Assembly: GCF_008931805.1 (NCBI RefSeq)
Contig: NZ_CP044399.1
Coordinates: 1,054,001 to 1,118,000 of the forward strand
Length of the DNA: 64,000 nucleotides
From: Moritella marina ATCC 15381
GTDB taxonomy: Bacteria > Pseudomonadota > Gammaproteobacteria > Enterobacterales > Moritellaceae
Direction of reading: 5' to 3'
The notes under the pieces were generated by a model that saw only the letters and a program-made list of their open reading frames with translations, did not search any database and had not been told where the DNA came from. Within the stretch, counting starts at the first letter, position 1. Each line of letters starts with the position of its first letter. The position numbers and the translations under genes were made by a program. Of this stretch, positions 1 to 64,000 are shown piece after piece.

Positions 1-536
1 TTAATAATGCGATACAAAGAGGAGCTGCCAATACCTTTTCAGGCATATTTGGTATTGCCACTGGTGTGTTCATCGTATCTGTACTGTCAGCAACAAGTAT
101 TGGTGTTATTTTAGCAACGTCAGCGGTAGCATTTACAGCTGTTAAGTTGATCGGTGCAGCCTATTTAATTTATTTGGGTATAAAAATGTGGCGAGCCCAA
201 GCGCCCTTAAATACGCATGTCGAATTGAAAGATAAATCGAATATCAAATGTTATCTGGAAGGCCTTTCTCTTACCGCTTCAAACCCTAAACCAATACTCT
301 TCTTTATGTCATTGTTCCCACAGTTTATTAATTCTGAAGGGAGCTATGTTGCTCAGTTTATTACATTGTCTTTAACATTTTGTTTATTAGTGATTATTAT
401 TCATAGTGGTTATGCCTTTTTATCACGTTTTGCGAAAAATAAATTACTAGAACCAAAGGGTAGGGAAGTACTTAATAAAGTCAGTGGCAGTGTTTTTATG
501 TGCTTCGGCGTAGGCTTGGCTACATCAACTAAATAG
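1..536 (+). CDS. LysE/RhtB-family amino-acid exporter (5' partial)
   Basis: The frame is open from the first complete codon at position 3, so the gene starts before the window; the GTG at 66 is an internal valine, not the start. About 178 residues remain. Hydrophobic segments, a GAAYLIYLGI-like stretch after the second helix and the NPKPILFF motif in the second half match the LysE/RhtB/CadD exporter fold (six helices, inner membrane), which expels amino acids or small metabolites. The N-terminal PGP-containing helix is outside the window. A second family member lies at 3068-3694 but is not adjacent. The substrate cannot be told from sequence. The family call is firm. Confidence 0.85.
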   Translation, partial: NNAIQRGAANTFSGIFGIATGVFIVSVLSATSIGVILATSAVAFTAVKLIGAAYLIYLGIKMWRAQAPLNTHVELKDKSNIKCYLEGLSLTASNPKPILFFMSLFPQFINSEGSYVAQFITLSLTFCLLVIIIHSGYAFLSRFAKNKLLEPKGREVLNKVSGSVFMCFGVGLATSTK

Positions 537-574
537 TAGTTAATACCGAGAGTGTTCATATTATATAACGAACC

Positions 575-1366
575 TTATATCGTCACGTTACTGGCTTTAC
601 TCTGTGTTTTCATTGCATACATCGCTTTATCAGAGCGTACTAGTGCGTCATTAAATGTGGTTTTTGTGGCCCGTTCAATCCCATAAGAAAAATAAATAGC
701 TTCATTTTCTAGCAGCATATAAAGTTGATTGATGTACTCATTGGCTCGTTCTGGCTGTACTGTCACGACAAACTCATCTCCGCCTACCCTAAACGCCATT
801 TCATTTGCTAAACAAGCTTGCCTTAATACTTGCGAAAAACGAATGATCATGAGATCTCCAACGGCATGACCTTTTGTATCATTGACTGATTTCAAGCCAT
901 TTAGATCAAAATAGATGAGTTCAAAAACATCTAAGCGAATCTCAGGAAATTTCTTGCGGTTATATAATCCGGTTAACTCATCTTTGCTGCTTTGTTTGAC
1001 GAGATTTTTAGTCATTCTCGTAATACCGATAGCGATAAATATAACTGAAACGAGCAATGAACCGTCATCAAAAATGGTATCTAGCGTTTCAAAACGGTCT
1101 GAGTGGTTTTCAATAAAAGGGATCTCTGTTAATAGATCATAAATTTTATTAAATAGCAGTGATATGCCGCCAAGCCTTAAGAAAATGTAAGACTTGATTG
1201 CTTGGAAAGCGGTTAAATAGATGTAAATAAGTACCACAAAAGTACAGCTTTCAAAATAAAGATCGGCTAACGATCCAAAACCAAAGGGTTGATAGACATT
1301 AATCATGGCTAATAAGCACAGCAATATAATGGCCGAAATAATAAAAGGAGGTTTTTTATAAAACAT
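575..1366 (-). CDS. membrane-anchored GGDEF diguanylate cyclase
   Basis: 263 residues. Three hydrophobic segments (about residues 8-24, 42-56 and 103-116) precede a GGDEF domain (about 128-260). The active-site loop GGDEF is intact at 195-199, and the upstream DELTGLYNR and DLNGLKSVND motifs that bind GTP and metal are present, so the protein should make cyclic-di-GMP. The RxxD inhibitory site normally five residues before GGDEF is absent, which suggests no product inhibition. The C-terminal part is short. It stands alone, convergent with the LysE-type gene on its left. The signal it senses is unknown. Confidence 0.85.
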   Translation of the reverse strand: MFYKKPPFIISAIILLCLLAMINVYQPFGFGSLADLYFESCTFVVLIYIYLTAFQAIKSYIFLRLGGISLLFNKIYDLLTEIPFIENHSDRFETLDTIFDDGSLLVSVIFIAIGITRMTKNLVKQSSKDELTGLYNRKKFPEIRLDVFELIYFDLNGLKSVNDTKGHAVGDLMIIRFSQVLRQACLANEMAFRVGGDEFVVTVQPERANEYINQLYMLLENEAIYFSYGIERATKTTFNDALVRSDKAMYAMKTQSKASNVTI

Positions 1367-1719
1367 AGAGAAAGCCGATTAACAATATTAATTTCAGCTT
1401 ATCATATACGTTAAAAAAGAAATGGTGGATGTGGACGTTTAAGCGGACGAATGATGTGTTTATCCATATTAAATCAGAGTTTAAAACTGTATTTATTATC
1501 CTTTTATAAATCATAATGTATTTAATTATATGCATTGATGTGTAATACAGTATATGAATGATTACTTGCTCAATACCGAGTATTGAATCAGATACCGTAG
1601 TAATTATTTTATTATTTATGTATAAATAAAGAGGTAGATTAATAGGAGGAGCTTAGACAGCACAGATACCGATAGGCTGCTCTGGTTTATATAACTGATT
1701 ATTTAAAATGGAGGTTTTA
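1367..1719. other. intergenic region, 350 bases
   Basis: AT-rich stretch between two divergent genes, so it should hold both promoters. I see no convincing ORF, hairpin or repeat. An AGGAGGAG run near 1645 looks like a Shine-Dalgarno but the frame after it closes at once. Confidence 0.5.
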
Positions 1720-2520
1720 TTGCAAGGATTAATCGCACAATATACCGATGCTAATGAAGATAGCCGCCTTACTCGGCAGTTCATTGCGCAAATGGAATTT
1801 GATACCACGATGGACGTGTTGAAAACGTATCTAGTTCCTGAAGTAAAAGTCATTGAACTTGGCGCTGCTACGGGACGTTATTCGCTTAACTTCGCCAAAA
1901 TGGGTTATGATACAACGGCTGTTGAATTGGTTCCTGACCAAGTTAATATTTTGCGACGTAAAGCCAAAGATCAAGGTTTAACACTTTCTATTCATGAAGG
2001 TAATGCTTGTTCTGTGCCCTTTATTGAAAGTAACTCACATGATCTTTGCGTTATTCTCGGACCTCTATATCACTTACATACTCAAGAACTGCGTGAGCAA
2101 GCTATCACAGAGGCTTATCGAATTCTTAAGCCGAATGGAGTACTAGCAATTGCTTATATATCGCGCTATTTCGTTGCTGGCATGTTTGCTCAACAATATC
2201 CGGAATTGGTGACTCCTGAGGTTCTATCCACACTTCTAGAATCAGGTTTGGTGCCAACGCCATTAGCTGATAGCTTTTTTAATGTGGGCTATTTTGCAAC
2301 GCCAACTGAAGTGGAAACACTAATTACTGCTGGTGGTTTTTCTACATTACGGCATGTGGCGACAGATGGTTTTAATCGATATATCTCGTCAGGGGTTAAT
2401 AACTTTACCACCGAACAGTACCAAACATGGTTGAACTACCATCTAAAAACATGTGATGAGCCGTCTCTATTAGGAGCAAGTAATCATGGCTTATTACTCG
2501 CAAGAAAAATCAACGAATAG
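1720..2520 (+). CDS. class I SAM-dependent methyltransferase
   Basis: 266 residues from a TTG start. A GGAGG at 1710-1714 sits five bases before TTG 1720; the ATG at 1708 has no Shine-Dalgarno and would place that GGAGG inside the gene, so TTG is preferred. Motif I (IELGAATGRYS) binds S-adenosylmethionine, followed by the acidic end of beta-2 (VELVPDQ), motif II (NACSVPF) and a YHL-containing stretch after strand 4, typical of the UbiE/methyltransf_11 group. Substrate unknown. Ten bases separate it from the downstream acetyltransferase, so the two are probably co-transcribed. Confidence 0.8.
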   Translation: MQGLIAQYTDANEDSRLTRQFIAQMEFDTTMDVLKTYLVPEVKVIELGAATGRYSLNFAKMGYDTTAVELVPDQVNILRRKAKDQGLTLSIHEGNACSVPFIESNSHDLCVILGPLYHLHTQELREQAITEAYRILKPNGVLAIAYISRYFVAGMFAQQYPELVTPEVLSTLLESGLVPTPLADSFFNVGYFATPTEVETLITAGGFSTLRHVATDGFNRYISSGVNNFTTEQYQTWLNYHLKTCDEPSLLGASNHGLLLARKINE

Positions 2521-2529
2521 AGGGTAAAT

Positions 2530-3030
2530 ATGGATATTAAATACAGAACCTTAAAACCCGAGGATAGCTTGCAGTATCGTCATGTACGCTTAGAGAGCCT
2601 CAAGTTACATCCTGAATGTTTTGGTGCTAAATACTTAGAGCAAATTAATATCCAGACATTGTATTTTGAAAGGCTGATCCAAGATGGCTACGAAAGTAAC
2701 ATCATGCTTGGCGCATTTCATGGCAATAAGTTAGTTGGTTTGTGCGGTGTTACTGAGGTGTCGAGTGACGTAGCGGAAATTATTCAAATGTATGTGGAAT
2801 CAGGTTATCGGGGGAAAAGTATTGGTGTTCATTTACTTTCTCTAGCCAAGCAATATGCCTCAACAGAGCTTAATGTCACAACGCTTAAACTCGCGGTTTA
2901 TCCAGAAAATCAAAGTGCGATCAGATCTTATGAGAAGTCTGGTTTTAAGATGACGGCGTCGACGGCAGATTTAACTGAGGGTGAGCTTTGCATGGTGTTC
3001 GAGATTGAAGTATTAAGCGTGAGTTTTTAG
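2530..3030 (+). CDS. GNAT-family N-acetyltransferase
   Basis: 166 residues. The GNAT fold is shown by the beta-4/alpha-3 acetyl-CoA loop GYRGKSIGVHLL (about residues 93-104) and the later NQSAIRSYEKSGFK motif. It should transfer an acetyl group from acetyl-CoA to an amine; the substrate is not evident. ATG 2530 follows a GAGGGTAA Shine-Dalgarno ten bases after the methyltransferase stop, suggesting one transcript. Confidence 0.85.
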   Translation: MDIKYRTLKPEDSLQYRHVRLESLKLHPECFGAKYLEQINIQTLYFERLIQDGYESNIMLGAFHGNKLVGLCGVTEVSSDVAEIIQMYVESGYRGKSIGVHLLSLAKQYASTELNVTTLKLAVYPENQSAIRSYEKSGFKMTASTADLTEGELCMVFEIEVLSVSF

Positions 3031-3067
3031 TACAATATCCGAATGGTTATTAATGGAGAACTTAATT

Positions 3068-3694
3068 GTGAATGACATATTAGCGTTTAGCTTAATCGCT
3101 CTACTTCTAGTGATATCACCAGGACCAAATGGGGTGTTAATTTTAAAAACCGCTTCGGCACAAGGAAAGCAGGCTTCAATCCTTAATATTTGGGGATTAA
3201 CTGTGGCGACGTTTTTCCATGGCGCACTTTCCATTTTTGGTTTTTCAGCCTTGTTGATGCAATCTACCGATCTATATTTCATCGTGAAAATATTGGGTGC
3301 AGGGTATTTGTTCTATATTGGTGTTAAAGCCATTATTAGCTCTTATAAAACCACCAATAATAACAACGAAACGGAAAACATAACGAAGACTGAAAGAAAG
3401 GGTCTTAGTTATTTTAATGAAGGGTTTATAACGCAAATATTAAATCCAAAGGTATCTATGTTTTATTTAGCAGCCTTTCCTCAATTTATATCACCTGATA
3501 ACTTCTCATATTTGAATGCATTTTCTTTAGTTTCAATTCATGCAAGCATCATATTCGTATGGTTCATTGGTGTTACTTTCGCAATAGACAGAATAAAGTC
3601 ATCAGCCAAAAACTCTAAAATTGGTAATTGGGTTCAAAGGTTGTCTGGTACGGCGATGATATATTTCAGCTCTCTGATTTTGACGCAAAAATAA
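3068..3694 (+). CDS. LysE/RhtB-family amino-acid exporter
   Basis: 208 residues from GTG 3068. A GGAGA at 3055-3059 is well placed for this GTG; the in-frame ATG at 3053 lies on top of that Shine-Dalgarno and would add five residues. The family hallmark SPGPNGVL lies in helix 1, with a GAGYLFYIGVKA stretch after helix 3 and LNPKVSMFYLAAFPQF later. Six membrane helices, inner membrane, proton-driven efflux of amino acids or related solutes. The polar linker between helices 3 and 4 is long and rich in Asn, Lys and Glu. Substrate unknown. Confidence 0.87.
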   Translation: MNDILAFSLIALLLVISPGPNGVLILKTASAQGKQASILNIWGLTVATFFHGALSIFGFSALLMQSTDLYFIVKILGAGYLFYIGVKAIISSYKTTNNNNETENITKTERKGLSYFNEGFITQILNPKVSMFYLAAFPQFISPDNFSYLNAFSLVSIHASIIFVWFIGVTFAIDRIKSSAKNSKIGNWVQRLSGTAMIYFSSLILTQK

Positions 3695-3731
3695 AGAGTT
3701 TGGTGAATTTTACAACAGGGAGGTAAGTATT

Positions 3732-4106
3732 ATGACTAAAAGCACAATTCAGTATTGGAATACATTAGCCTTGGCGAATAAAAGCCAATGGGAAGTCATT
3801 GCGGACACGAATGGCGAACTTGAACAACTGACATTATCTATGGATGATGATACAGGTGATTATACTCGGTTAACTCGTTTTAAAGCGGGCGCAGATACGT
3901 CAGCGTTTGGTAGTAAGTATCATGATTATCCAGAAGAGATCTTCATTATCTCAGGGCGTCTTTTCGATGTGGTATTTGATGTGTGGTTAGAAGCGGGGGA
4001 TTACGCCAGTCGTCCTCCGGGAGAAGTTCATGGGCCGTTTATTTGTGATCAAGAATGTTTAGTTTTAGAAATATCCTTTCCAAGTCAATCAATTGTTCCA
4101 GAATGA
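3732..4106 (+). CDS. cupin-domain protein
   Basis: 124 residues. The conserved beta-barrel motif is seen as a Gly, acidic and His set (HDYPEEIFIISG at about 63-74, then GDYASRPPGEVHGP), giving a probable His2-Glu-His metal site as in ChrR-like or anti-sigma cupins. No enzyme partner sits beside it. A GGGAGGTAAG Shine-Dalgarno precedes ATG 3732. Function beyond metal-binding cupin cannot be assigned. Confidence 0.75.
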   Translation: MTKSTIQYWNTLALANKSQWEVIADTNGELEQLTLSMDDDTGDYTRLTRFKAGADTSAFGSKYHDYPEEIFIISGRLFDVVFDVWLEAGDYASRPPGEVHGPFICDQECLVLEISFPSQSIVPE

Positions 4107-4183
4107 TTCATAGTAAGGTATTGTTAATATAATCAATAGGCTGGCTGATTATGTTGGTGATGAATTTATTTCAAGGAGAGAAA

Positions 4184-4819
4184 ATGCACATTCCAAGGAC
4201 GTTTAAGCAAACAGATAGCGATACATTAAAAGACCTTATTGTTAAATATCCATTAGCGACGCTAATCAGTTACTCGGATGCTGGCTTAGAGGCTAACCAT
4301 GTTCCCTTTATATTCGCCACTTCTCAGGGCGAAGATGTACTGCAAGGTCACGTTGCTAAAGCCAATGCTGTATGGAAAACGTTAAACGATAACGCGGACG
4401 TGTTGCTTGTTTTCAGTGGGCCAAACGGCTATATCTCCCCAAACCATTATCCAACGAAGCAAAAAACGGGCAGGGCAGTGCCGACATGGAATTATATAGC
4501 TGTTCATGTAAAAGGCTCGATGCAGTGTATTCATGATGATACCTGGATCTTAAACCACATAGCTAAGCTTAGTGACCAACATGAAGCGGGCCTAGCGAGC
4601 CCTTGGTCAATCAATGATGCGCCACCTGAATATATCCAAAAAATGTTACCCGCTATTGTTGGCTTGGAGCTTGAAATTGTATCAATAACGGGTCAATGGA
4701 AAGTAAGTCAAAATCAACCGCATGAAAATCAAGTCGGAGTTGTTTCTGGGCTGGTGGCTCAGGGTGGTTTTGAATCGTTAGAAATGGCTGATTTAGTGAA
4801 TCAGTATATCAAAGATTAA
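4184..4819 (+). CDS. PaiB-like FMN-binding protein
   Basis: 211 residues from ATG 4184, preceded by AAGGAG at 4172-4177; an upstream ATG at 4151 lacks a ribosome site and would add eleven non-conserved residues. The N-terminus MHIPRTF, the NHVPFI motif, SPNHYPTK and VPTWNYIAVHV are diagnostic of the PaiB/FMN-binding negative transcriptional regulator family (split-barrel flavin fold). In Bacillus PaiB is linked with protease and sporulation control; here there is no paiA beside it, although a GNAT gene follows 34 bases downstream. Cytoplasmic. The regulatory role is inferred from the family only. Confidence 0.85.
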   Translation: MHIPRTFKQTDSDTLKDLIVKYPLATLISYSDAGLEANHVPFIFATSQGEDVLQGHVAKANAVWKTLNDNADVLLVFSGPNGYISPNHYPTKQKTGRAVPTWNYIAVHVKGSMQCIHDDTWILNHIAKLSDQHEAGLASPWSINDAPPEYIQKMLPAIVGLELEIVSITGQWKVSQNQPHENQVGVVSGLVAQGGFESLEMADLVNQYIKD

Positions 4820-4852
4820 TAATGTAATTTAGCTGTAATGGAGTAGCGTGAC

Positions 4853-5353
4853 ATGGAAGAAATCAAAGTAAGACATTCAGAACCCGAAGATGGCTTGGCC
4901 ATTCGTGATATTTACGCCTGTAAAAATGCTTACAGTGGCACGCTGCAATTACCTAATCCATCGGTGAAGGGGTGGTCGGAACGTATGGCCAATGTACCTG
5001 CTAACGTCTATTCCTTTGTCGCCGAGATCAATGGTGAAATTGTTGGTAATATTGGCTTTGAAGTATGCAGTAATATGCGTCGACGTCATGTAGGCTCATT
5101 TGGTATGGGAGTGAAAGATCATTGCCAAGGTAAAGGTGTAGGTTGTGCCTTACTGGGTAATATTATTGATTTGGCGGATAACTGGCTTAATATTATGCGT
5201 ATTGAATTAACGGTTTATACAGATAATCATTCTGCAATTGCATTGTATGAAAAATTTGGTTTCGTCATTGAAGGTGAGTCGAAAGCGTTTGCGTTTAGAA
5301 ATGGCCAATATGTGAATGTTTATCATATGGCGCGATTTAATAACCATTCGTGA
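4853..5353 (+). CDS. yhhY: YhhY-like GNAT N-acetyltransferase
   Basis: 166 residues. The sequence follows E. coli YhhY (an L-amino-acid N-acetyltransferase) along its length: NTLQ-like YSGTLQLPNPS at 22-32, the acetyl-CoA loop CQGKGVGCALLG, then DNWLNIMRIELTV and ALYEKFGFVIEG. It is probably translated together with the downstream HAD gene, whose start lies 19 bases beyond its stop. Similarity to YhhY is judged from memory of that protein, so the ortholog call is moderate, the GNAT call firm. Confidence 0.8.
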   Translation: MEEIKVRHSEPEDGLAIRDIYACKNAYSGTLQLPNPSVKGWSERMANVPANVYSFVAEINGEIVGNIGFEVCSNMRRRHVGSFGMGVKDHCQGKGVGCALLGNIIDLADNWLNIMRIELTVYTDNHSAIALYEKFGFVIEGESKAFAFRNGQYVNVYHMARFNNHS

Positions 5354-5372
5354 TGATAATGTAGCGGAGAGC

Positions 5373-5855
5373 ATGATGGCTAAGATTTATCTATTTGATT
5401 GGGGTGGCACTTTGATGGTTAACCCGCCTGAAATGAAAGGTAAAATGTGCGAGTGGGAACATGTAGAAGCGATTACTGGTGCACATGATACGTTGGCATT
5501 ATTGTCACAACAGGGCTGTAAACTTTACGTTGCGACTGGTGCAGGTGATTCAAGTGAAGCGGATATTGTTGCTGCGTTTAAGCGTGTTGGTTTGGATGAA
5601 TATATATTAGGATATTTTTGCCAATCGAATCTGGGTATCGGTAAGGGAACGGCAGCTTATTATCAAGCCATCGTTGATGCGCTTGGCATTGATGCAAGCG
5701 AGATCACCATGGTCGGAGATATATTACATCGCGATATAGAACCTGCTATTGAGGCTGGTTTAAATGCGATCTGGTATACACCTGATGCACCACGGGAAGA
5801 AGTTAGCAGTGATTATCAGCAGGTTATACATCTCAGTGAATTATGTGAGCTTTAA
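5373..5855 (+). CDS. HAD-like hydrolase with variant catalytic motif
   Basis: 160 residues from ATG 5373 (or ATG 5376 directly after it), with GCGGAGAGC upstream; the longer frame from 5316 would overlap the previous gene and adds no conserved residues. Motif I reads FDWGGTL at 8-14: the nucleophile Asp9 is present but the usual second Asp two residues on is Gly11. The motif II threonine (VATGAG), a lysine (GIGKG) and motif IV (MVGDILHRDIEPAIEAG) are kept. Loss of the general acid Asp would slow phosphatase turnover, so it may act as a phosphotransferase, on a special substrate, or be weak. Substrate unknown. Confidence 0.8.
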   Translation: MMAKIYLFDWGGTLMVNPPEMKGKMCEWEHVEAITGAHDTLALLSQQGCKLYVATGAGDSSEADIVAAFKRVGLDEYILGYFCQSNLGIGKGTAAYYQAIVDALGIDASEITMVGDILHRDIEPAIEAGLNAIWYTPDAPREEVSSDYQQVIHLSELCEL

Positions 5856-5868
5856 ATGAAATTGATAG

Positions 5869-5893
5869 GGTGCCATTAAGCATGAATGGCACC
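5869..5893. terminator. hairpin between convergent genes
   Basis: A perfect 9-bp stem (GGTGCCATT / AATGGCACC) with a 7-base loop lies 14 bases after the HAD stop and 24 bases before the ppiB stop. There is no T-run on either side, so intrinsic termination is only possible, not shown. Confidence 0.4.
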
Positions 5894-5916
5894 GCTATGA
5901 TTATTTACAACGGCAA

Positions 5917-6408
5917 TTACTTTATCCTCACTTTCTTAATAACAATGGCTTCGCTTGGCACATCTTCATGGCCTTTCACTGTGGTCGTTCTAGAAAAGGC
6001 GATCATGTTCACCACATCCATCCCAGCTGTCACTTTACCAAACGCGGTGTAACCCCAACCTGCATTTGTAGTGGCTGTATGGTCCAAAAAGTTATTATCA
6101 TCTAAGTTAATGAAGAATTGAGATGTTGCTGAATGTGGAGAGTCTGTACGGGCCATGGCAATGCTACCAATGATGTTCTTAAGGCCACGGTTTGCTTCGT
6201 TAGCAATCGCTGGCCGTGTTGACTTTTCTTGCATTTTTTCAGTGAAACCACCACCTTGGATCATGAAATCTTTAATCACGCGATGGAAAATAGTGCCTTC
6301 ATAAAAGCCTTCTTTACAATAGCGGATAAAATTTTTCGATGTGACAGGCGCTTTCTCCATATTGAGTTCAATTTCAATGTCACCTAAGTTTGTGGTAAAA
6401 ATAATCAT
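5917..6408 (-). CDS. ppiB: peptidyl-prolyl cis-trans isomerase B (cyclophilin)
   Basis: 163 residues, the normal length for cytoplasmic PpiB, with no signal peptide. Cyclophilin motifs are complete: FHRVIKDFMIQGG carries the catalytic Arg, SIAMARTDSPHSATSQFFIN the substrate pocket, and FGKVTAGMDVV the C-terminal signature. It speeds isomerisation of Xaa-Pro bonds during folding. Single gene, convergent with the HAD gene and divergent from a lipoprotein gene. Confidence 0.95.
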   Translation of the reverse strand: MIIFTTNLGDIEIELNMEKAPVTSKNFIRYCKEGFYEGTIFHRVIKDFMIQGGGFTEKMQEKSTRPAIANEANRGLKNIIGSIAMARTDSPHSATSQFFINLDDNNFLDHTATTNAGWGYTAFGKVTAGMDVVNMIAFSRTTTVKGHEDVPSEAIVIKKVRIK

Positions 6409-6550
6409 TTTGTTGCACCATCGTTGTATTCGTGTCGGTATTAACAGAGTTACTAATATAGCTATTCATAACGCTATTCGTTTTATCGTTGCAGTATACG
6501 GTGTTTTCAAGATAATGGGCTCTAAACTGTAGTTTGATAAGGATGTTATT

Positions 6551-6886
6551 ATGATGAGAGTAATAAAATTAATACTGATTACAGCATTCAGTACTATTGT
6601 AATCGGGTGTTCGAATTCCAGTAAAAGTGAAATGACGACTGTGACCGAAGATACGATATTGGCTGCGACAGAGGTTAAGCCACAAATATGCACTCATGCT
6701 TGGTATTCTGAAATAGATAGTCAGTTAATCACTGGTGATGGGCAAGGGCATGGACCTGATTTAGGTTCGCAAGAATGGCGTTCAGTGATTGAATTTAAAC
6801 TCGGTATTCGTGGTGACGCAAATGTACCTGCGCGACATTCAACGTTATGGTGCGACTACATCAACAGATTAAGTACAACTCGATAA
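6551..6886 (+). CDS. small predicted lipoprotein
   Basis: 111 residues. An N-terminal hydrophobic segment ends in the lipobox VIGC (Cys20), predicting lipid attachment in the periplasm-facing membrane. The mature part has a Cys pair (Cys47 and a Cys near the C-terminus in LWCDYINR) that could form a disulphide, and a GDGQGHGPDLGSQEWRS stretch I do not recognise as a named domain. Alternative start Met2 is one codon on. It is divergent from ppiB. Function unknown. Confidence 0.7.
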   Translation: MMRVIKLILITAFSTIVIGCSNSSKSEMTTVTEDTILAATEVKPQICTHAWYSEIDSQLITGDGQGHGPDLGSQEWRSVIEFKLGIRGDANVPARHSTLWCDYINRLSTTR

Positions 6887-6964
6887 CGCTTTAAAACTGC
6901 TATCATTTAGATGCTTAGTCTTATAGGATCACCACTTCTAATCATCTAAAGTTATCCGTTTATT

Positions 6965-7861
6965 ATGCCTATTCAATTTATATACAATGTCCCCGTCGGT
7001 GTCAGGTTCATGCTGATGTCTGCATTGGCGTTTGCGATCATGACGGCTTGCGTTAAGTTAGTCAGTACCCATGGCATTCCTGTCTTTGAAATTGTAGCGG
7101 CAAGAGCGATCGTGTCATTGATTATTAGCTATGTCGATGTGCGTCGAAAAGGGTTATCCGTTTGGGGACATAATAAACAATTATTGATAGCGCGCGGTGC
7201 CGTTGGTTCTTTAGCGCTTATCTGTGTCTACTACGCCGTGACGACATTGCCTTTAGCCGAGGCGACTATTTTGCAGTATTTACATCCTGTCTTTACCGCG
7301 TTACTTGCCTTGGTGTTTCTTAAAGAGCGTATTCAACGCTCGACTATTGTGTGTATTTTGTGTTGTATTCTTGGTTTAGTGCTTATTGTTAGTCCTGAAA
7401 TAACATTGTCAGCGAGCAACGAATTACCTTTATTTAGTGTGGCTGTTGCACTCATGGGGGCGTTAGGCAGTGCTATTGCGTATGTGATCGTAAAGCGTCT
7501 TAGTAACACTGAAGATAGTTCGGTGATCATATTTTATTTCCCTCTGATGGCATTACCTTTATCCGTATTTTTGTTAGGGGATGATTTTGTTATGCCAGAT
7601 GCCGAAGCATTGATATTACTTATCTTGATTGGTATTTTTACTCAAATTGGTCAGGTCGGATTAACGAAAGCGATGAAAACTGAAGTCGCAAGCAAAGCGA
7701 CAGCTTATTCCTATATACAAGTGGTGTTCTCTATCATATTTGGTTGGTTATTGTTTAGTGAAGTACCCTCTATATGGACTTGGGCAGGTGGTGCTTTGAT
7801 TATTATCGGCGCGTTAATTAACGTATTTGGTAGCTTTAATCGCCGCGGAGTAAAAGTCTAA
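6965..7861 (+). CDS. EamA-family (DMT) inner-membrane transporter
   Basis: 298 residues, ten predicted helices made of two EamA repeats. Typical features are the first-repeat end PLAEATILQYLHPVFTALLALVFLKE and the second-repeat KAMKTEVASKATAYSYIQVVFSIIFGWLLFSE. The group is the RhaT/YdcZ/RarD-like drug/metabolite superfamily; most members export metabolites. Substrate not deducible. Single gene, starts 78 bases after the lipoprotein stop. Confidence 0.88.
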   Translation: MPIQFIYNVPVGVRFMLMSALAFAIMTACVKLVSTHGIPVFEIVAARAIVSLIISYVDVRRKGLSVWGHNKQLLIARGAVGSLALICVYYAVTTLPLAEATILQYLHPVFTALLALVFLKERIQRSTIVCILCCILGLVLIVSPEITLSASNELPLFSVAVALMGALGSAIAYVIVKRLSNTEDSSVIIFYFPLMALPLSVFLLGDDFVMPDAEALILLILIGIFTQIGQVGLTKAMKTEVASKATAYSYIQVVFSIIFGWLLFSEVPSIWTWAGGALIIIGALINVFGSFNRRGVKV

Positions 7862-8018
7862 AGCTCACTTATCATCTATAATAATATGATGTGCATCAAT
7901 ACTTTGAGGTATAGACCTCGAAGTATAAGTATAAAGGGATATTATTGAAGGTGTTAAGTAGTGATGAGGGCGTTAACTATTCACTGCGCATTAAATTAAT
8001 TCGTGTCGGGGGCAAATT

Positions 8019-8279
8019 ATGTCAGTCAGAAAGCATAAACGTAAAGCAGCAAAACATTCACATAAACACCAACATGGCATTAAACAAACGAGCTTTGTTA
8101 GTACTCATCCTCGTGCTGCTATGTTTATGGGCTCATCGCTTATTATTATCGGCCTGTTTCTACTCATTATCGGCATGGGCAGTGATGCCAAGTTTGGTTT
8201 GGCGATGTTATCTATGGCTACAGGCTCATTAATCTTCTTTTTCGCCAAATCGGCGTTACCTAAGAAAGTGGCAAAATAA
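8019..8279 (+). CDS. small two-helix membrane protein, basic N-terminus
   Basis: 86 residues. The first 28 residues are very rich in Lys, His and Arg (11 of the first 20), followed by two hydrophobic segments (about 33-55 and 58-77) with a short loop. ATG 8019 follows a GGGGGCAAA ribosome site. A 95-residue frame overlapping it (7945-8232) has no such site and looks like noise. The positive-inside rule puts both ends in the cytoplasm. No family recognised. Confidence 0.6.
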   Translation: MSVRKHKRKAAKHSHKHQHGIKQTSFVSTHPRAAMFMGSSLIIIGLFLLIIGMGSDAKFGLAMLSMATGSLIFFFAKSALPKKVAK

Positions 8280-8311
8280 TAAAGTCACACGTATACAGTG
8301 TTAGCTATAGC

Positions 8312-8336
8312 GTTACGTTAATGACATTAGCGTAAC
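8312..8336. terminator. hairpin upstream of serC
   Basis: A 12-bp inverted repeat (GTTACGTTAATG / CATTAGCGTAAC, one G-T pair) with almost no loop, 33 bases after the small membrane protein. Only a weak T-rich tail follows. It could end that transcript or be an operator for serC; the sequence does not decide. Confidence 0.35.
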
Positions 8337-8525
8337 TTAATCCTTCCTAAAGTAATTCCTCAGCAGCCAATTATCCCCGTTTTGATACCCTCTATGAGTT
8401 CATTAATAGCGATTTATTTACAGTGAAATAAAGACTTTTAAAAACAACGTTAATCGCTTACATTAGATAGTCATCCAATAAAGGTTTAAACCGTTTAAGC
8501 TGCATTGTTAACAAGGAAAATTGAT

Positions 8526-9617
8526 ATGAGTCGGACATATAACTTTTGCGCTGGTCCCGCAATGTTGCCAGCTGCAGTGATGGAACAAGCCCAAAAAGAA
8601 TTTATTAATTGGAATAATACCGGTGTATCGGTAATGGAATTGAGCCATCGTAGTAAAGACTACATGGCTGTTGCTACTGCGGCAGAGCAAGATTTACGTG
8701 ATTTGTTAGCCATTCCAGATAACTACAAAGTTATTTTCTCACAAGGTGGTGGCCGCGGTCAGTTTGCTGCTGTACCACTCAATATCCTTGGCGATAAAAA
8801 CCAAGCTGATTACTTATTAACAGGTCAATGGTCAAAGTCAGCGGTTGTTGAGGGCAAGAAGTATTGCCAAGTGAATGAATCAAGTATTCTCATGCCAAGT
8901 ACCTATGGTATGGTTGCTGTTAAGCCTGCATCACAATGGCAAGTTTCAAGTAAAGATACTGCTTATGTTCACTACTGCCCGAACGAAACCATTGAAGGTA
9001 TTGAAATTAATGATATTCCAGAAACTGGTGATATCCCATTAGTGGCTGATATGTCATCAAATATCCTGTCTAAACCATTAGATATTAGCAAGTTCGGTAT
9101 TGTTTATGCTGGCGCACAAAAGAACATCGGGCCATCGGGGTTAGGTGTGGTCATTGTACGTGATGATTTACTCGACAAAGCCAGACAAGAAACGCCATCA
9201 ATTTTCAACTACAAACTAATGGCTGAAAACGATTCAATGTTTAACACGCCTCCGACTTATTCTTGGTATTTAGCCGGACTGGTATTTAAATGGCTAAAAG
9301 CACAAGGCGGCCTGACAGCTATTGCAGAGATTAATGCGGAAAAAGCTAAATTATTGTATGACTATGTTGATAGCAGTGATTTCTACGGAAATAATGTAGC
9401 TGCAGGTAACCGTTCTAAAATGAATGTACCGTTTACATTAGCATCGAGCGAACTCGATACGGCATTTTTGCAGCAATCTCAAGAGGCGAATTTGATGGCG
9501 TTAAAAGGCCATCGTATCGTTGGTGGTATGCGCGCGAGTATTTATAATGCTATGCCAATCGAAGGTGTTAAAGCGCTTATCGGTTTTATGGAAAAATTTG
9601 AGCGCGCACAGCGCTAA
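8526..9617 (+). CDS. serC: phosphoserine aminotransferase
   Basis: 363 residues from ATG 8526, preceded by AAGGAAA; the in-frame ATG at 8505 has no ribosome site and adds seven residues absent from the family. Signature N-terminus [14 protein letters not shown] lysine in [12 protein letters not shown] and the C-terminal [16 protein letters not shown]. It converts 3-phosphohydroxypyruvate and glutamate to phosphoserine (serine pathway) and the matching step of pyridoxal phosphate synthesis. First gene of the serC-hisC-aroA run. Confidence 0.97.
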
Positions 9618-9728
9618 TCAAGAATAACAAATAGAAAGAACATACAACGCTTAGAAAGCATAATTAACACGCATTAAGGCAAGGGATACAGGTGAGATTC
9701 ACTACCATGCCGGCTATAAGGATTTAAT

Positions 9729-10844
9729 ATGAGTTGTGATTTTTTTGCTTTAGCAAATACAGGGGTACAAGGTTTACACCCTTATCAAGCGGGAAAGCCG
9801 ACTGATGAATTAGAGCGTGAATTAGGGTTAACTAATATTGTTAAATTAGCATCTAACGAGAACCCATTAGGTGTTGGTGAGTTAGTTAAAGCAGCGTTAG
9901 AGCAGCAGTTAGCGGGTATCACACGATATCCAGACGCGAATGGCTTTTATCTAAAACAAGCATTGGCAGATAAATACGATCTTGCGCCTGCACTGTTTAC
10001 CTTAGGTAATGGTTCAAATGATGTGCTCGAACTCATCGCTCGCAGCTTTGTGACGCCTGAACACGAAGTGATTTTTGCTCAGCATGCTTTTGTCGTGTAT
10101 CCATTAGTGACACAAGCAATTGGCGCGACAGGTGTTGCGGTACCAGCGAAAGATTGGGGGCATGATCTTCCGGCGATGTTAGCAGCAATTACAGAACGCA
10201 CGCGTCTTATCTTTATTGCTAACCCAAATAATCCAACGGGTACATTTTTAACGGCGGAAGCGTTATATGCATTCTTAACACAAGTGCCAAAAGAGGTGAT
10301 CGTGGTACTCGACGAAGCGTATTTCGAGTATGTAGATAAAGAACTGCAAGCACCGTCGATTACTTGGTTAACGGAATTTTCGAACCTCATCATTACACGT
10401 ACTTTCTCTAAAGCCTATGGTCTTGCAGGTTTACGTGTGGGTTATAGCATGTCACACCCTGATATCGCTGATATTTTAAATCGTGTACGTCAGCCATTTA
10501 ATTGTAATAGTTTTGCATTGGCGGCCGCGCAAGCTGCTTTGTCTGATCATGATTTTTTAACCGCGAGTGTGGCATTAAATAATCAGCAGCGTGCAGTACT
10601 CGAAACATTTTTCAGTGACCAAGGTATTGGCTATATTCCATCAAAAGGTAATTTCATTACGGTGGAACTTACTCAAGATCCTGCAGCAGTTTATCAAGCA
10701 TTATTGCATAAAGGGGTCATTGTGCGCCCTGTTGCGGGTTATGGTCTAACCAAGCATTTACGTGTAAGTATTGGTACAGCGCTTGAGAATGAAACATTTA
10801 TGCAAGCCTTACTCGCTGTGTTGATTGAATTAGACGCGCAGTAA
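9729..10844 (+). CDS. hisC: histidinol-phosphate aminotransferase
   Basis: 371 residues, the standard HisC length. Class I/II aminotransferase motifs: KLASNENPLG near the start, ANPNNPTGT, DEAYFEY and the PLP lysine in TRTFSKAYGLAGLRVGY. In histidine synthesis it makes histidinol phosphate; HisC2-type enzymes next to aroA often also transaminate prephenate or aromatic keto acids. It is not in a his operon but between serC and aroA, which favours a dual or aromatic role. That role is inference. Confidence 0.92.
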   Translation: MSCDFFALANTGVQGLHPYQAGKPTDELERELGLTNIVKLASNENPLGVGELVKAALEQQLAGITRYPDANGFYLKQALADKYDLAPALFTLGNGSNDVLELIARSFVTPEHEVIFAQHAFVVYPLVTQAIGATGVAVPAKDWGHDLPAMLAAITERTRLIFIANPNNPTGTFLTAEALYAFLTQVPKEVIVVLDEAYFEYVDKELQAPSITWLTEFSNLIITRTFSKAYGLAGLRVGYSMSHPDIADILNRVRQPFNCNSFALAAAQAALSDHDFLTASVALNNQQRAVLETFFSDQGIGYIPSKGNFITVELTQDPAAVYQALLHKGVIVRPVAGYGLTKHLRVSIGTALENETFMQALLAVLIELDAQ

Positions 10845-10969
10845 TAGTCGTTAAGATTGTAGTCCTTATTCTGTTGTTCGTTAATGACGGTTTATATTAA
10901 GACCTTATATAAAGCTCATGATCAACAGAGTGTGAGAATCAAATATTAAAAAATTAAGTGAATAAATTT

Positions 10970-12253
10970 ATGGAAAAATTAACATTACAACCAATTGGCC
11001 AAGTATCAGGCACTATTAACTTACCAGGCTCTAAAAGCGTTTCAAACCGTGCATTATTACTTGCGGCGTTAGCTGAAGGCACGACGCGTTTAACTAATTT
11101 ATTAGACAGTGATGATATTCGTCATATGTTGAACGCACTGACAAAGCTCGGTGTGCAGTATGATTTGTCTGCCTGTAAGACTATCTGTACCGTCACCGGA
11201 TTAGGGCGTGCATTTTCGGTCACTGAAAAGCTAGAGTTGTTTTTAGGTAATGCTGGCACGGCTATGCGACCTTTATGTGCGGCATTATGTTTGAGTGACG
11301 GTGAGTTTGAACTTACTGGTGAACCACGCATGGAAGAGCGCCCAATTGGTAGTTTAGTTGATAGTTTACGCCAAGCTGGCGCAGACGTTACTTATTTAAA
11401 AAATATTGATTACCCACCGGTATTAATTAAAGGCACAGGTCTTAAAGGTGGCCATATTAAGATTGATGGCAGTGTGTCAAGCCAATTCTTAACGGCATTT
11501 TTAATGGCAGCACCTTTGGCTGAAAATGACACGACGATTGAAATTATCGGCGAATTAGTTTCAAAACCGTATATTGAAATTACGCTGCACATTATGCAAC
11601 AGTTCGGTATCACGGTAAGCCACGATAATTATCAAATGTTTACTATTAAAGGTCAGCAAACATACCAAGCTGCAGGTGACTTCTTAGTTGAAGGCGATGC
11701 ATCTTCTGCGTCTTATTTTCTTGCTGCAGCGGCAATCAAAGGCGGTAAGATCCGCGTAACGGGTATTGGTAAGCAATCAATCCAAGGCGATATTCAGTTT
11801 GCTGATGTCATTGAAGCCATGGGCGGTAAAATCACTTGGGCGGATAGTTATATTGAAGCGGAAGTGGGAGAGTTGAAGGCGGTTGATTTAGATATGAACC
11901 ACATTCCTGATGCGGCGATGACCATTGCGACCACTGCATTGTTTGCAAAAGGTACGACAGTGATCCGTAATGTATACAACTGGCGCGTGAAAGAAACTGA
12001 CCGTTTAGCGGCGATGGCGACTGAGTTACGCAAAGTTGGCGCAGTAGTAGAAGAGGGTAATGATTATATTAAAATCACTCCGCCAGCACAGCTGATCCAT
12101 GCTGCTATTGATACTTATAATGATCACCGTATGGCTATGTGCTTTTCACTTGTGGCACTGAGTGATACACCCGTTACGATTAATGATCCTGGTTGTACGT
12201 CAAAAACTTTCCCTGATTATTTCGACCGCTTTGTTGGTCTAGTGCAAGCATAA
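10970..12253 (+). CDS. aroA: 3-phosphoshikimate 1-carboxyvinyltransferase (EPSP synthase)
   Basis: 427 residues from ATG 10970, exactly the E. coli AroA length; a GTG at 10958 would add four residues. [13 protein letters not shown] and [11 protein letters not shown] are the class I EPSP synthase motifs, with DYNDHRMAM-like [12 protein letters not shown] near the end. It joins shikimate 3-phosphate and phosphoenolpyruvate in the pathway to chorismate. The glyphosate-sensitive class glycine and alanine are present. It ends in a strong terminator, closing the serC-hisC-aroA unit. Confidence 0.97.
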
Positions 12254-12300
12254 GCGTAAATGCCTTATAGTTGATGTTGCCAGGGCAGTGTCAATCTTAA

Positions 12301-12342
12301 AAAGCGAGATATTACTGATAAGGTGATATCTCGCTTTTTTTT
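12301..12342 (+). terminator. intrinsic terminator after aroA
   Basis: A 15-bp stem (AAAGCGAGATATTAC / GTGATATCTCGCTTT, one G-T pair), 7-base loop, then a run of T. It separates aroA from cmk. Confidence 0.9.
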
Positions 12343-12383
12343 GTTTACGGCTATTATTCCATACATTTTTCATGAAGATCCGT

Positions 12384-12389
12384 TATAAT
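12384..12389 (+). promoter_or_regulatory. candidate -10 box for cmk-rpsA
   Basis: A perfect TATAAT lies 63 bases before the cmk ATG and 42 bases after the aroA terminator. No good -35 box is seen at 16-18 bases upstream, so it may be an extended or activator-dependent promoter. Confidence 0.4.
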
Positions 12390-12451
12390 CGCGGCCAGAA
12401 CCATGTAGCTCAATGTAAAGTTACATGTTAGATATTGAGTTTGGAGAATTT

Positions 12452-13126
12452 ATGACCGCAGTAGCACCAATTATTACAGTCGATGGGCCGAGTGGCTCTG
12501 GTAAAGGTACTTTATGCCAATTACTTGCGGCTAAGCTAGGTTGGCATATACTAGATAGTGGTGCCATTTATCGTGTTTTAGCATTAGCGGCGATGCACCA
12601 TGATGTTAATTTAGACAACGAAATGGGGCTGACTGCACTTGCAGCTAACCTCGACGTGCGTTTCGTCCCAACTGCTGATGGGTTACAAGTTATCCTAGAA
12701 GGCGAAAATGTATCACGTGAAATTCGTACTGAAGAAGCGGGCTTTGCAGCCTCTCGTGCAGCGGTTTACCCTGCTGTGCGTGCAGCATTATTACAGCGTC
12801 AACGTGACTTCCGCACGGCTCCTGGTCTGATTGCAGATGGTCGTGATATGGGTACCGTGGTATTCATTGATGCGCCTGTAAAAATATTTTTAGACGCTTC
12901 TGCTGAAGAAAGGGCCGTTCGCCGCTTTAATCAGTTGCAAGACAAAGGCTTCGATGTTAGCATGTCAGCCCTTCTGGAAGAGATCGAGAAGCGAGATCAT
13001 CAAGATCGCAACCGATTGGTCGCTCCATTAAAGCCTGCAGACGATGCACTGGTTATCGATTCGACATCTATGTCAATCGAAGACGTAGTTGCAAGTGTGC
13101 TGGCTTTTGCAGAAGGTAAAATTTAA
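12452..13126 (+). CDS. cmk: cytidylate kinase
   Basis: 224 residues from ATG 12452 with TTGGAGAA upstream; the frame is open to 12425 but the family starts at [12 protein letters not shown]. Walker A is [10 protein letters not shown], the CMP-specific region has DSGAIYR and [11 protein letters not shown], and the LID arginines are in [10 protein letters not shown]. It phosphorylates CMP and dCMP with ATP. Its position directly before rpsA is conserved from E. coli to Shewanella. Confidence 0.97.
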
Positions 13127-13248
13127 GGTAGTCGATATTCTGTCGATTATTTAGCAGTCAAGCATCAAGGATGATGATGACTTTTGATTAACAACCCACA
13201 TTAGCCGGATTGCTTATGTGAACGTTTTATAAGTACATATAACTCATT

Positions 13249-14916
13249 ATGAATGAATCTTTCGCTTTACTCTTTGAAGAGTCACTACAAGAACTTGCTG
13301 CTCCTGGTAGCATCATCAAAGCAACTGTTGTTGCAATCGAAAACGGTTACGTTTTAGTTGACGCTGGTCTTAAATCAGAATCTTCTATTCCTGCTGAAGA
13401 ATTCAAGAACGCTGCTGGCGAACTTGAAGTTGAAGTTGGTCAAGAAGTTGATGTAGCACTAGAATCAATTGAAGACGGTTTCGGTGAAACTCAACTTTCT
13501 CGTGAAAAAGCTAAACGCCACGAGTCTTGGATTCAGCTTGAAAAAGCATACGAAGACCAAGAAACTGTTATCGGTGTTATCAACGGTAAAGTTAAAGGTG
13601 GTTTCACGGTTGAAGTGAACACAATTCGCGCATTCTTACCAGGTTCTTTAGTAGACGTTCGTCCTGTACGTGACACTACTCACCTTGAAGGCAAAGAGTT
13701 AGAGTTCAAAGTAATCAAACTTGACCAAAAACGTAACAACGTAGTTGTTTCACGTCGCGCAGTTATCGAAACTGAAAACAGTGCAGAACGTGAAGAGCTT
13801 CTTGCTAACCTTCAAGAAGGTCAAGAAGTTAAAGGTATCGTTAAGAACCTTACTGACTATGGCGCATTCGTTGATCTTGGTGGTGTTGATGGTCTTCTAC
13901 ACATTACTGATATGGCTTGGAAACGCGTTAAGCACCCAAGTGAAATCGTTAATGTTGGCGATGAAATCAACGTTAAAGTTCTTAAATTCGATCGTGAACG
14001 TACACGTGTATCTCTAGGTCTTAAGCAATTAGGCGAAGATCCATGGGTAGCTATCGCTAAACGTTACCCAGAAAGCACTAAGCTGACTGGTAAAGTTACG
14101 AACCTAACTGACTACGGTTGTTTCGTTGAAATTGAAGAAGGCGTTGAAGGTCTAGTTCACGTTTCTGAAATGGATTGGACTAACAAAAACATTCACCCTT
14201 CTAAAGTGGTTAATGTTGGCGATTCTGTTGAAGTTATGGTTCTTGATATCGATGAAGAACGTCGTCGTATCTCTCTAGGTCTTAAGCAATGTATTGCTAA
14301 TCCTTGGGAAAACTTCTCAACTTCACGTATCAAAGGCGAGCAAGTTACTGGTAAGATCAAATCTATTACAGATTTCGGTATCTTCATCGGTCTTGACGGC
14401 GGCATTGACGGTCTAGTTCATCTTTCAGACATCTCTTGGGATGCTACTGGTGAAGAAGCCGTTCGTGACTATAAGAAAGGCGACGAAATCACAGCTGTAG
14501 TTCTACAAGTAGACCCAGAGCGTGAACGTATTTCTTTAGGCATCAAGCAAATTGATGAAGACCCGTTCAACGAATACCTAGCTAATAACAAGAAGAATGC
14601 TATTGTTAATGGTACAGTTACTTCAGTTGACGCTAAAGGCGCAACAATTGAACTAGCTAAAGGCGTTGAAGGTTACATCCGTGTTGGCGATATCTCTCGC
14701 GACCGTATCGAAGATGCAAGCCTAGTATTATCTGAAGGCGAATCACTTGAAGCTAAATACGTAGGTGTTGATCGTAAAAACCGCGTAATCAGCCTTTCAA
14801 TTAAAGCTAAAGATGAAGCTGACGAGAAAGAAGCAATGGCTAGTGTAAACAGCCAACCGCAAGAGTCTGGTCTTTCTGCTATGGCAGAAGCATTTAAAGC
14901 TGCTAAAGGCGAATAA
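13249..14916 (+). CDS. rpsA: 30S ribosomal protein S1
   Basis: 555 residues, close to the E. coli length, made of six S1 (OB-fold) repeats at roughly 21-87, 105-171, 190-260, 277-347, 364-434 and 451-520. The first two bind the ribosome and S2, the last four bind mRNA. Codon use is visibly biased (GGT, GTT, CGT, GAA), as in highly expressed genes. No Shine-Dalgarno precedes ATG 13249 (the bases are CATATAACTCATT), as in E. coli rpsA, whose leader folds to recruit ribosomes and allows S1 self-control. Confidence 0.98.
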
Positions 14917-14924
14917 TAAGCCTG

Positions 14925-14944
14925 AGGGGTGTTTATTCACCCCT
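14925..14944 (+). terminator. hairpin between rpsA and ihfB
   Basis: AGGGGTG / CACCCCT 7-bp stem with a 6-base loop just after the rpsA stop. The T-run is weak, so it may reduce read-through into ihfB or protect the rpsA mRNA end rather than stop fully. Confidence 0.5.
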
Positions 14945-14983
14945 TATTAGCACGATGTCGATAATATTCTTAATGGAGACTAT

Positions 14984-15268
14984 ATGACAAAATCAGAACT
15001 AATCGAACGTCTTTGCACTGCAAATTCGCAGCTAGCTACTAAAGATGTTGAATTATCTGTGAAAGCTATACTGGATCAGATGGTAGATACTTTAGCAACT
15101 GGCGATCGAATTGAAATTCGCGGTTTTGGAAGTTTTTCTCTACATTACCGTGAACCTCGAATTGGGCGCAATCCTAAATCAGGTGAAAAGGTTGAATTAG
15201 AGGGCAAATATGTTCCTCATTTCAAACCTGGTAAGGAACTTAGAGATCGTGTTAACGCTTCGCTATAG
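14984..15268 (+). CDS. ihfB: integration host factor subunit beta
   Basis: 94 residues, the family length. HU/IHF fold with the DNA-intercalating arm [22 protein letters not shown] (shown in part: GFGSFSL, GRNPKSG) and the C-terminal HFKPGKELR. It pairs with IHF-alpha to bend DNA sharply in replication, recombination and transcription. A GGAG site lies nine bases before ATG 14984. The position after rpsA is conserved. Confidence 0.97.
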
Positions 15269-15283
15269 TAGTTAATACTTGCT

Positions 15284-15316
15284 AAAACGACATACTTAGG
15301 TGTGTCGTTTTTTTTT
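15284..15316 (+). terminator. intrinsic terminator after ihfB
   Basis: AACGACATAC / GTGTGTCGTT stem (one G-T pair), TTAG loop, followed by nine T. Confidence 0.9.
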
Positions 15317-15496
15317 ACCTTTTTTTTACTATCTTTTAAAATGGTTACTTGTATTTATATAGCCAAAAGGCCCTCACTGTGCTGTTTCTATACTAGCAGA
15401 GTGTAGTTGTTTTGGATTTCACCATATATTACTAGCACTTGGTTCATTTATTGGCGATAATCCATGTATATATAATTTATATCACAGAGGACGTCG

Positions 15497-15784
15497 ATGA
15501 AATCATTTATCTTTTTTATAATTATCGCTTGTACACTGGCGTTAGCAGCTGCATTTGCTGCGAGTAACGATCAGTTAGTGGATTTTAATTATCTTGTCGC
15601 ACTCGACGCATTTAAACTATCTTCTCTGCTTATAGGTGCATTTGTCGCTGGATTAGTCATAGCAGGGACATGTATGGCTTTGTTGATGATGAAGTTAAAG
15701 CTATCTATATCGAAATTAAAACGTAAATCTAAGCGTCAAGAAACAGAGCTTGAGAAATTACGTATTACTGATATTAAAGGTTAA
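15497..15784 (+). CDS. lapA: LapA (YciS) inner-membrane protein
   Basis: 95 residues: two membrane helices (about 3-21 and 43-66) and a basic, coiled C-terminal tail rich in Lys, Arg and Glu. Size, topology and location directly before lapB match LapA/YciS (DUF1049), part of the LapAB complex that controls lipopolysaccharide synthesis through FtsH and LpxC. Eight bases separate it from lapB. Confidence 0.9.
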   Translation: MKSFIFFIIIACTLALAAAFAASNDQLVDFNYLVALDAFKLSSLLIGAFVAGLVIAGTCMALLMMKLKLSISKLKRKSKRQETELEKLRITDIKG

Positions 15785-15792
15785 ATTACCGT

Positions 15793-16962
15793 ATGTTCGA
15801 ACTTTTATTTCTTTTACTTCCTGTTGCCGCTGCGTATGGCTGGTATATGGGTAGAAGAAATGGTCGCTATTTACAACAAGATAAGCAGCATACAATCTCT
15901 AGGGAGTATGTGACTGGACTTAACTTTTTATTATCAGACCAACCTGATAAAGCGGTTGATTTATTTATCGATTTACTTGATGTTGATAGTGAAACTATTG
16001 ATACGCATTTGGCTCTCGGTAATCTATTTCGCCAACGTGGTGAAGTACAACGCGCGATTAAGATTCACCAAAACCTGATTGCTCGCCCGTCATTGACGCA
16101 TGAACAGCGTAACCTGGCATTATTACAACTTGCGCGAGATTACCTTGCGGCAGGCCTTGTTGATCGCGCCGAAGAATTATTTCTGAAATTGATTGATGAA
16201 CCTGAACATCGCCAAATTGCATTATCGCAACTCATCATTATTTATGAACAAACCAAAGAATGGGAACAAGCGATAGCAGTCGGTAACAAACTCAAAAAAA
16301 TGGGTGATGTTAAAATTGATCGTAAAGTTTCCCATTTCTATTGCGCGCTAGCCAAATCTCCAGCGTTACTTAATGAACCCAAGAAACGTTTAACAAGCCT
16401 TAAGAAAGCCTTGCAGCATGACAAACTCTGTGTGAGGGCAAGTATTATGCTTGCTGATTTACATATTGAACAAGGTGAATATAAAAAAGCCATCGTTTGG
16501 CTTGAACATGTGATGACGCAGGATATTGATTTTGTCACTGAAATATTACAGAAATTGAAAAGTTGCTATGTTGAATTAAATGATGAAGACGGTTTTATTC
16601 ATTTTCTCAATGACGCACAAAATAATAAAGCTGGTATCAGTGTTGCCATTGAGTTAGCTGATTTCACTGTTAGCAGCGTTGGTTTAGAGCCCGCTGAAAA
16701 GTTAATTTTAAATCAAATTGTTCGCACGCCGACGATGAAAGGTTTTTATCATTTAATGCAATACCAAGAGCAGGCAGCGGAAGAGGGTAAAGCAAAAGAA
16801 AGCTTAACCATGCTGCGAAACTTAGTTGGTGAGCAACTTAAATTAAAGCCAATTTACCGTTGTCGTAAATGTGGCTTTAGTACCAAAAGCATTTATTGGC
16901 ATTGTCCATCGTGTAAACGTTGGGGAAGTGTTAAACCAATTCGTGGCTTAGATGGCGAATAA
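15793..16962 (+). CDS. lapB: LapB (YciM) LPS assembly regulator
   Basis: 389 residues, as in E. coli. One N-terminal membrane helix (2-20), a run of TPR helices (about 35-330) and a C-terminal rubredoxin-like knuckle with Cys357, Cys360, Cys371 and Cys374. LapB presents LpxC to the FtsH protease and so sets lipopolysaccharide output. It follows lapA by eight bases and precedes pyrF, the order found in E. coli. Confidence 0.95.
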   Translation: MFELLFLLLPVAAAYGWYMGRRNGRYLQQDKQHTISREYVTGLNFLLSDQPDKAVDLFIDLLDVDSETIDTHLALGNLFRQRGEVQRAIKIHQNLIARPSLTHEQRNLALLQLARDYLAAGLVDRAEELFLKLIDEPEHRQIALSQLIIIYEQTKEWEQAIAVGNKLKKMGDVKIDRKVSHFYCALAKSPALLNEPKKRLTSLKKALQHDKLCVRASIMLADLHIEQGEYKKAIVWLEHVMTQDIDFVTEILQKLKSCYVELNDEDGFIHFLNDAQNNKAGISVAIELADFTVSSVGLEPAEKLILNQIVRTPTMKGFYHLMQYQEQAAEEGKAKESLTMLRNLVGEQLKLKPIYRCRKCGFSTKSIYWHCPSCKRWGSVKPIRGLDGE

Positions 16963-17052
16963 CGCGAGCAAGTCAGCCATGTCTTAATGGCAAATAATAA
17001 CGATTAATAAAAACAAGAATACGATAATGATTAACCGGACCTAGGAAGAGAT

Positions 17053-17754
17053 ATGTTGCAAGATAGTAAAGTAGTTGTCGCACTGGATTATGCTGATGAA
17101 GCAAGTGCATTGAATTTTGTTGATAAAATCAATCCTAGCCAATGTCGTTTAAAAGTTGGCAAAGAAATGTTTACGTTATTTGGACCTGAGTTCGTGCGTA
17201 AATTAGTTGCACGTGATTTTGATGTGTTCTTAGATCTTAAATTTCATGATATTCCAAATACTGTTGCTAAAGCTGTTGCTGCAGCCGCAGAGCTAGGCGT
17301 ATGGATGGTAAATGTACACGCTTGCGGTGGTAAACGCATGATGGAAGCTGCAAAAGCAGCATTAGTACCTTATGGTGATAAAGCGCCAATTTTGATTGCT
17401 GTCACTGTATTAACCAGTATGGAACAAGAAGATCTCGCGCAAATGGGTGTTAATATCACCCCTGCCGAGCAAGTGATTCGTTTAGCTAAGCTAACAAAAG
17501 AAAGTGGTTTAGACGGCGTCGTTTGTTCGTCACAAGAAGCGTCAATGCTGAAAGAATCATTAGGTAAATCATTCCAGCTAATTACGCCAGGGATTCGTCC
17601 AGCGGGTAGTGCTGCAGGCGATCAACGCCGTATTATGACACCTGTTGAAGCCGTTGCTGCGGGTTCAGATTACTTAGTGATTGGACGACCTATCACGCAA
17701 GCTGAATCTCCGATGCAGGTATTAACTGAGATAAATGAAAGTTTAGTGAGCTAA
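17053..17754 (+). CDS. pyrF: orotidine 5'-phosphate decarboxylase
   Basis: 233 residues. The active-site motif [11 protein letters not shown] carries the Lys and Asp pair; VALDYAD near the N-terminus and the phosphate-binding TPGIRP and [11 protein letters not shown] near the end complete the TIM barrel signature. It makes UMP, the last step of de novo pyrimidine synthesis. AGGAAG precedes ATG 17053. It ends in a strong terminator. Confidence 0.97.
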
Positions 17755-17782
17755 ATTGTCTTTTCTCTCAAGTTAAATCGAT

Positions 17783-17808
17783 AAGAGCGCTTAGGCGCTC
17801 TTTTTTTT
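17783..17808 (+). terminator. terminator shared by pyrF and rrtA
   Basis: AAGAGCGC / GCGCTCTT stem with TTAG loop and eight T. The loop contains the stop codon of the convergent rhombosortase gene, and the 3' arm plus T-run encode its last residues. Confidence 0.9.
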
Positions 17809-18369
17809 GTTTAGATACACAAAGAGAGGCGAGATGATAAAACCTGTCACCAGGCCATATAGATGCGCTTCTGTGAGTACTTTAGCTGCAATCAACTGAC
17901 TCATTTCTGCGGAGCTATCAAACAGTTGCTCATGGATCACTTTAGCTGCAGTGCCAATAATTAATACATAACCTGAATAGTATTTCTTACTCACATCGAT
18001 GATTGCCCCGATAATAATAATGCCGTGTAAAACTCCTGATAAGCCCACATACAAATGCGTACTTGGTGACAGCCATAATATGCCAATACCGACACCAGCG
18101 GATAAGCATAAAATCATGCTCGTGTACGCGATGCTACTATAATAGCGATAATGTAAGCCTGCCATGACAGTCAACGCGCTTAAATTTAATAACAGGTGAT
18201 AAATATTGGTGTGATTAAAATTACCACTGATGATGCGCCAGTATTCACCTCCTATTATCAATTCCCTGTTATAATCCCACACGGTCATATTATCGGCAGA
18301 AATCGCGAATATAATGAGGCATAATAGCCCTAGGCTTAGCCAATTTATCCACCGATGTTGAATTAGCAT
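17791..18369 (-). CDS. rrtA: rhombosortase-type rhomboid protease
   Basis: 192 residues with about six membrane helices. GEYWRIISGNFNHTNIYHLL matches the rhombosortase start, followed by the catalytic Ser in YVGLSGVLHG and the catalytic His in EAHLYGLVTG. This group is dedicated to cutting the GlyGly-CTERM tail of secreted proteins in vibrios and Shewanella, rather than being a GlpG-like general rhomboid, which is longer. No protein in the window carries a GlyGly-CTERM tail, so its clients lie elsewhere. It is divergent from the TapT-like gene with 16 bases between. Confidence 0.82.
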   Translation of the reverse strand: MLIQHRWINWLSLGLLCLIIFAISADNMTVWDYNRELIIGGEYWRIISGNFNHTNIYHLLLNLSALTVMAGLHYRYYSSIAYTSMILCLSAGVGIGILWLSPSTHLYVGLSGVLHGIIIIGAIIDVSKKYYSGYVLIIGTAAKVIHEQLFDSSAEMSQLIAAKVLTEAHLYGLVTGFIISPLFVYLNKKKSA

Positions 18370-18385
18370 ATTTTATTAATCCATA

Positions 18386-19054
18386 ATGTTTAGGTTTGTC
18401 GTGAGTAAGAGAAAAAAATGTCCGCTATGTGACAAAGCATTACCCGCTTGTATCTGTCAGCATATAACAGCAATTGATTCTGATATTGAACTAATTATAT
18501 TACAACACCCTAGTGAAGTGAAAAATGCGATTGGTACTGCCCGTATTCTCAATCTTTCATTGCCACAATGTCAAATTATAATTGGTGAAAATTTTACTGA
18601 GGATAGCATGTTAAATACGCTATTAAATGATCCTATAAGACAGTGTTTTTTACTTTATCCAAGTGATGACAGCGTCACTGCAGATTCTTTGGTTAATGAT
18701 AAGCACGGCGACATTGCAACAAATGTTGAAAAGATGAAATCGACAGTGAATATGAAACGTACTTTTATTTTACTTGATGGTACGTGGCGAAAAGCATTTA
18801 AAATGTATCAATCTTCACGTAATTTACAGTCAATACCTGCAGTTCGAATAGATGCGCAGCAAGCAAGTCAATATACAATAAGACAAACTAAGATCGAAGG
18901 TGGGCTATCGACTGTTGAAGCAGGATTTTTATTACTCTCAACGTTAGAGCAAGATGCTAAGAAGTATCAACCCCTGATGAGTGCATTTGAATATATGATT
19001 AATTTTCAAATAGCCCAAATGCCTGATGGATTATTTAACAAAAATTATAGATAG
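18386..19054 (+). CDS. tapT: DTW-domain tRNA-uridine aminocarboxypropyltransferase
   Basis: 222 residues. A zinc-type cluster of cysteines (CPLC and ACIC at 13-29) is followed by the DTW domain with LLDGTWRKAFKMYQSS and a C-terminal GGLSTVEAGFLLL. E. coli TapT (YfiP) of this family adds the 3-amino-3-carboxypropyl group of S-adenosylmethionine to U47 of tRNA (acp3U). GTG 18401 is an alternative start that would remove five residues. The region between the cysteines and DTW contains a variable polar insert. Family call firm, exact tRNA target from the family. Confidence 0.85.
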   Translation: MFRFVVSKRKKCPLCDKALPACICQHITAIDSDIELIILQHPSEVKNAIGTARILNLSLPQCQIIIGENFTEDSMLNTLLNDPIRQCFLLYPSDDSVTADSLVNDKHGDIATNVEKMKSTVNMKRTFILLDGTWRKAFKMYQSSRNLQSIPAVRIDAQQASQYTIRQTKIEGGLSTVEAGFLLLSTLEQDAKKYQPLMSAFEYMINFQIAQMPDGLFNKNYR

Positions 19055-19088
19055 CGAAAATAAAGCATTTATTAATATTGGATTTAAT

Positions 19089-19331
19089 ATGTCACAACAA
19101 GCAATGATTGAAGCAATTAATACCGAGATGCCATTTGGTAAGTATCGAGGGCGACTATTACTTGAATTACCTGAACCTTATTTAGTGTGGTTCCACAGTA
19201 ATGGTTTTCCAGATTCTAAGTTAGGGCAACAGCTTGCACTTATCTATGAAGTTAAGCTAAATGGATTGGAATCAATGCTCGTACCGTTATTAAAAAGGCA
19301 GTCGCGCATTTTGGACCGTGAAGGGAAATAG
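19089..19331 (+). CDS. DUF3820 family protein
   Basis: 80 residues from ATG 19089 (GGATT upstream); the frame extends back to 19026, overlapping the previous gene, but the family starts near here. MPFGKYRGRLLLELPEPYLVWF and NGFPDSKLGQQL (seen in part) are the DUF3820 signature, a small family of putative quorum-type or nuclease-linked domains of unknown role. 34 bases after the TapT-like stop, probably co-transcribed. Confidence 0.85.
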   Translation: MSQQAMIEAINTEMPFGKYRGRLLLELPEPYLVWFHSNGFPDSKLGQQLALIYEVKLNGLESMLVPLLKRQSRILDREGK

Positions 19332-19361
19332 AGTGGATAGCCAAGGTAATAAGGTAAGTAG

Positions 19362-19392
19362 GTCAAGTATCAGATTGGTTCCGATACTTGAC
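19362..19392. terminator. inverted repeat between convergent genes
   Basis: A perfect 10-bp stem GTCAAGTATC / GATACTTGAC with an 11-base loop between the DUF3820 and HIT genes. There is no T-run on either strand. Confidence 0.45.
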
Positions 19393-19458
19393 ACTGTAAA
19401 ATCGAAATATCAGCATTAGCAGGTTACGAATGTTAATGCTTTAACGGCTTAATTAGCG

Positions 19459-19890
19459 TTACGCTTGTTGCGCGATAAAGTCTGAGCCTAATTTATTCGA
19501 TATTAGGGTTGTTAATAATAGCGTCTGTTGTTCTGTGCGAGGGACTGCTGGTAATTGTCCCCAGATTGGTTTTGGCCAGCACGCATCTTCTTTAAAACGG
19601 GCAACATGATGGATATGTAATTGTGGCACCATATTACCTAAGGCTGCAATATTGATTTTGTCAGCGTTTAATCCGTCTTTTAATAATATACTGACAGCGT
19701 TAGATTCAGATAAAAATTGAATTTGTTGTTCGTTAGTCAACTCATGAAATTCGCTGATATCATTGATTTTAGGTACTAAGATTAACCACGGAAAGTTACC
19801 ATCTTTAGCTAATAAAACTTGGCATAGCGGAAACTCTCCAACAAGAGTTGTATCTGCAGCAAGTTGTGGATGTAATATAAATTGTGTCAC
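19459..19890 (-). CDS. HIT-family protein
   Basis: 143 residues. The histidine triad region reads QLHIHHVARFKED, preceded by NMVPQ and followed by WPKPIWG, typical of the small HIT hydrolases of vibrios and Shewanella. Such proteins cleave nucleoside phosphoramidates or dinucleoside polyphosphates. Ten bases separate it from the upstream hns gene, so they are likely one transcript. Natural substrate unknown. Confidence 0.88.
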   Translation of the reverse strand: MTQFILHPQLAADTTLVGEFPLCQVLLAKDGNFPWLILVPKINDISEFHELTNEQQIQFLSESNAVSILLKDGLNADKINIAALGNMVPQLHIHHVARFKEDACWPKPIWGQLPAVPRTEQQTLLLTTLISNKLGSDFIAQQA

Positions 19891-19900
19891 AAAGATCCCT

Positions 19901-20308
19901 CTAGATTAAGAATTCTTCAATTGTGCCTTTTGCATTCATCACTTCTTGAAGTGGTAAAGGCATACGACCTTGGCCTGTCCATGTTTTAGCATCGCCATTC
20001 AGGTCATAAGCATATTTTGCAGGACGAGGGCCACGTTTTGTTTTCGTTTTTGTTTTTTCAGACGTTGTATCTGTTAAACCCATTAATTCTTCAGGGCTAA
20101 TGCCGTTTTCTTTAAGCTGTAATAAAATCTCATTCATCTTAGCTTGTTTTTCTTGCTGCTTTTCTAAGTCCGCGGCCTCAGCTTCTTTGCGATCATTTAC
20201 AATGGCAGTAAATTTAATTAAAACATCTTCAAGTTGTTCAACACTTAATTCTTTTGTTGCAGCGCGCAGGCTGCGAGCATTTAAAAATACTTTAATAAAA
20301 TCATTCAT
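19901..20308 (-). CDS. hns: H-NS family nucleoid protein
   Basis: 135 residues, the H-NS length. An N-terminal coiled-coil oligomerisation region (about 1-75, with EKQQEKQAKMNEIL), a Lys/Thr linker and the C-terminal DNA-binding domain with TWTGQGRMP, whose QGR core inserts in the AT-rich minor groove. H-NS silences AT-rich and acquired DNA. Upstream lies a 680-base AT-rich intergenic region, fitting autoregulation. Confidence 0.93.
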   Translation of the reverse strand: MNDFIKVFLNARSLRAATKELSVEQLEDVLIKFTAIVNDRKEAEAADLEKQQEKQAKMNEILLQLKENGISPEELMGLTDTTSEKTKTKTKRGPRPAKYAYDLNGDAKTWTGQGRMPLPLQEVMNAKGTIEEFLI

Positions 20309-20699
20309 AATTAATACCTAAATTGAGACAGAGGGTGAGTAACTCTTAATTAGTCTAGTACTCTACTACAACTAATATACGCTTAAATATAATAATACTC
20401 TAATATAATTAATATACTAACCTCGGGAATAATTATAATGTATTTACATTTATTTACTAAGGAGTAGGAATGGGAATAAATTCGCGTATTAATTTAAAAT
20501 TATAAATGTAATTTACCGTGATAGCGTTGCACTATTTTTAAAATACTTAATGACTCTATTTTTAATAGCGTTACTTTATGTTGAATTAATAGCAGGCTTA
20601 ACCCTTAGTCTTTAAGTCTGCTAGTTGTGTGTTTTTTGAACATTATCGCTGCCTTTGTCTTGAAGTGGTGAAATTATCTGCTATCATCTTGTTTCCTCC
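20309..20699. other. AT-rich intergenic region upstream of hns and the riboswitch
   Basis: About 390 bases between the divergent hns gene and the lysine riboswitch. It should hold the hns promoter and possibly H-NS binding tracts (many TAATAT and TTAAAT runs). The only coding hint is an 11-codon frame at 20470 listed separately. No repeat stands out. Confidence 0.5.
20470..20505 (+). CDS. possible 11-residue micro-ORF
   Basis: ATG 20470 is preceded by a strong AAGGAGTAGGA ribosome site and opens an 11-codon frame (MGINSRINLKL) ending in TAA. A Shine-Dalgarno this good next to such a short frame suggests translation, but nothing shows conservation. Its codons are not lysine-rich enough for a classical attenuator. 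Low confidence. Confidence 0.25.
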   Translation: MGINSRINLKL

Positions 20700-20700
20700 T

Positions 20701-20876
20701 AAGTAGAGGTGCGCGATTCATTACTAGTGTTGTTTAGGTAGCTCCTGTAATAACGATACCAAAGGGAATTGCGCCGAAGAATGGATATTTAGCTAAAGAT
20801 ATTTATTCTGGGGATGTGTTCGAATAGAGACATCACTGTCATAGTCAATTTTAAATTAACTATGGGGCGCTACTGA
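20701..20876 (+). ncRNA. lysine riboswitch (L-box)
   Basis: The conserved blocks of the lysine aptamer appear in order: AGAGGTGCG (20705), AAAGGG (20761), GCCGAAG (20773), CTGGGG (20808), ACTGTCAT (20835) and ATGGGGCGCTACT (20862). The ends pair as helix P1 (AGTAG 20702-20706 with CTACT 20870-20874). It lies on the same strand, 115 bases before an NhaC-family transporter gene, and should turn the gene down when lysine binds. Confidence 0.9.
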
Positions 20877-20959
20877 AATAGAAGAGTTATAAGTGTTATC
20901 TTTACGTCCATCGTATGTAAATAGCCTTAATCCACATCTCATCTGTCTTGTTCGGTCGC

Positions 20960-20988
20960 TCCCTGTAAAACTTATTAGGTCAAAGGGA
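20960..20988 (+). promoter_or_regulatory. candidate Shine-Dalgarno sequestering stem of the riboswitch
   Basis: TCCCT (20960-20964) can pair with AGGGA (20984-20988), which is the ribosome site of the gene starting at 20991. No T-run terminator is seen between aptamer and gene, so control is probably at translation. Five base pairs only; inference. Confidence 0.45.
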
Positions 20989-20990
20989 TC

Positions 20991-22586
20991 ATGGAACTCA
21001 TTAATTACTCAGACTCAGCGTTATCGCTAGTTGTACCACTTGTTGCACTTACATTAGCAATTCTTACTCGTAAAGTATTATTATCACTGGGTTGTGGTAT
21101 TTTACTTGGCGCACTATTTTTAACCGATTTTAATGTTGTTAATGCAGCTAAACATATCTCAGATCTAGCGCTAAGCTTAGTTTGGGAGTCAGGTGATGCG
21201 AGCAAGGGTTCGTTCTGGGAAGTGGGTTCATTCAACACTTGGAATTTATCTATCATCGTATTCTTGTTCATACTCGGCATGTTAACGAGCATTATGATGG
21301 TAAGCGGCGCAACAAGTGCGTTTGCTGATTGGGCTAAACAACGTATTACCACACGTCGTGGCAGTACATTATTGACTGCATTTTTAGGTATTTTCATCTT
21401 CGTTGATGATTACTTCAATAGCCTTGCAGTAGGTAGTGTGAGTCGTCCATTGACAGACCGCTACAAAGTATCTCGCGCTAAATTAGCTTACTTACTGGAT
21501 TCGACTGCTGCACCTATGTGCGTATTAATGCCGATTTCAAGTTGGGGTGCTTATATTATTGCCGTTATTGGTGGTATTTTAGCAAGTCATGCGATTACGG
21601 ATGTCAGCCCACTTGCTGCATTTGTACAAATGATCCCGATGAACTTTTACGCTATTTTTGCTATCGCAATGGTATTTGCTGTTGTGATGTTGAACCTTGA
21701 TTTTGGTTTAATGGCAAAAGAAGAAGAAGCGGCGAAAGCGGGCAAGTTATTCGATGATAAGAAAGGGCGTCCAGCTGGCGCAACGGTTGAATTAAAAGAA
21801 GCGGAAGATGGTAACATCTTAGGTCTTATCTTACCGATCATTGTGCTTATCTTTGCCACTATCTTTTTCATGATTAACTCTGGTGCTTCATCACTTGCTG
21901 CTGATGGTAAAGCCTTCGATATTCTAGGTGCATTTGAAAATACAGATGTAGGTAGCTCATTGGTATACGGTGCATTATCTGGTCTTGTTGTCGCCTTGGT
22001 ATTAAGCCTTATTTCTGGTGTGTCGGTATCATTACTAGCCCAAGCAAGTTTCCACGGTGCTAAATCAATGCTACCAGCGGTTTACATCTTGTTCTTCGCA
22101 TGGGCGATTGGTTCGACAATTGGTTCTATCGAAACAGGTAAATACCTTGCAGCGTCAGTTGGCGGATCGATTCCGACTTATTTACTGCCGGTTATCATGT
22201 TTGTTCTTGCTGGCTTTATGGCATTTGCGACAGGCACGAGTTGGGGGACATTCGGTATCATGTTACCGATCGCGGGTGATATGGCTGCGGGTACGCACAT
22301 GACGTTAATGTTACCTATGCTAGCATCTGTGTTAGCGGGCTCTGTATTTGGTGATCATTGTTCACCTATCTCTGATACAACGATCTTATCGTCTACTGGT
22401 GCTAACTGCCACCATATGGACCACGTAATGACTCAGTTACCTTATGCGTTATCAATTGCGTTAGTCAGTGCGATCGGTTACCTGGTACTTGGTATTACAA
22501 GTTCTGTACTATCTGGATTTATCGCGTCAGCAATTGCATTTACAGTTGTGATTGCTATTATGGCTCGAGTAAGCCGTAAAATATAA
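20991..22586 (+). CDS. NhaC-family transporter, probable Na+-coupled lysine uptake (LysW type)
   Basis: 531 residues and about 12 membrane helices. NhaC family features include FVDDYFNSLAVGSV, LLDSTAAPMCVLMPISSWGAY and GDHCSPISDTTILSSTGANC. Annotation pipelines usually call it a Na+/H+ antiporter, but the lysine riboswitch directly upstream fits the group named LysW in comparative work on lysine regulation, predicted lysine transporters of the NhaC superfamily. The riboswitch is seen; lysine transport is inferred from it. Single gene ending in a terminator. Confidence 0.85.
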   Translation: MELINYSDSALSLVVPLVALTLAILTRKVLLSLGCGILLGALFLTDFNVVNAAKHISDLALSLVWESGDASKGSFWEVGSFNTWNLSIIVFLFILGMLTSIMMVSGATSAFADWAKQRITTRRGSTLLTAFLGIFIFVDDYFNSLAVGSVSRPLTDRYKVSRAKLAYLLDSTAAPMCVLMPISSWGAYIIAVIGGILASHAITDVSPLAAFVQMIPMNFYAIFAIAMVFAVVMLNLDFGLMAKEEEAAKAGKLFDDKKGRPAGATVELKEAEDGNILGLILPIIVLIFATIFFMINSGASSLAADGKAFDILGAFENTDVGSSLVYGALSGLVVALVLSLISGVSVSLLAQASFHGAKSMLPAVYILFFAWAIGSTIGSIETGKYLAASVGGSIPTYLLPVIMFVLAGFMAFATGTSWGTFGIMLPIAGDMAAGTHMTLMLPMLASVLAGSVFGDHCSPISDTTILSSTGANCHHMDHVMTQLPYALSIALVSAIGYLVLGITSSVLSGFIASAIAFTVVIAIMARVSRKI

Positions 22587-22649
22587 TAAGACATTAAAAA
22601 GAGGCTGTTTGTAGCAAGCAGTCTTGAATTTAATGGTCAGTAATAATAC

Positions 22650-22676
22650 ACGCCTGTTGATACAGGCGTTTTTTTT
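22650..22676 (+). terminator. intrinsic terminator before tdk
   Basis: ACGCCTGT / ACAGGCGT stem, TGAT loop, eight T. It ends 11 bases before the tdk start, closing the NhaC-family unit. Confidence 0.88.
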
Positions 22677-22687
22677 GAGGGTATAAA

Positions 22688-23269
22688 ATGGCATCTTTGC
22701 ATTTCAAGTTTGCAGCTATGAATTCAGGTAAATCAACACAATTAATCCAAGCTCACTTTAATTATATCGAGCGTGGTATGTATCCACTCGCAATGACTCC
22801 TGAGTGTGATAGTCGTTATGGTAAGGGTGTTATAGGTGCACGTGTTGGCTTAAAGCTAGAAGTCGAAGTATTTGAAAAGGATACCAATTTATTTATCACT
22901 GTTTCTGAACGGTCAGAGAATAAAAAAATTGATGTCTTTATCATTGATGAAGCTCAGTTCTTGTCTCGTGACCAAGTTTATCAATTAGCGAGAGTTGTGG
23001 ACGAGTTAAATATCCCCGTGATTGTTTATGGGTTAAAGACTGATTTTAAATTGGAAATGTTTGAAGGTTCATATCACTTGATGTGTCTTGCGGACAAAGT
23101 CGAAGAGCTTAAAACAGTCTGTTGGTGCGGTAATAAAGCCCATATGAACGCTAGAGTGAATGATAATGGCGTTGTATTACGAGAAGGCGAACAAGTTGAG
23201 ATTGGTGGTAATGAACGCTATGTTTCCTTGTGTCGTAAGCACTTTATGAATGGTAACGCGAGTGCCTAA
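22688..23269 (+). CDS. tdk: thymidine kinase
   Basis: 193 residues, the type II (TK1-like) length. P-loop AAMNSGKST near the N-terminus, IIDEAQFL Walker B, and the zinc-site cysteines in VCWCGNKA and SLCRKHF. It phosphorylates thymidine to dTMP for salvage. The start lies right behind a terminator, so its promoter must overlap or the gene depends on read-through. Single gene. Confidence 0.96.
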   Translation: MASLHFKFAAMNSGKSTQLIQAHFNYIERGMYPLAMTPECDSRYGKGVIGARVGLKLEVEVFEKDTNLFITVSERSENKKIDVFIIDEAQFLSRDQVYQLARVVDELNIPVIVYGLKTDFKLEMFEGSYHLMCLADKVEELKTVCWCGNKAHMNARVNDNGVVLREGEQVEIGGNERYVSLCRKHFMNGNASA

Positions 23270-23298
23270 TTAGTTGAATGTTGTAGTTGGTAAGCGGC

Positions 23299-23934
23299 TT
23301 ATATTACGCTTATCAGCTGTTTTTCTTTTATACCCTGCCTATTAATCTCGTTCAAAACAATCTCAGGCTCAAAGAATAAAAAACCTTGAAAATAGGTGCT
23401 TTGTAAGTTTTTGGCTTGTTTGAACTGCATTTCTGTTTCTATTTTTTCGACTAATATATTGATGCCATGCTTATCAAGTAGGGGTTTGAGTACGCTTATG
23501 TCCTTAAATGAGGTGAGGGTAATATCAAATTTGATAATATCTATAATGGGAAAAAAAGGTAACCAGTCTTCTGAATAAATAAAATCATCTAGTGCAATGG
23601 TAAACCCGTGCTCTTTTAGTTTGGTCAATGCCTTGAATATCGCCTTTGTTGGCGGCACATCTTCGAGTACTTCAATAATGATTGGTTTATTGAGCAGTTC
23701 AATCGGCAAACCGTCAAGCAGGCTTTGTTCGGTAAAATTAATAAAATAAGGCTTGTTATCGACGAGTTTATTAATATTCGAGTTTAATAAATGTTCATGC
23801 ACTAAACGCTGGGTGGCAATTTCGGCATTAATAATGGGGAAGGTATTCTCTAAACTATCACGATATAAAAGTTCATAAGCGACAATTTGACGATTGCTAT
23901 TTAGGATCGGTTGTTTAGCGATATATGCGTGCAT
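23299..23934 (-). CDS. EAL-domain protein, YuxH/CdgJ type without HDOD half
   Basis: 211 residues from ATG 23934 (frame open to TTG 23985). The N-terminus HAYIAKQPILNSNRQIVAYELLYR is that of the EAL-HDOD proteins (CdgJ, YuxH), which are about 400 residues; here the frame ends soon after the EAL domain (QGFLFFEPEIV), so the HDOD half is missing. The EAL signature is ELL, DDFG is DDFI, yet the catalytic Glu, the Asp pair, Lys (KFD) and Gln are kept. It may be a c-di-GMP binding protein or weak phosphodiesterase. It converges on tdk. Confidence 0.75.
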   Translation of the reverse strand: MHAYIAKQPILNSNRQIVAYELLYRDSLENTFPIINAEIATQRLVHEHLLNSNINKLVDNKPYFINFTEQSLLDGLPIELLNKPIIIEVLEDVPPTKAIFKALTKLKEHGFTIALDDFIYSEDWLPFFPIIDIIKFDITLTSFKDISVLKPLLDKHGINILVEKIETEMQFKQAKNLQSTYFQGFLFFEPEIVLNEINRQGIKEKQLISVI

Positions 23935-24158
23935 AAAGGGTGCTTTATTAACAAAGTTATCTATAAGCTTATGCCGAATTAGCAAAAAGGCGAATTATTT
24001 AGTTAATATAAGTACCGGTTCATGATTATGTGTGAGGAATTACTTGGTACTGTTTTATTTTGGTGCTGTTTTTTTGATGAAATGGTTATTTCGCTCAGCT
24101 AGAATAACAGCGCATGCGTAACAGATAGTATCTACTACGCATGCAGCTTAAGTGTAAA

Positions 24159-27122
24159 TTATTGCTGTTGGAATACTTTCGTTATTTTATTTAATTCAAT
24201 CACATCAGCAAACGGTATGTTTTGTTCTGGAAATGCGGCTTGCACTTTACTCGTTAAGGGTTTTGAAAACGAGCGATAGTTAATTTTAGACACGACCGTG
24301 ATTGGATAGCTAAGTCCCTCAGGCAGTTCAAATGATTCCACGCGAGTTTCATCGGGTGATATACGCGTATCAGCCAAGATCTTTTCTACACGCCAGAATT
24401 TCAGTCCAACGGGTTCTCCGTGCATATAACCACTTTTCTTGGCAAATACACGGCTGTCTTTTGGTAGATAGCCATCGTTTAACTGACCGCTGACTAAGCG
24501 TTCTACGCCTTTACTGTCTGTGACAACTAAATCAACCCATACTTGACGACGTGCGCCACCCGGCATTTTATGACCGGTATTATGGTTTGTCACCTTCACG
24601 TCGATATTACGGTCATCTTCACTCATTGCTACATCAAGTAACAGTGCGTTACGTAATATATCGCGGCTGAGTTTGCCATGTTCTTTCGAACGCATGTCGG
24701 AGAAGTAGTAGTTACCACCAATAAAGTTATGGGCAATTAAGTTTGGCTTAATAGGGCCATTATCGGTTGCTTGACCCGGTGTTTTCTTATCAAAATCGGT
24801 CATATCCATACGCATGTGACAATCGATACAGGTTTTATTCTGTTCTGGGTTGTCCGGTGCATTAAATTTAGAGGCTTGCCATTCGCCATAGTTGTTGTTC
24901 ACGTTAGCGCCTTGGCCTGGTGTGAATTCATTATGGCAAGTCGCACAATATAAAGAGCTTTTGTACAATTCAGGATTTGAATAGCTGTCTTTATGTTGTT
25001 GCGGCGATGCATTTATTTGTGCTTCAGCAATCAATTTTAATGCCGGGTTACTGGAAAATTCAAACAAGTATTCAGCGCGGTCTTTTAAGTTAACAGTCAG
25101 ATCAGTATTACCACCGGCATCTTCTGCTTTGGTGATACGGTGACAGAATACACAGCTCGTTCCAGTTTCATCGACAGGTAGACCTGCTTTCAATGCATCA
25201 CGTAGTGACTGGCCTTCTTTCTCATACATGCTGTTGAGGTGAGTTAGTGGCGCTGTATTGTTATTCAGGATCGTTTGTGGTGCATGGCAGCCTCGGCATA
25301 AGTTTCTAAAGGGTTCGCCTTCTGATTCTGCCGCTAGATTTTCTTGGAAGCGATAATAAGGGCTATCCATGTGCATGCCGTGGTTTGAATTTGACCACTG
25401 CTTATACAGGGTACTATGGCAAGATTCGCAACTTGCTGAGTTTAGCCATTCTGATTTATGGGTGAACTTGCGCTCGTCATCAAAACGTAACCAAGTTGAT
25501 AGATAAGGCAGATTCTCTTTCGTGGTGACGTACATGTTTAATGCTGACATTAAACGTACGATCTCTACTGAAGGCGCTTTAGGATCGACTTTTGGTAATT
25601 CCGGCTTTTTCGGATCTGTGCCCATACCGCCTTGGGTCTTTTGGATCATATCAATATAAGCTTCGATAGGGTCGCCAGCAATCATAGAAGATAAGCCAAT
25701 ATGACCAGTCATCGCATTGACTTTAACGTCTTTGGTTCCGTCTGCTAATAAGTATTTGTTGGTAAAGTTAAAACCGTCGACATGACAAGAGTTACAGCTC
25801 ATCCAGAAATCACCCGCCATGGCAGAGTTTTCAAATTTGTCGCTGTTTGCAAGATTGAAGAGCGTTTTACCTAAACGTAATTCAGGTGCGATTGGATCGT
25901 GACTAATTAAATTAGCGAATTGCGCATTCGCTAATTTAACTTTAGCAAAGGGACCTTTACCACTCACATCAAAACTGACTAAGTCGTGAGACATGGCATT
26001 TTGTACATATAGGGTACCGTCTTTTTCAATTAGGCTGCGCGGGTTAGTACCGGGTATATGACGGTATATTTGCGTTGCTTTTACGCCGCCTTGTAATTTA
26101 GTTCGGCGATGACGTTTCGACTTTTTACCAATTTCACCTTGGCGTGAGAGATCGAAGACTAGCAGATCTTCAGATCCTGATAAGGTAATGAATATTTTTT
26201 TACCGTCTTCTCGGAATGCGGCATCGTGTGGATTGGACACAATACGGGTGGTATTGTTGTTTTCAATGATGTTAATTTGTTTGAATAACTGTTTGCGCTT
26301 ATCAACCATTTCTTTTTCTTTACCTGGTGTCAGGTCAAGTAATGAAATAGTGGGGAAGACCGTCGATTGAAATTGAAAATTATCCGAGAATGACCACAAC
26401 ACATGGGGTAACCAAGCTTGCGTGCCATCGGGTGATATTGCAATATTATCAAGAACACGTGGTTTCCCCTGTGGTACAGCGCGTGATGCATGTTCTGGCG
26501 TATCAATAAGCTGAATGACTTTCTTTAATTGCAGCGTGTTTGATTGCAGTGTCGCAGCACGGGTATCATAAATAGATACCTGACCTGTCATGCTGTGAGT
26601 GACAAATAAGCGTCCATCATTCGCAAGGGCAAGGCCACGTGGGGTATCAGCTGTTTGTGTCGTTGCGGAAATATCACCATCAGTAGAGACGGTTAACAGC
26701 TGCTTGGCTTCAAAGAGCGTGACGTAATATTGTTTATTATATTCATCGTAAACAATACCGAAAGGGCGGTCACCGGTTTTAATTGTTTTGATTAGCGCTA
26801 GGCTCTTTGCATCAATAAGGTAGAGCTGATTGGCAAGGTAATCACTGACTAATAATTGGTTGTTAACAGAGTCGAGAGCGAGTCGACGAAGATCTTTACC
26901 TAAGGCTTGCTCTGCGATTAATTCACCTGTCTCTGCATTCAGAATACTGACGCTACCTGCATCCATATTTGCACTAATAAACTGCGTTTTATCAGTTGAT
27001 AGTAATAAGCTGTTACTTTTGGTATTTGCACTTACATTGCTGGCGTAAAGTGAGCTACTTATTAGCAATAACAAAGTAAGCATTAATTTTGGCAATGTAT
27101 TTATATTCATATTGATATTCAT
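24159..27122 (-). CDS. secreted six-haem cytochrome c with N-terminal beta-propeller
   Basis: 987 residues from ATG 27122 (ATG 27110 also possible). The longest frame begins at 27176, but that ATG lies inside the promoter and Fur-like site, so it is rejected. A signal peptide (hydrophobic LMLTLLLLISSSLYA) is followed by a YVTN-type beta-propeller (about 30-390). Six CxxCH haem sites follow, at 461, 583, 627, 675, 744 and 783 in the long numbering, the second in a cytochrome c554-like CESCHSTLYKQW setting, then a beta-rich tail. Probable periplasmic or surface electron carrier. Last gene of an iron-linked cluster; its exact partner is unknown. Confidence 0.85.
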   Translation of the reverse strand: MNINMNINTLPKLMLTLLLLISSSLYASNVSANTKSNSLLLSTDKTQFISANMDAGSVSILNAETGELIAEQALGKDLRRLALDSVNNQLLVSDYLANQLYLIDAKSLALIKTIKTGDRPFGIVYDEYNKQYYVTLFEAKQLLTVSTDGDISATTQTADTPRGLALANDGRLFVTHSMTGQVSIYDTRAATLQSNTLQLKKVIQLIDTPEHASRAVPQGKPRVLDNIAISPDGTQAWLPHVLWSFSDNFQFQSTVFPTISLLDLTPGKEKEMVDKRKQLFKQINIIENNNTTRIVSNPHDAAFREDGKKIFITLSGSEDLLVFDLSRQGEIGKKSKRHRRTKLQGGVKATQIYRHIPGTNPRSLIEKDGTLYVQNAMSHDLVSFDVSGKGPFAKVKLANAQFANLISHDPIAPELRLGKTLFNLANSDKFENSAMAGDFWMSCNSCHVDGFNFTNKYLLADGTKDVKVNAMTGHIGLSSMIAGDPIEAYIDMIQKTQGGMGTDPKKPELPKVDPKAPSVEIVRLMSALNMYVTTKENLPYLSTWLRFDDERKFTHKSEWLNSASCESCHSTLYKQWSNSNHGMHMDSPYYRFQENLAAESEGEPFRNLCRGCHAPQTILNNNTAPLTHLNSMYEKEGQSLRDALKAGLPVDETGTSCVFCHRITKAEDAGGNTDLTVNLKDRAEYLFEFSSNPALKLIAEAQINASPQQHKDSYSNPELYKSSLYCATCHNEFTPGQGANVNNNYGEWQASKFNAPDNPEQNKTCIDCHMRMDMTDFDKKTPGQATDNGPIKPNLIAHNFIGGNYYFSDMRSKEHGKLSRDILRNALLLDVAMSEDDRNIDVKVTNHNTGHKMPGGARRQVWVDLVVTDSKGVERLVSGQLNDGYLPKDSRVFAKKSGYMHGEPVGLKFWRVEKILADTRISPDETRVESFELPEGLSYPITVVSKINYRSFSKPLTSKVQAAFPEQNIPFADVIELNKITKVFQQQ

Positions 27123-27161
27123 AGATACAGTATCTTGATAGAGGTGAAGGGTATTGCGATT

Positions 27162-27180
27162 AAGAATGGTTATCATTATA
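27162..27180 (-). promoter_or_regulatory. Fur-like operator over the cytochrome promoter
   Basis: On the minus strand the 19 bases match the Fur consensus (GATAATGATAATCATTATC) at 15 positions. They overlap a TATAAT -10 box (27175-27180), with a TTGCAC -35 box 16 bases upstream (27197-27202). The site is 40 bases before the cytochrome start, the expected place for iron repression. Confidence 0.72.
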
Positions 27181-27211
27181 TAGTTTTAGTGCGATAGTGC
27201 AATAATTGCGG

Positions 27212-28648
27212 TTAGGATTGCGTGCTTAAATGATTAGGATCAAAGTAATAAAGGTATAAACTGCGTTCACCTAGAAAGCGACCTGTAAATTGCGTGACTA
27301 AACCCCCATTAATCAGTTTATCCGTGTCAAGTGCATTACTACTCAGCCGCCAGTATCCTTGCTGTTGAGCTTGGTAATTACTGCTACTTTGGTAATGGCG
27401 ATCTAAAATTACATGTTGTGGTAACGTGTGGCGCAAATTATCGATATTATAATTACTGATGATAATCTGTTGCGTATTCATTGTTGTAAAAAACTGAGTG
27501 GCTTGTAATACCGGTGCATTTTTCTGTGTTGAGAACTGTTTTAGACTGTGATGCCCCAGTGTGACCAGCAATATAATACTAACCACGTATAGAATAGGGT
27601 GAATGCTTTTTTGCAGATAGCTATTTTGCGTATAGAAGTGCTCTACTAGTTGGGCCGTAATGATGGGTAACAACAAACTGAAGACTGCTAAATGGCGAAT
27701 GTTTTCTGGATTTTGCCCGCGTATTATCCATGCAAACCAGCAGCAAGCGATGATACTGAGGCCTCGTGTCTTGGGTATATAAATCCCGATGATTAGACTG
27801 GTGGCTAATAAGGTTAACCCTAAGCTTGAATAGGTATTGTTTAAGGTTGTTAGCCACTGTTGTAACAGCGGATCCGTTGTGTTCGTGGTATTTCCCCAGA
27901 TGGTAAAATGACCTTGGGTAAAACGTTGACCTTCTTCGATATAAGCCCAGCCGTCTTGCATAAAGACATATCCAGCACAAAATAACCCAAGGATTGTGAT
28001 GCTAAATATTTGCCAACCGAGTCGTCGAAAACGCTGAAGCCCTTGAGCATGGTAAATACACTCTAAAACCAGTGCGCTCGTGACTAAAGGTAAATAGGAG
28101 GGGCGGGTAGCGAGGCATGCCGCTAATAATAGCCCACTGCTTATCGCGGAATATGTTTTTCTGGTGCTGACGTCAGTCGCGGCTTGTGTATAAAGGTGAG
28201 CCTGTAATAAATATAAGCTGAAGAACCACAACGCTGTCGCATCAGATAAGCCATTAAAGGCTAATTCAGCAATATTGCCTTGCAGTAAAAAAAGCATAAC
28301 GGCAAGGACTGTGAACCCCTTTGATTGCATACGTTGATAGCAATAGACAAAGACACTGAACGTTAACGCGATAGCAGAAAGAAAACTTAATAAGACATTA
28401 CTATTGGGGTGGGAAGTGATTGCGGCGATACTGCGTTCAAACCAAACAAAGCCGGGATAACCGGGAAAGTGTGGGCTGAACTCTAATACCGAAAAGTAAG
28501 TTAATGCACGCTGAAAATACAGTGCATCATCACTGCTAATATCAAAACTATAATAATTGAGTAAGCCAAAATAGCCCGCAATGCAGGCTATTACGCTAAA
28601 GCCGATAATTAAATCAGCGTAGCAAGGCTTATTACTTCGTTGGAGCAT
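27212..28648 (-). CDS. GT-C-like polytopic membrane protein
   Basis: 478 residues from ATG 28648, which lies inside the last codons of the previous gene (17-base overlap); the frame is open to 28696. About eleven membrane helices with a first periplasmic loop holding an acidic pair (SFDISSDDALYF) and then FPGYPGFVWFER, the layout of GT-C glycosyltransferases such as ArnT/PMT-like enzymes. Those transfer sugars from polyprenyl phosphates outside the membrane. The overlap means coupled translation with the two upstream genes. The donor and acceptor are unknown; the GT-C call is from topology and is moderate. Confidence 0.65.
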   Translation of the reverse strand: MLQRSNKPCYADLIIGFSVIACIAGYFGLLNYYSFDISSDDALYFQRALTYFSVLEFSPHFPGYPGFVWFERSIAAITSHPNSNVLLSFLSAIALTFSVFVYCYQRMQSKGFTVLAVMLFLLQGNIAELAFNGLSDATALWFFSLYLLQAHLYTQAATDVSTRKTYSAISSGLLLAACLATRPSYLPLVTSALVLECIYHAQGLQRFRRLGWQIFSITILGLFCAGYVFMQDGWAYIEEGQRFTQGHFTIWGNTTNTTDPLLQQWLTTLNNTYSSLGLTLLATSLIIGIYIPKTRGLSIIACCWFAWIIRGQNPENIRHLAVFSLLLPIITAQLVEHFYTQNSYLQKSIHPILYVVSIILLVTLGHHSLKQFSTQKNAPVLQATQFFTTMNTQQIIISNYNIDNLRHTLPQHVILDRHYQSSSNYQAQQQGYWRLSSNALDTDKLINGGLVTQFTGRFLGERSLYLYYFDPNHLSTQS

Positions 28649-29258
28649 CGGGTAATGTAAATTGCAGTGCCGCTTGTAAATCAGCTCTGAAGGCAATGAA
28701 GCGCGTTACATCAGCAGGTTTTTGACCGACACCAAATACACCGGGATTACCGATAGAGGCAAGCGCTCCACGGATGGCTAAATCTGCTTTCTGGCGATTA
28801 TCAGCCGTCAAATCAGCGGCCAGTAAATCAATAAATAACTTACTTTTGACCACGAGTACTTTAGCAACTTGGTAATCGTTAATGTTTTGTTCTGCACCTT
28901 CAAGGCGACGCATTACTTCCGCTTTCATCGTCGTAGTTAAGGCTGTCGAAACGCCTTGCTGGTTTTGGGTTGTTATCGCCGTTTGCATTTGCTCATCAAC
29001 ATTAAGACCGTGATGCTCATTAAAGTAAACAAACTCTGCCTGCATTGAGTTATATGCGCTTTGCACTGCATTGTAATCATTTGCCGACAGGGCTTTGAGT
29101 AAGGTTTCACGGCCTTCAATTAAAGGTTCTTTACCCGCAGCGGCATAAGAGTAAGCAAAGCTTTGCGTACTAAATAGCAATACGAAGAAACTGAAAAAGA
29201 ACGACTTTACTGTTTTTGCGTTGATCGCACTAAATGAGTATATCGAACTAAGTAACAT
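28632..29258 (-). CDS. small exported protein of unknown family
   Basis: 208 residues from ATG 29258, which overlaps the previous stop by 11 bases and has GGAGGG just upstream; a longer frame to 29357 is rejected. A signal peptide (FFFSFFVLLFSTQSFA) leads to an all-helical mature part of about 170 residues rich in Ala, Gln and Asp. The pattern (paired long helices, NEHHG, EVMRRLEGAEQN) recalls the helical periplasmic domains attached to some FTR1 permeases, but this is only an impression. It sits between an FAD enzyme and a membrane enzyme, close to an FTR1 gene. Confidence 0.6.
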   Translation of the reverse strand: MLLSSIYSFSAINAKTVKSFFFSFFVLLFSTQSFAYSYAAAGKEPLIEGRETLLKALSANDYNAVQSAYNSMQAEFVYFNEHHGLNVDEQMQTAITTQNQQGVSTALTTTMKAEVMRRLEGAEQNINDYQVAKVLVVKSKLFIDLLAADLTADNRQKADLAIRGALASIGNPGVFGVGQKPADVTRFIAFRADLQAALQFTLPDAPTK

Positions 29259-30690
29259 TTTTACCCTCCGGTGTTTTTGTATCATCCATAATGCTTTGCA
29301 CTTCAATGACGGTTTTTTCATTGCGGTGATCAAAGATTTTACGACGATTATCTTCACCTTTAATAATACCTTCTGCAGCCATTAAACCCATTTCCATTGC
29401 GGTATCAGTGAAGATGTAACGGAAAGTACCTTGGCGACCAGTCATAACCAAGTTGTCAAATTGGTTAAGGTGCGTAATTGCACGTTCACGTTTTTCGTTG
29501 TAGCTTACATCCATCATTGGATAAGCGTATTCAGTATAAGTGGTAAAGAATTCGCCAGTGCTTACATCGGGTACATCGAGGTGTTCAAGATCTGCTTTAA
29601 CGCGTTTTAGTAGCTTATTGTTGTCCATATTCCACACATCATCGCCTTTGTCACAGGGGATCTCAATCATCACTGATGTTTGACCTTTAGGTGCCATGAA
29701 AGGGGAACGACGACGTGGTTCTTGTAAACGAGTACCAATTAATTCTGGGTCAGATAGATACTGCCAAGTATTCTGTGATACGTTTTCTGTTGCCATCGGC
29801 ATGTTGAAAAATCGCAGTGAACGATAGGTTAAACCAGAATCAAAGCCTGTTAATGTACACACAACTGGTAGTGGAATGGTGCCTACTACATGGTCACAGC
29901 TAATCGTATGCATTTCACCGTTAAGTTCATAAGTCACAGCATCAATACGATTGACGCATTGCTGTAATGCGGTGATATTTGCGCCTTGAACTATGGTTAC
30001 GCCTTGCAACTGTAACTTTTCTGCAAGCTTGGTATACATTTGGCCAAAGCCGAGTTTAGGGTAACGGTATTTTTTAGCGTAAGTACGAGGTGTAGCCCCA
30101 CGAGTGGGTATTAAGCGTCGTGCGACATCTTTTAAATCTAACAAGCTGATGCGTTGAGATGCCCAGTCTGCCGAGAGTTGACGCGGATCGATTCCCCAAA
30201 GCTTGCCAGTGTAACCTTCAAAGAAATTCTTATATAAGGTCGTACCGAAACGCGTTTCAATCCACTCGGCAAAGTTACTGGTACTTTGTTCGCTTGGGCG
30301 TTTTTGGAAAGGCAGTTTAAAGACTAAATCTACCGCAGCACCAGCTAATAAACTGATTGGCGCATTACGCAGTAAGTTACCAATCGCGAGCGGGTAGTTG
30401 TAAGTACGGCCTTTAAAACGGATCACACTGGTACGCTCAGCATATAACAGATCATCAGTCATTAAGTCATCGATAAACTGTAAAAGTTTTGGGTTTTTAG
30501 TTATAAAGCGATGACCACCGTAGTCGAAACGATATTCGCCTTTTTCACCTTGGAATGTTTGCGTTGCGCACATGCCACCAACAAACTCTTCACGTTCTAG
30601 GATGGTGACTTCATAACCAGCTTGATTAAATTCCCATGCGGCCATGAGTCCAGCTGGACCTGCGCCTAAAATTACAATTTTTTTCGACAT
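29248..30690 (-). CDS. FAD-dependent amine-oxidase-like oxidoreductase
   Basis: 480 residues. The N-terminal Rossmann motif VILGAGPAGLMAAWEF binds FAD, followed by EREEFVGGMC and the RFDYGGHRF stretch. The middle (FFEGYTGKLWGIDPRQLSADWASQRI) and the TGRQGTFRYIFTDTAMEMG end are those of the protoporphyrinogen-oxidase / UDP-galactopyranose-mutase-like FAD family. Members act in polyprenyl, sugar or porphyrin chemistry. First of three overlapping genes (oxidoreductase, exported protein, GT-C). Linkage to a GT-C enzyme favours a sugar or polysaccharide role. Substrate not resolved. Confidence 0.75.
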   Translation of the reverse strand: MSKKIVILGAGPAGLMAAWEFNQAGYEVTILEREEFVGGMCATQTFQGEKGEYRFDYGGHRFITKNPKLLQFIDDLMTDDLLYAERTSVIRFKGRTYNYPLAIGNLLRNAPISLLAGAAVDLVFKLPFQKRPSEQSTSNFAEWIETRFGTTLYKNFFEGYTGKLWGIDPRQLSADWASQRISLLDLKDVARRLIPTRGATPRTYAKKYRYPKLGFGQMYTKLAEKLQLQGVTIVQGANITALQQCVNRIDAVTYELNGEMHTISCDHVVGTIPLPVVCTLTGFDSGLTYRSLRFFNMPMATENVSQNTWQYLSDPELIGTRLQEPRRRSPFMAPKGQTSVMIEIPCDKGDDVWNMDNNKLLKRVKADLEHLDVPDVSTGEFFTTYTEYAYPMMDVSYNEKRERAITHLNQFDNLVMTGRQGTFRYIFTDTAMEMGLMAAEGIIKGEDNRRKIFDHRNEKTVIEVQSIMDDTKTPEGKNVT

Positions 30691-30791
30691 TATTTGCTCA
30701 GTTTTAAAATTAGTGTTCTTTTTAAATAGAAAGTTTGATGAAGTAACTCGTCTTATTTAGTAGACAGCCTACTAATCGCGACTTTCTAGCA

Positions 30792-30883
30792 GATAGCATA
30801 AGCACGTCAACTCGCCGTAAACCCATCCATGGGGGCTTGGGCTGGCATCTATGCCAGCAACAATTGTCTTAGTTTATGCTATC
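30792..30883. repeat. palindromic intergenic element
   Basis: 92 bases between the FTR1 gene and the FAD gene. The ends form a 12-bp stem (GATAGCATAAGC / GTTTATGCTATC, one G-T pair). Inside are two more hairpins: CCCAT/ATGGG and a perfect GCTGGCAT/ATGCCAGC. The layout resembles ERIC- or MITE-like mobile palindromes. I saw no second copy in this window. Confidence 0.5.
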
Positions 30884-30917
30884 CACTCGGTATACTTTTC
30901 GTGCTATGAGTATCGTG

Positions 30918-31757
30918 TTATCCCGCGGCGGCTGTTTTAGCGTGCACTTGATAGCCACGTTGCCAGAACACAGAGAAGACCGCTAAATAAGCCCCCCAAA
31001 TAACCAGTGGTAATAGATTTGGTGATGAATTATAACCAAATAAAGCGCGTAAGAAAGTGCCAAATACACCTTGGTCATCAAGGATATGGCTAATATCAAA
31101 GACCGCCGTTTGGAATACGGGTAATACGTCGGCGCTCTGTAGCATATTAGTTGCTGAAGATAATAAACCAGCGGCAATAATAATGATCAACAAGCTGGTC
31201 CATTTGAAGAAGGCTTGGATGGGTACTTTACGGGTGCCGCGCATTAGCACAATCACGAGCACCAGCGATGCAACAAGGCCTGCACCAGCGCCAATTAAAC
31301 CATCTTGTAATGAAAAGTCGCCTTGACCTGAATACATCAATGCCGAGAAAAATAACACAGTTTCAAAACCTTCGCGCATGACCGCAAGGAAAGCTAAAAA
31401 GATTAACCCAAACACATTGCCTGTGGTTAATATTTCGCGGATGTTGTTTTGCATGTTCGCGACTTGGCTTTTAGCCTGGCGTTGCATCCAGATGGCCATG
31501 TAAGTGAGAACTAACGTAGCAAAACTTAAAATGCCGGCCATTAATAAATTACGGTATTCATGGGAGTCAAATTGGTCAACAACAAACTGGAAAATGAAAG
31601 CAACAATCAACGAGGCAACTAACCCCAGTGCCACACCAATATAGATGAGTTTGTTGTGTTTTGATTCACCCAGCTTTGCTAAGTAAGAAAGTATAATGCC
31701 AACGAGTAGGAAGGCTTCAAGTCCTTCACGGAAGGTAATTAAAAAACTGGCAAACAT
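30918..31757 (-). CDS. FTR1-family high-affinity iron permease
   Basis: 279 residues, seven helices. Both REXXE iron motifs are present: REGLE at 10-14 and REGFE at 128-132, as in EfeU and yeast Ftr1p. The family moves ferric iron across the inner membrane, usually after oxidation of ferrous iron. There is no EfeO or EfeB beside it. It follows the four-helix membrane gene by one base, so the two are surely co-translated. The partner oxidase is not obvious: candidates are the upstream membrane protein and the cytochrome downstream. Confidence 0.92.
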   Translation of the reverse strand: MFASFLITFREGLEAFLLVGIILSYLAKLGESKHNKLIYIGVALGLVASLIVAFIFQFVVDQFDSHEYRNLLMAGILSFATLVLTYMAIWMQRQAKSQVANMQNNIREILTTGNVFGLIFLAFLAVMREGFETVLFFSALMYSGQGDFSLQDGLIGAGAGLVASLVLVIVLMRGTRKVPIQAFFKWTSLLIIIIAAGLLSSATNMLQSADVLPVFQTAVFDISHILDDQGVFGTFLRALFGYNSSPNLLPLVIWGAYLAVFSVFWQRGYQVHAKTAAAG

Positions 31758-31758
31758 A

Positions 31759-32241
31759 TTAAGACTTCCTAAAAAATTTAATGACTGTCCAGCGCCATGC
31801 GTGACGAAGAACCAGTGGGGTGAGTAACCATGAACTGTAAAAATGGATATCTTGCATTAAAATACTGAAATTATTACCGGTGTTGCCCCAAAAAGTCAGG
31901 TAAATACCGGTAAGCGTACAAGCAACAAGTAAGTATTCTATTATTGTGCCGGTTTGACGCAAGAATTTCTTTTTACTGTTTTTAATCAGGTTGCGGTGCG
32001 ATAACCAGAAACTGCCAACAAAAACAGGGAATATACTAATACCAGCAAGCATGTGCATGAGTAATACGGTGCGCTCTACTTGCCACGGGATAGTGATAAA
32101 CGGCCACAATAAAAGTCCCGATAAGAACATTAAATATAATATTGCTTCCGCTTTTTTGTGGTGAAAGGCCAGACGTTTGAAATATTGCTGTAAACGTGAC
32201 CAGACGTTATCGTCGGCTGGAGTAGCTGCTTGAACTGACAT
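31759..32241 (-). CDS. four-helix membrane protein, possible b-type cytochrome
   Basis: 160 residues with four hydrophobic segments (about 33-50, 58-80, 99-118 and 134-146). Histidines lie at helix ends at 27/28, 63, 82, 133 and 147, an arrangement seen in diheme cytochrome b561-like four-helix bundles. No named domain recognised with certainty. One base separates its stop from the FTR1 start. The haem-binding role is inference; if true it would pass electrons from or to periplasmic iron near the permease. Confidence 0.6.
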   Translation of the reverse strand: MSVQAATPADDNVWSRLQQYFKRLAFHHKKAEAILYLMFLSGLLLWPFITIPWQVERTVLLMHMLAGISIFPVFVGSFWLSHRNLIKNSKKKFLRQTGTIIEYLLVACTLTGIYLTFWGNTGNNFSILMQDIHFYSSWLLTPLVLRHAWRWTVIKFFRKS

Positions 32242-32275
32242 GATAAAACCTTATTCATATCGACGGTATGAAAAC

Positions 32276-32310
32276 GCAAAAAGGGCTGAGTAAAATCTCA
32301 TCCCTTTTTG
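32276..32310 (-). terminator. terminator between the 680-residue gene and the FTR1 pair
   Basis: An interrupted stem (AAAAAGGG with CCCTTTTT, plus GAG/CTC) about 15 bp long. On the minus strand it is followed by T-rich sequence. It lies about 110 bases after the 680-residue gene, so the downstream FTR1 pair may depend on read-through or a separate promoter. Confidence 0.6.
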
Positions 32311-32327
32311 CAACTTTTATTTTAATT

Positions 32328-32387
32328 TCGCAGCGCTTTATTTAGCTGAATTAGGCTAACTTATTAAGTGAACTTAGCACGCTGCGA
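32328..32387. repeat. inverted repeat downstream of the 680-residue gene
   Basis: TCGCAGCG and CGCTGCGA (8 bp, perfect) enclose about 44 bases with two smaller pairings (TTAGC/GCTAA and CTTA/TAAG). It forms a three-branched fold next to the terminator at 32276-32310. Confidence 0.4.
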
Positions 32388-32414
32388 GATGGCTATTTGT
32401 TGCCAAAAGGGCGG

Positions 32415-34457
32415 TTATTTTGCGCTAACCGAGACTTTTGCTGCCATTGTTTGTGCTGTACCAAATTTACCGCCAGCTGCTGTAACTTGCTTCACACCAT
32501 CATTATCTGAATCGGTAGTATTGCTGTCTTTCAGTAAGTTTTCACCTGAATCACCAACCCATTCTGATAACTGCTGGCCACCGTTAACTACTTTTTTGAA
32601 CCAAGCGGTGTAACGTTCAGTTAAGTGTTGTAGTTCAAGTGCTGGAACATGTTCGCCTTCTTCGTTAGCAAGGTGAAGCATTGTTTCACGTAAACCACCC
32701 GAGATTGCTGCAGCAGTTAGTGGTGTGTGGATCGTTGCTTTACCTGGTGTTTGTGCCCAAGTACCTAGGTCAGCATCAAACATGTTTTTCTCTACTGCAA
32801 GGAAGATTGAACGTGCTGCTTGCTTGTAGCTGTCGTCTTGTGTTGCAAGGTAAGCTGCAACTAAACCACGGATTGCAGCGAATTGAGCGTCAAGTGATTG
32901 GTTTTTATCTACTGATTTACCAGACTTATTTTTTGATGAACTTAGTGTTGCGCCGTCATATACTAGGCCGTTTTTAGCTACTAACGTGTTAACGATGTAA
33001 TCAGCTTGTGCTTTGATTAGACCAAGCGCTTGTTTACCTTGAGGAGTAGCTAAATCTACATCACCGCCGTCTGCTGCAGCATAACCTACTGGCAGAGCAT
33101 CTTGTGAACGTTGGTAAATAGATAATGCTACGATGCTGTATGCCGCGTCGAATGTATCAACTTGTGCATTTTGCTTACCGTCGTATTTAGTAACAAAGGT
33201 ACCCGCTTTCTCATTGAAATGTAGGTTTGCTAAGTTTTGGAACGATAGGTTAGCCACGTTGCTGGCAACTGAGAATGCATCGTCAGCGATTACATTGTTC
33301 GTTGTTTTGTTATCAATGTTCTGTTTCGGTGCTGCTGCAAATGGTTTGCCATCAAACACAGCTTTGAATGCTGGGTTTTGAGCTGTATTCGCAGTACGTT
33401 GGTCAGTGAATGCATAGAACTCACTTACTGGCCATAATAACATCCATGTATCACGCAGTGATGATGAGCCATCTGTCACTGTTAGCTTACCGATGTTATT
33501 AACGTTGTTTTTCTGTGTTTCTTTCACGGCTACTTTATGTGCAAACCAGATAGGATTTTTAGATGCATCATAATCAGGACCAAATTTAACGCCTAGCTTG
33601 TTACCGTCAAAGCCAAGTTGCTGTTGCAGGATAAGTAACTTGTCTAGTGACATTTCAGTTAAGATCATGCCGTTGAAACCATCGGCAGCAGATACACCAA
33701 GGCTGTGCACACCGTCTTGATCCATCGTGCTTGATGTCGCTTCAACTTCTTCATCTGTTGTTGTAACGTGCATACCACCAAGGAAATCTTGTGACCACAT
33801 GACTTCTTTCAGGAAGATGCTGCCGATTGCACCTGGGTTTAAGGCTTTATCAAAACTTGCGCTATCCCATGCTAGTGTTTTGTAGTCACGGAAATAAGCT
33901 GGAATGACAGTGTTATGAACTGCTGCTTTACCTGTTGCAGATAATACTTCTAGTTCTTCACCATTTACTTTTGTGGTATCTACTTTACCTACAAATTCAG
34001 GGCTACCTGAGACGTATGGTACAGAAATAGGGTACATGTTTAATGGGATTTCTTCAGCTGGAAAGCCTACAGAGCCCGCAAGCGAAATAAAACGTTTACC
34101 TAAGTCAGCAAGAGAACCGCCGCGTGCTTGGTTAACTGGACCATTTACTAGGTGAGGACCCATAGTAGACTGGTAGTTTAACGCGTACATTGCTTCTTCT
34201 GAGTATTCGTAGCTTTCAATTCCCGCTGCATAATCGAATGCAGTTGGTTGATCAACTTGGTTTGGGTCTAAAATATCAAGGTCTAAACCGAGCGCTTCAG
34301 CAAGTGGTTCACCTGACAATTCGAATTCTGTATAAGCAAGAAAATTAGCTGCAGGAGAAAGTGTTTTATCAAGTACTTTTACATTTGCAGCATGTGATGC
34401 AAATGAAGCTGTAATTAACGCAGAAGAGATGGCAAAGCAAAGGGCAGATTTTTTCAC
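32415..34457 (-). CDS. large exported protein of unknown family, iron-locus neighbour
   Basis: 680 residues. A clean signal peptide (KKSALCFAISSALITASFASHA) precedes a mature protein with no Cys, no CxxCH and no hydrophobic helix, so it is periplasmic or secreted. The C-terminal third is a string of amphipathic helices (for example DAAYSIVALSIYQR, AQFAAIRGLVAAYLATQDDSYKQ) that looks like an alpha/alpha toroid as in glycosidase-type folds. I do not recognise a named family. It heads the cluster, with Fur-like sequences upstream at 34510-34528. Confidence 0.7.
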   Translation of the reverse strand: MKKSALCFAISSALITASFASHAANVKVLDKTLSPAANFLAYTEFELSGEPLAEALGLDLDILDPNQVDQPTAFDYAAGIESYEYSEEAMYALNYQSTMGPHLVNGPVNQARGGSLADLGKRFISLAGSVGFPAEEIPLNMYPISVPYVSGSPEFVGKVDTTKVNGEELEVLSATGKAAVHNTVIPAYFRDYKTLAWDSASFDKALNPGAIGSIFLKEVMWSQDFLGGMHVTTTDEEVEATSSTMDQDGVHSLGVSAADGFNGMILTEMSLDKLLILQQQLGFDGNKLGVKFGPDYDASKNPIWFAHKVAVKETQKNNVNNIGKLTVTDGSSSLRDTWMLLWPVSEFYAFTDQRTANTAQNPAFKAVFDGKPFAAAPKQNIDNKTTNNVIADDAFSVASNVANLSFQNLANLHFNEKAGTFVTKYDGKQNAQVDTFDAAYSIVALSIYQRSQDALPVGYAAADGGDVDLATPQGKQALGLIKAQADYIVNTLVAKNGLVYDGATLSSSKNKSGKSVDKNQSLDAQFAAIRGLVAAYLATQDDSYKQAARSIFLAVEKNMFDADLGTWAQTPGKATIHTPLTAAAISGGLRETMLHLANEEGEHVPALELQHLTERYTAWFKKVVNGGQQLSEWVGDSGENLLKDSNTTDSDNDGVKQVTAAGGKFGTAQTMAAKVSVSAK

Positions 34458-34509
34458 AACAAATCCTTTTTATTTTTTATAATAGACTACATTATTTTAT
34501 AGCCTTAAT

Positions 34510-34528
34510 GAGAATAGTTCGTATTATC
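34510..34528. promoter_or_regulatory. weak Fur-like site upstream of the 680-residue gene
   Basis: GAGAATAGTTCGTATTATC matches the 19-base Fur consensus at 12 positions, with intact outer halves. It lies 53 bases before the start. A second AT-rich partial match begins at 34559. Both are weaker than the site at 27162. Confidence 0.4.
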
Positions 34529-34573
34529 CATATAAATATCTCGAATGCAACTCTAATTGATAATTATTACTGT

Positions 34574-35239
34574 TTAGAATGATCTAGGACAATTTGCTTT
34601 AAGCTGGCGTAATAGCGTTACAAACTCTGCTGGTGATCGGTCGAGATCATCAACAGGAAAGTAAATGTCATAGCCTAGAGTATCGTGAAGGTAGCGCATT
34701 CTATTAATGAACATCGCCTGTAACCCTTGATATTTATGGGTTATTTTTACGTTAGGGTAAAGCATGTTGTCGGCATTGCCATACAGTGACGCGTTGGGGT
34801 TTGACAGCATGGTAAGCGCACGCTGTTCTAATAGCATGTGTGATAATGTGGGTAATGAAGCACTATTAATGAGGTGTTCTCGTTCGTTGAGGCGAATACC
34901 TATGTAAGGCAGCTCTTTTAGTGCTAACCCATCGTTTATTTTCGGAATATCTATTCGTTGTATATCCTGCCAAAGAATAGTAAAACCACCGCGAGCAGTG
35001 AAATAATGTATCCCCTCATTGGTGAGTGAAAAACGATAATCGACGTCATTTATTTTGGCTATGCCGATAATGAGTAGGATAATGCCGATAATTAAGGCTG
35101 CTGCGAGTAACGGTAAATAAAGCCCGTTGTTAGTATCGGATGACGTTGTTAGCAGTGTGATGATACTACTGAAAATCAATAAACCTGCCACCATGGTAAG
35201 GGTTATACCATTACGTTTTGCAATCGGCCGTATCAACAT
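34574..35239 (-). CDS. DUF2982 membrane protein
   Basis: 221 residues. Two helices near the N-terminus (about 11-30 and 42-63) precede a cytoplasmic part with a PH-like opening (SLTNEGIHYFTARGGFTILWQDIQRI) and a conserved tail (FPVDDLDRSPAEFVTLL). This matches DUF2982 of vibrios and Shewanella. Five bases after the histidine kinase stop, so it is the third gene of that operon. Function unknown. Confidence 0.85.
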   Translation of the reverse strand: MLIRPIAKRNGITLTMVAGLLIFSSIITLLTTSSDTNNGLYLPLLAAALIIGIILLIIGIAKINDVDYRFSLTNEGIHYFTARGGFTILWQDIQRIDIPKINDGLALKELPYIGIRLNEREHLINSASLPTLSHMLLEQRALTMLSNPNASLYGNADNMLYPNVKITHKYQGLQAMFINRMRYLHDTLGYDIYFPVDDLDRSPAEFVTLLRQLKANCPRSF

Positions 35240-35244
35240 TTACT

Positions 35245-37389
35245 CTACCTCTGGGATGACTTTCCTATTGGTAATAATAGCTCAAATATCACGCCTTTAG
35301 GGCCTTGTTGGTTTTTTGCATTGACCTGGCCACAGTGGAAATCAGTGATTAATTTGACGATGTGCAACCCTAAACCAAGATGGGGTGTATCTGACTGCTG
35401 GCGATTAGAGACCATAGAGTCAAACAGTTGCGGAATATTATCACTGCTAAAATGTGGGCCTTGATTTTCAACGAGCAGTTGTAGTTGGTTGTCGAGTTTA
35501 TTAAGAGTGAAGCCTACTGGTTGATCGACAGGTGCATAATCAACCGCATTACTGATGAGTTTATCGAGTAATTGGACGATGAGCTCTGGCGCTAAATTTA
35601 TTGCGTAATTGTCTTTGTCAGTATGGCTCTTGTCGTAAGTTAATTTAAATTGATGGCTGCTATAAATTTGTCGGTAAGCATCAACCAACTCTTCTAACAT
35701 ATCGTCAAATGGTACAATTTGCCATTGCGCGTATTCAAAACTTTGCTCTAATTTAGTGGCTTCACTAAGGGCGTTTAATGTTTGGCTTAGACGGTTGGTC
35801 CCTTGCATTGCACGAGTCAGATATTTGCTTGCCTCTGGGTTTAAATTGGATAGTTCCAAATTTTCCAATGAGGTTCGTATAACCGCCACAGGGGTTTTCA
35901 ATTCATGAGACAATTTATCAGCCAGTGAAGCAAGATAGTCAGTGTACTTACCTTGGTTGACTGTTAATTGTTGCATTACACGAGATAAGTCCCCCAGCTC
36001 ATCTGGTAGTTTACTCGCGTCTGGTACGGACATAATCTTGCCATCGTTATCAATCGCATCACGGTAATTTTGTTTCATTTTGACGATTCGCCATGATAAC
36101 AGCGAGGCAAAAGTAAATAATACTGAAACGATGATGGCGATGATGGTAAACAGCAATATCAGCAGCTGGTTTAATGCCTTACTTGCTGACAGTAGGCTTT
36201 GTCGTGAGTCTTGTACGGCGACAAAATAGAATGGTTGGCCGTTAACGAGCATTGTTTTACTGTGTAGTTGTTTATTAATTGGCGAGTCTTGATACCAGGT
36301 TGTTTTCCCGAGTTGCGCAGGTGATAACCAACGACCTAAGCTTGTTGGTTCACGCCAATAAGGTAGCGAATCGGAGGTGAATAATTTGTTATAAATAGCG
36401 TTGCTAAACCAAGACGGGTCGACTTGGTTTTCATTCGTTTCTCTTTTTCTTTCTATCTCTATTTCGCTTTTATTTTCAGTTTCAGTTCTTGCATCAAGGG
36501 CATTCCACATTTGTTCTGCACTTAATTTCCCAATCAACCAATATTGGCTATTGAGTAAATATAAACTCAGGCCGGGTTGTTGGTAGGTCGCGAGTTGCTG
36601 GTTTAAGTCCAATGTTTCACGCACAAGGCTACGTTCGTAAGTTGAGCCGGGTTTAGATTTGAAATGTTGATTTAATTGCTGATCATTAAGGATAAGATCA
36701 AAACCTATAGCATCACTGGCTAAATTAATTGGTATTGCAATTTCTATCGTATAATGATCATCGCGCCATACCCATGAACCTGCATTTCGACTCGTGACTT
36801 GGCTGGTATTGTTCATCTCGACACGGCCAGAGCCTTGAGGCTTAATCTGCCAATGCGAAACCAGTCCCGTTTTATTGATACTGCGGATGTTAAGCTGATC
36901 GGCAGGGCGTTGCGGCTGAGTTGGATTATAATAATGTGGACGAAGAGCGCTCGTCTGAATAAAAATATAGAGTAATTTATCATTGGCTGCTAACTTAAAT
37001 TTAGCCGACGTCGGAGGTTCTTCAGCAAGGGGGGGTTTAGACTCGTCACGTTCAGGCATGTAGTCATAGCTATTAAGCTGAAACCAAGGGGTAGTAATAT
37101 TATCCCAATCGCTTTCTTCACCATCAAACCCATCCAATAACATTTTACTGTCGGTGAGGGGGGCATAATAGTTACCTTGATTGGTATTAAAATCACTGTA
37201 TTGCGATTGGTTTAGTTTGCGCTGAAGTTGCTCGGCCGCAGCGGTCATTTGTACGTCGAGCAATTGGCTATGACTTTGGCGTAAGCTAGTTTCTAAAATA
37301 CTGACACTTTGGCAACCAGCCCAAGGCAGTAATAACATTAAGCTGGCGACTAATAACAGCTGTGTTTTTAAACTGAAGTGAAATTTCAC
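35245..37389 (-). CDS. pdsS: sensor histidine kinase, dedicated sortase system (PdsS) type
   Basis: 714 residues. An N-terminal helix, a large periplasmic region (about 35-405) with a carbohydrate-binding-like section (LDGFDGEESDWDNI), a second helix at about 408-430, a HAMP-like linker, the HisKA box DKLSHELKTPVAVIR with the phosphorylated His, and a C-terminal ATPase with HLGLGLHIVKL. Length and periplasmic layout match the family called the proteobacterial dedicated sortase system histidine kinase. Start overlaps the regulator stop by four bases. No sortase or LPxTG target is in the window. Confidence 0.82.
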   Translation of the reverse strand: MKFHFSLKTQLLLVASLMLLLPWAGCQSVSILETSLRQSHSQLLDVQMTAAAEQLQRKLNQSQYSDFNTNQGNYYAPLTDSKMLLDGFDGEESDWDNITTPWFQLNSYDYMPERDESKPPLAEEPPTSAKFKLAANDKLLYIFIQTSALRPHYYNPTQPQRPADQLNIRSINKTGLVSHWQIKPQGSGRVEMNNTSQVTSRNAGSWVWRDDHYTIEIAIPINLASDAIGFDLILNDQQLNQHFKSKPGSTYERSLVRETLDLNQQLATYQQPGLSLYLLNSQYWLIGKLSAEQMWNALDARTETENKSEIEIERKRETNENQVDPSWFSNAIYNKLFTSDSLPYWREPTSLGRWLSPAQLGKTTWYQDSPINKQLHSKTMLVNGQPFYFVAVQDSRQSLLSASKALNQLLILLFTIIAIIVSVLFTFASLLSWRIVKMKQNYRDAIDNDGKIMSVPDASKLPDELGDLSRVMQQLTVNQGKYTDYLASLADKLSHELKTPVAVIRTSLENLELSNLNPEASKYLTRAMQGTNRLSQTLNALSEATKLEQSFEYAQWQIVPFDDMLEELVDAYRQIYSSHQFKLTYDKSHTDKDNYAINLAPELIVQLLDKLISNAVDYAPVDQPVGFTLNKLDNQLQLLVENQGPHFSSDNIPQLFDSMVSNRQQSDTPHLGLGLHIVKLITDFHCGQVNAKNQQGPKGVIFELLLPIGKSSQR

Positions 37390-38090
37390 TCAATAACCCA
37401 GCGATAACCCATACCATAAGCTGTTTTTATGGCGTTAAATTCACTATCTATATAACTGAATTTTTTACGTATACGCTTGATGTGTGTGGTGATGGTGTTG
37501 TTATCTAATACCACGTGTGCCGCATCCATGAGTTGATCTCTATTTTTAACTTGGCCGGGATATTTAGCCAGCGTATGCACAATCCAAAACTCGGTTAACG
37601 TTAGCATCACCGGTTGCTCTTGCCAGTATGTTTCAATACGCTCGACATTGATTCGCAGTAATCCTCGATTAAGTACTTGCTCGTCATTCGAGACGGGTTT
37701 TTTTAGTGCTTGAACACGACGAAACAGTGCGGACACACGGGCTAAAACTTGATGAATACTCACGTCTTTCGTTAGGTAGTCATCGGCGCCCAGACGCAAT
37801 GCTGATATTTCGTCAAGTTCGCTGTTTCGTGCGGTTAAAAATATAATCGGTAGGGTATCTGATAATTGGCGTAATGTGCGGCATAGCTCAAAACCACCCT
37901 CGTATTCATCTTGCAAGCCGACATCAATGATCGCCATATCTGGTAATGCGAGTGCAAAAGCGGCGAGTGCATCTTGGCGATTATGGAAAATTGAAACCCG
38001 GTAGCCGATCCGTTGTAATGCATCACGATAATTTTCTGCAATATTTATTTCGTCTTCAACGAGGGCAATGTGTAATTGTTGTTTAATCAT
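37386..38090 (-). CDS. pdsR: response regulator, dedicated sortase system (PdsR) type
   Basis: 234 residues. Receiver domain with acidic pair (VEDE), phosphorylated Asp in IIDVGLQDE, Thr in FLTARN and Lys in LTKD; then an OmpR-type winged helix ending in TITTHIKRIRKKFSYID and YGMGYRW. These features match the PdsR group. It should switch genes in response to PdsS. First gene of pdsR-pdsS-DUF2982. Its partner sortase is not here. Confidence 0.85.
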   Translation of the reverse strand: MIKQQLHIALVEDEINIAENYRDALQRIGYRVSIFHNRQDALAAFALALPDMAIIDVGLQDEYEGGFELCRTLRQLSDTLPIIFLTARNSELDEISALRLGADDYLTKDVSIHQVLARVSALFRRVQALKKPVSNDEQVLNRGLLRINVERIETYWQEQPVMLTLTEFWIVHTLAKYPGQVKNRDQLMDAAHVVLDNNTITTHIKRIRKKFSYIDSEFNAIKTAYGMGYRWVIE

Positions 38091-38210
38091 TCGGGCTGAC
38101 TCATTAATCGATAACAGGAGGTGCTGGGATGCAGTCCTATGTTATCAAGGATGAAAATATTAATACAGCTTTTAGAAAGGCTGTCGATATTCTCACCCTT
38201 GTTAATGGTA

Positions 38211-38876
38211 TTAGTTAGCTGGTGGTTCGCTAATGTACGTTAACTGTTGTGATTGTAATTCAGGTTTAGCAATAATTTCACGCAAGTTAAGCAGGGTATA
38301 ATAGGGTGTATCAACAACCGTTGATGCGGCAAGCATACTTGGAAGGTTACCTGCTGGGTCGAGGAATAATTGATAGCTTACTTCAACAACACCATTATCC
38401 ATCGGGGTAAAGGTCCATGTACCGTCAAGCTCTTTAACGCGGATATAATCATCATCATTAGCCACTTTATCAAATGCAGATGAGAGGGAGATCGTGACAG
38501 CGTAGTTGTCTTTATCTTGAATTGTTTCACTATAGACGACAAGATCACGGTCGGTTACCGGCCAAGGTGCCTTATTAATGCTATAAGACGTTTTTTGCGT
38601 GGCTGATGTTTCTCCAACGAATTCAAATTTCACACAGTTATGCATCCATTCACATGCTAACTCGGCATTGTCGAGCAAAGCAACAAAGGGCGTGACTCGT
38701 GACTTTATATGGGTTACGCCTTTGAACTCTTTAAATTCGCTATCACTGTTCGGTTTTAAACGGGTATATACTTTAATATCATTGTCTTCATCATATTTTT
38801 CTAATTCCCATTCGGATGCGGAGACGCTTGTACTACTAAGTAATATGGTCATTAGTAATAATATGTAATATTTCAT
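38211..38876 (-). CDS. exported START-domain protein
   Basis: 221 residues. Signal peptide (YYILLLMTILLSSTSVSA), then a START/SRPBCC lipid-binding fold: WELEKYDEDNDIKVYTR, the WMHNC stretch, INKAPWPVTDRDLVVYS and the final YYTLLNLREII. Such bacterial START proteins bind a hydrophobic ligand in the periplasm. Ligand unknown. Single gene upstream of pdsR on the same strand, 120 bases apart. Confidence 0.85.
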   Translation of the reverse strand: MKYYILLLMTILLSSTSVSASEWELEKYDEDNDIKVYTRLKPNSDSEFKEFKGVTHIKSRVTPFVALLDNAELACEWMHNCVKFEFVGETSATQKTSYSINKAPWPVTDRDLVVYSETIQDKDNYAVTISLSSAFDKVANDDDYIRVKELDGTWTFTPMDNGVVEVSYQLFLDPAGNLPSMLAASTVVDTPYYTLLNLREIIAKPELQSQQLTYISEPPAN

Positions 38877-39093
38877 TTGGATTTCCCTGTCAAATAATAA
38901 GCTAAATAAAAAGACAGTATTACATATTGATTTATATTTGAATTGGCCACAATGACATATTGTGATGTAGACTTGAGTTTAATGTAATAAAAACAAGGGT
39001 GTAAGGTGTAATTTAGAGGGCAGCGCAGCAAGGATATGTAACTGCTGCACTGGCTTATTGTTGTAAACTCTTTATTGTAAAATTGGCGTCGTG

Positions 39094-40134
39094 TTAAGCG
39101 ACTTCTGCTTGTCTTATCCAACGTAAATGGTTGTTACGTTTTCTTTCAACGATACCAAACGATAAGAATTCTTCAAACGCGATGTCTACTTCTTCTAGTG
39201 TTAAATCGAGGGTTTCTGCTATGTGCTTTTTAGAACATTTTAAATCTTGTGCTTGTGCAGCCTGTAAAATATACGACGAGCTGACAGACATCTGTTTCTC
39301 AATCAATAATTTCTGTTCTAATTGAGCAGGTGCTTCAATCTCGATATAGCTTTGTGTTGCTAACAAGCGTAAGTGTTCAGCTTTATCGGCTTTTTCTTGT
39401 TCTTTTTTACGTTTAATCGAATGACGGAAACGTAATTCCTCACCGATTAAGCCCACAAAAAAGGCCGCGAATATATCCAACAATACCGATAAAAAGATAA
39501 CTAACCAAGATTGGGCATTTTCAGTCGTGGTATTAAGGATCTTAGCAAGGCTTGCAATCAAGCTAATCACTGAGCCATTTTCAGCAACAGGCACACTATC
39601 ACGCTCAATTCTAAGCTGTGTTTGTTTTTCACGCAGCACTTGGTTTTCTTTTTGGATGCGCGTTACCCCAAGCGAAATCATTTTTAATTCGAGGTATTTA
39701 TCTGCGGCTTTATTATTTAGCGCGATTTCATCGTCGATAGCGCGTATTTGCTGATTAACCGCATTTACCTTACTTTCACGTTTATCAACATATTGCTGTG
39801 CTACGTTCGTTGCACTGTTGATACCACCGATACTACCACCGATTGAAATGATGGCCAGAATACAGTAGAACCCTAGGGCAATGATGGCAGCGTGAAATGC
39901 TTTACGGGCGATTCGCTCACCGAATTCATACCAAGCAAAGAATTTACCTAATTCGAAGATGACCGCTAAACTACCGAATAAGATTTGCATCAGTAATTTA
40001 TCGTGAATGGATAAAAATAAGAGCAATGAAAATATGACGGATGCAGCAATGGCAGCGCCAGTAAAAGCATACAAGCTGCACATTGCAAGGGTGCCTTTAG
40101 GGCGGCGCGTATAGGTTAACGAAGAATTATGCAT
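39094..40134 (-). CDS. membrane coiled-coil protein with C-terminal winged-helix-like tail
   Basis: 346 residues. Three helices near the N-terminus (about 17-41, 50-68 and 83-106), a coiled coil (about 115-180), a fourth helix (about 208-232), then a charged linker and a C-terminal domain that looks like a small winged helix (SKKHIAETLDLTLEEVDIAFEEFLSFGIVERK). The tail would face the cytoplasm, so this could be a membrane-bound regulator. No family recognised. Alone on the minus strand between a START gene and lpxR. Confidence 0.6.
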   Translation of the reverse strand: MHNSSLTYTRRPKGTLAMCSLYAFTGAAIAASVIFSLLLFLSIHDKLLMQILFGSLAVIFELGKFFAWYEFGERIARKAFHAAIIALGFYCILAIISIGGSIGGINSATNVAQQYVDKRESKVNAVNQQIRAIDDEIALNNKAADKYLELKMISLGVTRIQKENQVLREKQTQLRIERDSVPVAENGSVISLIASLAKILNTTTENAQSWLVIFLSVLLDIFAAFFVGLIGEELRFRHSIKRKKEQEKADKAEHLRLLATQSYIEIEAPAQLEQKLLIEKQMSVSSSYILQAAQAQDLKCSKKHIAETLDLTLEEVDIAFEEFLSFGIVERKRNNHLRWIRQAEVA

Positions 40135-40264
40135 GTAAATATATCTTAAAGGCAGAAAAGTAACTAATTTGCAAGCATGTTAACACGGTAAATTAGTAAC
40201 ATATATCTACTTTCTAGTATTTTTATAAATGTGCACAATTCATACATGATAGAATAAAGTTTCG

Positions 40265-41224
40265 CTAAAACTGCCAGAATAATCCCAGGCTACCGACAAT
40301 ATATTCCTCATGTTTATCTTCTTCAAAGTCCGGACTCATCGCGACCACACTGAATTTGATGCCGACGTTATGATAATAAGCGAGCAAGCCTGCAGCAAGC
40401 GTACCTTGTAAGTTATTTAACGTGACTTCAGGGACGACATCGGGCGTATCGCCTTCGATGGTTATATCATTAAAGCGATAACGTACTTCAGCAGTGGCAT
40501 AGAGCATGATACCAGAACTATTTGGCGCTAATAACATGCCTTGTAAGCGGTGAGGGTGCAGACTTAGGTTGTTATAATTTGCCCCTAAATCAACCCCCCA
40601 GCGTACTGTGCTACCAAACGCTGCTTCACTTTGATAATTACCCACTGCCAGACGTTGATAAACAGATAGATCCGATTCACCAATAAGCATGAGCGGACGA
40701 CCTATGAGCTGATCTGCTTCTGCTGTCACTTGGTAAACAAGCTCGTCTTCAACTTGATTGTCCCAGCCCTGTGGTGTGGTGGCATCGATTAATTCATGAA
40801 TATATTTCTGTGTATCTCCGGCTCTTGATTGTTCACCAACAGCGCCGAATAATAATGACAGGCGATAAGAACTCACCGTACTGTAACCTAGGACACTGGC
40901 TTCGCCAAATAACAAACCCGCATACGGGCGTTCGTCAGGTTGAGGCGTTGTTTGTGAAATATCACTTGGTGTCCACATTTGCTGACCAAACTGATAATTT
41001 ACGGCATATTTAAGGGCATTCGGATCGAACGCTGTCAAAGTTTGCCAAAATTGATTATTTAAAGCGGGTGCTTCTGAGGTGTAATTGAGAAATACGGCAT
41101 TAGTATAATTGCCATCTTCATCTGAGATCACATCATTATGCATACCAAATAACCAGCCGCTGGCAAAGCTCTGACTCAGTGGACTGAAAGCCAATAAAAT
41201 AATGCTGCATAACTTAAAGCGCAT
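40265..41224 (-). CDS. LpxR-like lipid A 3'-O-deacylase
   Basis: 319 residues with a signal peptide ending near SFA. DUF2219/LpxR motifs are seen: HNDVISDEDGNYTNAV (Asn-Asp pair of the active site), TPSDIS with DERPYAGLLFG, and the catalytic region YIHELIDATTPQGWDNQ with the active-site His. It ends in a C-terminal Phe, typical for an outer-membrane barrel. It should remove an acyl chain from lipid A at the cell surface. It is divergent from another barrel gene. Confidence 0.86.
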   Translation of the reverse strand: MRFKLCSIILLAFSPLSQSFASGWLFGMHNDVISDEDGNYTNAVFLNYTSEAPALNNQFWQTLTAFDPNALKYAVNYQFGQQMWTPSDISQTTPQPDERPYAGLLFGEASVLGYSTVSSYRLSLLFGAVGEQSRAGDTQKYIHELIDATTPQGWDNQVEDELVYQVTAEADQLIGRPLMLIGESDLSVYQRLAVGNYQSEAAFGSTVRWGVDLGANYNNLSLHPHRLQGMLLAPNSSGIMLYATAEVRYRFNDITIEGDTPDVVPEVTLNNLQGTLAAGLLAYYHNVGIKFSVVAMSPDFEEDKHEEYIVGSLGLFWQF

Positions 41225-41536
41225 GGTGTTTCCTTTGTGTCATTTTTACGTCGATATTGTAATAATTTGCTATTAATAACCTCTAGCATTAATTGTGCCA
41301 TAATTTTTATTTATTAAGTGATTTAATGCTTAGTTTTATATCGGCCTCATGCTTTTTGGCTATTGACTGCTAATTGTAAGTACTGAGGAAGTATGGTTTT
41401 TTATAAATTAATTGCTTCGTATAACCATACAAAGACATACTCATTAAGAACGTATATTTATTAAGTATAAAGAGGCAACAAGGATCGTTGTTTATTACTT
41501 CGCCCTAGTGACTGGTTTCTTTGATGGGGAATAAAA
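41225..41536. other. intergenic region between two outer-membrane genes
   Basis: About 310 bases for two divergent promoters. One inverted repeat (GTATGGTT at 41391-41398 with AACCATAC at 41423-41430) could be an operator or leader hairpin. Nothing else stands out. Confidence 0.45.
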
Positions 41537-42748
41537 TTGAAATCATTAATCAAATGCTGCGGGCTAATTACCTTCGGCTTTATGACGTCGAGCGTTATTA
41601 CACATGTTAACGCTGAAATAAAAGTAAAGGGAAGTGCAAGCTTGGAGCAACGCATATTCTTAGATCGTCCAGACCCTCTCACACAACCGATTGGTAATAG
41701 TTATCCTTACCCGGTTTATCATCAAGTTTCTGTGGCATTATCACCACACGTAGAAGCGTCATCTCAACGTAACAATATGGTGTATACCGCACATCCATTT
41801 CTACGTTTTGATGAACGAGATAGTGAACGCACCCATGTTGATTTTAGAGAACTGAAGGCCGCAGTCGTTACTAAAAAATGGCAGGCATCTATCGGTTTTG
41901 ATCAAGTACATTGGGGGGTTATGGAGAATCATCATTTAGTCGATATCGTTAACCAAACGGACTATAACGAATCTCCTAATGGGGATGATAAGTTAGGCCA
42001 GCCTATGTTTAGGCTAGGTGTGAATATTAAAGATGCTTTACTTGAAGCAATGATATTGATTGGTTATCGTGAACCAAGCACGCCGACACCCGGAGCTCGT
42101 TTTAGTTTTGGGGTTGATTATCGTTATGAATATGAAGGTTGGGGCGAGGAGTACCACCCAGATCTGGCATTACGTTATAGTAAAAAGGTCAGGAATATCG
42201 ATGTGGGTGTGGGCTATTTTGGAGGTCATTCAAGGACGCCTGAATTAGTAACTCAAGCTGTCGGAGATCCTGTCTGGAAAGTGAACTTGATTGATCAATT
42301 ATCCGTTGATGTAAAAGCTGACTTGAATAGAATCGAATTAAAAGCGGAAATACTTTATAAGGTCGTTGGCGATCAATCGACACGCGCGATGGTGCTCGGT
42401 TCTGAGTTTAAGCTAATCCAAAATCAAAATATTTCGGTTAACTTATTAGCTGAATACAGTTGGGATGAACATGGTAAAAATGCATTTGATAATAGCTTTC
42501 AGAATGACATCTTTGCCGGGGTAAGGTTCACCTTGAATGGTTTAAATGATAGTGAAATACTTATTGGCCATAATTATGATTTTGATTTTGGCTCTCAGCA
42601 TGGCTCTGTTCAGGCTAAAGTAAATGTGACTAAAGCGCTATCTGTTGGTGTCGAAGGTTGGTGGTTCAATGTCAGTGATGACGATTATGCTAACAAGGCG
42701 TTTAATGATGATAATATGATCCAACTTACTGGCTATTATAATTTTTAA
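41537..42748 (+). CDS. outer-membrane beta-barrel protein
   Basis: 403 residues. Signal peptide (LIKCCGLITFGFMTSSVITHVNA), then alternating strands ending in a C-terminal Phe (IQLTGYYNF), the BAM signal. The mature part has aromatic girdle residues (WGVMENHHLVDIVNQTDYNES) similar to small alginate-export or DUF1302-like porins, but I cannot name the family. ATG 41537 follows GGGGAATAAA. It is divergent from the LpxR-like gene. Probable porin or channel. Confidence 0.7.
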   Translation: MKSLIKCCGLITFGFMTSSVITHVNAEIKVKGSASLEQRIFLDRPDPLTQPIGNSYPYPVYHQVSVALSPHVEASSQRNNMVYTAHPFLRFDERDSERTHVDFRELKAAVVTKKWQASIGFDQVHWGVMENHHLVDIVNQTDYNESPNGDDKLGQPMFRLGVNIKDALLEAMILIGYREPSTPTPGARFSFGVDYRYEYEGWGEEYHPDLALRYSKKVRNIDVGVGYFGGHSRTPELVTQAVGDPVWKVNLIDQLSVDVKADLNRIELKAEILYKVVGDQSTRAMVLGSEFKLIQNQNISVNLLAEYSWDEHGKNAFDNSFQNDIFAGVRFTLNGLNDSEILIGHNYDFDFGSQHGSVQAKVNVTKALSVGVEGWWFNVSDDDYANKAFNDDNMIQLTGYYNF

Positions 42749-42867
42749 TTTGTACTGTTTAATCCGTACTTTTTAATCAGTCATGTCGGGTACTGTTAAT
42801 CCGCTTTTTTTTCGGTTATTCTGACCACTTAGTTGTAGATAAAATTAATCGTATAAAAGGATTTTAG

Positions 42868-43149
42868 ATGTTTAAGATAAATCAGTATTTTGATGGTCAA
42901 GTTGCTTCAATTGGATTTCAAGAAGCGGACAAAGAAGCCAGTGTTGGTGTGATGGCTGTGGGTGAGTATGAATTTGGCACTGCATTAGCTGAAGTGATGA
43001 TTGTTATTACGGGTGCCCTAACGGTGTTATTGCCTGGACAAGTTGAATGGCAAACATTTAATGCAGGTGAACAATTTAACGTACCAGCCGACAGTAAATT
43101 TCAAGTTAAAGTCGCGCAAGAAACCGCTTATCTTTGTCAGTACGGTTAA
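42868..43149 (+). CDS. ppnP: pyrimidine/purine nucleoside phosphorylase
   Basis: 93 residues, the PpnP (YaiE) length. The small cupin carries [17 protein letters not shown] and [33 protein letters not shown] and the final YLCQYG. It splits nucleosides with phosphate into base and ribose 1-phosphate. Single gene, closed by a strong terminator. Confidence 0.93.
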
Positions 43150-43170
43150 TCGCTAAATACAGTATCAATG

Positions 43171-43211
43171 AAAAGGGGAGAATAAACATCGCGTTTATTC
43201 TCCCCTTTTAG
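43171..43211. terminator. bidirectional terminator after ppnP
   Basis: A perfect 17-bp stem (arms start AAAAGGGGAG and end CTCCCCTTTT) with a 5-base loop between ppnP and the convergent DUF1244 gene. Confidence 0.88.
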
Positions 43212-43249
43212 TATTCACAGAGAGCTTGGTATTCCCTCAATGCTAAATG

Positions 43250-43558
43250 CTATTTTTTAGGTTTCGCATTAAACGCAGCAAGTTGTTCTTCAGTTGCTGG
43301 CAGTTGATGGTTAGCTTTCCATTCAGTATACGTCATACCGTAGATACGTTCTCTTGCTTGATCGTCAGATACGTCTAATTCCAGCTCATCTGCTGCAGAC
43401 TTATACCATTTACCTAAGCAATTTCGGCAAAAATCAGCAAGGATCATTAAATCTATATTTTGAACTTGCTTATTATCGTCCAAATGCGCTAACAAACGTT
43501 GTAATACTTTCGCGTCCAATTGGTCTTGCTGAGCTTGAGTTAATTCTGCTTTACTCAT
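43250..43558 (-). CDS. DUF1244 family protein
   Basis: 102 residues. The DUF1244 signature is complete: DFCRNCLGKWY at about 43-53 (two conserved Cys), RERIYGMTYTEWK and ATEEQ. Members are small, widely kept in marine proteobacteria and of unknown function; the Cys pair may bind metal. It follows dsbB by 13 bases on the same strand, so co-transcribed. Confidence 0.9.
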   Translation of the reverse strand: MSKAELTQAQQDQLDAKVLQRLLAHLDDNKQVQNIDLMILADFCRNCLGKWYKSAADELELDVSDDQARERIYGMTYTEWKANHQLPATEEQLAAFNAKPKK

Positions 43559-43571
43559 TATTCTATCCTTG

Positions 43572-44096
43572 TTATTTGGTCGGCTTGATTAGGCCAATAA
43601 TATGGCAACTAAATACAATCACTGCAACTGTTAAATAAATGGCAGAGGTTACAATTAACCATTGTGGCATTGTATATGATAAGAACTGCCAGCTAATTTC
43701 GTCACAAAAGCCCGTTGGATTGAACATCCATGGTGCCCATTCATGCAATGGCGCCCAGCTTGGGAAGTTAGGGAAGAAGTCACATGTCGAAAACGGTGAT
43801 GGGTTAAGCTGAATATCCACGTGTTCCATGGAAATGCGTAAACTGTAGATAGCGCTGACAAACCATAATGCAAAACCACTAAAACGTATGAATGGATTAG
43901 CTGGAGCAATTGCACCCACTAAGCCAGCTAAAATAATGCCCATTATCGTGACACGTTCATAAACGCATAATACGCACGGGCTGAGTTCCATTACATACTG
44001 GAAGAAAAGGGCTGATGCTTCTAACCCCATGCCGGTAAGTGCGAGTAAAACCCAAGGTAGGCGCTGTTTCGGTAGGTTAGAAATAAACTGGTACAT
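43572..44096 (-). CDS. dsbB: disulphide bond formation protein B
   Basis: 174 residues with four helices. The periplasmic pairs are CVLC at 41-44 and single Cys residues in FSTCDFFP and GFCDE. DsbB reoxidises DsbA and passes electrons to quinone. The order with nhaB and fadR is the one found in E. coli and vibrios. It is followed by DUF1244. Confidence 0.94.
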   Translation of the reverse strand: MYQFISNLPKQRLPWVLLALTGMGLEASALFFQYVMELSPCVLCVYERVTIMGIILAGLVGAIAPANPFIRFSGFALWFVSAIYSLRISMEHVDIQLNPSPFSTCDFFPNFPSWAPLHEWAPWMFNPTGFCDEISWQFLSYTMPQWLIVTSAIYLTVAVIVFSCHIIGLIKPTK

Positions 44097-44222
44097 ATAT
44101 TATCTCAAGTAAATTTAATTTATTACTTGCTGTTATATCATATTGTTAGTTTTGATATTGTCGCAAGAGTGTAAAACTATGTAAGAATAAAACTTATCTC
44201 AGTATTAATTGACATCAAGCAT

Positions 44223-44252
44223 AAAAAAAACGCCGCGTATAGCGACGTTTTT
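44223..44252 (-). terminator. terminator after nhaB
   Basis: Stem with one mismatch (AACGCCGC / GCGACGTT) and, on the minus strand, a run of T beyond it. 35 bases after the nhaB stop. Confidence 0.75.
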
Positions 44253-44286
44253 AAACCGAAGATTTAATTATCGGTGTGCTGTGTAG

Positions 44287-45873
44287 CTAGTGACCCGCAG
44301 ATTTAACAACTTCTGCTGCACTGTCTACATGTGCACTAATTAGACCCATATCCAGCATCATTGCTGTTGCAGGTTCTAAGAAGTACATCAGTGAGCCAAG
44401 ACCAATTAACGTCATCACGAAGGTATATGGCAATGCCATGATAACCATACGACCATATGATAAACGCAGTAGTGGTGCTACCGCTGAGGTTAATAAGAAT
44501 AAGAATGCCGCTTGGCCGTTCGGTGTCGCAACTGAAGGTAGGTTAGTACCCGTGTTAATTGCGACTGCCAGTAAGTCGAACTGATCTCGTGTGATAGTAC
44601 CATTAACCAGCGCTGCTTTTACTTCCGTAATATAAACAGTCCCGACGAATACGTTATCACTCACCATCGATAAAATACCGTTAGCTAAATAGAATAGCGG
44701 CAGTTGTTGATGTGGGTCAGCAGCCAGTACAGCATTAATCAGTGGAATAAATAATTGTTGATCAATAATCACCGCTACTATGGTAAAGAATACCGCCAGT
44801 AAGGCTGTGAAAGGCAGCGCCTCTTCAAATGCTTTACCTAATGCATGTTCTTCAGTGATACCGTTAAATGCAGTTGCAAGAATAATAACTGATAAACCAA
44901 TAAGGCCTACAGCAGCTAAGTGCATTGCCAGGCCGATAATTAACCAAACACCGATAGCTGCTTGTGTATATAATTTTACACGTTCACGTTGGCTACGGTT
45001 TGCATCTTCAAACTTATCAAAATCAACCAGAATAGTGCGTACTGCCGGTGGCAATTCCGCACCGTAACCAAATACTTTGAATTTCTCTACAAGGAAACAG
45101 GTTAGTAGACCAAAGAAAAATACTGGTATTGTAATTGGTGACATACGTAATGCAAATTCAACGAAGTCCCAGCCAGCTTGTTCAGCAATGATCAAGTTTT
45201 GTGGTTCACCAACCATAGTACATACACCACCGAGTGCTGTACCAACACCGGCATGCATCATTAGGCTACGTAGGAAAGCGCGGTAATCATCAAGATCTTG
45301 ACGCTTCAATTCATTAACCGTTGCATCATCGGTATGATCATGGTCATGTTTAAAGTCACGACCTGATGCTACTTTGTGGTAGATACTATAGAAACCAATC
45401 GCAACACTAATTACTACGGCAATTACCGTTAGTGCGTCTAAGAAGGCTGATAGAAATGCAGATACGACAGAGAAAGACAAAGCCAGCAATGCTTTAGATT
45501 TAATGTTAATCAATAATTTTGTGAAAACATAAAGCAATAATGACTTCATGAAGTAAATGCCTGCAACCATGAATATCAGCAGTAATAATACTTCAATGTT
45601 ACTAACCAGTTCATGTTGTACTTGTTCTGCAGAAGTCATGCCTATGGCAACAGCTTCGATTGCAAGTAAACCACCGGGTTGAAGAGGGTAGCACTTAAGT
45701 GCCATTGCTAACGTAAAGATAAACTCGATAACTAATACCCAACCAGCAATAAACGGGTCAATAGCAAAGATAATAGGGTTTATAATAAGAAAGGCCACGA
45801 TCGCAATTTTGTACCACTGAGGTGAGTTACCTAAGAAGTTTAGCTTTGCTGCCGTGCTAAGACTAATGTCCAT
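44287..45873 (-). CDS. nhaB: Na+/H+ antiporter NhaB
   Basis: 528 residues, about 12 helices, normal for NhaB. Hallmarks include the start [50 protein letters not shown] and [22 protein letters not shown]. It swaps sodium for protons across the inner membrane, useful to a marine cell. Divergent from fadR, as in E. coli. Confidence 0.97.
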
Positions 45874-46116
45874 GAGAGGTGTCCAATAAAAAGGTTAAAG
45901 AATAAGAAAATTTGCGCCATTCTAAGCATATTTTGTGACGTGCGCCATTCTTTTTATTGATACAGATTATTGTTTTTGCAAATAAAGCTATTTTAATATT
46001 TAAGTCGGAAAATAATTATTCTAATGATAGGATCTAATTTAAATCTGGTCGGATGTGCCTGTGAATGCTAACATTCAAAAAGATACAACCTGTTATATTT
46101 CCAAATGAGAAGTTAA

Positions 46117-46896
46117 ATGGATATTACTAATAGTAAAACAACAAGTAAAAAGCGTCAGAATGACGGTATTATTAAAGCTAAAAGCCCAGCTGGCTTCGCG
46201 GAAGAATATCTCATCGAATCTATTTGGAAGAATCGTTTCCCACCGGGATCAATACTTCCTGCTGAGAGAGAGCTTTCTGAGCTTATTGGTGTTACCAGAA
46301 CAACGCTACGTGAAGTACTACAACGTTTAGCACGTGATGGCTGGCTCACTATTCGTCATGGAAAGCCGACTCAAGTTAATAACTTTTGGGAAACATCGAG
46401 TCTTTCGATTCTAGAAGATTTAGTACGATTAGATCCTGAGCGTTTACCTGAGTTGATCAGCGATTTATTGTCTGCACGTACAAATATTAGTGTTATTTTT
46501 ATTCGAGCGGCGATCAAACGTGATCCTGAGCGTGTAGTCGAAATTCTAAATGAAGCAGAACTGCTTGCAGATGATAAAGAAGCCTATACCGCATACGATT
46601 ATAGTATGTTACATAAATTAGCCTTTTTATCAGGTAATTTAGTATATGCATTGATTTTGAATGGTTTTGATAATATGTATCGTATTCTGGGTAAAATATA
46701 TTTTGATTACCCTGAAGCACGAGCACTGGCGAAAAATTTCTATCGTGAATTGAAAGAGATCGCACAGAATAATCAAGCTGATGAAAGTTTAAATGTTATT
46801 CGTAATTACGGTATGAATTCTGGTCTACTGTGGCAGCAGTATCGTGATGAAACATGGGATGATATTTGCGTCGCTTTTGAACAACGCATTAAATAA
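46117..46896 (+). CDS. fadR: fatty-acid metabolism regulator FadR
   Basis: 259 residues. GntR-type N-terminal winged helix (SPAGFAEEYLIESIW, FPPGSILPAERELSELIGVTRTTLREVLQRLARDGWLTI seen in part) and a C-terminal acyl-CoA domain. It represses beta-oxidation genes and activates unsaturated fatty-acid synthesis until long acyl-CoA binds. It has a Lys- and Asn-rich N-terminal extension of about 18 residues relative to E. coli; no internal ATG allows a shorter start. The ~40-residue insert of Vibrio FadR is not evident. Confidence 0.95.
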   Translation: MDITNSKTTSKKRQNDGIIKAKSPAGFAEEYLIESIWKNRFPPGSILPAERELSELIGVTRTTLREVLQRLARDGWLTIRHGKPTQVNNFWETSSLSILEDLVRLDPERLPELISDLLSARTNISVIFIRAAIKRDPERVVEILNEAELLADDKEAYTAYDYSMLHKLAFLSGNLVYALILNGFDNMYRILGKIYFDYPEARALAKNFYRELKEIAQNNQADESLNVIRNYGMNSGLLWQQYRDETWDDICVAFEQRIK

Positions 46897-46918
46897 TACC
46901 TACGCAATTATGCCATAT

Positions 46919-46950
46919 AAAAAAACCAGTCAATGACTGGTTTTTTTTTT
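46919..46950. terminator. terminator shared by fadR and ycgB
   Basis: AACCAGT / ACTGGTT stem with A-run before and ten T after, so it works both ways. The ycgB stop codon lies at its edge. Confidence 0.88.
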
Positions 46951-48460
46951 AAGGTGTAGGCATTATACTTTGGCAGAGCAGCTCTATGTTACCATTTGCT
47001 TGTACTTGCTCTAATTTCACATCAAACCCCCATAAGCGATGTAGATGCTTCATCACTTCTTGCGCCGATTTGCTCTCTAACGGTATATCCTGATGTGGCA
47101 CATAACGTAACGTTAAAGAACGGTCACCTTTTCTATCGACATTAAAGATTTGAATATTGGGTTCATTGTTACTTAAATTGTATTGCGCTGATAATTTACT
47201 ACGCAACTGCTGATAACCTTCTTCATTGTGTATTGCCGATACTTCAATATGCTTACTATTTTCGTTATCTTCGATTGAAAATAAATGCATATCTCGCATT
47301 ACTTTAGGCGACAAATACTGACTAATAAAGCTTTCATCTTTAAAGTTTTGCATGGCAAAGTGAACGGTATCCAACCAGTCACTGCCCGCAATATCAGGGA
47401 ACCAGGCTTTATCTTCATCTGTTGGGTGTTCGCACATACGCCTAATATCAGTAAACATCGCAAACCCCAGTGCGTATGGGTTCATACCTGAGTAATAAGG
47501 GCTGTTATACGCAGGCTGAGCGACGACATTGGTATGATTATGTAATATCTCCAGCATGAACTTATCGGATACTAGGCCTTCGTCATACATATGGTTTGTA
47601 ATGGTATAGTGCCAAAATGTTGCCCAGCCTTCATTCATTACTTGTGTTTGTTTTTGTGGATAAAAATACTGACTTATCTTACGCACGATACGAATAATTT
47701 CACGCTGCCAAGATTGTAATAATGGTGCATTTTTTTCGACAAAATAGAGTATGTTTTCTTGTGGTTCTACTGGGAAATTTGGTTCAACAGGTTCCGTTTT
47801 TTCATTGTTTTGGGGCAGGGTACGCCACAGTTCATTGACTTGGGTTTGTAAATAATCGGTACGTTCTTGTTGTCGGCGTTTTTCTTCACTTAACGATGGT
47901 TCACTCGGACGCTTATAGCGGTCAACACCGTAACTCATTAATGCATGGCAGGAATCGACAATGTTTTCGACGGCATCAATACCGTATTTCTGTTCGCATT
48001 CAGCGATATAATTTTTTGAAAATAGTAGGTAATCTATAATTGATTCTGCGTCAGTCCATGACTTAAACAGATAATTACCTTTAAAAAAAGAGTTGTGGCC
48101 ATAGCAAGCGTGTGCAACGACTAACGCTTGCATCGGGATGGTGTTTTCTTCCATTAAATAAGCGATACAAGGACTAGAGTTAATCACGATCTCATATGCC
48201 AGCCCCATTTGTCCACGTTTGTAGCTTTGTTCGGTTTGAATGAACTTCTTACCAAAGCTCCAGTGGTTATAGCCAATTGGCATCCCTACTGAAGAATAAG
48301 CATCCATCATTTGCTCAGCAGTGATCACTTCTATTTGATTGGGGTAAGTATCAAGTCGATAGTGTTCGGCAATACGTTTTATTTCGACATGATATTCTTC
48401 AAGTAGTGGGAAGTTCCAATCAGGACCATCGCTAAGCTGCTTTACTTCATCTTTTAACAT
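46949..48460 (-). CDS. ycgB: SpoVR family protein YcgB
   Basis: 503 residues. SpoVR family signature seen in GPDWNFPLLEEYHVEIKRIA, the His-rich HACYGHNSFFKGNYLFK, NEGWATFWHYTI and MNPYALGFAMF. Role unresolved, linked to stress and stationary phase together with YeaG and YeaH. Third gene of the yeaG-yeaH-ycgB operon, 11 bases after yeaH. Confidence 0.95.
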   Translation of the reverse strand: MLKDEVKQLSDGPDWNFPLLEEYHVEIKRIAEHYRLDTYPNQIEVITAEQMMDAYSSVGMPIGYNHWSFGKKFIQTEQSYKRGQMGLAYEIVINSSPCIAYLMEENTIPMQALVVAHACYGHNSFFKGNYLFKSWTDAESIIDYLLFSKNYIAECEQKYGIDAVENIVDSCHALMSYGVDRYKRPSEPSLSEEKRRQQERTDYLQTQVNELWRTLPQNNEKTEPVEPNFPVEPQENILYFVEKNAPLLQSWQREIIRIVRKISQYFYPQKQTQVMNEGWATFWHYTITNHMYDEGLVSDKFMLEILHNHTNVVAQPAYNSPYYSGMNPYALGFAMFTDIRRMCEHPTDEDKAWFPDIAGSDWLDTVHFAMQNFKDESFISQYLSPKVMRDMHLFSIEDNENSKHIEVSAIHNEEGYQQLRSKLSAQYNLSNNEPNIQIFNVDRKGDRSLTLRYVPHQDIPLESKSAQEVMKHLHRLWGFDVKLEQVQANGNIELLCQSIMPTP

Positions 48461-48471
48461 ATAGATTCTCC

Positions 48472-49755
48472 CTAAGCGGCCTGTTTTTTGAATAGTTCTC
48501 GGAATACAGGGTATATATCTTCGAGCTGGCGAATGTGTTGTAAGGCGAATTGAGAGTACTCTTCGGCTACTTTTTCATATTCTCGCCATAATGTTTGATG
48601 CGCTCGATTTGTTATCTCTATATAGCTGAAATAGCGCACTTGCGGCATTATTTTATCGAGTAAAATCTTGCGGCATAGAGGCGAGTCGTCAGCCCAGTTA
48701 TCACCATCTGAAGCTTGCGCAGCGTAGATGTTCCATTCACTTGCTGGGAATTTATCGGTAACAATTTTATCCATCAGCTTCAAAGCTGACGATACAATTG
48801 TACCACCAGTTTCTTGTGAGTAGAAAAACTCATGTTCGTCCACTTCTTTTGCTTGCGTATGATGACGAATGTAAACGACTTCAATTTTTTTATAAGTACG
48901 GGTTAAGAATAAATAGAGTAAAATGTAAAACCGTTTTGCCATGTCTTTGGTTGGTTGATCCATGGATCCTGAGACATCCATGAGACAAAACATCACAGCT
49001 TGGCTATTAGGTACTGCGTATTGCTCAAAGTTGTTATAACGTAAATCAAAGGTATCAATAAAAGGCACTTTACTGATCCGTGCCTTGAGTTCGGCAATTT
49101 CTTTTTTCAATTCAGCAACAAATTGACCTTCAACTTCTTGACCTTCAACCTTGCCTCGTTTGGCTAATTCATCAACTTCTTGCTGCAGTGCTTTTACTTT
49201 GCGTTTTTTACCGCCTGCGAGAGCGGTACGTCTTGCTAGTGAGTTTTGTAGTGATTTTACAATCGCAATATTCCCTGGGTTACCATTTGAAGTATAACCT
49301 GCGCGATGGGTTTTCATCTCTACAATACTGTTAAGTTGATTCTCTTGTAAGTTAGGTAACTCTAGATCTTCAAAGAGGAGATCTAGATATTCATCTTTTG
49401 AAATTTGGAAATTAAAACCATCGTTACCTTCACCACTATCACTCGCTTCTCCACCGCCCGCGCCTGCACCATCTCCTGCTGGTGGGCGACTGATTTTATC
49501 GCCCGTTATAAATTGATCATTTCCTGGGTGAACAATCGTGCGATCACCGCCTTTCCCTTGATGAAACATAGGTTCTGAGATGTCACGAGTTGGAATGCTG
49601 ACACTTTCTCCAGATGTAATATCCTGGATACTGCGATTGTTTACAGCATCAGATACCGCCTTTTTTATTTGTGAGTTATAACGACGCATAAAGCGTTGTC
49701 GATTAACGGTACTTTTATTTTTACCGTTTAATCTGCGATCAATAAAATGTGCCAT
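48472..49755 (-). CDS. yeaH: YeaH vWA-domain protein
   Basis: 427 residues. DUF444 family: start [19 protein letters not shown], a Gly-rich middle ([13 protein letters not shown]), and a C-terminal von Willebrand A domain with the metal site [12 protein letters not shown]. It works with the YeaG kinase in stress and nitrogen-starvation responses; exact partner unknown. Between yeaG (23 bases) and ycgB. Confidence 0.95.
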
Positions 49756-49778
49756 CTCATACCCCCTAACAAAATCTA

Positions 49779-51701
49779 TTATGATGATTTACGTACGCGT
49801 AAATACCATTCTGACAACAATCTAACTTGTTTCTTGGTATAGCCTTTCTCCATCATTCTGGCTACAAAGTTGTCATGTTTTTGTTGTTCATCAGTGGATG
49901 TTTTACCGTTAAATGAGATAACGGGTAACAACTCTTCGGTGTTGGAGAACATTTTTTTCTCGATAACAGTACGTAATTTTTCGTAACTGACCCAAGTCGG
50001 GTTTTTACCACTGTTATTGGCTCTGGCGCGCAATACAAAATTGACGATTTCGTTACGAAAATCTTTTGGATTACTGATACCAGCGGGTTTTTCAATTTTT
50101 TCTAGATCGTTATTTAATGCTTCTCTATCAAATAGTTGACCTGTATCAGGATCGCGGAACTCTTGGTCTTGGATCCAGAAATCAGCGTAAGTAACATAGC
50201 GGTCAAAAATGTTTTGCCCATATTCTGAATAAGATTCTAAATACGCGGTTTGAATTTCTTTGCCAATAAATTCAACATATTTCGGGATCAAGTAACCTTT
50301 CAAGAACTCTAAATAACGGTCGGCAACATCCTGAGGGAATTGCTCTCGTTCAATTTGTTGTTCAAGCACATAAAATAGGTGTACTGGATTAGCAGCTACT
50401 TCAACATGATCAAAGTTGAAGACTTTAGACAGAATCTTATACGCAAAACGGGTTGATAGCCCTGACATACCTTCATCGACACCAGCATAATCACGGTACT
50501 CTTGATATGATTTTGCTTTCGGGTCTGTATCTTTTAATGTTTCGCCGTCATAAACACGCATTTTAGAGTAAATGGATGAGTTTTCTGGGTCTTTGATACG
50601 TGATAATACGGTAAATTGAGATAGTGCATCGAGCGTACCTGGCGCACATTTGGCATTATGCAGGGCACTATTTTCCAGCAGTTTACGATAGATAGCTTGT
50701 TCCTCACTGATACGTAAACAGTAAGGTACTTTAACTATGTATACTCGATCTAAAAAGGCCTCATTGTTTTTGTTGTTACGGAATGTCTGCCACTCTGATT
50801 CATTGGAGTGAGCGAGGATTATCCCTTCGAAAGGCAAGGCTGATAGGCCTTCGGTACTGTTATAGTTACCTTCCTGTGTGGCGGTAAGTAGGGGATGGAG
50901 CACTTTAATGGGTGCTTTAAACATCTCTACAAACTCCATTACACCTTGATTGGCTTTACATAGTGCGCCAGAGTAGCTGTATGCATCAGGATCATCTTGT
51001 GAAAAATGCTCTAACTGACGAATATCTACTTTCCCCACAAGTGATGAAATATCTTGATTATTCTCATCCCCTGGTTCGGTTTTAGCTATTGCAATTTGAT
51101 GCAAAATCGATGGGCGGACTTTTTCCACTTTGAATTTACTGATATCACCACCAAACTCTTTTAAACGTTTGGCAGCCCATGGTGACATGACATGGCCAAG
51201 GTAACGCGTGGGAATACCGTATTCACTGCGTAAAATGTTGGCATCTTCACTGACGTCAAATAAGCTAAATGGATGATCGTTAACTGGTGATCCTTTGATG
51301 CGATAAATCGCTTCATTTTGCATTAGGTCTTTGAGTTTTTCTGCTAAAGATGATTTACCACCACCAACAGGTCCCAATAAATACAAAATTTGTTTCTTTT
51401 CTTCTAGCCCTTGTGCGGAATGTTTTAGATACGCCACGATTTGTTCAATGGCATCTTCCATACCATAGAAATCTTTAAAAGCAGGGTAGCGTGCAACAAC
51501 ACGGTTGGAAAATAATCGGCTAAGGCGAGAATCTGTCGCGGTATCAACCATTTCTGGTTCACCGATTGCGTTTAATAATCTTTCAGCAGCAGATGCGTAT
51601 ACAGTTTTATCGTCACGACACAAATTTAAAAATTCCTGTATCGTATATTCTTCTTCACGACTTTCTTCGTATCTTTGCTGATAATGTTCAAAAATACCCA
51701 T
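49779..51701 (-). CDS. yeaG: PrkA-type serine protein kinase YeaG
   Basis: 640 residues from ATG 51701, preceded by a TGGGGGTTA ribosome site and matching the E. coli start (FDHYRQRYE-like [11 protein letters not shown]); the frame to 51752 is rejected. AAA-like P-loop [14 protein letters not shown] in the PrkA N-terminal domain and the C-terminal PrkA domain. The ATP-dependent kinase is needed in stress and in long-term starvation. First gene of yeaG-yeaH-ycgB. Confidence 0.96.
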
Positions 51702-52136
51702 TGGTAACCCCCAAATGTAATTACTTGCATCCGCAAAAATTAGCATCGACAAGTTTGAACTATTTCTTATTACTACTCTAAATCTAGACTTTGATTTTAA
51801 AACTGCGTGATTAAATTGCGGTTTTATAAGCGTTTTATTATTTTAATTGTCCTGGTAGCAATATTGTGTGTTCATGAGAACAGCGTGTGTGTTAGTGAAA
51901 GAGTGTTGGCAAGCGTTATTCTGTGGGTCTTTATATTGTTAATTTCTGGTTTGGCGATACATAAGTAAAGTATAGCTTAATTGCAATGTGATTAAATTTT
52001 ATTGAAAGTAGCGCGTTATAATTACTGTTACCAGCGTAGGTTTAGAGTCATGTAGGAGAGCTGTTATTACTTTGGGTGTAGGAGGAGTAGACTTACGCTC
52101 AATGAGGGGGGAGCGTAGTCTATTAATGGTGAAAGG
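51702..52136. other. intergenic region between yeaG and cimA
   Basis: About 435 AT-rich bases upstream of yeaG. It should hold the yeaG promoter. A hairpin at 52088-52122 (TAGAC-TACGCTC / GAGCGTA-GTCTA, one bulge) lies just after the cimA stop and may end that transcript, but has no T-run. No ORF or repeat seen. Confidence 0.5.
52088..52122 (-). terminator. hairpin after cimA
   Basis: 12-bp stem with one bulge and a purine-rich loop, 15 bases after the cimA stop. No T-run, so a weak or Rho-assisted end. Confidence 0.4.
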
Positions 52137-53675
52137 TTATGCTGTTAGAGCCTCATGCTGCAGCTTATTCAGCATTCTCATTGTAGCTTGTATTCCTGCA
52201 AATACCTGATTTGAGCTGACGCCACGAGTACGGAAAGTTGAACCTCCTTGTCGCCACGTGATAAAGCTTTCAGTTAAAGCGCTCGTTTTCCCACCGGGTG
52301 GAATACGCACCTGGTAGTTGTCTAAATTAGGAAGTTCAAAATCTACTTTTTGCATAATGGCTTCGATCGCCATACTGAATGCATCAAAGCCACCATTACC
52401 AGAACCTGCTGATTTGTATATGTCATCGCCAATACGAATGCGGATACTCGCCGTTGAGTCGACATTGAGACCTGATGTGATCGAGCAGTTAAGTAACTCA
52501 ATGTGTGAGTAATCTTTGCTTTCTAACAGGTCTGCGATAATAAATGGCAAGTCTTCAGGGGTAATAATCGCTTTTTGATCGCCGAGGCTAACAATGCGTT
52601 CAAGCAATTTAGTTTTTTGTTCAGCACTAAGATCGATACTCAAATCTTTTAGGTTTTTTTCTAACGATGCTTTCCCGCTCATCTTACCGAGCGCATAGGT
52701 ACGTGTCCGTTCAAACCGTTCAGGGCCTAACACAGTTTGATATAAGCCCCCTTTATTATCGCCATCAGCATGAATGCCACTTGTCTGAGTAAACACGTCA
52801 GCGCCGATGATAGGAGCATTAGCAGGGGTGATCTTACCTGAGAAGTTCTCAATCATTTGACTGATCTGATGAATATGCTGTTCGTTGATTGACGATTCAA
52901 TACCGAGCTTGTCTTTTAATACCACGGCAACCTCTGCAAGAGAGGCGTTACCTGCGCGTTCACCTAAACAGTTAACAGTACAATGGATAGCGCTAATTCC
53001 TGCTTTGGCTGCGGTGAGGGCATTCGCTGTCGCTAAACCGTAATCATTATGTGGGTGAAAATCAAATTGTAATTGCGGGAAACGGCTGATCATATCAGAC
53101 AGGCTGGTATGCACTTCATCTGGCGACATCACTCCGAGCGTATCCGGTAACATATAATGCTGGATTGGCAGATCGGATAGGGCCGTGATCATGTTGTAAA
53201 CATAGTCAGGGTTATCGCTATAGCCATTAGACCAATCTTCCAGGTAAATATTTACGCTTAAATCTTGCTCCATTGCATAATGGATCGTTTCTCTTACATC
53301 AGCAATATGATCTGCAGGGCTTTTTCGTAATTGTTCAGTGCAGTGTTTTTCGCTGCCTTTGGTTAATAGATTGATTACTTTAGCCCCGCTAGATTTGATC
53401 CAATCAACACTTTTTGTGTGATCTACAAAGCCTAAAATTTCAATACGATGTGCAATTTTCTCTTGCTCTGCCCACTGCATTAATGAAGATACTGCATGTT
53501 TTTCGCCCAGTGATACACGGGCAGATGCGACTTCAATACGATCAACGTTTAGGGATTGGAGTAGGGCTTTGGCAATACTGACTTTTTCGTCGGGGGTGAA
53601 GGAGACACCTTGGGTTTGCTCTCCGTCGCGAAGAGTAGTGTCCATTAACTGGACTCGAGGGCGCATGATTTCCAT
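52137..53675 (-). CDS. cimA: citramalate synthase, Leptospira type (LeuA-like family)
   Basis: 512 residues from ATG 53675 with AGGT at a proper distance; the frame to TTG 53693 is rejected. HMGL-like TIM barrel with DTTLRDGEQTQGVSF (Arg, Asp and Glu of the active site) and the metal-site HPHNDYG, then a C-terminal LeuA allosteric domain (VRIPPGGKTSAL). The whole length follows Leptospira CimA closely (VDRIEVASARVS, LEDWSNGYSDNPDY), unlike E. coli LeuA, which carries RDGEQAL. It makes citramalate from pyruvate and acetyl-CoA for isoleucine. After leuC-leuD; 2-isopropylmalate activity cannot be excluded. Confidence 0.8.
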   Translation of the reverse strand: MEIMRPRVQLMDTTLRDGEQTQGVSFTPDEKVSIAKALLQSLNVDRIEVASARVSLGEKHAVSSLMQWAEQEKIAHRIEILGFVDHTKSVDWIKSSGAKVINLLTKGSEKHCTEQLRKSPADHIADVRETIHYAMEQDLSVNIYLEDWSNGYSDNPDYVYNMITALSDLPIQHYMLPDTLGVMSPDEVHTSLSDMISRFPQLQFDFHPHNDYGLATANALTAAKAGISAIHCTVNCLGERAGNASLAEVAVVLKDKLGIESSINEQHIHQISQMIENFSGKITPANAPIIGADVFTQTSGIHADGDNKGGLYQTVLGPERFERTRTYALGKMSGKASLEKNLKDLSIDLSAEQKTKLLERIVSLGDQKAIITPEDLPFIIADLLESKDYSHIELLNCSITSGLNVDSTASIRIRIGDDIYKSAGSGNGGFDAFSMAIEAIMQKVDFELPNLDNYQVRIPPGGKTSALTESFITWRQGGSTFRTRGVSSNQVFAGIQATMRMLNKLQHEALTA

Positions 53676-53825
53676 ATTTGCTACCTGCTTCAAATTGTAG
53701 GGAAAGAGCGGATAGAAGATACTACCCGCTTATAGCTATCAGCTTTAGCGTATGCGCTTAAGCCGTCCTTCAGTCAAGTCAACAATCGTGCTTTGGTGGC
53801 GCTATTGCTGAGTATGATTGAATTA

Positions 53826-54446
53826 TTAGCTCGCGTCAGTCCATAACCATGGGAACTGTTGCTTATTTTTTGCTTCGAATTCAGAGATTTTATCTTCATG
53901 CTTTAATGTCCACGAGATATCATCAGCGCCTTCGATAAGGCTTTGCTTACGGAATTCGTCAACTTCGATAGCAATAACAATACCGCCTGGTGTCGTTACT
54001 GTTTGAGCAGGTAAATCCACGGTGAATTCAACACCTTCATTCGCATCTATTTCAGCCATCAGTGCCGCTAATTCATTTGTGCTAACACGAATAGGTAAAA
54101 TACCATTTTTGAAACAGTTAGAATAAAAAATATCTGCGTAGCTTGTAGAGATGACAGTGTTGAAACCGAAATCTTCAATAGCCCAAGGCGCGTGCTCGCG
54201 TGATGAACCACAGCCAAAGTTATCGCCAGCTACAAGGATCTTAGCGCCCTTAAAAGCTGGTTTGTTTAATTCAAATGCCGGATTTTCATCACCGTTATCT
54301 AGAAAACGCCAGTCATGGAACAAGTGAATACCGAAACCAGTACGTTCTACTTTCTTCAAAAACTGTTTTGGGATGATCTGATCTGTATCTACGTTACTAC
54401 GATTCATCAATGCCGCAACACTAGTATGATTTTTATATGCTTTCAT
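53826..54446 (-). CDS. leuD: 3-isopropylmalate dehydratase small subunit
   Basis: 206 residues. Aconitase-type swivel domain with NVDTDQIIPKQFL, the conserved GDNFGCGSSREHAPWA, and SYADIFYSNCFKNGILPI. It pairs with LeuC to isomerise 2-isopropylmalate and, in the citramalate route, citramalate. It follows leuC by 31 bases and precedes cimA by 150 bases. Confidence 0.96.
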   Translation of the reverse strand: MKAYKNHTSVAALMNRSNVDTDQIIPKQFLKKVERTGFGIHLFHDWRFLDNGDENPAFELNKPAFKGAKILVAGDNFGCGSSREHAPWAIEDFGFNTVISTSYADIFYSNCFKNGILPIRVSTNELAALMAEIDANEGVEFTVDLPAQTVTTPGGIVIAIEVDEFRKQSLIEGADDISWTLKHEDKISEFEAKNKQQFPWLWTDAS

Positions 54447-54477
54447 TTTAATTCCTTGATCACTAATGTGCTAAAGC

Positions 54478-55878
54478 TTACGCCCAGTTACGGATGTCAA
54501 CAAAATGGCCTTCAATGGCTGCAGCAGCAGCCATTGCTGGAGATACTAGGTGAGTACGACCACCTTTACCTTGTCGACCTTCAAAGTTACGGTTTGATGT
54601 AGACGCACTACGTTGACCTTCACTCAGCTGATCACCATTCATTGCTAAACACATTGAACAACCAGGTTCACGCCACTCCCAACCTGCATCCATTAAGATT
54701 TTATCTAGACCTTCTTCTTCAGCTTGTTCTTTCACAAGGTAAGAGCCAGGTACCGCAATTGCTTGAACTGCAGCACTTACTTTTTTGCCTTTCGTCATTT
54801 CTGCAATTGCACGGAAATCTTCAATACGACCATTAGTACAAGAACCAACAAAGACTAAATCTACTTTAATATCTGTGATTGGAGCGCCTGCAGTAATGCC
54901 CATGTAAGACAATGCACCTTTGCATGCAGATGATTTGATTACATCGTCAAAATCAGCGGGCGATGGAATGTTTGCTGTCACAGGTGAAACTTGTTCAGGT
55001 GATGTACCCCAAGTTACTTGTGGTGCGATATCTTCAGCGGCCAATTCGACAATAGTATCAAATACAGCGCCGTCATCGGTTGGTAGCGATTTCCAGTATG
55101 CGAGTGCAGCAGCCCAATGATCGCCTTTAGGTGCAAATTCTTTGCCTTCAATATAATCGAAAGTTGTTTTATCTGGTGCGATTAAACCTGCACGAGCGCC
55201 ACCTTCAATTGCCATATTACAAAGGGTCATACGCCCTTCCATACTTAATTCACGGATTGCTGAACCAGCGAATTCAATAACATGGCCAGTACCGCCTGCA
55301 GTACCGATCTTACCAATAACAGCAAGTGCGATATCTTTAGCAGTAGAGAATTTAGATAGTTTACCTTCAACGCTTACTAGCATCGTTTTAGATTTTTTCT
55401 GTTGTAACGTTTGAGTTGCCATTACATGTTCAACTTCAGACGTACCGATGCCGAATGCTAACGCACCGAATGCACCGTGTGTAGCTGTGTGGGAATCACC
55501 ACAAACAGCTGTCATACCTGGGTGGATGAAACCGTGCTCAGGAACAACAATGTGAATAACACCGTTGTTAACATTGTTCATGTCATAAATTAGCAGATCG
55601 TGTTCATCACAGTTATCGGCCATTGTTTTAATCTGTTTAGCAGCAATTGGATCTTTAATTGGTAAGTGACGATCAACCGTTGGTACGCAGTGATCCATTG
55701 TTGCTAGAATACTGTGTTTGTTACGTACTGGACGTTGTTGAATTTTTAAACCTTCAAACGCTTGAGGGCTTGTTACTTCATGCATCAAATGACGATCGAT
55801 ATAAAGTATTGGAGTTCCATTCTCTGGCTCATGAACTAAGTGCGAATCCCAAATCTTTTCATACATTGTTTTTTTCAT
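54478..55878 (-). CDS. leuC: 3-isopropylmalate dehydratase large subunit
   Basis: 466 residues, the E. coli length. The iron-sulphur cysteines are in [10 protein letters not shown] and [32 protein letters not shown] and [12 protein letters not shown] complete the aconitase-family core. It forms a heterodimer with LeuD and binds a [4Fe-4S] cluster. First gene of leuC-leuD-cimA; leuA and leuB are not adjacent. Confidence 0.97.
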
Positions 55879-56291
55879 TGCTTTGCTTCCCTTCTCATCA
55901 ACCGAGATATTTGTATTTCTTATGCCTTGATACTATGACAATTGTGTGACCTTCTTCAAGAACATAATTTCATAAAGCGTTGTAATTCTAAATGCCTGTC
56001 TTCCTATAATATCGATGTACCCACTAATTGCAGTGTTAAATATCGGTTAATGACTAAAATGCAGTTTGAGATGTGGCTGTATTTGGTTTTTATGGGGTTA
56101 TTTATTTTTTACAATATGTTAGATTTTTTTATTTTACTGCTTATGAATGTCGTAAATAAACTAATTTCAGCCATTTTAAGGTCTTGATGGTAGAAATAAC
56201 CATATAACCTATGCTTAGGTTAAGTAATGGCTATGTATTATTCAAAATTGGTTTATTGGTTTATTGGTTTATAGGTTAAAGGGGTAAGGGA
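55879..56291. other. intergenic region with a short tandem repeat
   Basis: About 410 AT-rich bases between divergent leuC and the CBS gene. At 56248-56271 there are three perfect copies of TTGGTTTA plus a decayed fourth. No leucine leader peptide with a run of Leu codons is seen on the leuC side. Confidence 0.55.
56248..56279 (+). repeat. 8-base tandem repeat upstream of the CBS gene
   Basis: Three copies of TTGGTTTA and a degenerate fourth (TAGGTTAA), ending 12 bases before the CBS start. Copy number changes would alter spacing of the promoter or ribosome site. Confidence 0.75.
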
Positions 56292-56705
56292 ATGAATTCT
56301 TTAAAAGTATCTGATTATATGCAGTTACGGCCAGTCAAGTTAACTGTAAATATGCCTGTCGCAACAGCCGTTGATAAACTATTGAAATCAGCTCATATTG
56401 GTGCTCCTGTTGTGGATGATAACGATACACTGGTGGGCTGGGTCTCGGAACAGGATTGTTTAGCAACGTTATTGGAATCGAGTTATTACTGTGAAGAAGT
56501 CGCGATTGTTGGCGACTTGATGAAATCTGATGTGCTCACAGCTCGGTCTGAAGACAGTATTATTGAATTAGCACAGAAAATGGTATCAGCAAAACCTAAG
56601 AGCTACCCTGTTATTAACGAGCATGGTGTGGTGGTTGGCGTTATTTCACGTCGTGACGTACTAAAAGCGATGGATAAACAGCAGCAGGCTTGCTATGAAA
56701 AGTAG
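56292..56705 (+). CDS. two-CBS-domain protein
   Basis: 137 residues made of two CBS repeats: VSDYMQLRPVKLTVNMPVATAVDKLL and PVVDDNDTLVGWVSEQDCL, then VGDLMKSDVLTARSEDSI and YPVINEHGVVVGVISRRDVL (seen in part). CBS pairs bind adenosyl ligands and tune partner proteins; no partner enzyme is fused. GGGGTAAGGG before ATG 56292 is a good ribosome site. Role unknown. Confidence 0.9.
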   Translation: MNSLKVSDYMQLRPVKLTVNMPVATAVDKLLKSAHIGAPVVDDNDTLVGWVSEQDCLATLLESSYYCEEVAIVGDLMKSDVLTARSEDSIIELAQKMVSAKPKSYPVINEHGVVVGVISRRDVLKAMDKQQQACYEK

Positions 56706-56746
56706 CAGTTAATTTCTAATTAAGTGCTAATTTAAATTTTATGTCG

Positions 56747-56775
56747 AAAAAGGCTACAATGCTGTAGCCTTTTTG
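56747..56775 (+). terminator. terminator after the CBS gene
   Basis: AAAAAGGCTACA / TGTAGCCTTTTT stem with ATGC loop; usable on both strands for the convergent glpT as well. Confidence 0.85.
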
Positions 56776-56842
56776 TATTGTTATTTATATTATATGTAGT
56801 ACTTAGCGTAGTAACTAAAATACTCCTTAGAATACCGCCTCG

Positions 56843-58204
56843 CTATGCAGCTGCTACATCACCATTTTTGTTATTGTGGAAACGTTTTTCACCGACATAG
56901 GCGTAAGCCAAGCAAATAATAGATGCAAAACAAGAGCCGACTAATACCATGAAGCCACCATCCCAACCGAAATGGTCAACTGTATAACCAAGCACAGCAT
57001 TTGCTGCGACAGCACCGCCGAGATAACCAAATAAACCAGTTAATCCAGCCGCTGTACCAGCTGCTTTCTTAGGTGCAAGCTCAAGAGCATATAAGCCAAT
57101 CAACATGACCGGACCGTAAATTAGGAAGCCAATCGCGATAAGTGCTGCCATATCGATCATCGGGTTACCTGCAGGATTGAACCAGTAAACAAGTACCGCA
57201 ATGGTGACTAATGCCATGAATAATATCCCCGCTGGTGCACGACGGCCTTTGAATAATTTATCCGAGATCCAACCGCAAAGTAGGGTGCCTGGAATGCCAG
57301 CCCACTCATATAAGAAATAAGCCCAAGAAGAACCATCTACAGTGAAACCTTTCGCTTCTTTTAGATAAACGGGAGCCCAATCTAAAACGCCGTAACGGAT
57401 CATATAAACAAAGGCATTAGCGATGGCGATAGACCACAACAGTTTGTTATTGAGCACGTATTTAAAGAAGATTTCTTTTGCTGTCATTTCTTGTTCATGA
57501 TCTTTACTGTAATCATCAGGGTAGTCATCTTTGTATTCTTCGATTGGTGGTAATCCACAAGACTGTGGCGTATCACGTACAGTAAACCAGACAAAGACAG
57601 CGACGATGACAGCAAAGAAAGCGGGGACATAAAATGCAGCATGCCAGTCATCGTTGAATGCCCATAGTCCAAGTAAGAACATAGGGCCGATTAAACCGCC
57701 GCCAACATTATGTGCGACATTCCAAACTGAAACTAACTCACCACGTTCTTTCTTTGACCACCAATGAACCATGGTTCTACCGCAAGCTGGCCAGCCCATG
57801 CCTTGAAACCAACCATTTAGAAATAATAAAACGAACATGGCGGTGATACTGCTTGTTGCCCAAGGCATATAGCCAAAAGTAAACATAACAGCGGCGGACA
57901 TTAATAACCCGGCAGTTAAGAAATAGCGTGGATTCGAGCGGTCGGAGACACTGCCCATGAGAAATTTAGATAAGCCGTACGAAATAGAGACTGCCGATAA
58001 CGCTACCCCTAGATCACCACGGCTAAAGCCTTGCTCAATCAAGTATGGCATGGCCAAACTGAAATTTTTACGAACGAGATAATAGCCAGCATAACCAAAG
58101 AAAATACCAAAGAATAACTGCCAACGTAAGAATTTATAAGTAGAGTCAATTTGACCTACGGGTAAGCGAGCGATGTGCTCTTTCGGTTTGAAAATACCAA
58201 ACAT
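56843..58204 (-). CDS. glpT: glycerol-3-phosphate transporter
   Basis: 453 residues, the GlpT length. It follows E. coli GlpT along its length: [78 protein letters not shown] and [13 protein letters not shown] (shown in part). It is an organophosphate:phosphate antiporter in the inner membrane. Single gene; GlpR-like and CRP-like sites lie upstream. GAGGTTATAA precedes ATG 58204. Confidence 0.95.
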
Positions 58205-58708
58205 TTATAACCTCGAGTTTCAACGTGTTGATGGTTTTTAATAACCATTTCATAGGGTGTGATGTTCGTTCGAGCGAAAATCGCCATCATCTTATTTTCT
58301 TTCGAATATTTTTGATGTGATATAGATCGAATAAACATGTGTTTAAAATCAGTGTGATAGCAGTTATTAATAAATATGTATAAATAAACTAGTGGTGCAA
58401 GTATCTGTAAATAAAACGTGACAGCTTATAAGGCTAGGTAGTTACTACTCATTTAGGGGTGTTAGTGGCGTGTCTAAGCATGTTATTGATGTAATGTGTA
58501 AATAATTACTGCCGTTTATGATTGAATTTATATTTCCTTGATACCGGTCTAATCGACTAAAAAGTGTCCCGCAACAGCGTCTTAAAGTGGTTGTAAACGA
58601 GCAACTATAAGGCTTTTCATTTGAAATCCAATAATCATTTGAAATTCGATAGATACTGGCATAGTATTTCGCTTTTATCCTAAAGTTAATGGGCGCTTTC
58701 TAACTATT
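58205..58708. other. control region between glpT and hrpA
   Basis: About 500 bases. On the glpT side there is a GlpR-like palindrome at 58262-58281 and a CRP-like half-site at 58316-58331. The hrpA side shows no clear operator. No ORF or long repeat seen. Confidence 0.5.
58262..58281. promoter_or_regulatory. GlpR-like operator upstream of glpT
   Basis: ATGTTCGTTCGAGCGAAAAT keeps the TTCG/CGAA halves and spacing of E. coli GlpR sites, 58 bases before the glpT start. The right half is imperfect. Confidence 0.45.
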
Positions 58709-61700
58709 ATGCAGAGTATCTTAAAATCCCTGACAGCTGAGCTATCTAACTGTATGCACGCGGATCGTTTTCGTTTTAAACGTCGTTTGCAAACTGCGCA
58801 AAAATTACCTGCTGAAAAGCAAGAGAAAGCCGTTGATAAACTGCAGCAAGATATTGCAGCATCGGCAAGCCTGCGTCAGTCGCGTATTGATAACTTACCT
58901 GTAGTCTCTTATCCTGAGTCTCTGCCGATTAGTCAGAAACGTAACGATATTGCTAACGCTATCTTAAATAATCAAGTGGTTATTATTGCGGGTGAAACTG
59001 GCTCGGGTAAAACCACTCAGATCCCGAAAATATGCCTCGACCTCGGGTTAGGTATTGATGGCATGATTGGCCATACTCAGCCAAGACGACTGGCAGCGCG
59101 TACTGTTGCTAATCGTATTGCCGAAGAGCTTGACTCAGAGCTTGGTGAGCATGTTGGTTATAAGATCCGTTTTAACGATAACGTCAGCAAAAAAAGTTAC
59201 ATCAAATTAATGACCGACGGTATTTTACTGGCAGAGATCCAACAAGATCGCTTTTTAAGTAAATATGACGTCATCATTATCGATGAAGCCCATGAACGTA
59301 GTTTAAACATTGATTTTATTTTGGGTTATTTAAAGCAGTTACTTAACCGCCGACCTGATTTAAAAGTGATTATTACCTCTGCGACAATCGACCCAGAGCG
59401 TTTCTCCAAGCACTTTAATAATGCCCCTATGATTGAAGTGTCTGGTCGTACTTATCCTGTTGAAGTGCGTTATAACGCCTTAGCAGAGCAAGAAGATGGC
59501 CACGAGCGTGATCAAATTCAAGGTATTGTGGATGCGGTGGATGAACTGCAAAGCGAAGGCCTCGGTGATATTCTGGTTTTCCTGAATGGTGAACGCGAGA
59601 TCCGTGACACTGCCGATGCGTTAAACAAGTTAAAGCTGCGCGATACCGAAGTGTTACCGCTATATGCCCGTTTGACCAATGCAGAGCAAAACCGTATTTT
59701 CCAAAGTCATGTTGGCCGTCGTGTCGTCTTAGCGACAAACGTGGCTGAAACATCACTAACCGTACCGGGCATCAAGTATGTGATTGACCCTGGTACCGCC
59801 CGTATTAGTCGTTATAGCTATCGTACTAAAGTACAGCGTTTGCCGATTGAAGCTGTATCACAAGCCAGTGCCAATCAGCGTATGGGTCGTTGTGGTCGTG
59901 TCAGTGCGGGTATATGTATTCGCCTTTACAGCGAAGAAGATTTTAATAATCGTCCAGAATTTACCGACCCAGAGATCCAACGCACTAACCTTGCATCCGT
60001 TATTTTGCAAATGCATGCACTAGGGTTAGGGGACGTTGCTAATTTCCCATTTGTACAGCCGCCAGACAGTCGCAATATTACCGATGGTTTAAAACTGTTG
60101 GAAGAGTTAGGCGCGATTGATATCAGTAACGCCGATCATAATAAACGCCTGACACCTGTGGGTATCGCGTTGGCTAAGTTGCCGATTGATCCACGACTTG
60201 CGCGTATGGTAATGGAAGCAAATACCAATGGTTGTTTAAATGAAGTGATGATTATTACTGCGGCCTTGTCGATTCAAGACCCACGTGAACGTCCTATGGA
60301 AAAACAACAAGCGGCCGATGAGCAACATCGTCGTTTTTATGATAAAGAATCAGATTTTATCACTTTCTTGAATCTGTGGAATTACGTCAAACAGCAGCAA
60401 GATGAGTTATCGTCATCGCAATTCCGCCGTTTGTGTAAGAAAGATTATCTGGCTTATATGCGCGTGCGTGAGTGGCAAGATATTTACTCGCAACTGTCGC
60501 AAGTGGTCAGAGAGCTTGGTTTTATCGTTAATCCCGTCAAGCTTAATGAAGAGGGCGAGATCAGCAACAGTGATAACATCCACAAAGCATTGTTATCGGG
60601 TATGCTGAGCCACGTTGGCTTTAAAGATAAAGATCAAGATTATACTGGTGCACGTAACAGTAAGTTTAATATCTTTCCCGGTTCAGGTTTGTTTAAAAAA
60701 CAACCTAAGTGGGTGATGGTGGCAGAGCTGGTGGAAACATCGCGCTTATTTGGTCGTATTGCCGCAAAGATCCAACCAGAATGGATTGAACCACTGGCTG
60801 CGCATTTGAATAAATCGAGTTACAGTGAACCGCATTGGGAAAAACGTCGTGCTGCTGTTGTTGCTGCTGAAAAAGTGACTCTGTACGGTTTAGTTATTGT
60901 AGCTAAGCGTATGGTTAACTATAGTCAAATTGATCCGGCGCTCTGCCGTGAGATCTTTATCCGCAGTGGTTTAGTTGAAGGCGAATTCAATACGAAGCAT
61001 GCGTTCTTCAAGCACAATATGGCTGAAGTGGAGCGTATTCACGAACTCGAGCATAAATCACGTCGTCGTGACATTCTCGTTAGTGATGATGATCTGTTCG
61101 GCTTCTATGCGGATGTGATTCCAGAACACGTTTGTTCAGGTCGTCATTTTGATAGCTGGTGGAAAAAAGAGATCAAGCAAACACCAGATCTATTAACACT
61201 CACGCAAGCGCGTTTGATGAAACATGATGCAGAGTCTATCACTGCACTGAGTTATCCAGAGTTTTGGAACCAAAACAGCTTTAAGTTCAAATTGGAATAC
61301 AACTTTGAACCGGGTACCGTTGAAGATGGGGTGACGGTGATCATTCCGCTGGCGATCTTAAATCAAATTAATGAACAAGGTTTTGATTGGCAGATCCCGG
61401 CGTTACGTGAAGAGTTGGTGATTACGATGATCAAGGCATTGCCAAAAACATTACGTCGTAATTTTGTACCTGCCCCTAATTATGCAGGCGCTGCATTAGA
61501 AAATATGGATCCGAATCAAGGTGATCTAGTGGCGAGTTTGACTAAGCAGTTGTTGCGTATGACTGGCGTGCGTTTAGAGCAAGATGCGTGGGAATTATTA
61601 ACGTTACCAACACACCTTAAAATGCATTTTAAGATCGTTGATGAGAATCTAAATAAGATCAGCTTTGGTGATGATCTCGGTGCATTAAAGCAAAAGTTAC

Positions 61701-62617
61701 AAGGTAATATTCAACAAACCTTAGTGAAAGTAGCGGATAAAGGTATTGAGAAAAAAGATCTGATTACTTGGGATTTTGGTAAATTACCGACAGAGTTTAA
61801 ACAAAAACACGGTGGTTATGAAGTTAAAGCGTATCCAGCTTTAGTGGATAACAAAAACTCGGTTGAAATTAAGCTGTTCGATCATCAAGAAGACGCGGCG
61901 GTTGCTGCAAGAGCCGGTTTACGTCGATTGATTTTACTTAATGTACCGTCACCGATTAAATACCTTGAACAGAAACTGCCGAATAAAGCCAAGCTTGGCC
62001 TGTACTTTAATCCATTTGGTAAAGTAACGGATTTGATCCACGATTGTATTTCTTGTGCAGTAGATAGCATCATAGCGAAACAACCTGCGCCGAGTGATGC
62101 CGAAAGCTTTGAAACGCTAAAAGAATTAGTGCGTGCTAATATTGCGGATGAAACGGTGGAAGTAGCCAAGCAGGTTGAGAAAATTCTTACCGCCGCTCAC
62201 CAAGTGCATAAGCAGCTTAAAGGCAAAGTGTCGCTGGATATGATAGTCGCTAACGGTGATATTAAAGCGCAATTAGCGGCGCTTATTTACAGTGGCTTTG
62301 TGACTCATACAGGGGTTAACAAATTAGCCGATGTACAGCGTTACATTAGTGCAATTGAACACCGCTTGAATAAGCTTAAGATTGATCCTATTCGCGATCG
62401 CGGTAATGCGGTAGAGGTTCAACCATTAACTGCAAGCTATATTCAGCTGACGAAAATGCCACGCTTAACGCTTGCTCAGCAGAATGAGTTATTAAAACTA
62501 CGCTGGATGCTCGAAGAGTTGCGTGTGTCGTTATTCGCGCAGCAATTGGGGACAAGTTATCCGGTATCCATTAAACGCGTTAAAATCGCGTTTGCAGAGT
62601 TTAAAGCGGCTTTGTAG
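58709..62617 (+). CDS. hrpA: ATP-dependent RNA helicase HrpA
   Basis: 1302 residues, the length of E. coli HrpA. Walker A AGETGSGKTTQIPK at about 94-107, DEAH at 192-195, SAT motif in VIITSATIDP, then the helicase C, HA2 and long HrpA-specific C-terminal regions. In E. coli HrpA acts on mRNA and stalled ribosomes. Single gene with its own terminator; the start ATG 58709 lacks a clear Shine-Dalgarno. Confidence 0.96.
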   Translation: MQSILKSLTAELSNCMHADRFRFKRRLQTAQKLPAEKQEKAVDKLQQDIAASASLRQSRIDNLPVVSYPESLPISQKRNDIANAILNNQVVIIAGETGSGKTTQIPKICLDLGLGIDGMIGHTQPRRLAARTVANRIAEELDSELGEHVGYKIRFNDNVSKKSYIKLMTDGILLAEIQQDRFLSKYDVIIIDEAHERSLNIDFILGYLKQLLNRRPDLKVIITSATIDPERFSKHFNNAPMIEVSGRTYPVEVRYNALAEQEDGHERDQIQGIVDAVDELQSEGLGDILVFLNGEREIRDTADALNKLKLRDTEVLPLYARLTNAEQNRIFQSHVGRRVVLATNVAETSLTVPGIKYVIDPGTARISRYSYRTKVQRLPIEAVSQASANQRMGRCGRVSAGICIRLYSEEDFNNRPEFTDPEIQRTNLASVILQMHALGLGDVANFPFVQPPDSRNITDGLKLLEELGAIDISNADHNKRLTPVGIALAKLPIDPRLARMVMEANTNGCLNEVMIITAALSIQDPRERPMEKQQAADEQHRRFYDKESDFITFLNLWNYVKQQQDELSSSQFRRLCKKDYLAYMRVREWQDIYSQLSQVVRELGFIVNPVKLNEEGEISNSDNIHKALLSGMLSHVGFKDKDQDYTGARNSKFNIFPGSGLFKKQPKWVMVAELVETSRLFGRIAAKIQPEWIEPLAAHLNKSSYSEPHWEKRRAAVVAAEKVTLYGLVIVAKRMVNYSQIDPALCREIFIRSGLVEGEFNTKHAFFKHNMAEVERIHELEHKSRRRDILVSDDDLFGFYADVIPEHVCSGRHFDSWWKKEIKQTPDLLTLTQARLMKHDAESITALSYPEFWNQNSFKFKLEYNFEPGTVEDGVTVIIPLAILNQINEQGFDWQIPALREELVITMIKALPKTLRRNFVPAPNYAGAALENMDPNQGDLVASLTKQLLRMTGVRLEQDAWELLTLPTHLKMHFKIVDENLNKISFGDDLGALKQKLQGNIQQTLVKVADKGIEKKDLITWDFGKLPTEFKQKHGGYEVKAYPALVDNKNSVEIKLFDHQEDAAVAARAGLRRLILLNVPSPIKYLEQKLPNKAKLGLYFNPFGKVTDLIHDCISCAVDSIIAKQPAPSDAESFETLKELVRANIADETVEVAKQVEKILTAAHQVHKQLKGKVSLDMIVANGDIKAQLAALIYSGFVTHTGVNKLADVQRYISAIEHRLNKLKIDPIRDRGNAVEVQPLTASYIQLTKMPRLTLAQQNELLKLRWMLEELRVSLFAQQLGTSYPVSIKRVKIAFAEFKAAL

Positions 62618-62660
62618 TGGAGCGGCCATGATTAATTAAGATAAACGATTAATCTAGCGA

Positions 62661-62696
62661 TATAAAAAGGGAAGCACACGTGCTTCCCTTTTTATA
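62661..62696. terminator. bidirectional terminator after hrpA
   Basis: A perfect 17-bp palindromic arm pair (TATAAAAAGGGAAGCAC with its complement) and 2-base loop, between hrpA and the convergent receiver-GGDEF gene. Confidence 0.88.
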
Positions 62697-62723
62697 TCTC
62701 GCCAAGAAGTGGAATATACATTT

Positions 62724-63650
62724 TTATATTATCCATTGGTCTCGGCCGTTCTCTTTTGCTTGGTAGAGCTTTTCATCGGCTTGTAACATTAACTCTTTGA
62801 CGGTTACATCTCGACTTGGAACAAGACTTATTACCCCAAAGCTCATGGTTACTATGGCCTGTTTATCTATGCCTTCATGTCTAAATTCCAGTGAACGAAC
62901 TGCATTAACTAATTTTTCAGCAACTAATTTAGCATTCTTTATGTCGGTATTAGGCAGCAACATACAAAACTCTTCACCGCCATATCTAGCGACAAGTTCA
63001 GAAGGGCGGCGCAGTGAACTATCGAGTATCGATGCGACCGCTTTTAAACATTCGTCACCTTGGATATGGCCATAGTGATCATTGTATTTTTTAAAGAAAT
63101 CGATATCTGCAATGATGAAGGTGAGTGGCTGTGCATGGCGTTTTGCTCGTGCTAGCTCTTTAGCCATGGTGATATCTAGGTGCCGGCGATTGGCTATACC
63201 TGTTAAACCATCAAGTGTCGCGAGACGCTCTAATTCTTCATTTGCAATTTCTAATTTTTTGGTTGTTTGTAAAAGCTGCGTTCGCATTGCGGCAATACGT
63301 TCCATTGCCGTCATTTTAGCGAGGAGTATTTGCTTTTTAATTGGTTTTGGTAAGTAGTCATCACCACCTGCTTCAATGCCGATCATGATATCTTCAGGTG
63401 CTGTTTTACCGCTCAAAAAGATAATGGGCACCCAGTCGGTGAATTTATCTCTAATTTGTGCCGCGACTTGATAACCGTTTATACCAACCATGACAACACC
63501 GAGTAATACAATATCGGGATTGCATTCAGCAAACATCGCGATCCCTGTTTCTCCGTTCTCTGCATCAAAGACTTCGTGATCAAGGTGTTGTAAGTACGAA
63601 CGAATAATGACTCGTTCAATCTTGGAATCATCGATTATGAGGATCTTCAT
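62724..63650 (-). CDS. receiver-GGDEF protein without the phosphorylated Asp
   Basis: 308 residues. N-terminal receiver domain (1-120) with the acidic pair Asp7-Asp8, Ser80 and Lys102, but the phospho-acceptor is Gly51 (LLGVVMVG instead of LLDVMMPG). A short coiled linker leads to a GGDEF domain with GGEEF at 224-228, DGLTGIANRR and ADIDFFKKYND intact. The inhibitory RxxD reads RPSE. It likely makes c-di-GMP, but not under normal phosphorelay control. No histidine kinase is beside it. Confidence 0.85.
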   Translation of the reverse strand: MKILIIDDSKIERVIIRSYLQHLDHEVFDAENGETGIAMFAECNPDIVLLGVVMVGINGYQVAAQIRDKFTDWVPIIFLSGKTAPEDIMIGIEAGGDDYLPKPIKKQILLAKMTAMERIAAMRTQLLQTTKKLEIANEELERLATLDGLTGIANRRHLDITMAKELARAKRHAQPLTFIIADIDFFKKYNDHYGHIQGDECLKAVASILDSSLRRPSELVARYGGEEFCMLLPNTDIKNAKLVAEKLVNAVRSLEFRHEGIDKQAIVTMSFGVISLVPSRDVTVKELMLQADEKLYQAKENGRDQWII

Positions 63651-63723
63651 CGGCAGCCCTTGCTCTATCTAGTCGTTATTCATATTCTGATTTAATAACT
63701 AAATATAGCAAGTATATGTTTCT

Positions 63724-64000
63724 TTAGTGTAATTTTTTATTGTTCTGTATCACACACTCTGTGTTATAGCTTTTCATCGTCGCTTTAACTTGGAATATTT
63801 CGTCTGCAGTTAACTCGTCATCCCACGTCACGACTGCCGAGATGGTCGGGCTTTGGGCTGCTTTTAACAAAGTGTGGAACTTATTATTGATTTTAGCCTT
63901 GTGGATGATTAGTGCACTATTTGCGCTAATACCCTGCTGTGACAACAGTGCTGCGGTAAGCGTCATTGGCGGGGCAATGATTGCAGTCCATTGACCATGA
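63724..64000 (-). CDS. SulA-like cell division inhibitor (5' partial)
   Basis: The frame stays open from the stop at 63724 to the right edge, so the gene continues beyond the window; ATG 63966 is internal. About 91 residues remain. The readable part starts HGQWTAIIAPPMTLTAALL and goes on with GISANSALIIHK and AVVTWDDELTADE, resembling the RecA-like C-terminal half of SulA, which blocks FtsZ after DNA damage. Whether a LexA box precedes it cannot be seen. Assignment is moderate. Confidence 0.65.
   Translation of the reverse strand, partial: HGQWTAIIAPPMTLTAALLSQQGISANSALIIHKAKINNKFHTLLKAAQSPTISAVVTWDDELTADEIFQVKATMKSYNTECVIQNNKKLH

Follow-up and report, generated by a model that had tools for sequence, protein, structure and literature searches.

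FTR1-family permeases occur with exported partners in EfeUOB and EfeUOB-M, and with periplasmic metal and redox proteins in FtrABCD, FetMP and P19 systems. In the portion of PMC11966278 drawn on here, the sole substrate of yeast Ftr1p is ferric iron that Fet3p produces in situ, and no ferrous oxidase has been established for FtrABCD, with FtrB and FtrA offered as candidates. P19-FTR1 systems with FMN-binding or thioredoxin-like partners are described in a passage of PMC8238504.

Two further kinds of system bear on the locus described below. In MbnP/MbnH, MopE/SACCP and CorA/CorB, an exported protein is paired with a MauG-related haem protein; the MauG/CCP family acts on peroxide or oxidises proteins. 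An excerpt of PMC3621798 states that MopE and CorA are copper-repressed and partnered with di-haem proteins, that the copper site of MopE contains a kynurenine formed from Trp, and that SACCP is suggested to act on MopE. In DUF4405, PepSY-like and FezC cytochromes, conserved His residues are combined with presumed transmembrane electron transfer. According to the relevant part of PMC11334425, haem b spectra were recorded for a member of the DUF4405 family bearing four central His, and FezC is linked to iron-storing ferrosomes. Here, we describe a seven-gene set that shares features with each of these systems. It was not found described in the literature searched at title and abstract level, and none of the accounts of the nearest related systems shows this gene set in the portions consulted.

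Composition of the locus

The window, i.e., the whole 64,000-nucleotide stretch of Moritella marina ATCC 15381 DNA that was analysed, belongs to a 4.76 Mb genome whose nearest p680 relatives are from Moritella (p680 search and tree). An earlier reading of the sequence alone (the sequence-only reading) had proposed seven minus-strand genes, and the ORF listing of the window confirmed every one of them where it had been placed (Table 1). The one-base gap that it reported is position 31758. The 17- and 11-base overlaps that it gave require the internal ATGs of GT-C (28648) and shp (29258); with the longest ORFs, the overlaps are 65 and 110 bases instead. The hairpin between p680 and b4TM, which may lower downstream expression, is absent from the list of terminators, and 3 of 200 shuffles fold as well; terminator-like sites in the region number 16, against 9.7 in shuffles.

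Table 1. Genes and other features of the locus, with positions in the window
Feature	Positions	Strand	Basis or remark
p680, exported protein of no named family, 680 aa, signature gene, predicted (alpha/alpha) toroid	32415..34457	-	ORF, AlphaFold2, conservation
b4TM, four-helix membrane protein, 160 aa, probable di-haem b-type cytochrome	31759..32241	-	invariant His
FTR1/EfeU-family permease, 279 aa	30918..31757	-	PF03239, REXXE
FAD-dependent oxidoreductase, PRK07208 type (UDP-galactopyranose mutase/amine oxidase superfamily), 480 aa	29248..30690	-	NF005547, PF01593
shp, small helical exported protein without a known family, 241 aa from GTG	28632..29357	-	probable start ATG 29258
GT-C-like membrane glycosyltransferase, 494 aa	27212..28696	-	relatives' matches; probable start ATG 28648
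cytC, exported beta-propeller six-haem cytochrome, 1005 aa	24159..27176	-	six CxxCH, HMMs
Fur-box-like site upstream of p680, AATACGAACTATTCTCATT	34507..34525	-	15/18 to consensus
p680-b4TM intergenic hairpin, perhaps a partial terminator	32275..32312	-	z -2.76 vs shuffles
Terminator-like hairpin after cytC	24111..24145	-	16 pairs, 6 G-C

Profile HMMs back the identities proposed earlier for the FAD protein (NF005547, 587.9 bits, cut-off 380; PF01593, E 6.8e-22), FTR1 (PF03239, 152.9 bits, cut-off 25.3, E 1.4e-44), the cytochrome and its propeller. Pfam and NCBIfam scans gave no significant name for p680, b4TM, shp or the window GT-C gene. Matches bearing on the GT-C-like label come from relatives only: among 15 members, PMT_2 matched two (best 3.7e-5), GT87 two and GT22 one, and the family profile matched GPI mannosyltransferase 1 weakly (E 0.008); the window protein itself has no GT-C Pfam match. 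D57 and the motif PxFPxYP are invariant in the 15 GT-C rows. Window shp has no Pfam match, and 17 members give scattered weak matches only, although a 17-row alignment shows the conserved motifs AYxYxAxG and GxPGxFGxG. The possibility that shp represents the helical N-terminal domain of long FTR1 proteins in detached form found no support, as hhalign against one long FTR1 (L142) gave 0.7% probability. The b4TM, shp, GT-C, cytC and FTR1 alignments used throughout are hand-picked subsets of 21, 17, 15, 20 and 12 rows, respectively.

The permease is the sole FTR1 match in its own genome. Both of the REXXE motifs noted earlier are present (REGLE and REGFE), and they are invariant as R10-E14 and R128-E132 in all 12 rows, i.e., the window protein and 11 chosen relatives. 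Unlike EfeUOB, the cluster and its own genome have no M75 (EfeO/EfeM) protein, and its permease scores 205.1 bits against the EfeU equivalog NF041756, below the cut-off of 255; one of the six genomes searched has an M75 protein. The difference from FtrABCD, FetMP and P19 systems is that the cluster's own genome has no P19 (PF10634) protein, and HMM scans found no EfeB DyP peroxidase among the seven genes. The sequence-only reading had noted the lack of a known FTR1 redox partner, and this stands for M75 and P19 across the genome and for EfeB within the cluster. Because M75 and P19 are missing from the genome, the redox chain encoded by the cluster could be the missing partner of FTR1.

Conservation, spread and modular composition

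The gene set is not confined to this strain, the condition under which the sequence-only reading would have been refuted. All seven genes, in the same order and with the same flanks, are found in 10 of the 10 fetched same-genus genomes with a p680 match. The same seven also stand in order between different flanks in a genome of another family (G036); there, the neighbouring genes on the p680 side (upstream) and on the cytC side (downstream) do not accompany the set (L031). This and the terminator-like hairpin after cytC mark the limits of the unit. That genome additionally has a separate P19 gene adjoining a long FTR1. Across 197 genomes of the order, p680, cytC (E<=1e-50) and shp occur in an identical set of 19, with one additional weak shp match (E 4.3e-4). 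Because these 19 genomes represent only 3 of 79 genera, the co-occurrence reflects few independent events. When p680 genomes were searched individually, cytC was present in 13 of 13. Over 27 complete loci (L039, L041, L042 and L109 excluded), the seven families agree in their pairwise distances with r of 0.91-0.98, a comparison made without an outside control gene and one to which common descent of the hosts may contribute. Synteny, in the 10 same-genus genomes and G036, and co-occurrence together mean that the seven genes are a real, mobile set and not a chance juxtaposition, bearing out the earlier view that they form one unit.

Clustering of neighbour genes found no eighth family as widespread as the set. 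One extra family (median 264 aa) occurs at 8 non-Aeromonas loci, and others at 4 or 5 loci, mostly in one lineage. The p680 family is patchy, since a sample of 369 class genomes contained it in the own genome only, and 398 phylum genomes yielded the own genome and two marginal partial matches, which were set aside (E 2.3e-4 and 3.8e-4). The taxa represented are Pseudomonadota, Campylobacterota and one Bacillota plasmid.

A scan of named genomes with the p680 alignment identified 84 relatives, and the best 80 were retained. At these best 80 of 84 loci, tblastn with the window proteins found p680 at 80, b4TM and cytC at 51 each, FAD at 37, shp and GT-C at 36 each, and FTR1 at 31. Aeromonas accounts for 26 of the 80, with p680 solitary at the locus. 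The remaining genes lie elsewhere: cytC, FTR1 and shp were present at other positions in 7 of 7 Aeromonas-like genomes searched, and the second site has the order b4TM-cytC-FTR1-FAD-shp-GT-C in 4 of 4 fetched loci. Aeromonas therefore holds the full set in two places.

For 22 incomplete p680 loci the whole genome was searched, and many of these genomes are fragmented MAGs. An FTR1 match turned up in three of them, one being weak and partial, and none in the other 19; by contrast, b4TM is retained at 20 of the 22 loci, as is cytC. The shp match is strong in 7 genomes, weak in 1 and lacking in 14 (again with many fragmented MAGs in the sample), and the loci of those 14 genomes are also without FAD and GT-C. 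FAD is present at all 31 FTR1 loci, and 6 further loci among the best 80 of 84 have FAD but no FTR1. The steady pair is p680 and cytC. FTR1 looks like an optional part because it was not found in 19 of the 22, and for the same reason the core would appear to act without it; the FAD-shp-GT-C trio also looks like an add-on. The picture is a nested one, with a p680-b4TM-cytC core, then FAD-shp-GT-C, then FTR1. The earlier proposal of redox proteins serving the permease finds no support here, since b4TM and cytC mostly remain where no FTR1 match was found.

There are two exceptions to the nesting. At L057 p680 stands alone, yet the same genome holds the full set at L043; at L064 the order is p680-FAD-shp-GT-C, with cytC elsewhere. 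The p680 tree pairs strain Hp36 (L054), which has the core only, with its sister Endozoicomonas OPT23 (L053), which carries the full set; this placement suggests loss.

p680 and its haem partner

The earlier description of p680 as a large exported protein of unknown family agrees with our searches, in that it has no Pfam match at E<=0.1, a single insignificant NCBIfam match (E 0.061) and no match to PDB sequences. AlphaFold2 modelled it with pLDDT 91.6 and pTM 0.92 from a 56-row alignment (A6, without 21 of the 26 Aeromonas loci and without L041, L045, L048, L103 and L109), compared with pLDDT 35.5 from 7 sequences. The modelled fold is an (alpha/alpha) toroid like those of AGE, GH105 and GH76, from which p680 differs in sequence (8-14% identity) and in its large extra regions; Foldseek TM-scores over the query are at most 0.36, with a best E of 2.5e-5. 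This fold is common to sugar epimerases and glycosidases, not to known iron binders, and having a fold in common does not establish a function.

The predicted likeness of p680 to epimerases, GH105 and GH76 would suit a carbohydrate-linked redox role, with p680 as a toroid glycan enzyme or binder, the FAD protein and GT-C making the glycan, and the iron genes merely co-regulated. GT-C and UGM-like genes do travel with the set. However, the 14 of 22 incomplete-locus genomes without shp have loci that also lack FAD and GT-C, the p680 gene is preceded by Fur-box-like sites (see below), and likeness of fold is silent on function; we consider this explanation very improbable. The trio itself is perhaps an accessory, glycan-related module.

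Over 57 p680 sequences, including one from Anoxybacillus, 95 positions are invariant, among them 11 Glu, 9 Asp, 2 Arg, 1 Lys, 6 Tyr and 4 Trp (W197, W221, W338 and W342). The acid-rich invariant residues would suit a putative metal site. The Anoxybacillus homologue, 42% identical and with a lipobox-like start, is encoded on a plasmid of Anoxybacillus amylolyticus (Bacillota). It is followed by P0001 (651 aa), in which a propeller and a MauG-type domain are combined with two CxxCH; this protein scores 30.9 bits against PF03150 (CCP_MauG), over the cut-off of 25.6. P0001 and window cytC share 35% identity over 561 aligned columns (E 7e-92), with homology to the first part of P0001 only, through residue 545 of 651. 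Window cytC itself scores 17.2 bits against CCP_MauG, below that cut-off, and 12.2 bits (E 0.071) against the NCBIfam MbnH model TIGR04039, whose cut-off is 362.85. By homology, the first haem domain of cytC is kin of a propeller di-haem MauG-type protein. A small gene before the Anoxybacillus p680, P0002, has no significant Pfam match. Both Anoxybacillus genes carry a 15/18 Fur-box-like site. A repeat search with the Anoxybacillus p680 found no second Bacillota plasmid. Because this one Bacillota record pairs p680 with a cytC homologue, p680 and the propeller cytochrome are probably an old pair, and in the Proteobacterial form a membrane b cytochrome and five haems seem to have taken the place of the second MauG haem.

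Like the MbnP/MbnH, MopE/SACCP and CorA/CorB pairs, the cluster has an exported protein with a MauG-related haem protein. The differences are that its operator is iron-type, whereas the MopE and CorA genes are copper-repressed in the cited part of PMC3621798; that the exported partner is a 680-aa toroid; that the haem protein has a propeller; and that the Proteobacterial versions have six haems and a b-type membrane subunit. The likeness raises the alternative that the haem 1 domain oxidises an invariant p680 Trp or Tyr and so builds a metal site, p680 being the iron counterpart of MopE/MbnP. The constancy of the p680-cytC pair, the above-cut-off CCP_MauG score of the Anoxybacillus partner, the four invariant Trp and the parallel of the copper-repressed MopE and CorA are all consistent with such a maturation step. 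Window cytC, however, falls short of the CCP_MauG cut-off and matches P0001 only in part, and five additional haems with a membrane b cytochrome seem excessive for a modification, so that we regard this alternative as unlikely.

Iron control and the proposed redox chain

A Fur-box-like site matching 15 of 18 consensus positions lies 68 bases before the p680 start, a score reached by 1 of 200 shuffles; the threshold was 14/18, and 250 bases were scanned per head. Other tested cluster gene heads (shp excluded) score 10 or 11, and DUF2982 scores 12. Sites of at least 14/18 precede 37 of 51 non-Aeromonas, non-Moritella p680 heads (L031 included) and 21 of 26 Aeromonas heads, compared with 26 of 435 control ORFs (6%); the four named Moritella loci are outside these 51 and 26 heads but contribute their remaining ORFs to the control. 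At 15/18, the counts are 31 of 51 and 2 of 26, against 18 of 435. An earlier count of Fur-box-like sites at p680 heads was 63 of 82. In Aeromonas, the b4TM head also has a Fur-box-like site in 4 of 4 loci (350 bases scanned, not 250). Among the 14 of 51 heads without a 14/18 site, 7 are alphaproteobacterial, and Alphaproteobacteria may use other iron regulators. The gene set is probably iron-controlled. Together with FTR1, the site in the window upholds iron as the likely theme proposed before.

Four His of b4TM (H63, H82, H133 and H147) are conserved without exception in the 21-row alignment. Helices 2 and 4, placed by eye, each seem to carry two of them, spaced 19 and 14, which by the same inspection would put one haem close to each membrane face; b4TM is a probable di-haem b-type cytochrome. 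Window b4TM does not match DUF4405 (PF14358), and matches among the 21 members are not significant (5 to DUF4405, best E 0.0056; 2 to cytochrome b561, best E 0.022). While b4TM shares conserved His with the DUF4405, PepSY-like and FezC cytochromes, it differs from them in having a c-type multihaem protein as its partner or fused to it, and the DUF4405 matches of its family are weak. Indeed, b4TM and cytC are a single ORF at six of 24 displayed loci (L073, L087, L096, L102, L108 and L118), which ties b4TM directly to cytC and supports the joint role that the sequence-only reading had supposed; in the neighbour clustering, a b4TM match is also present in 12 of 48 cytC ORFs. The six CxxCH reported for cytC are present and invariant in 20 of 20 rows (the window and 19 of 52 matching loci).

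Such a chain could run in either direction. As a ferric reductase, it would carry quinol electrons outward through b4TM and cytC to reduce p680-borne ferric iron, and FTR1 or FeoB would import the ferrous product. Most incomplete-locus genomes retain b4TM and cytC with no FTR1 match, which speaks for it. There are parallels in the cited portions of PMC8238504, where an assimilatory iron reductase role is proposed for Fur-repressed PepSY-like membrane proteins with flavinylated partners, and of PMC9012536, where an ANME cytochrome b and multihaem gene pair is a proposed methanophenazine-cytochrome c oxidoreductase. On the other hand, no b-type protein is among the annotated Anoxybacillus neighbours in an incomplete plasmid gene table, and the Anoxybacillus version has a MauG-type haem pair, of a family that acts on peroxide or oxidises proteins. 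We treat the reductase as a possible but not a likely explanation.

The best reading, to which we give about even credence, is a Fur-controlled extracytoplasmic redox system for iron assimilation that is linked to the quinone pool; the set probably handles iron outside the cell membrane. Exported p680 would bind iron or an iron complex through its conserved carboxylates, and the propeller cytochrome would dock on it. Haem 1, five c haems in the C-terminal part and the two b haems of b4TM would form the path by which electrons move between the iron on p680 and the quinone pool. Where FTR1 is present, we judge the oxidising direction to be favoured, with reduction a close rival: ferrous iron on p680 would be oxidised, its electron passed to quinone and the ferric iron handed to FTR1. 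The chain would thereby replace the copper or peroxidase ferroxidase thought necessary for FTR1 systems, and FAD-shp-GT-C would be accessory, perhaps glycan-related.

We favour this iron-redox reading because the unit is intact in another family, p680, cytC and shp share an identical 19 of 197 genomes, cytC is in 13 of 13 p680 genomes searched, and b4TM and cytC form single ORFs at six loci; because of the distance correlation, the Fur-box-like sites and the retention of both REXXE motifs; because the own genome lacks M75 and P19 and the haem 1 domain has MauG-type kin; and because of the DUF4405 haem b spectra and ferric-only transport by Ftr1p in the source passages cited above. It is weakened by the lack of an FTR1 match in 19 of the 22 incomplete-locus genomes, the restriction of the co-occurrence to 3 of 79 genera and the 14 of 51 heads without a site. 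The lack of a significant family match for b4TM, the sugar-enzyme-like fold of p680 and a trio that a purely redox-based model does not accommodate count against it as well.

Some carriers live without much oxygen. A bolder form of the iron-redox reading, which we hold with considerable doubt, is that the set is an unnamed, cross-phylum, Fur-controlled system, derived from a MauG-type pair, whose multihaem chain to quinone would be an oxygen-independent ferroxidase for FTR1. For the question of how bacterial FTR1 permeases come by oxidised or reduced iron, the set offers a defined redox chain that is tied genetically to FTR1, as well as an exported signature protein that belongs to no named family.

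Upstream neighbors and the internal spacer

Closely upstream of the seven-gene cluster lie a DUF2982 gene and then genes for a histidine kinase and a response regulator (see table). In HMM scans of the kinase and regulator, the TIGR03785 match fell short of its cut-off and the TIGR03787 match exceeded its own. The pair was not found next to the cluster at L031, the locus examined in another family. Elsewhere in the window, the citramalate synthase-like product scored 642.7 bits against the Leptospira CimA model (cut-off, 950).

Within the cluster, the FTR1 and FAD oxidoreductase genes are separated by a spacer that, measured between match ends, ranges from ~80 to 240 bases in other genomes of the genus. 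This may reflect a small inserted repeat; a search of the window with a 40-base piece of it found no second copy.

Features in and around the cluster (window coordinates)
Feature	Coordinates	Strand	Basis
FTR1-FAD spacer	30691-30917		227 bases
Histidine kinase and response regulator, "proteobacterial dedicated sortase system"	35245-38090	-	TIGR03785, TIGR03787
Citramalate synthase-like protein	52137-53693	-	Leptospira CimA model match below cut-off

Additional loci in other genomes

Oceanospirillales bacterium XeTr1 carries the full set at L043 and an extra, solitary copy of p680, the exported signature protein, at L057.

A Sulfurimonas genome that encodes the full cytochrome has a second locus, L160, where the four-helix protein matches weakly and the cytochrome match is confined to the C-terminal part (profile 548-987). 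This layout looks as if the five-haem half of the cytochrome could work alone.

Coexisting FTR1 systems

In G036, the genome containing L031, a long FTR1 gene is adjoined by a P19 gene (L175, L142) in addition to the seven-gene set; thus, this genome has two FTR1 systems.
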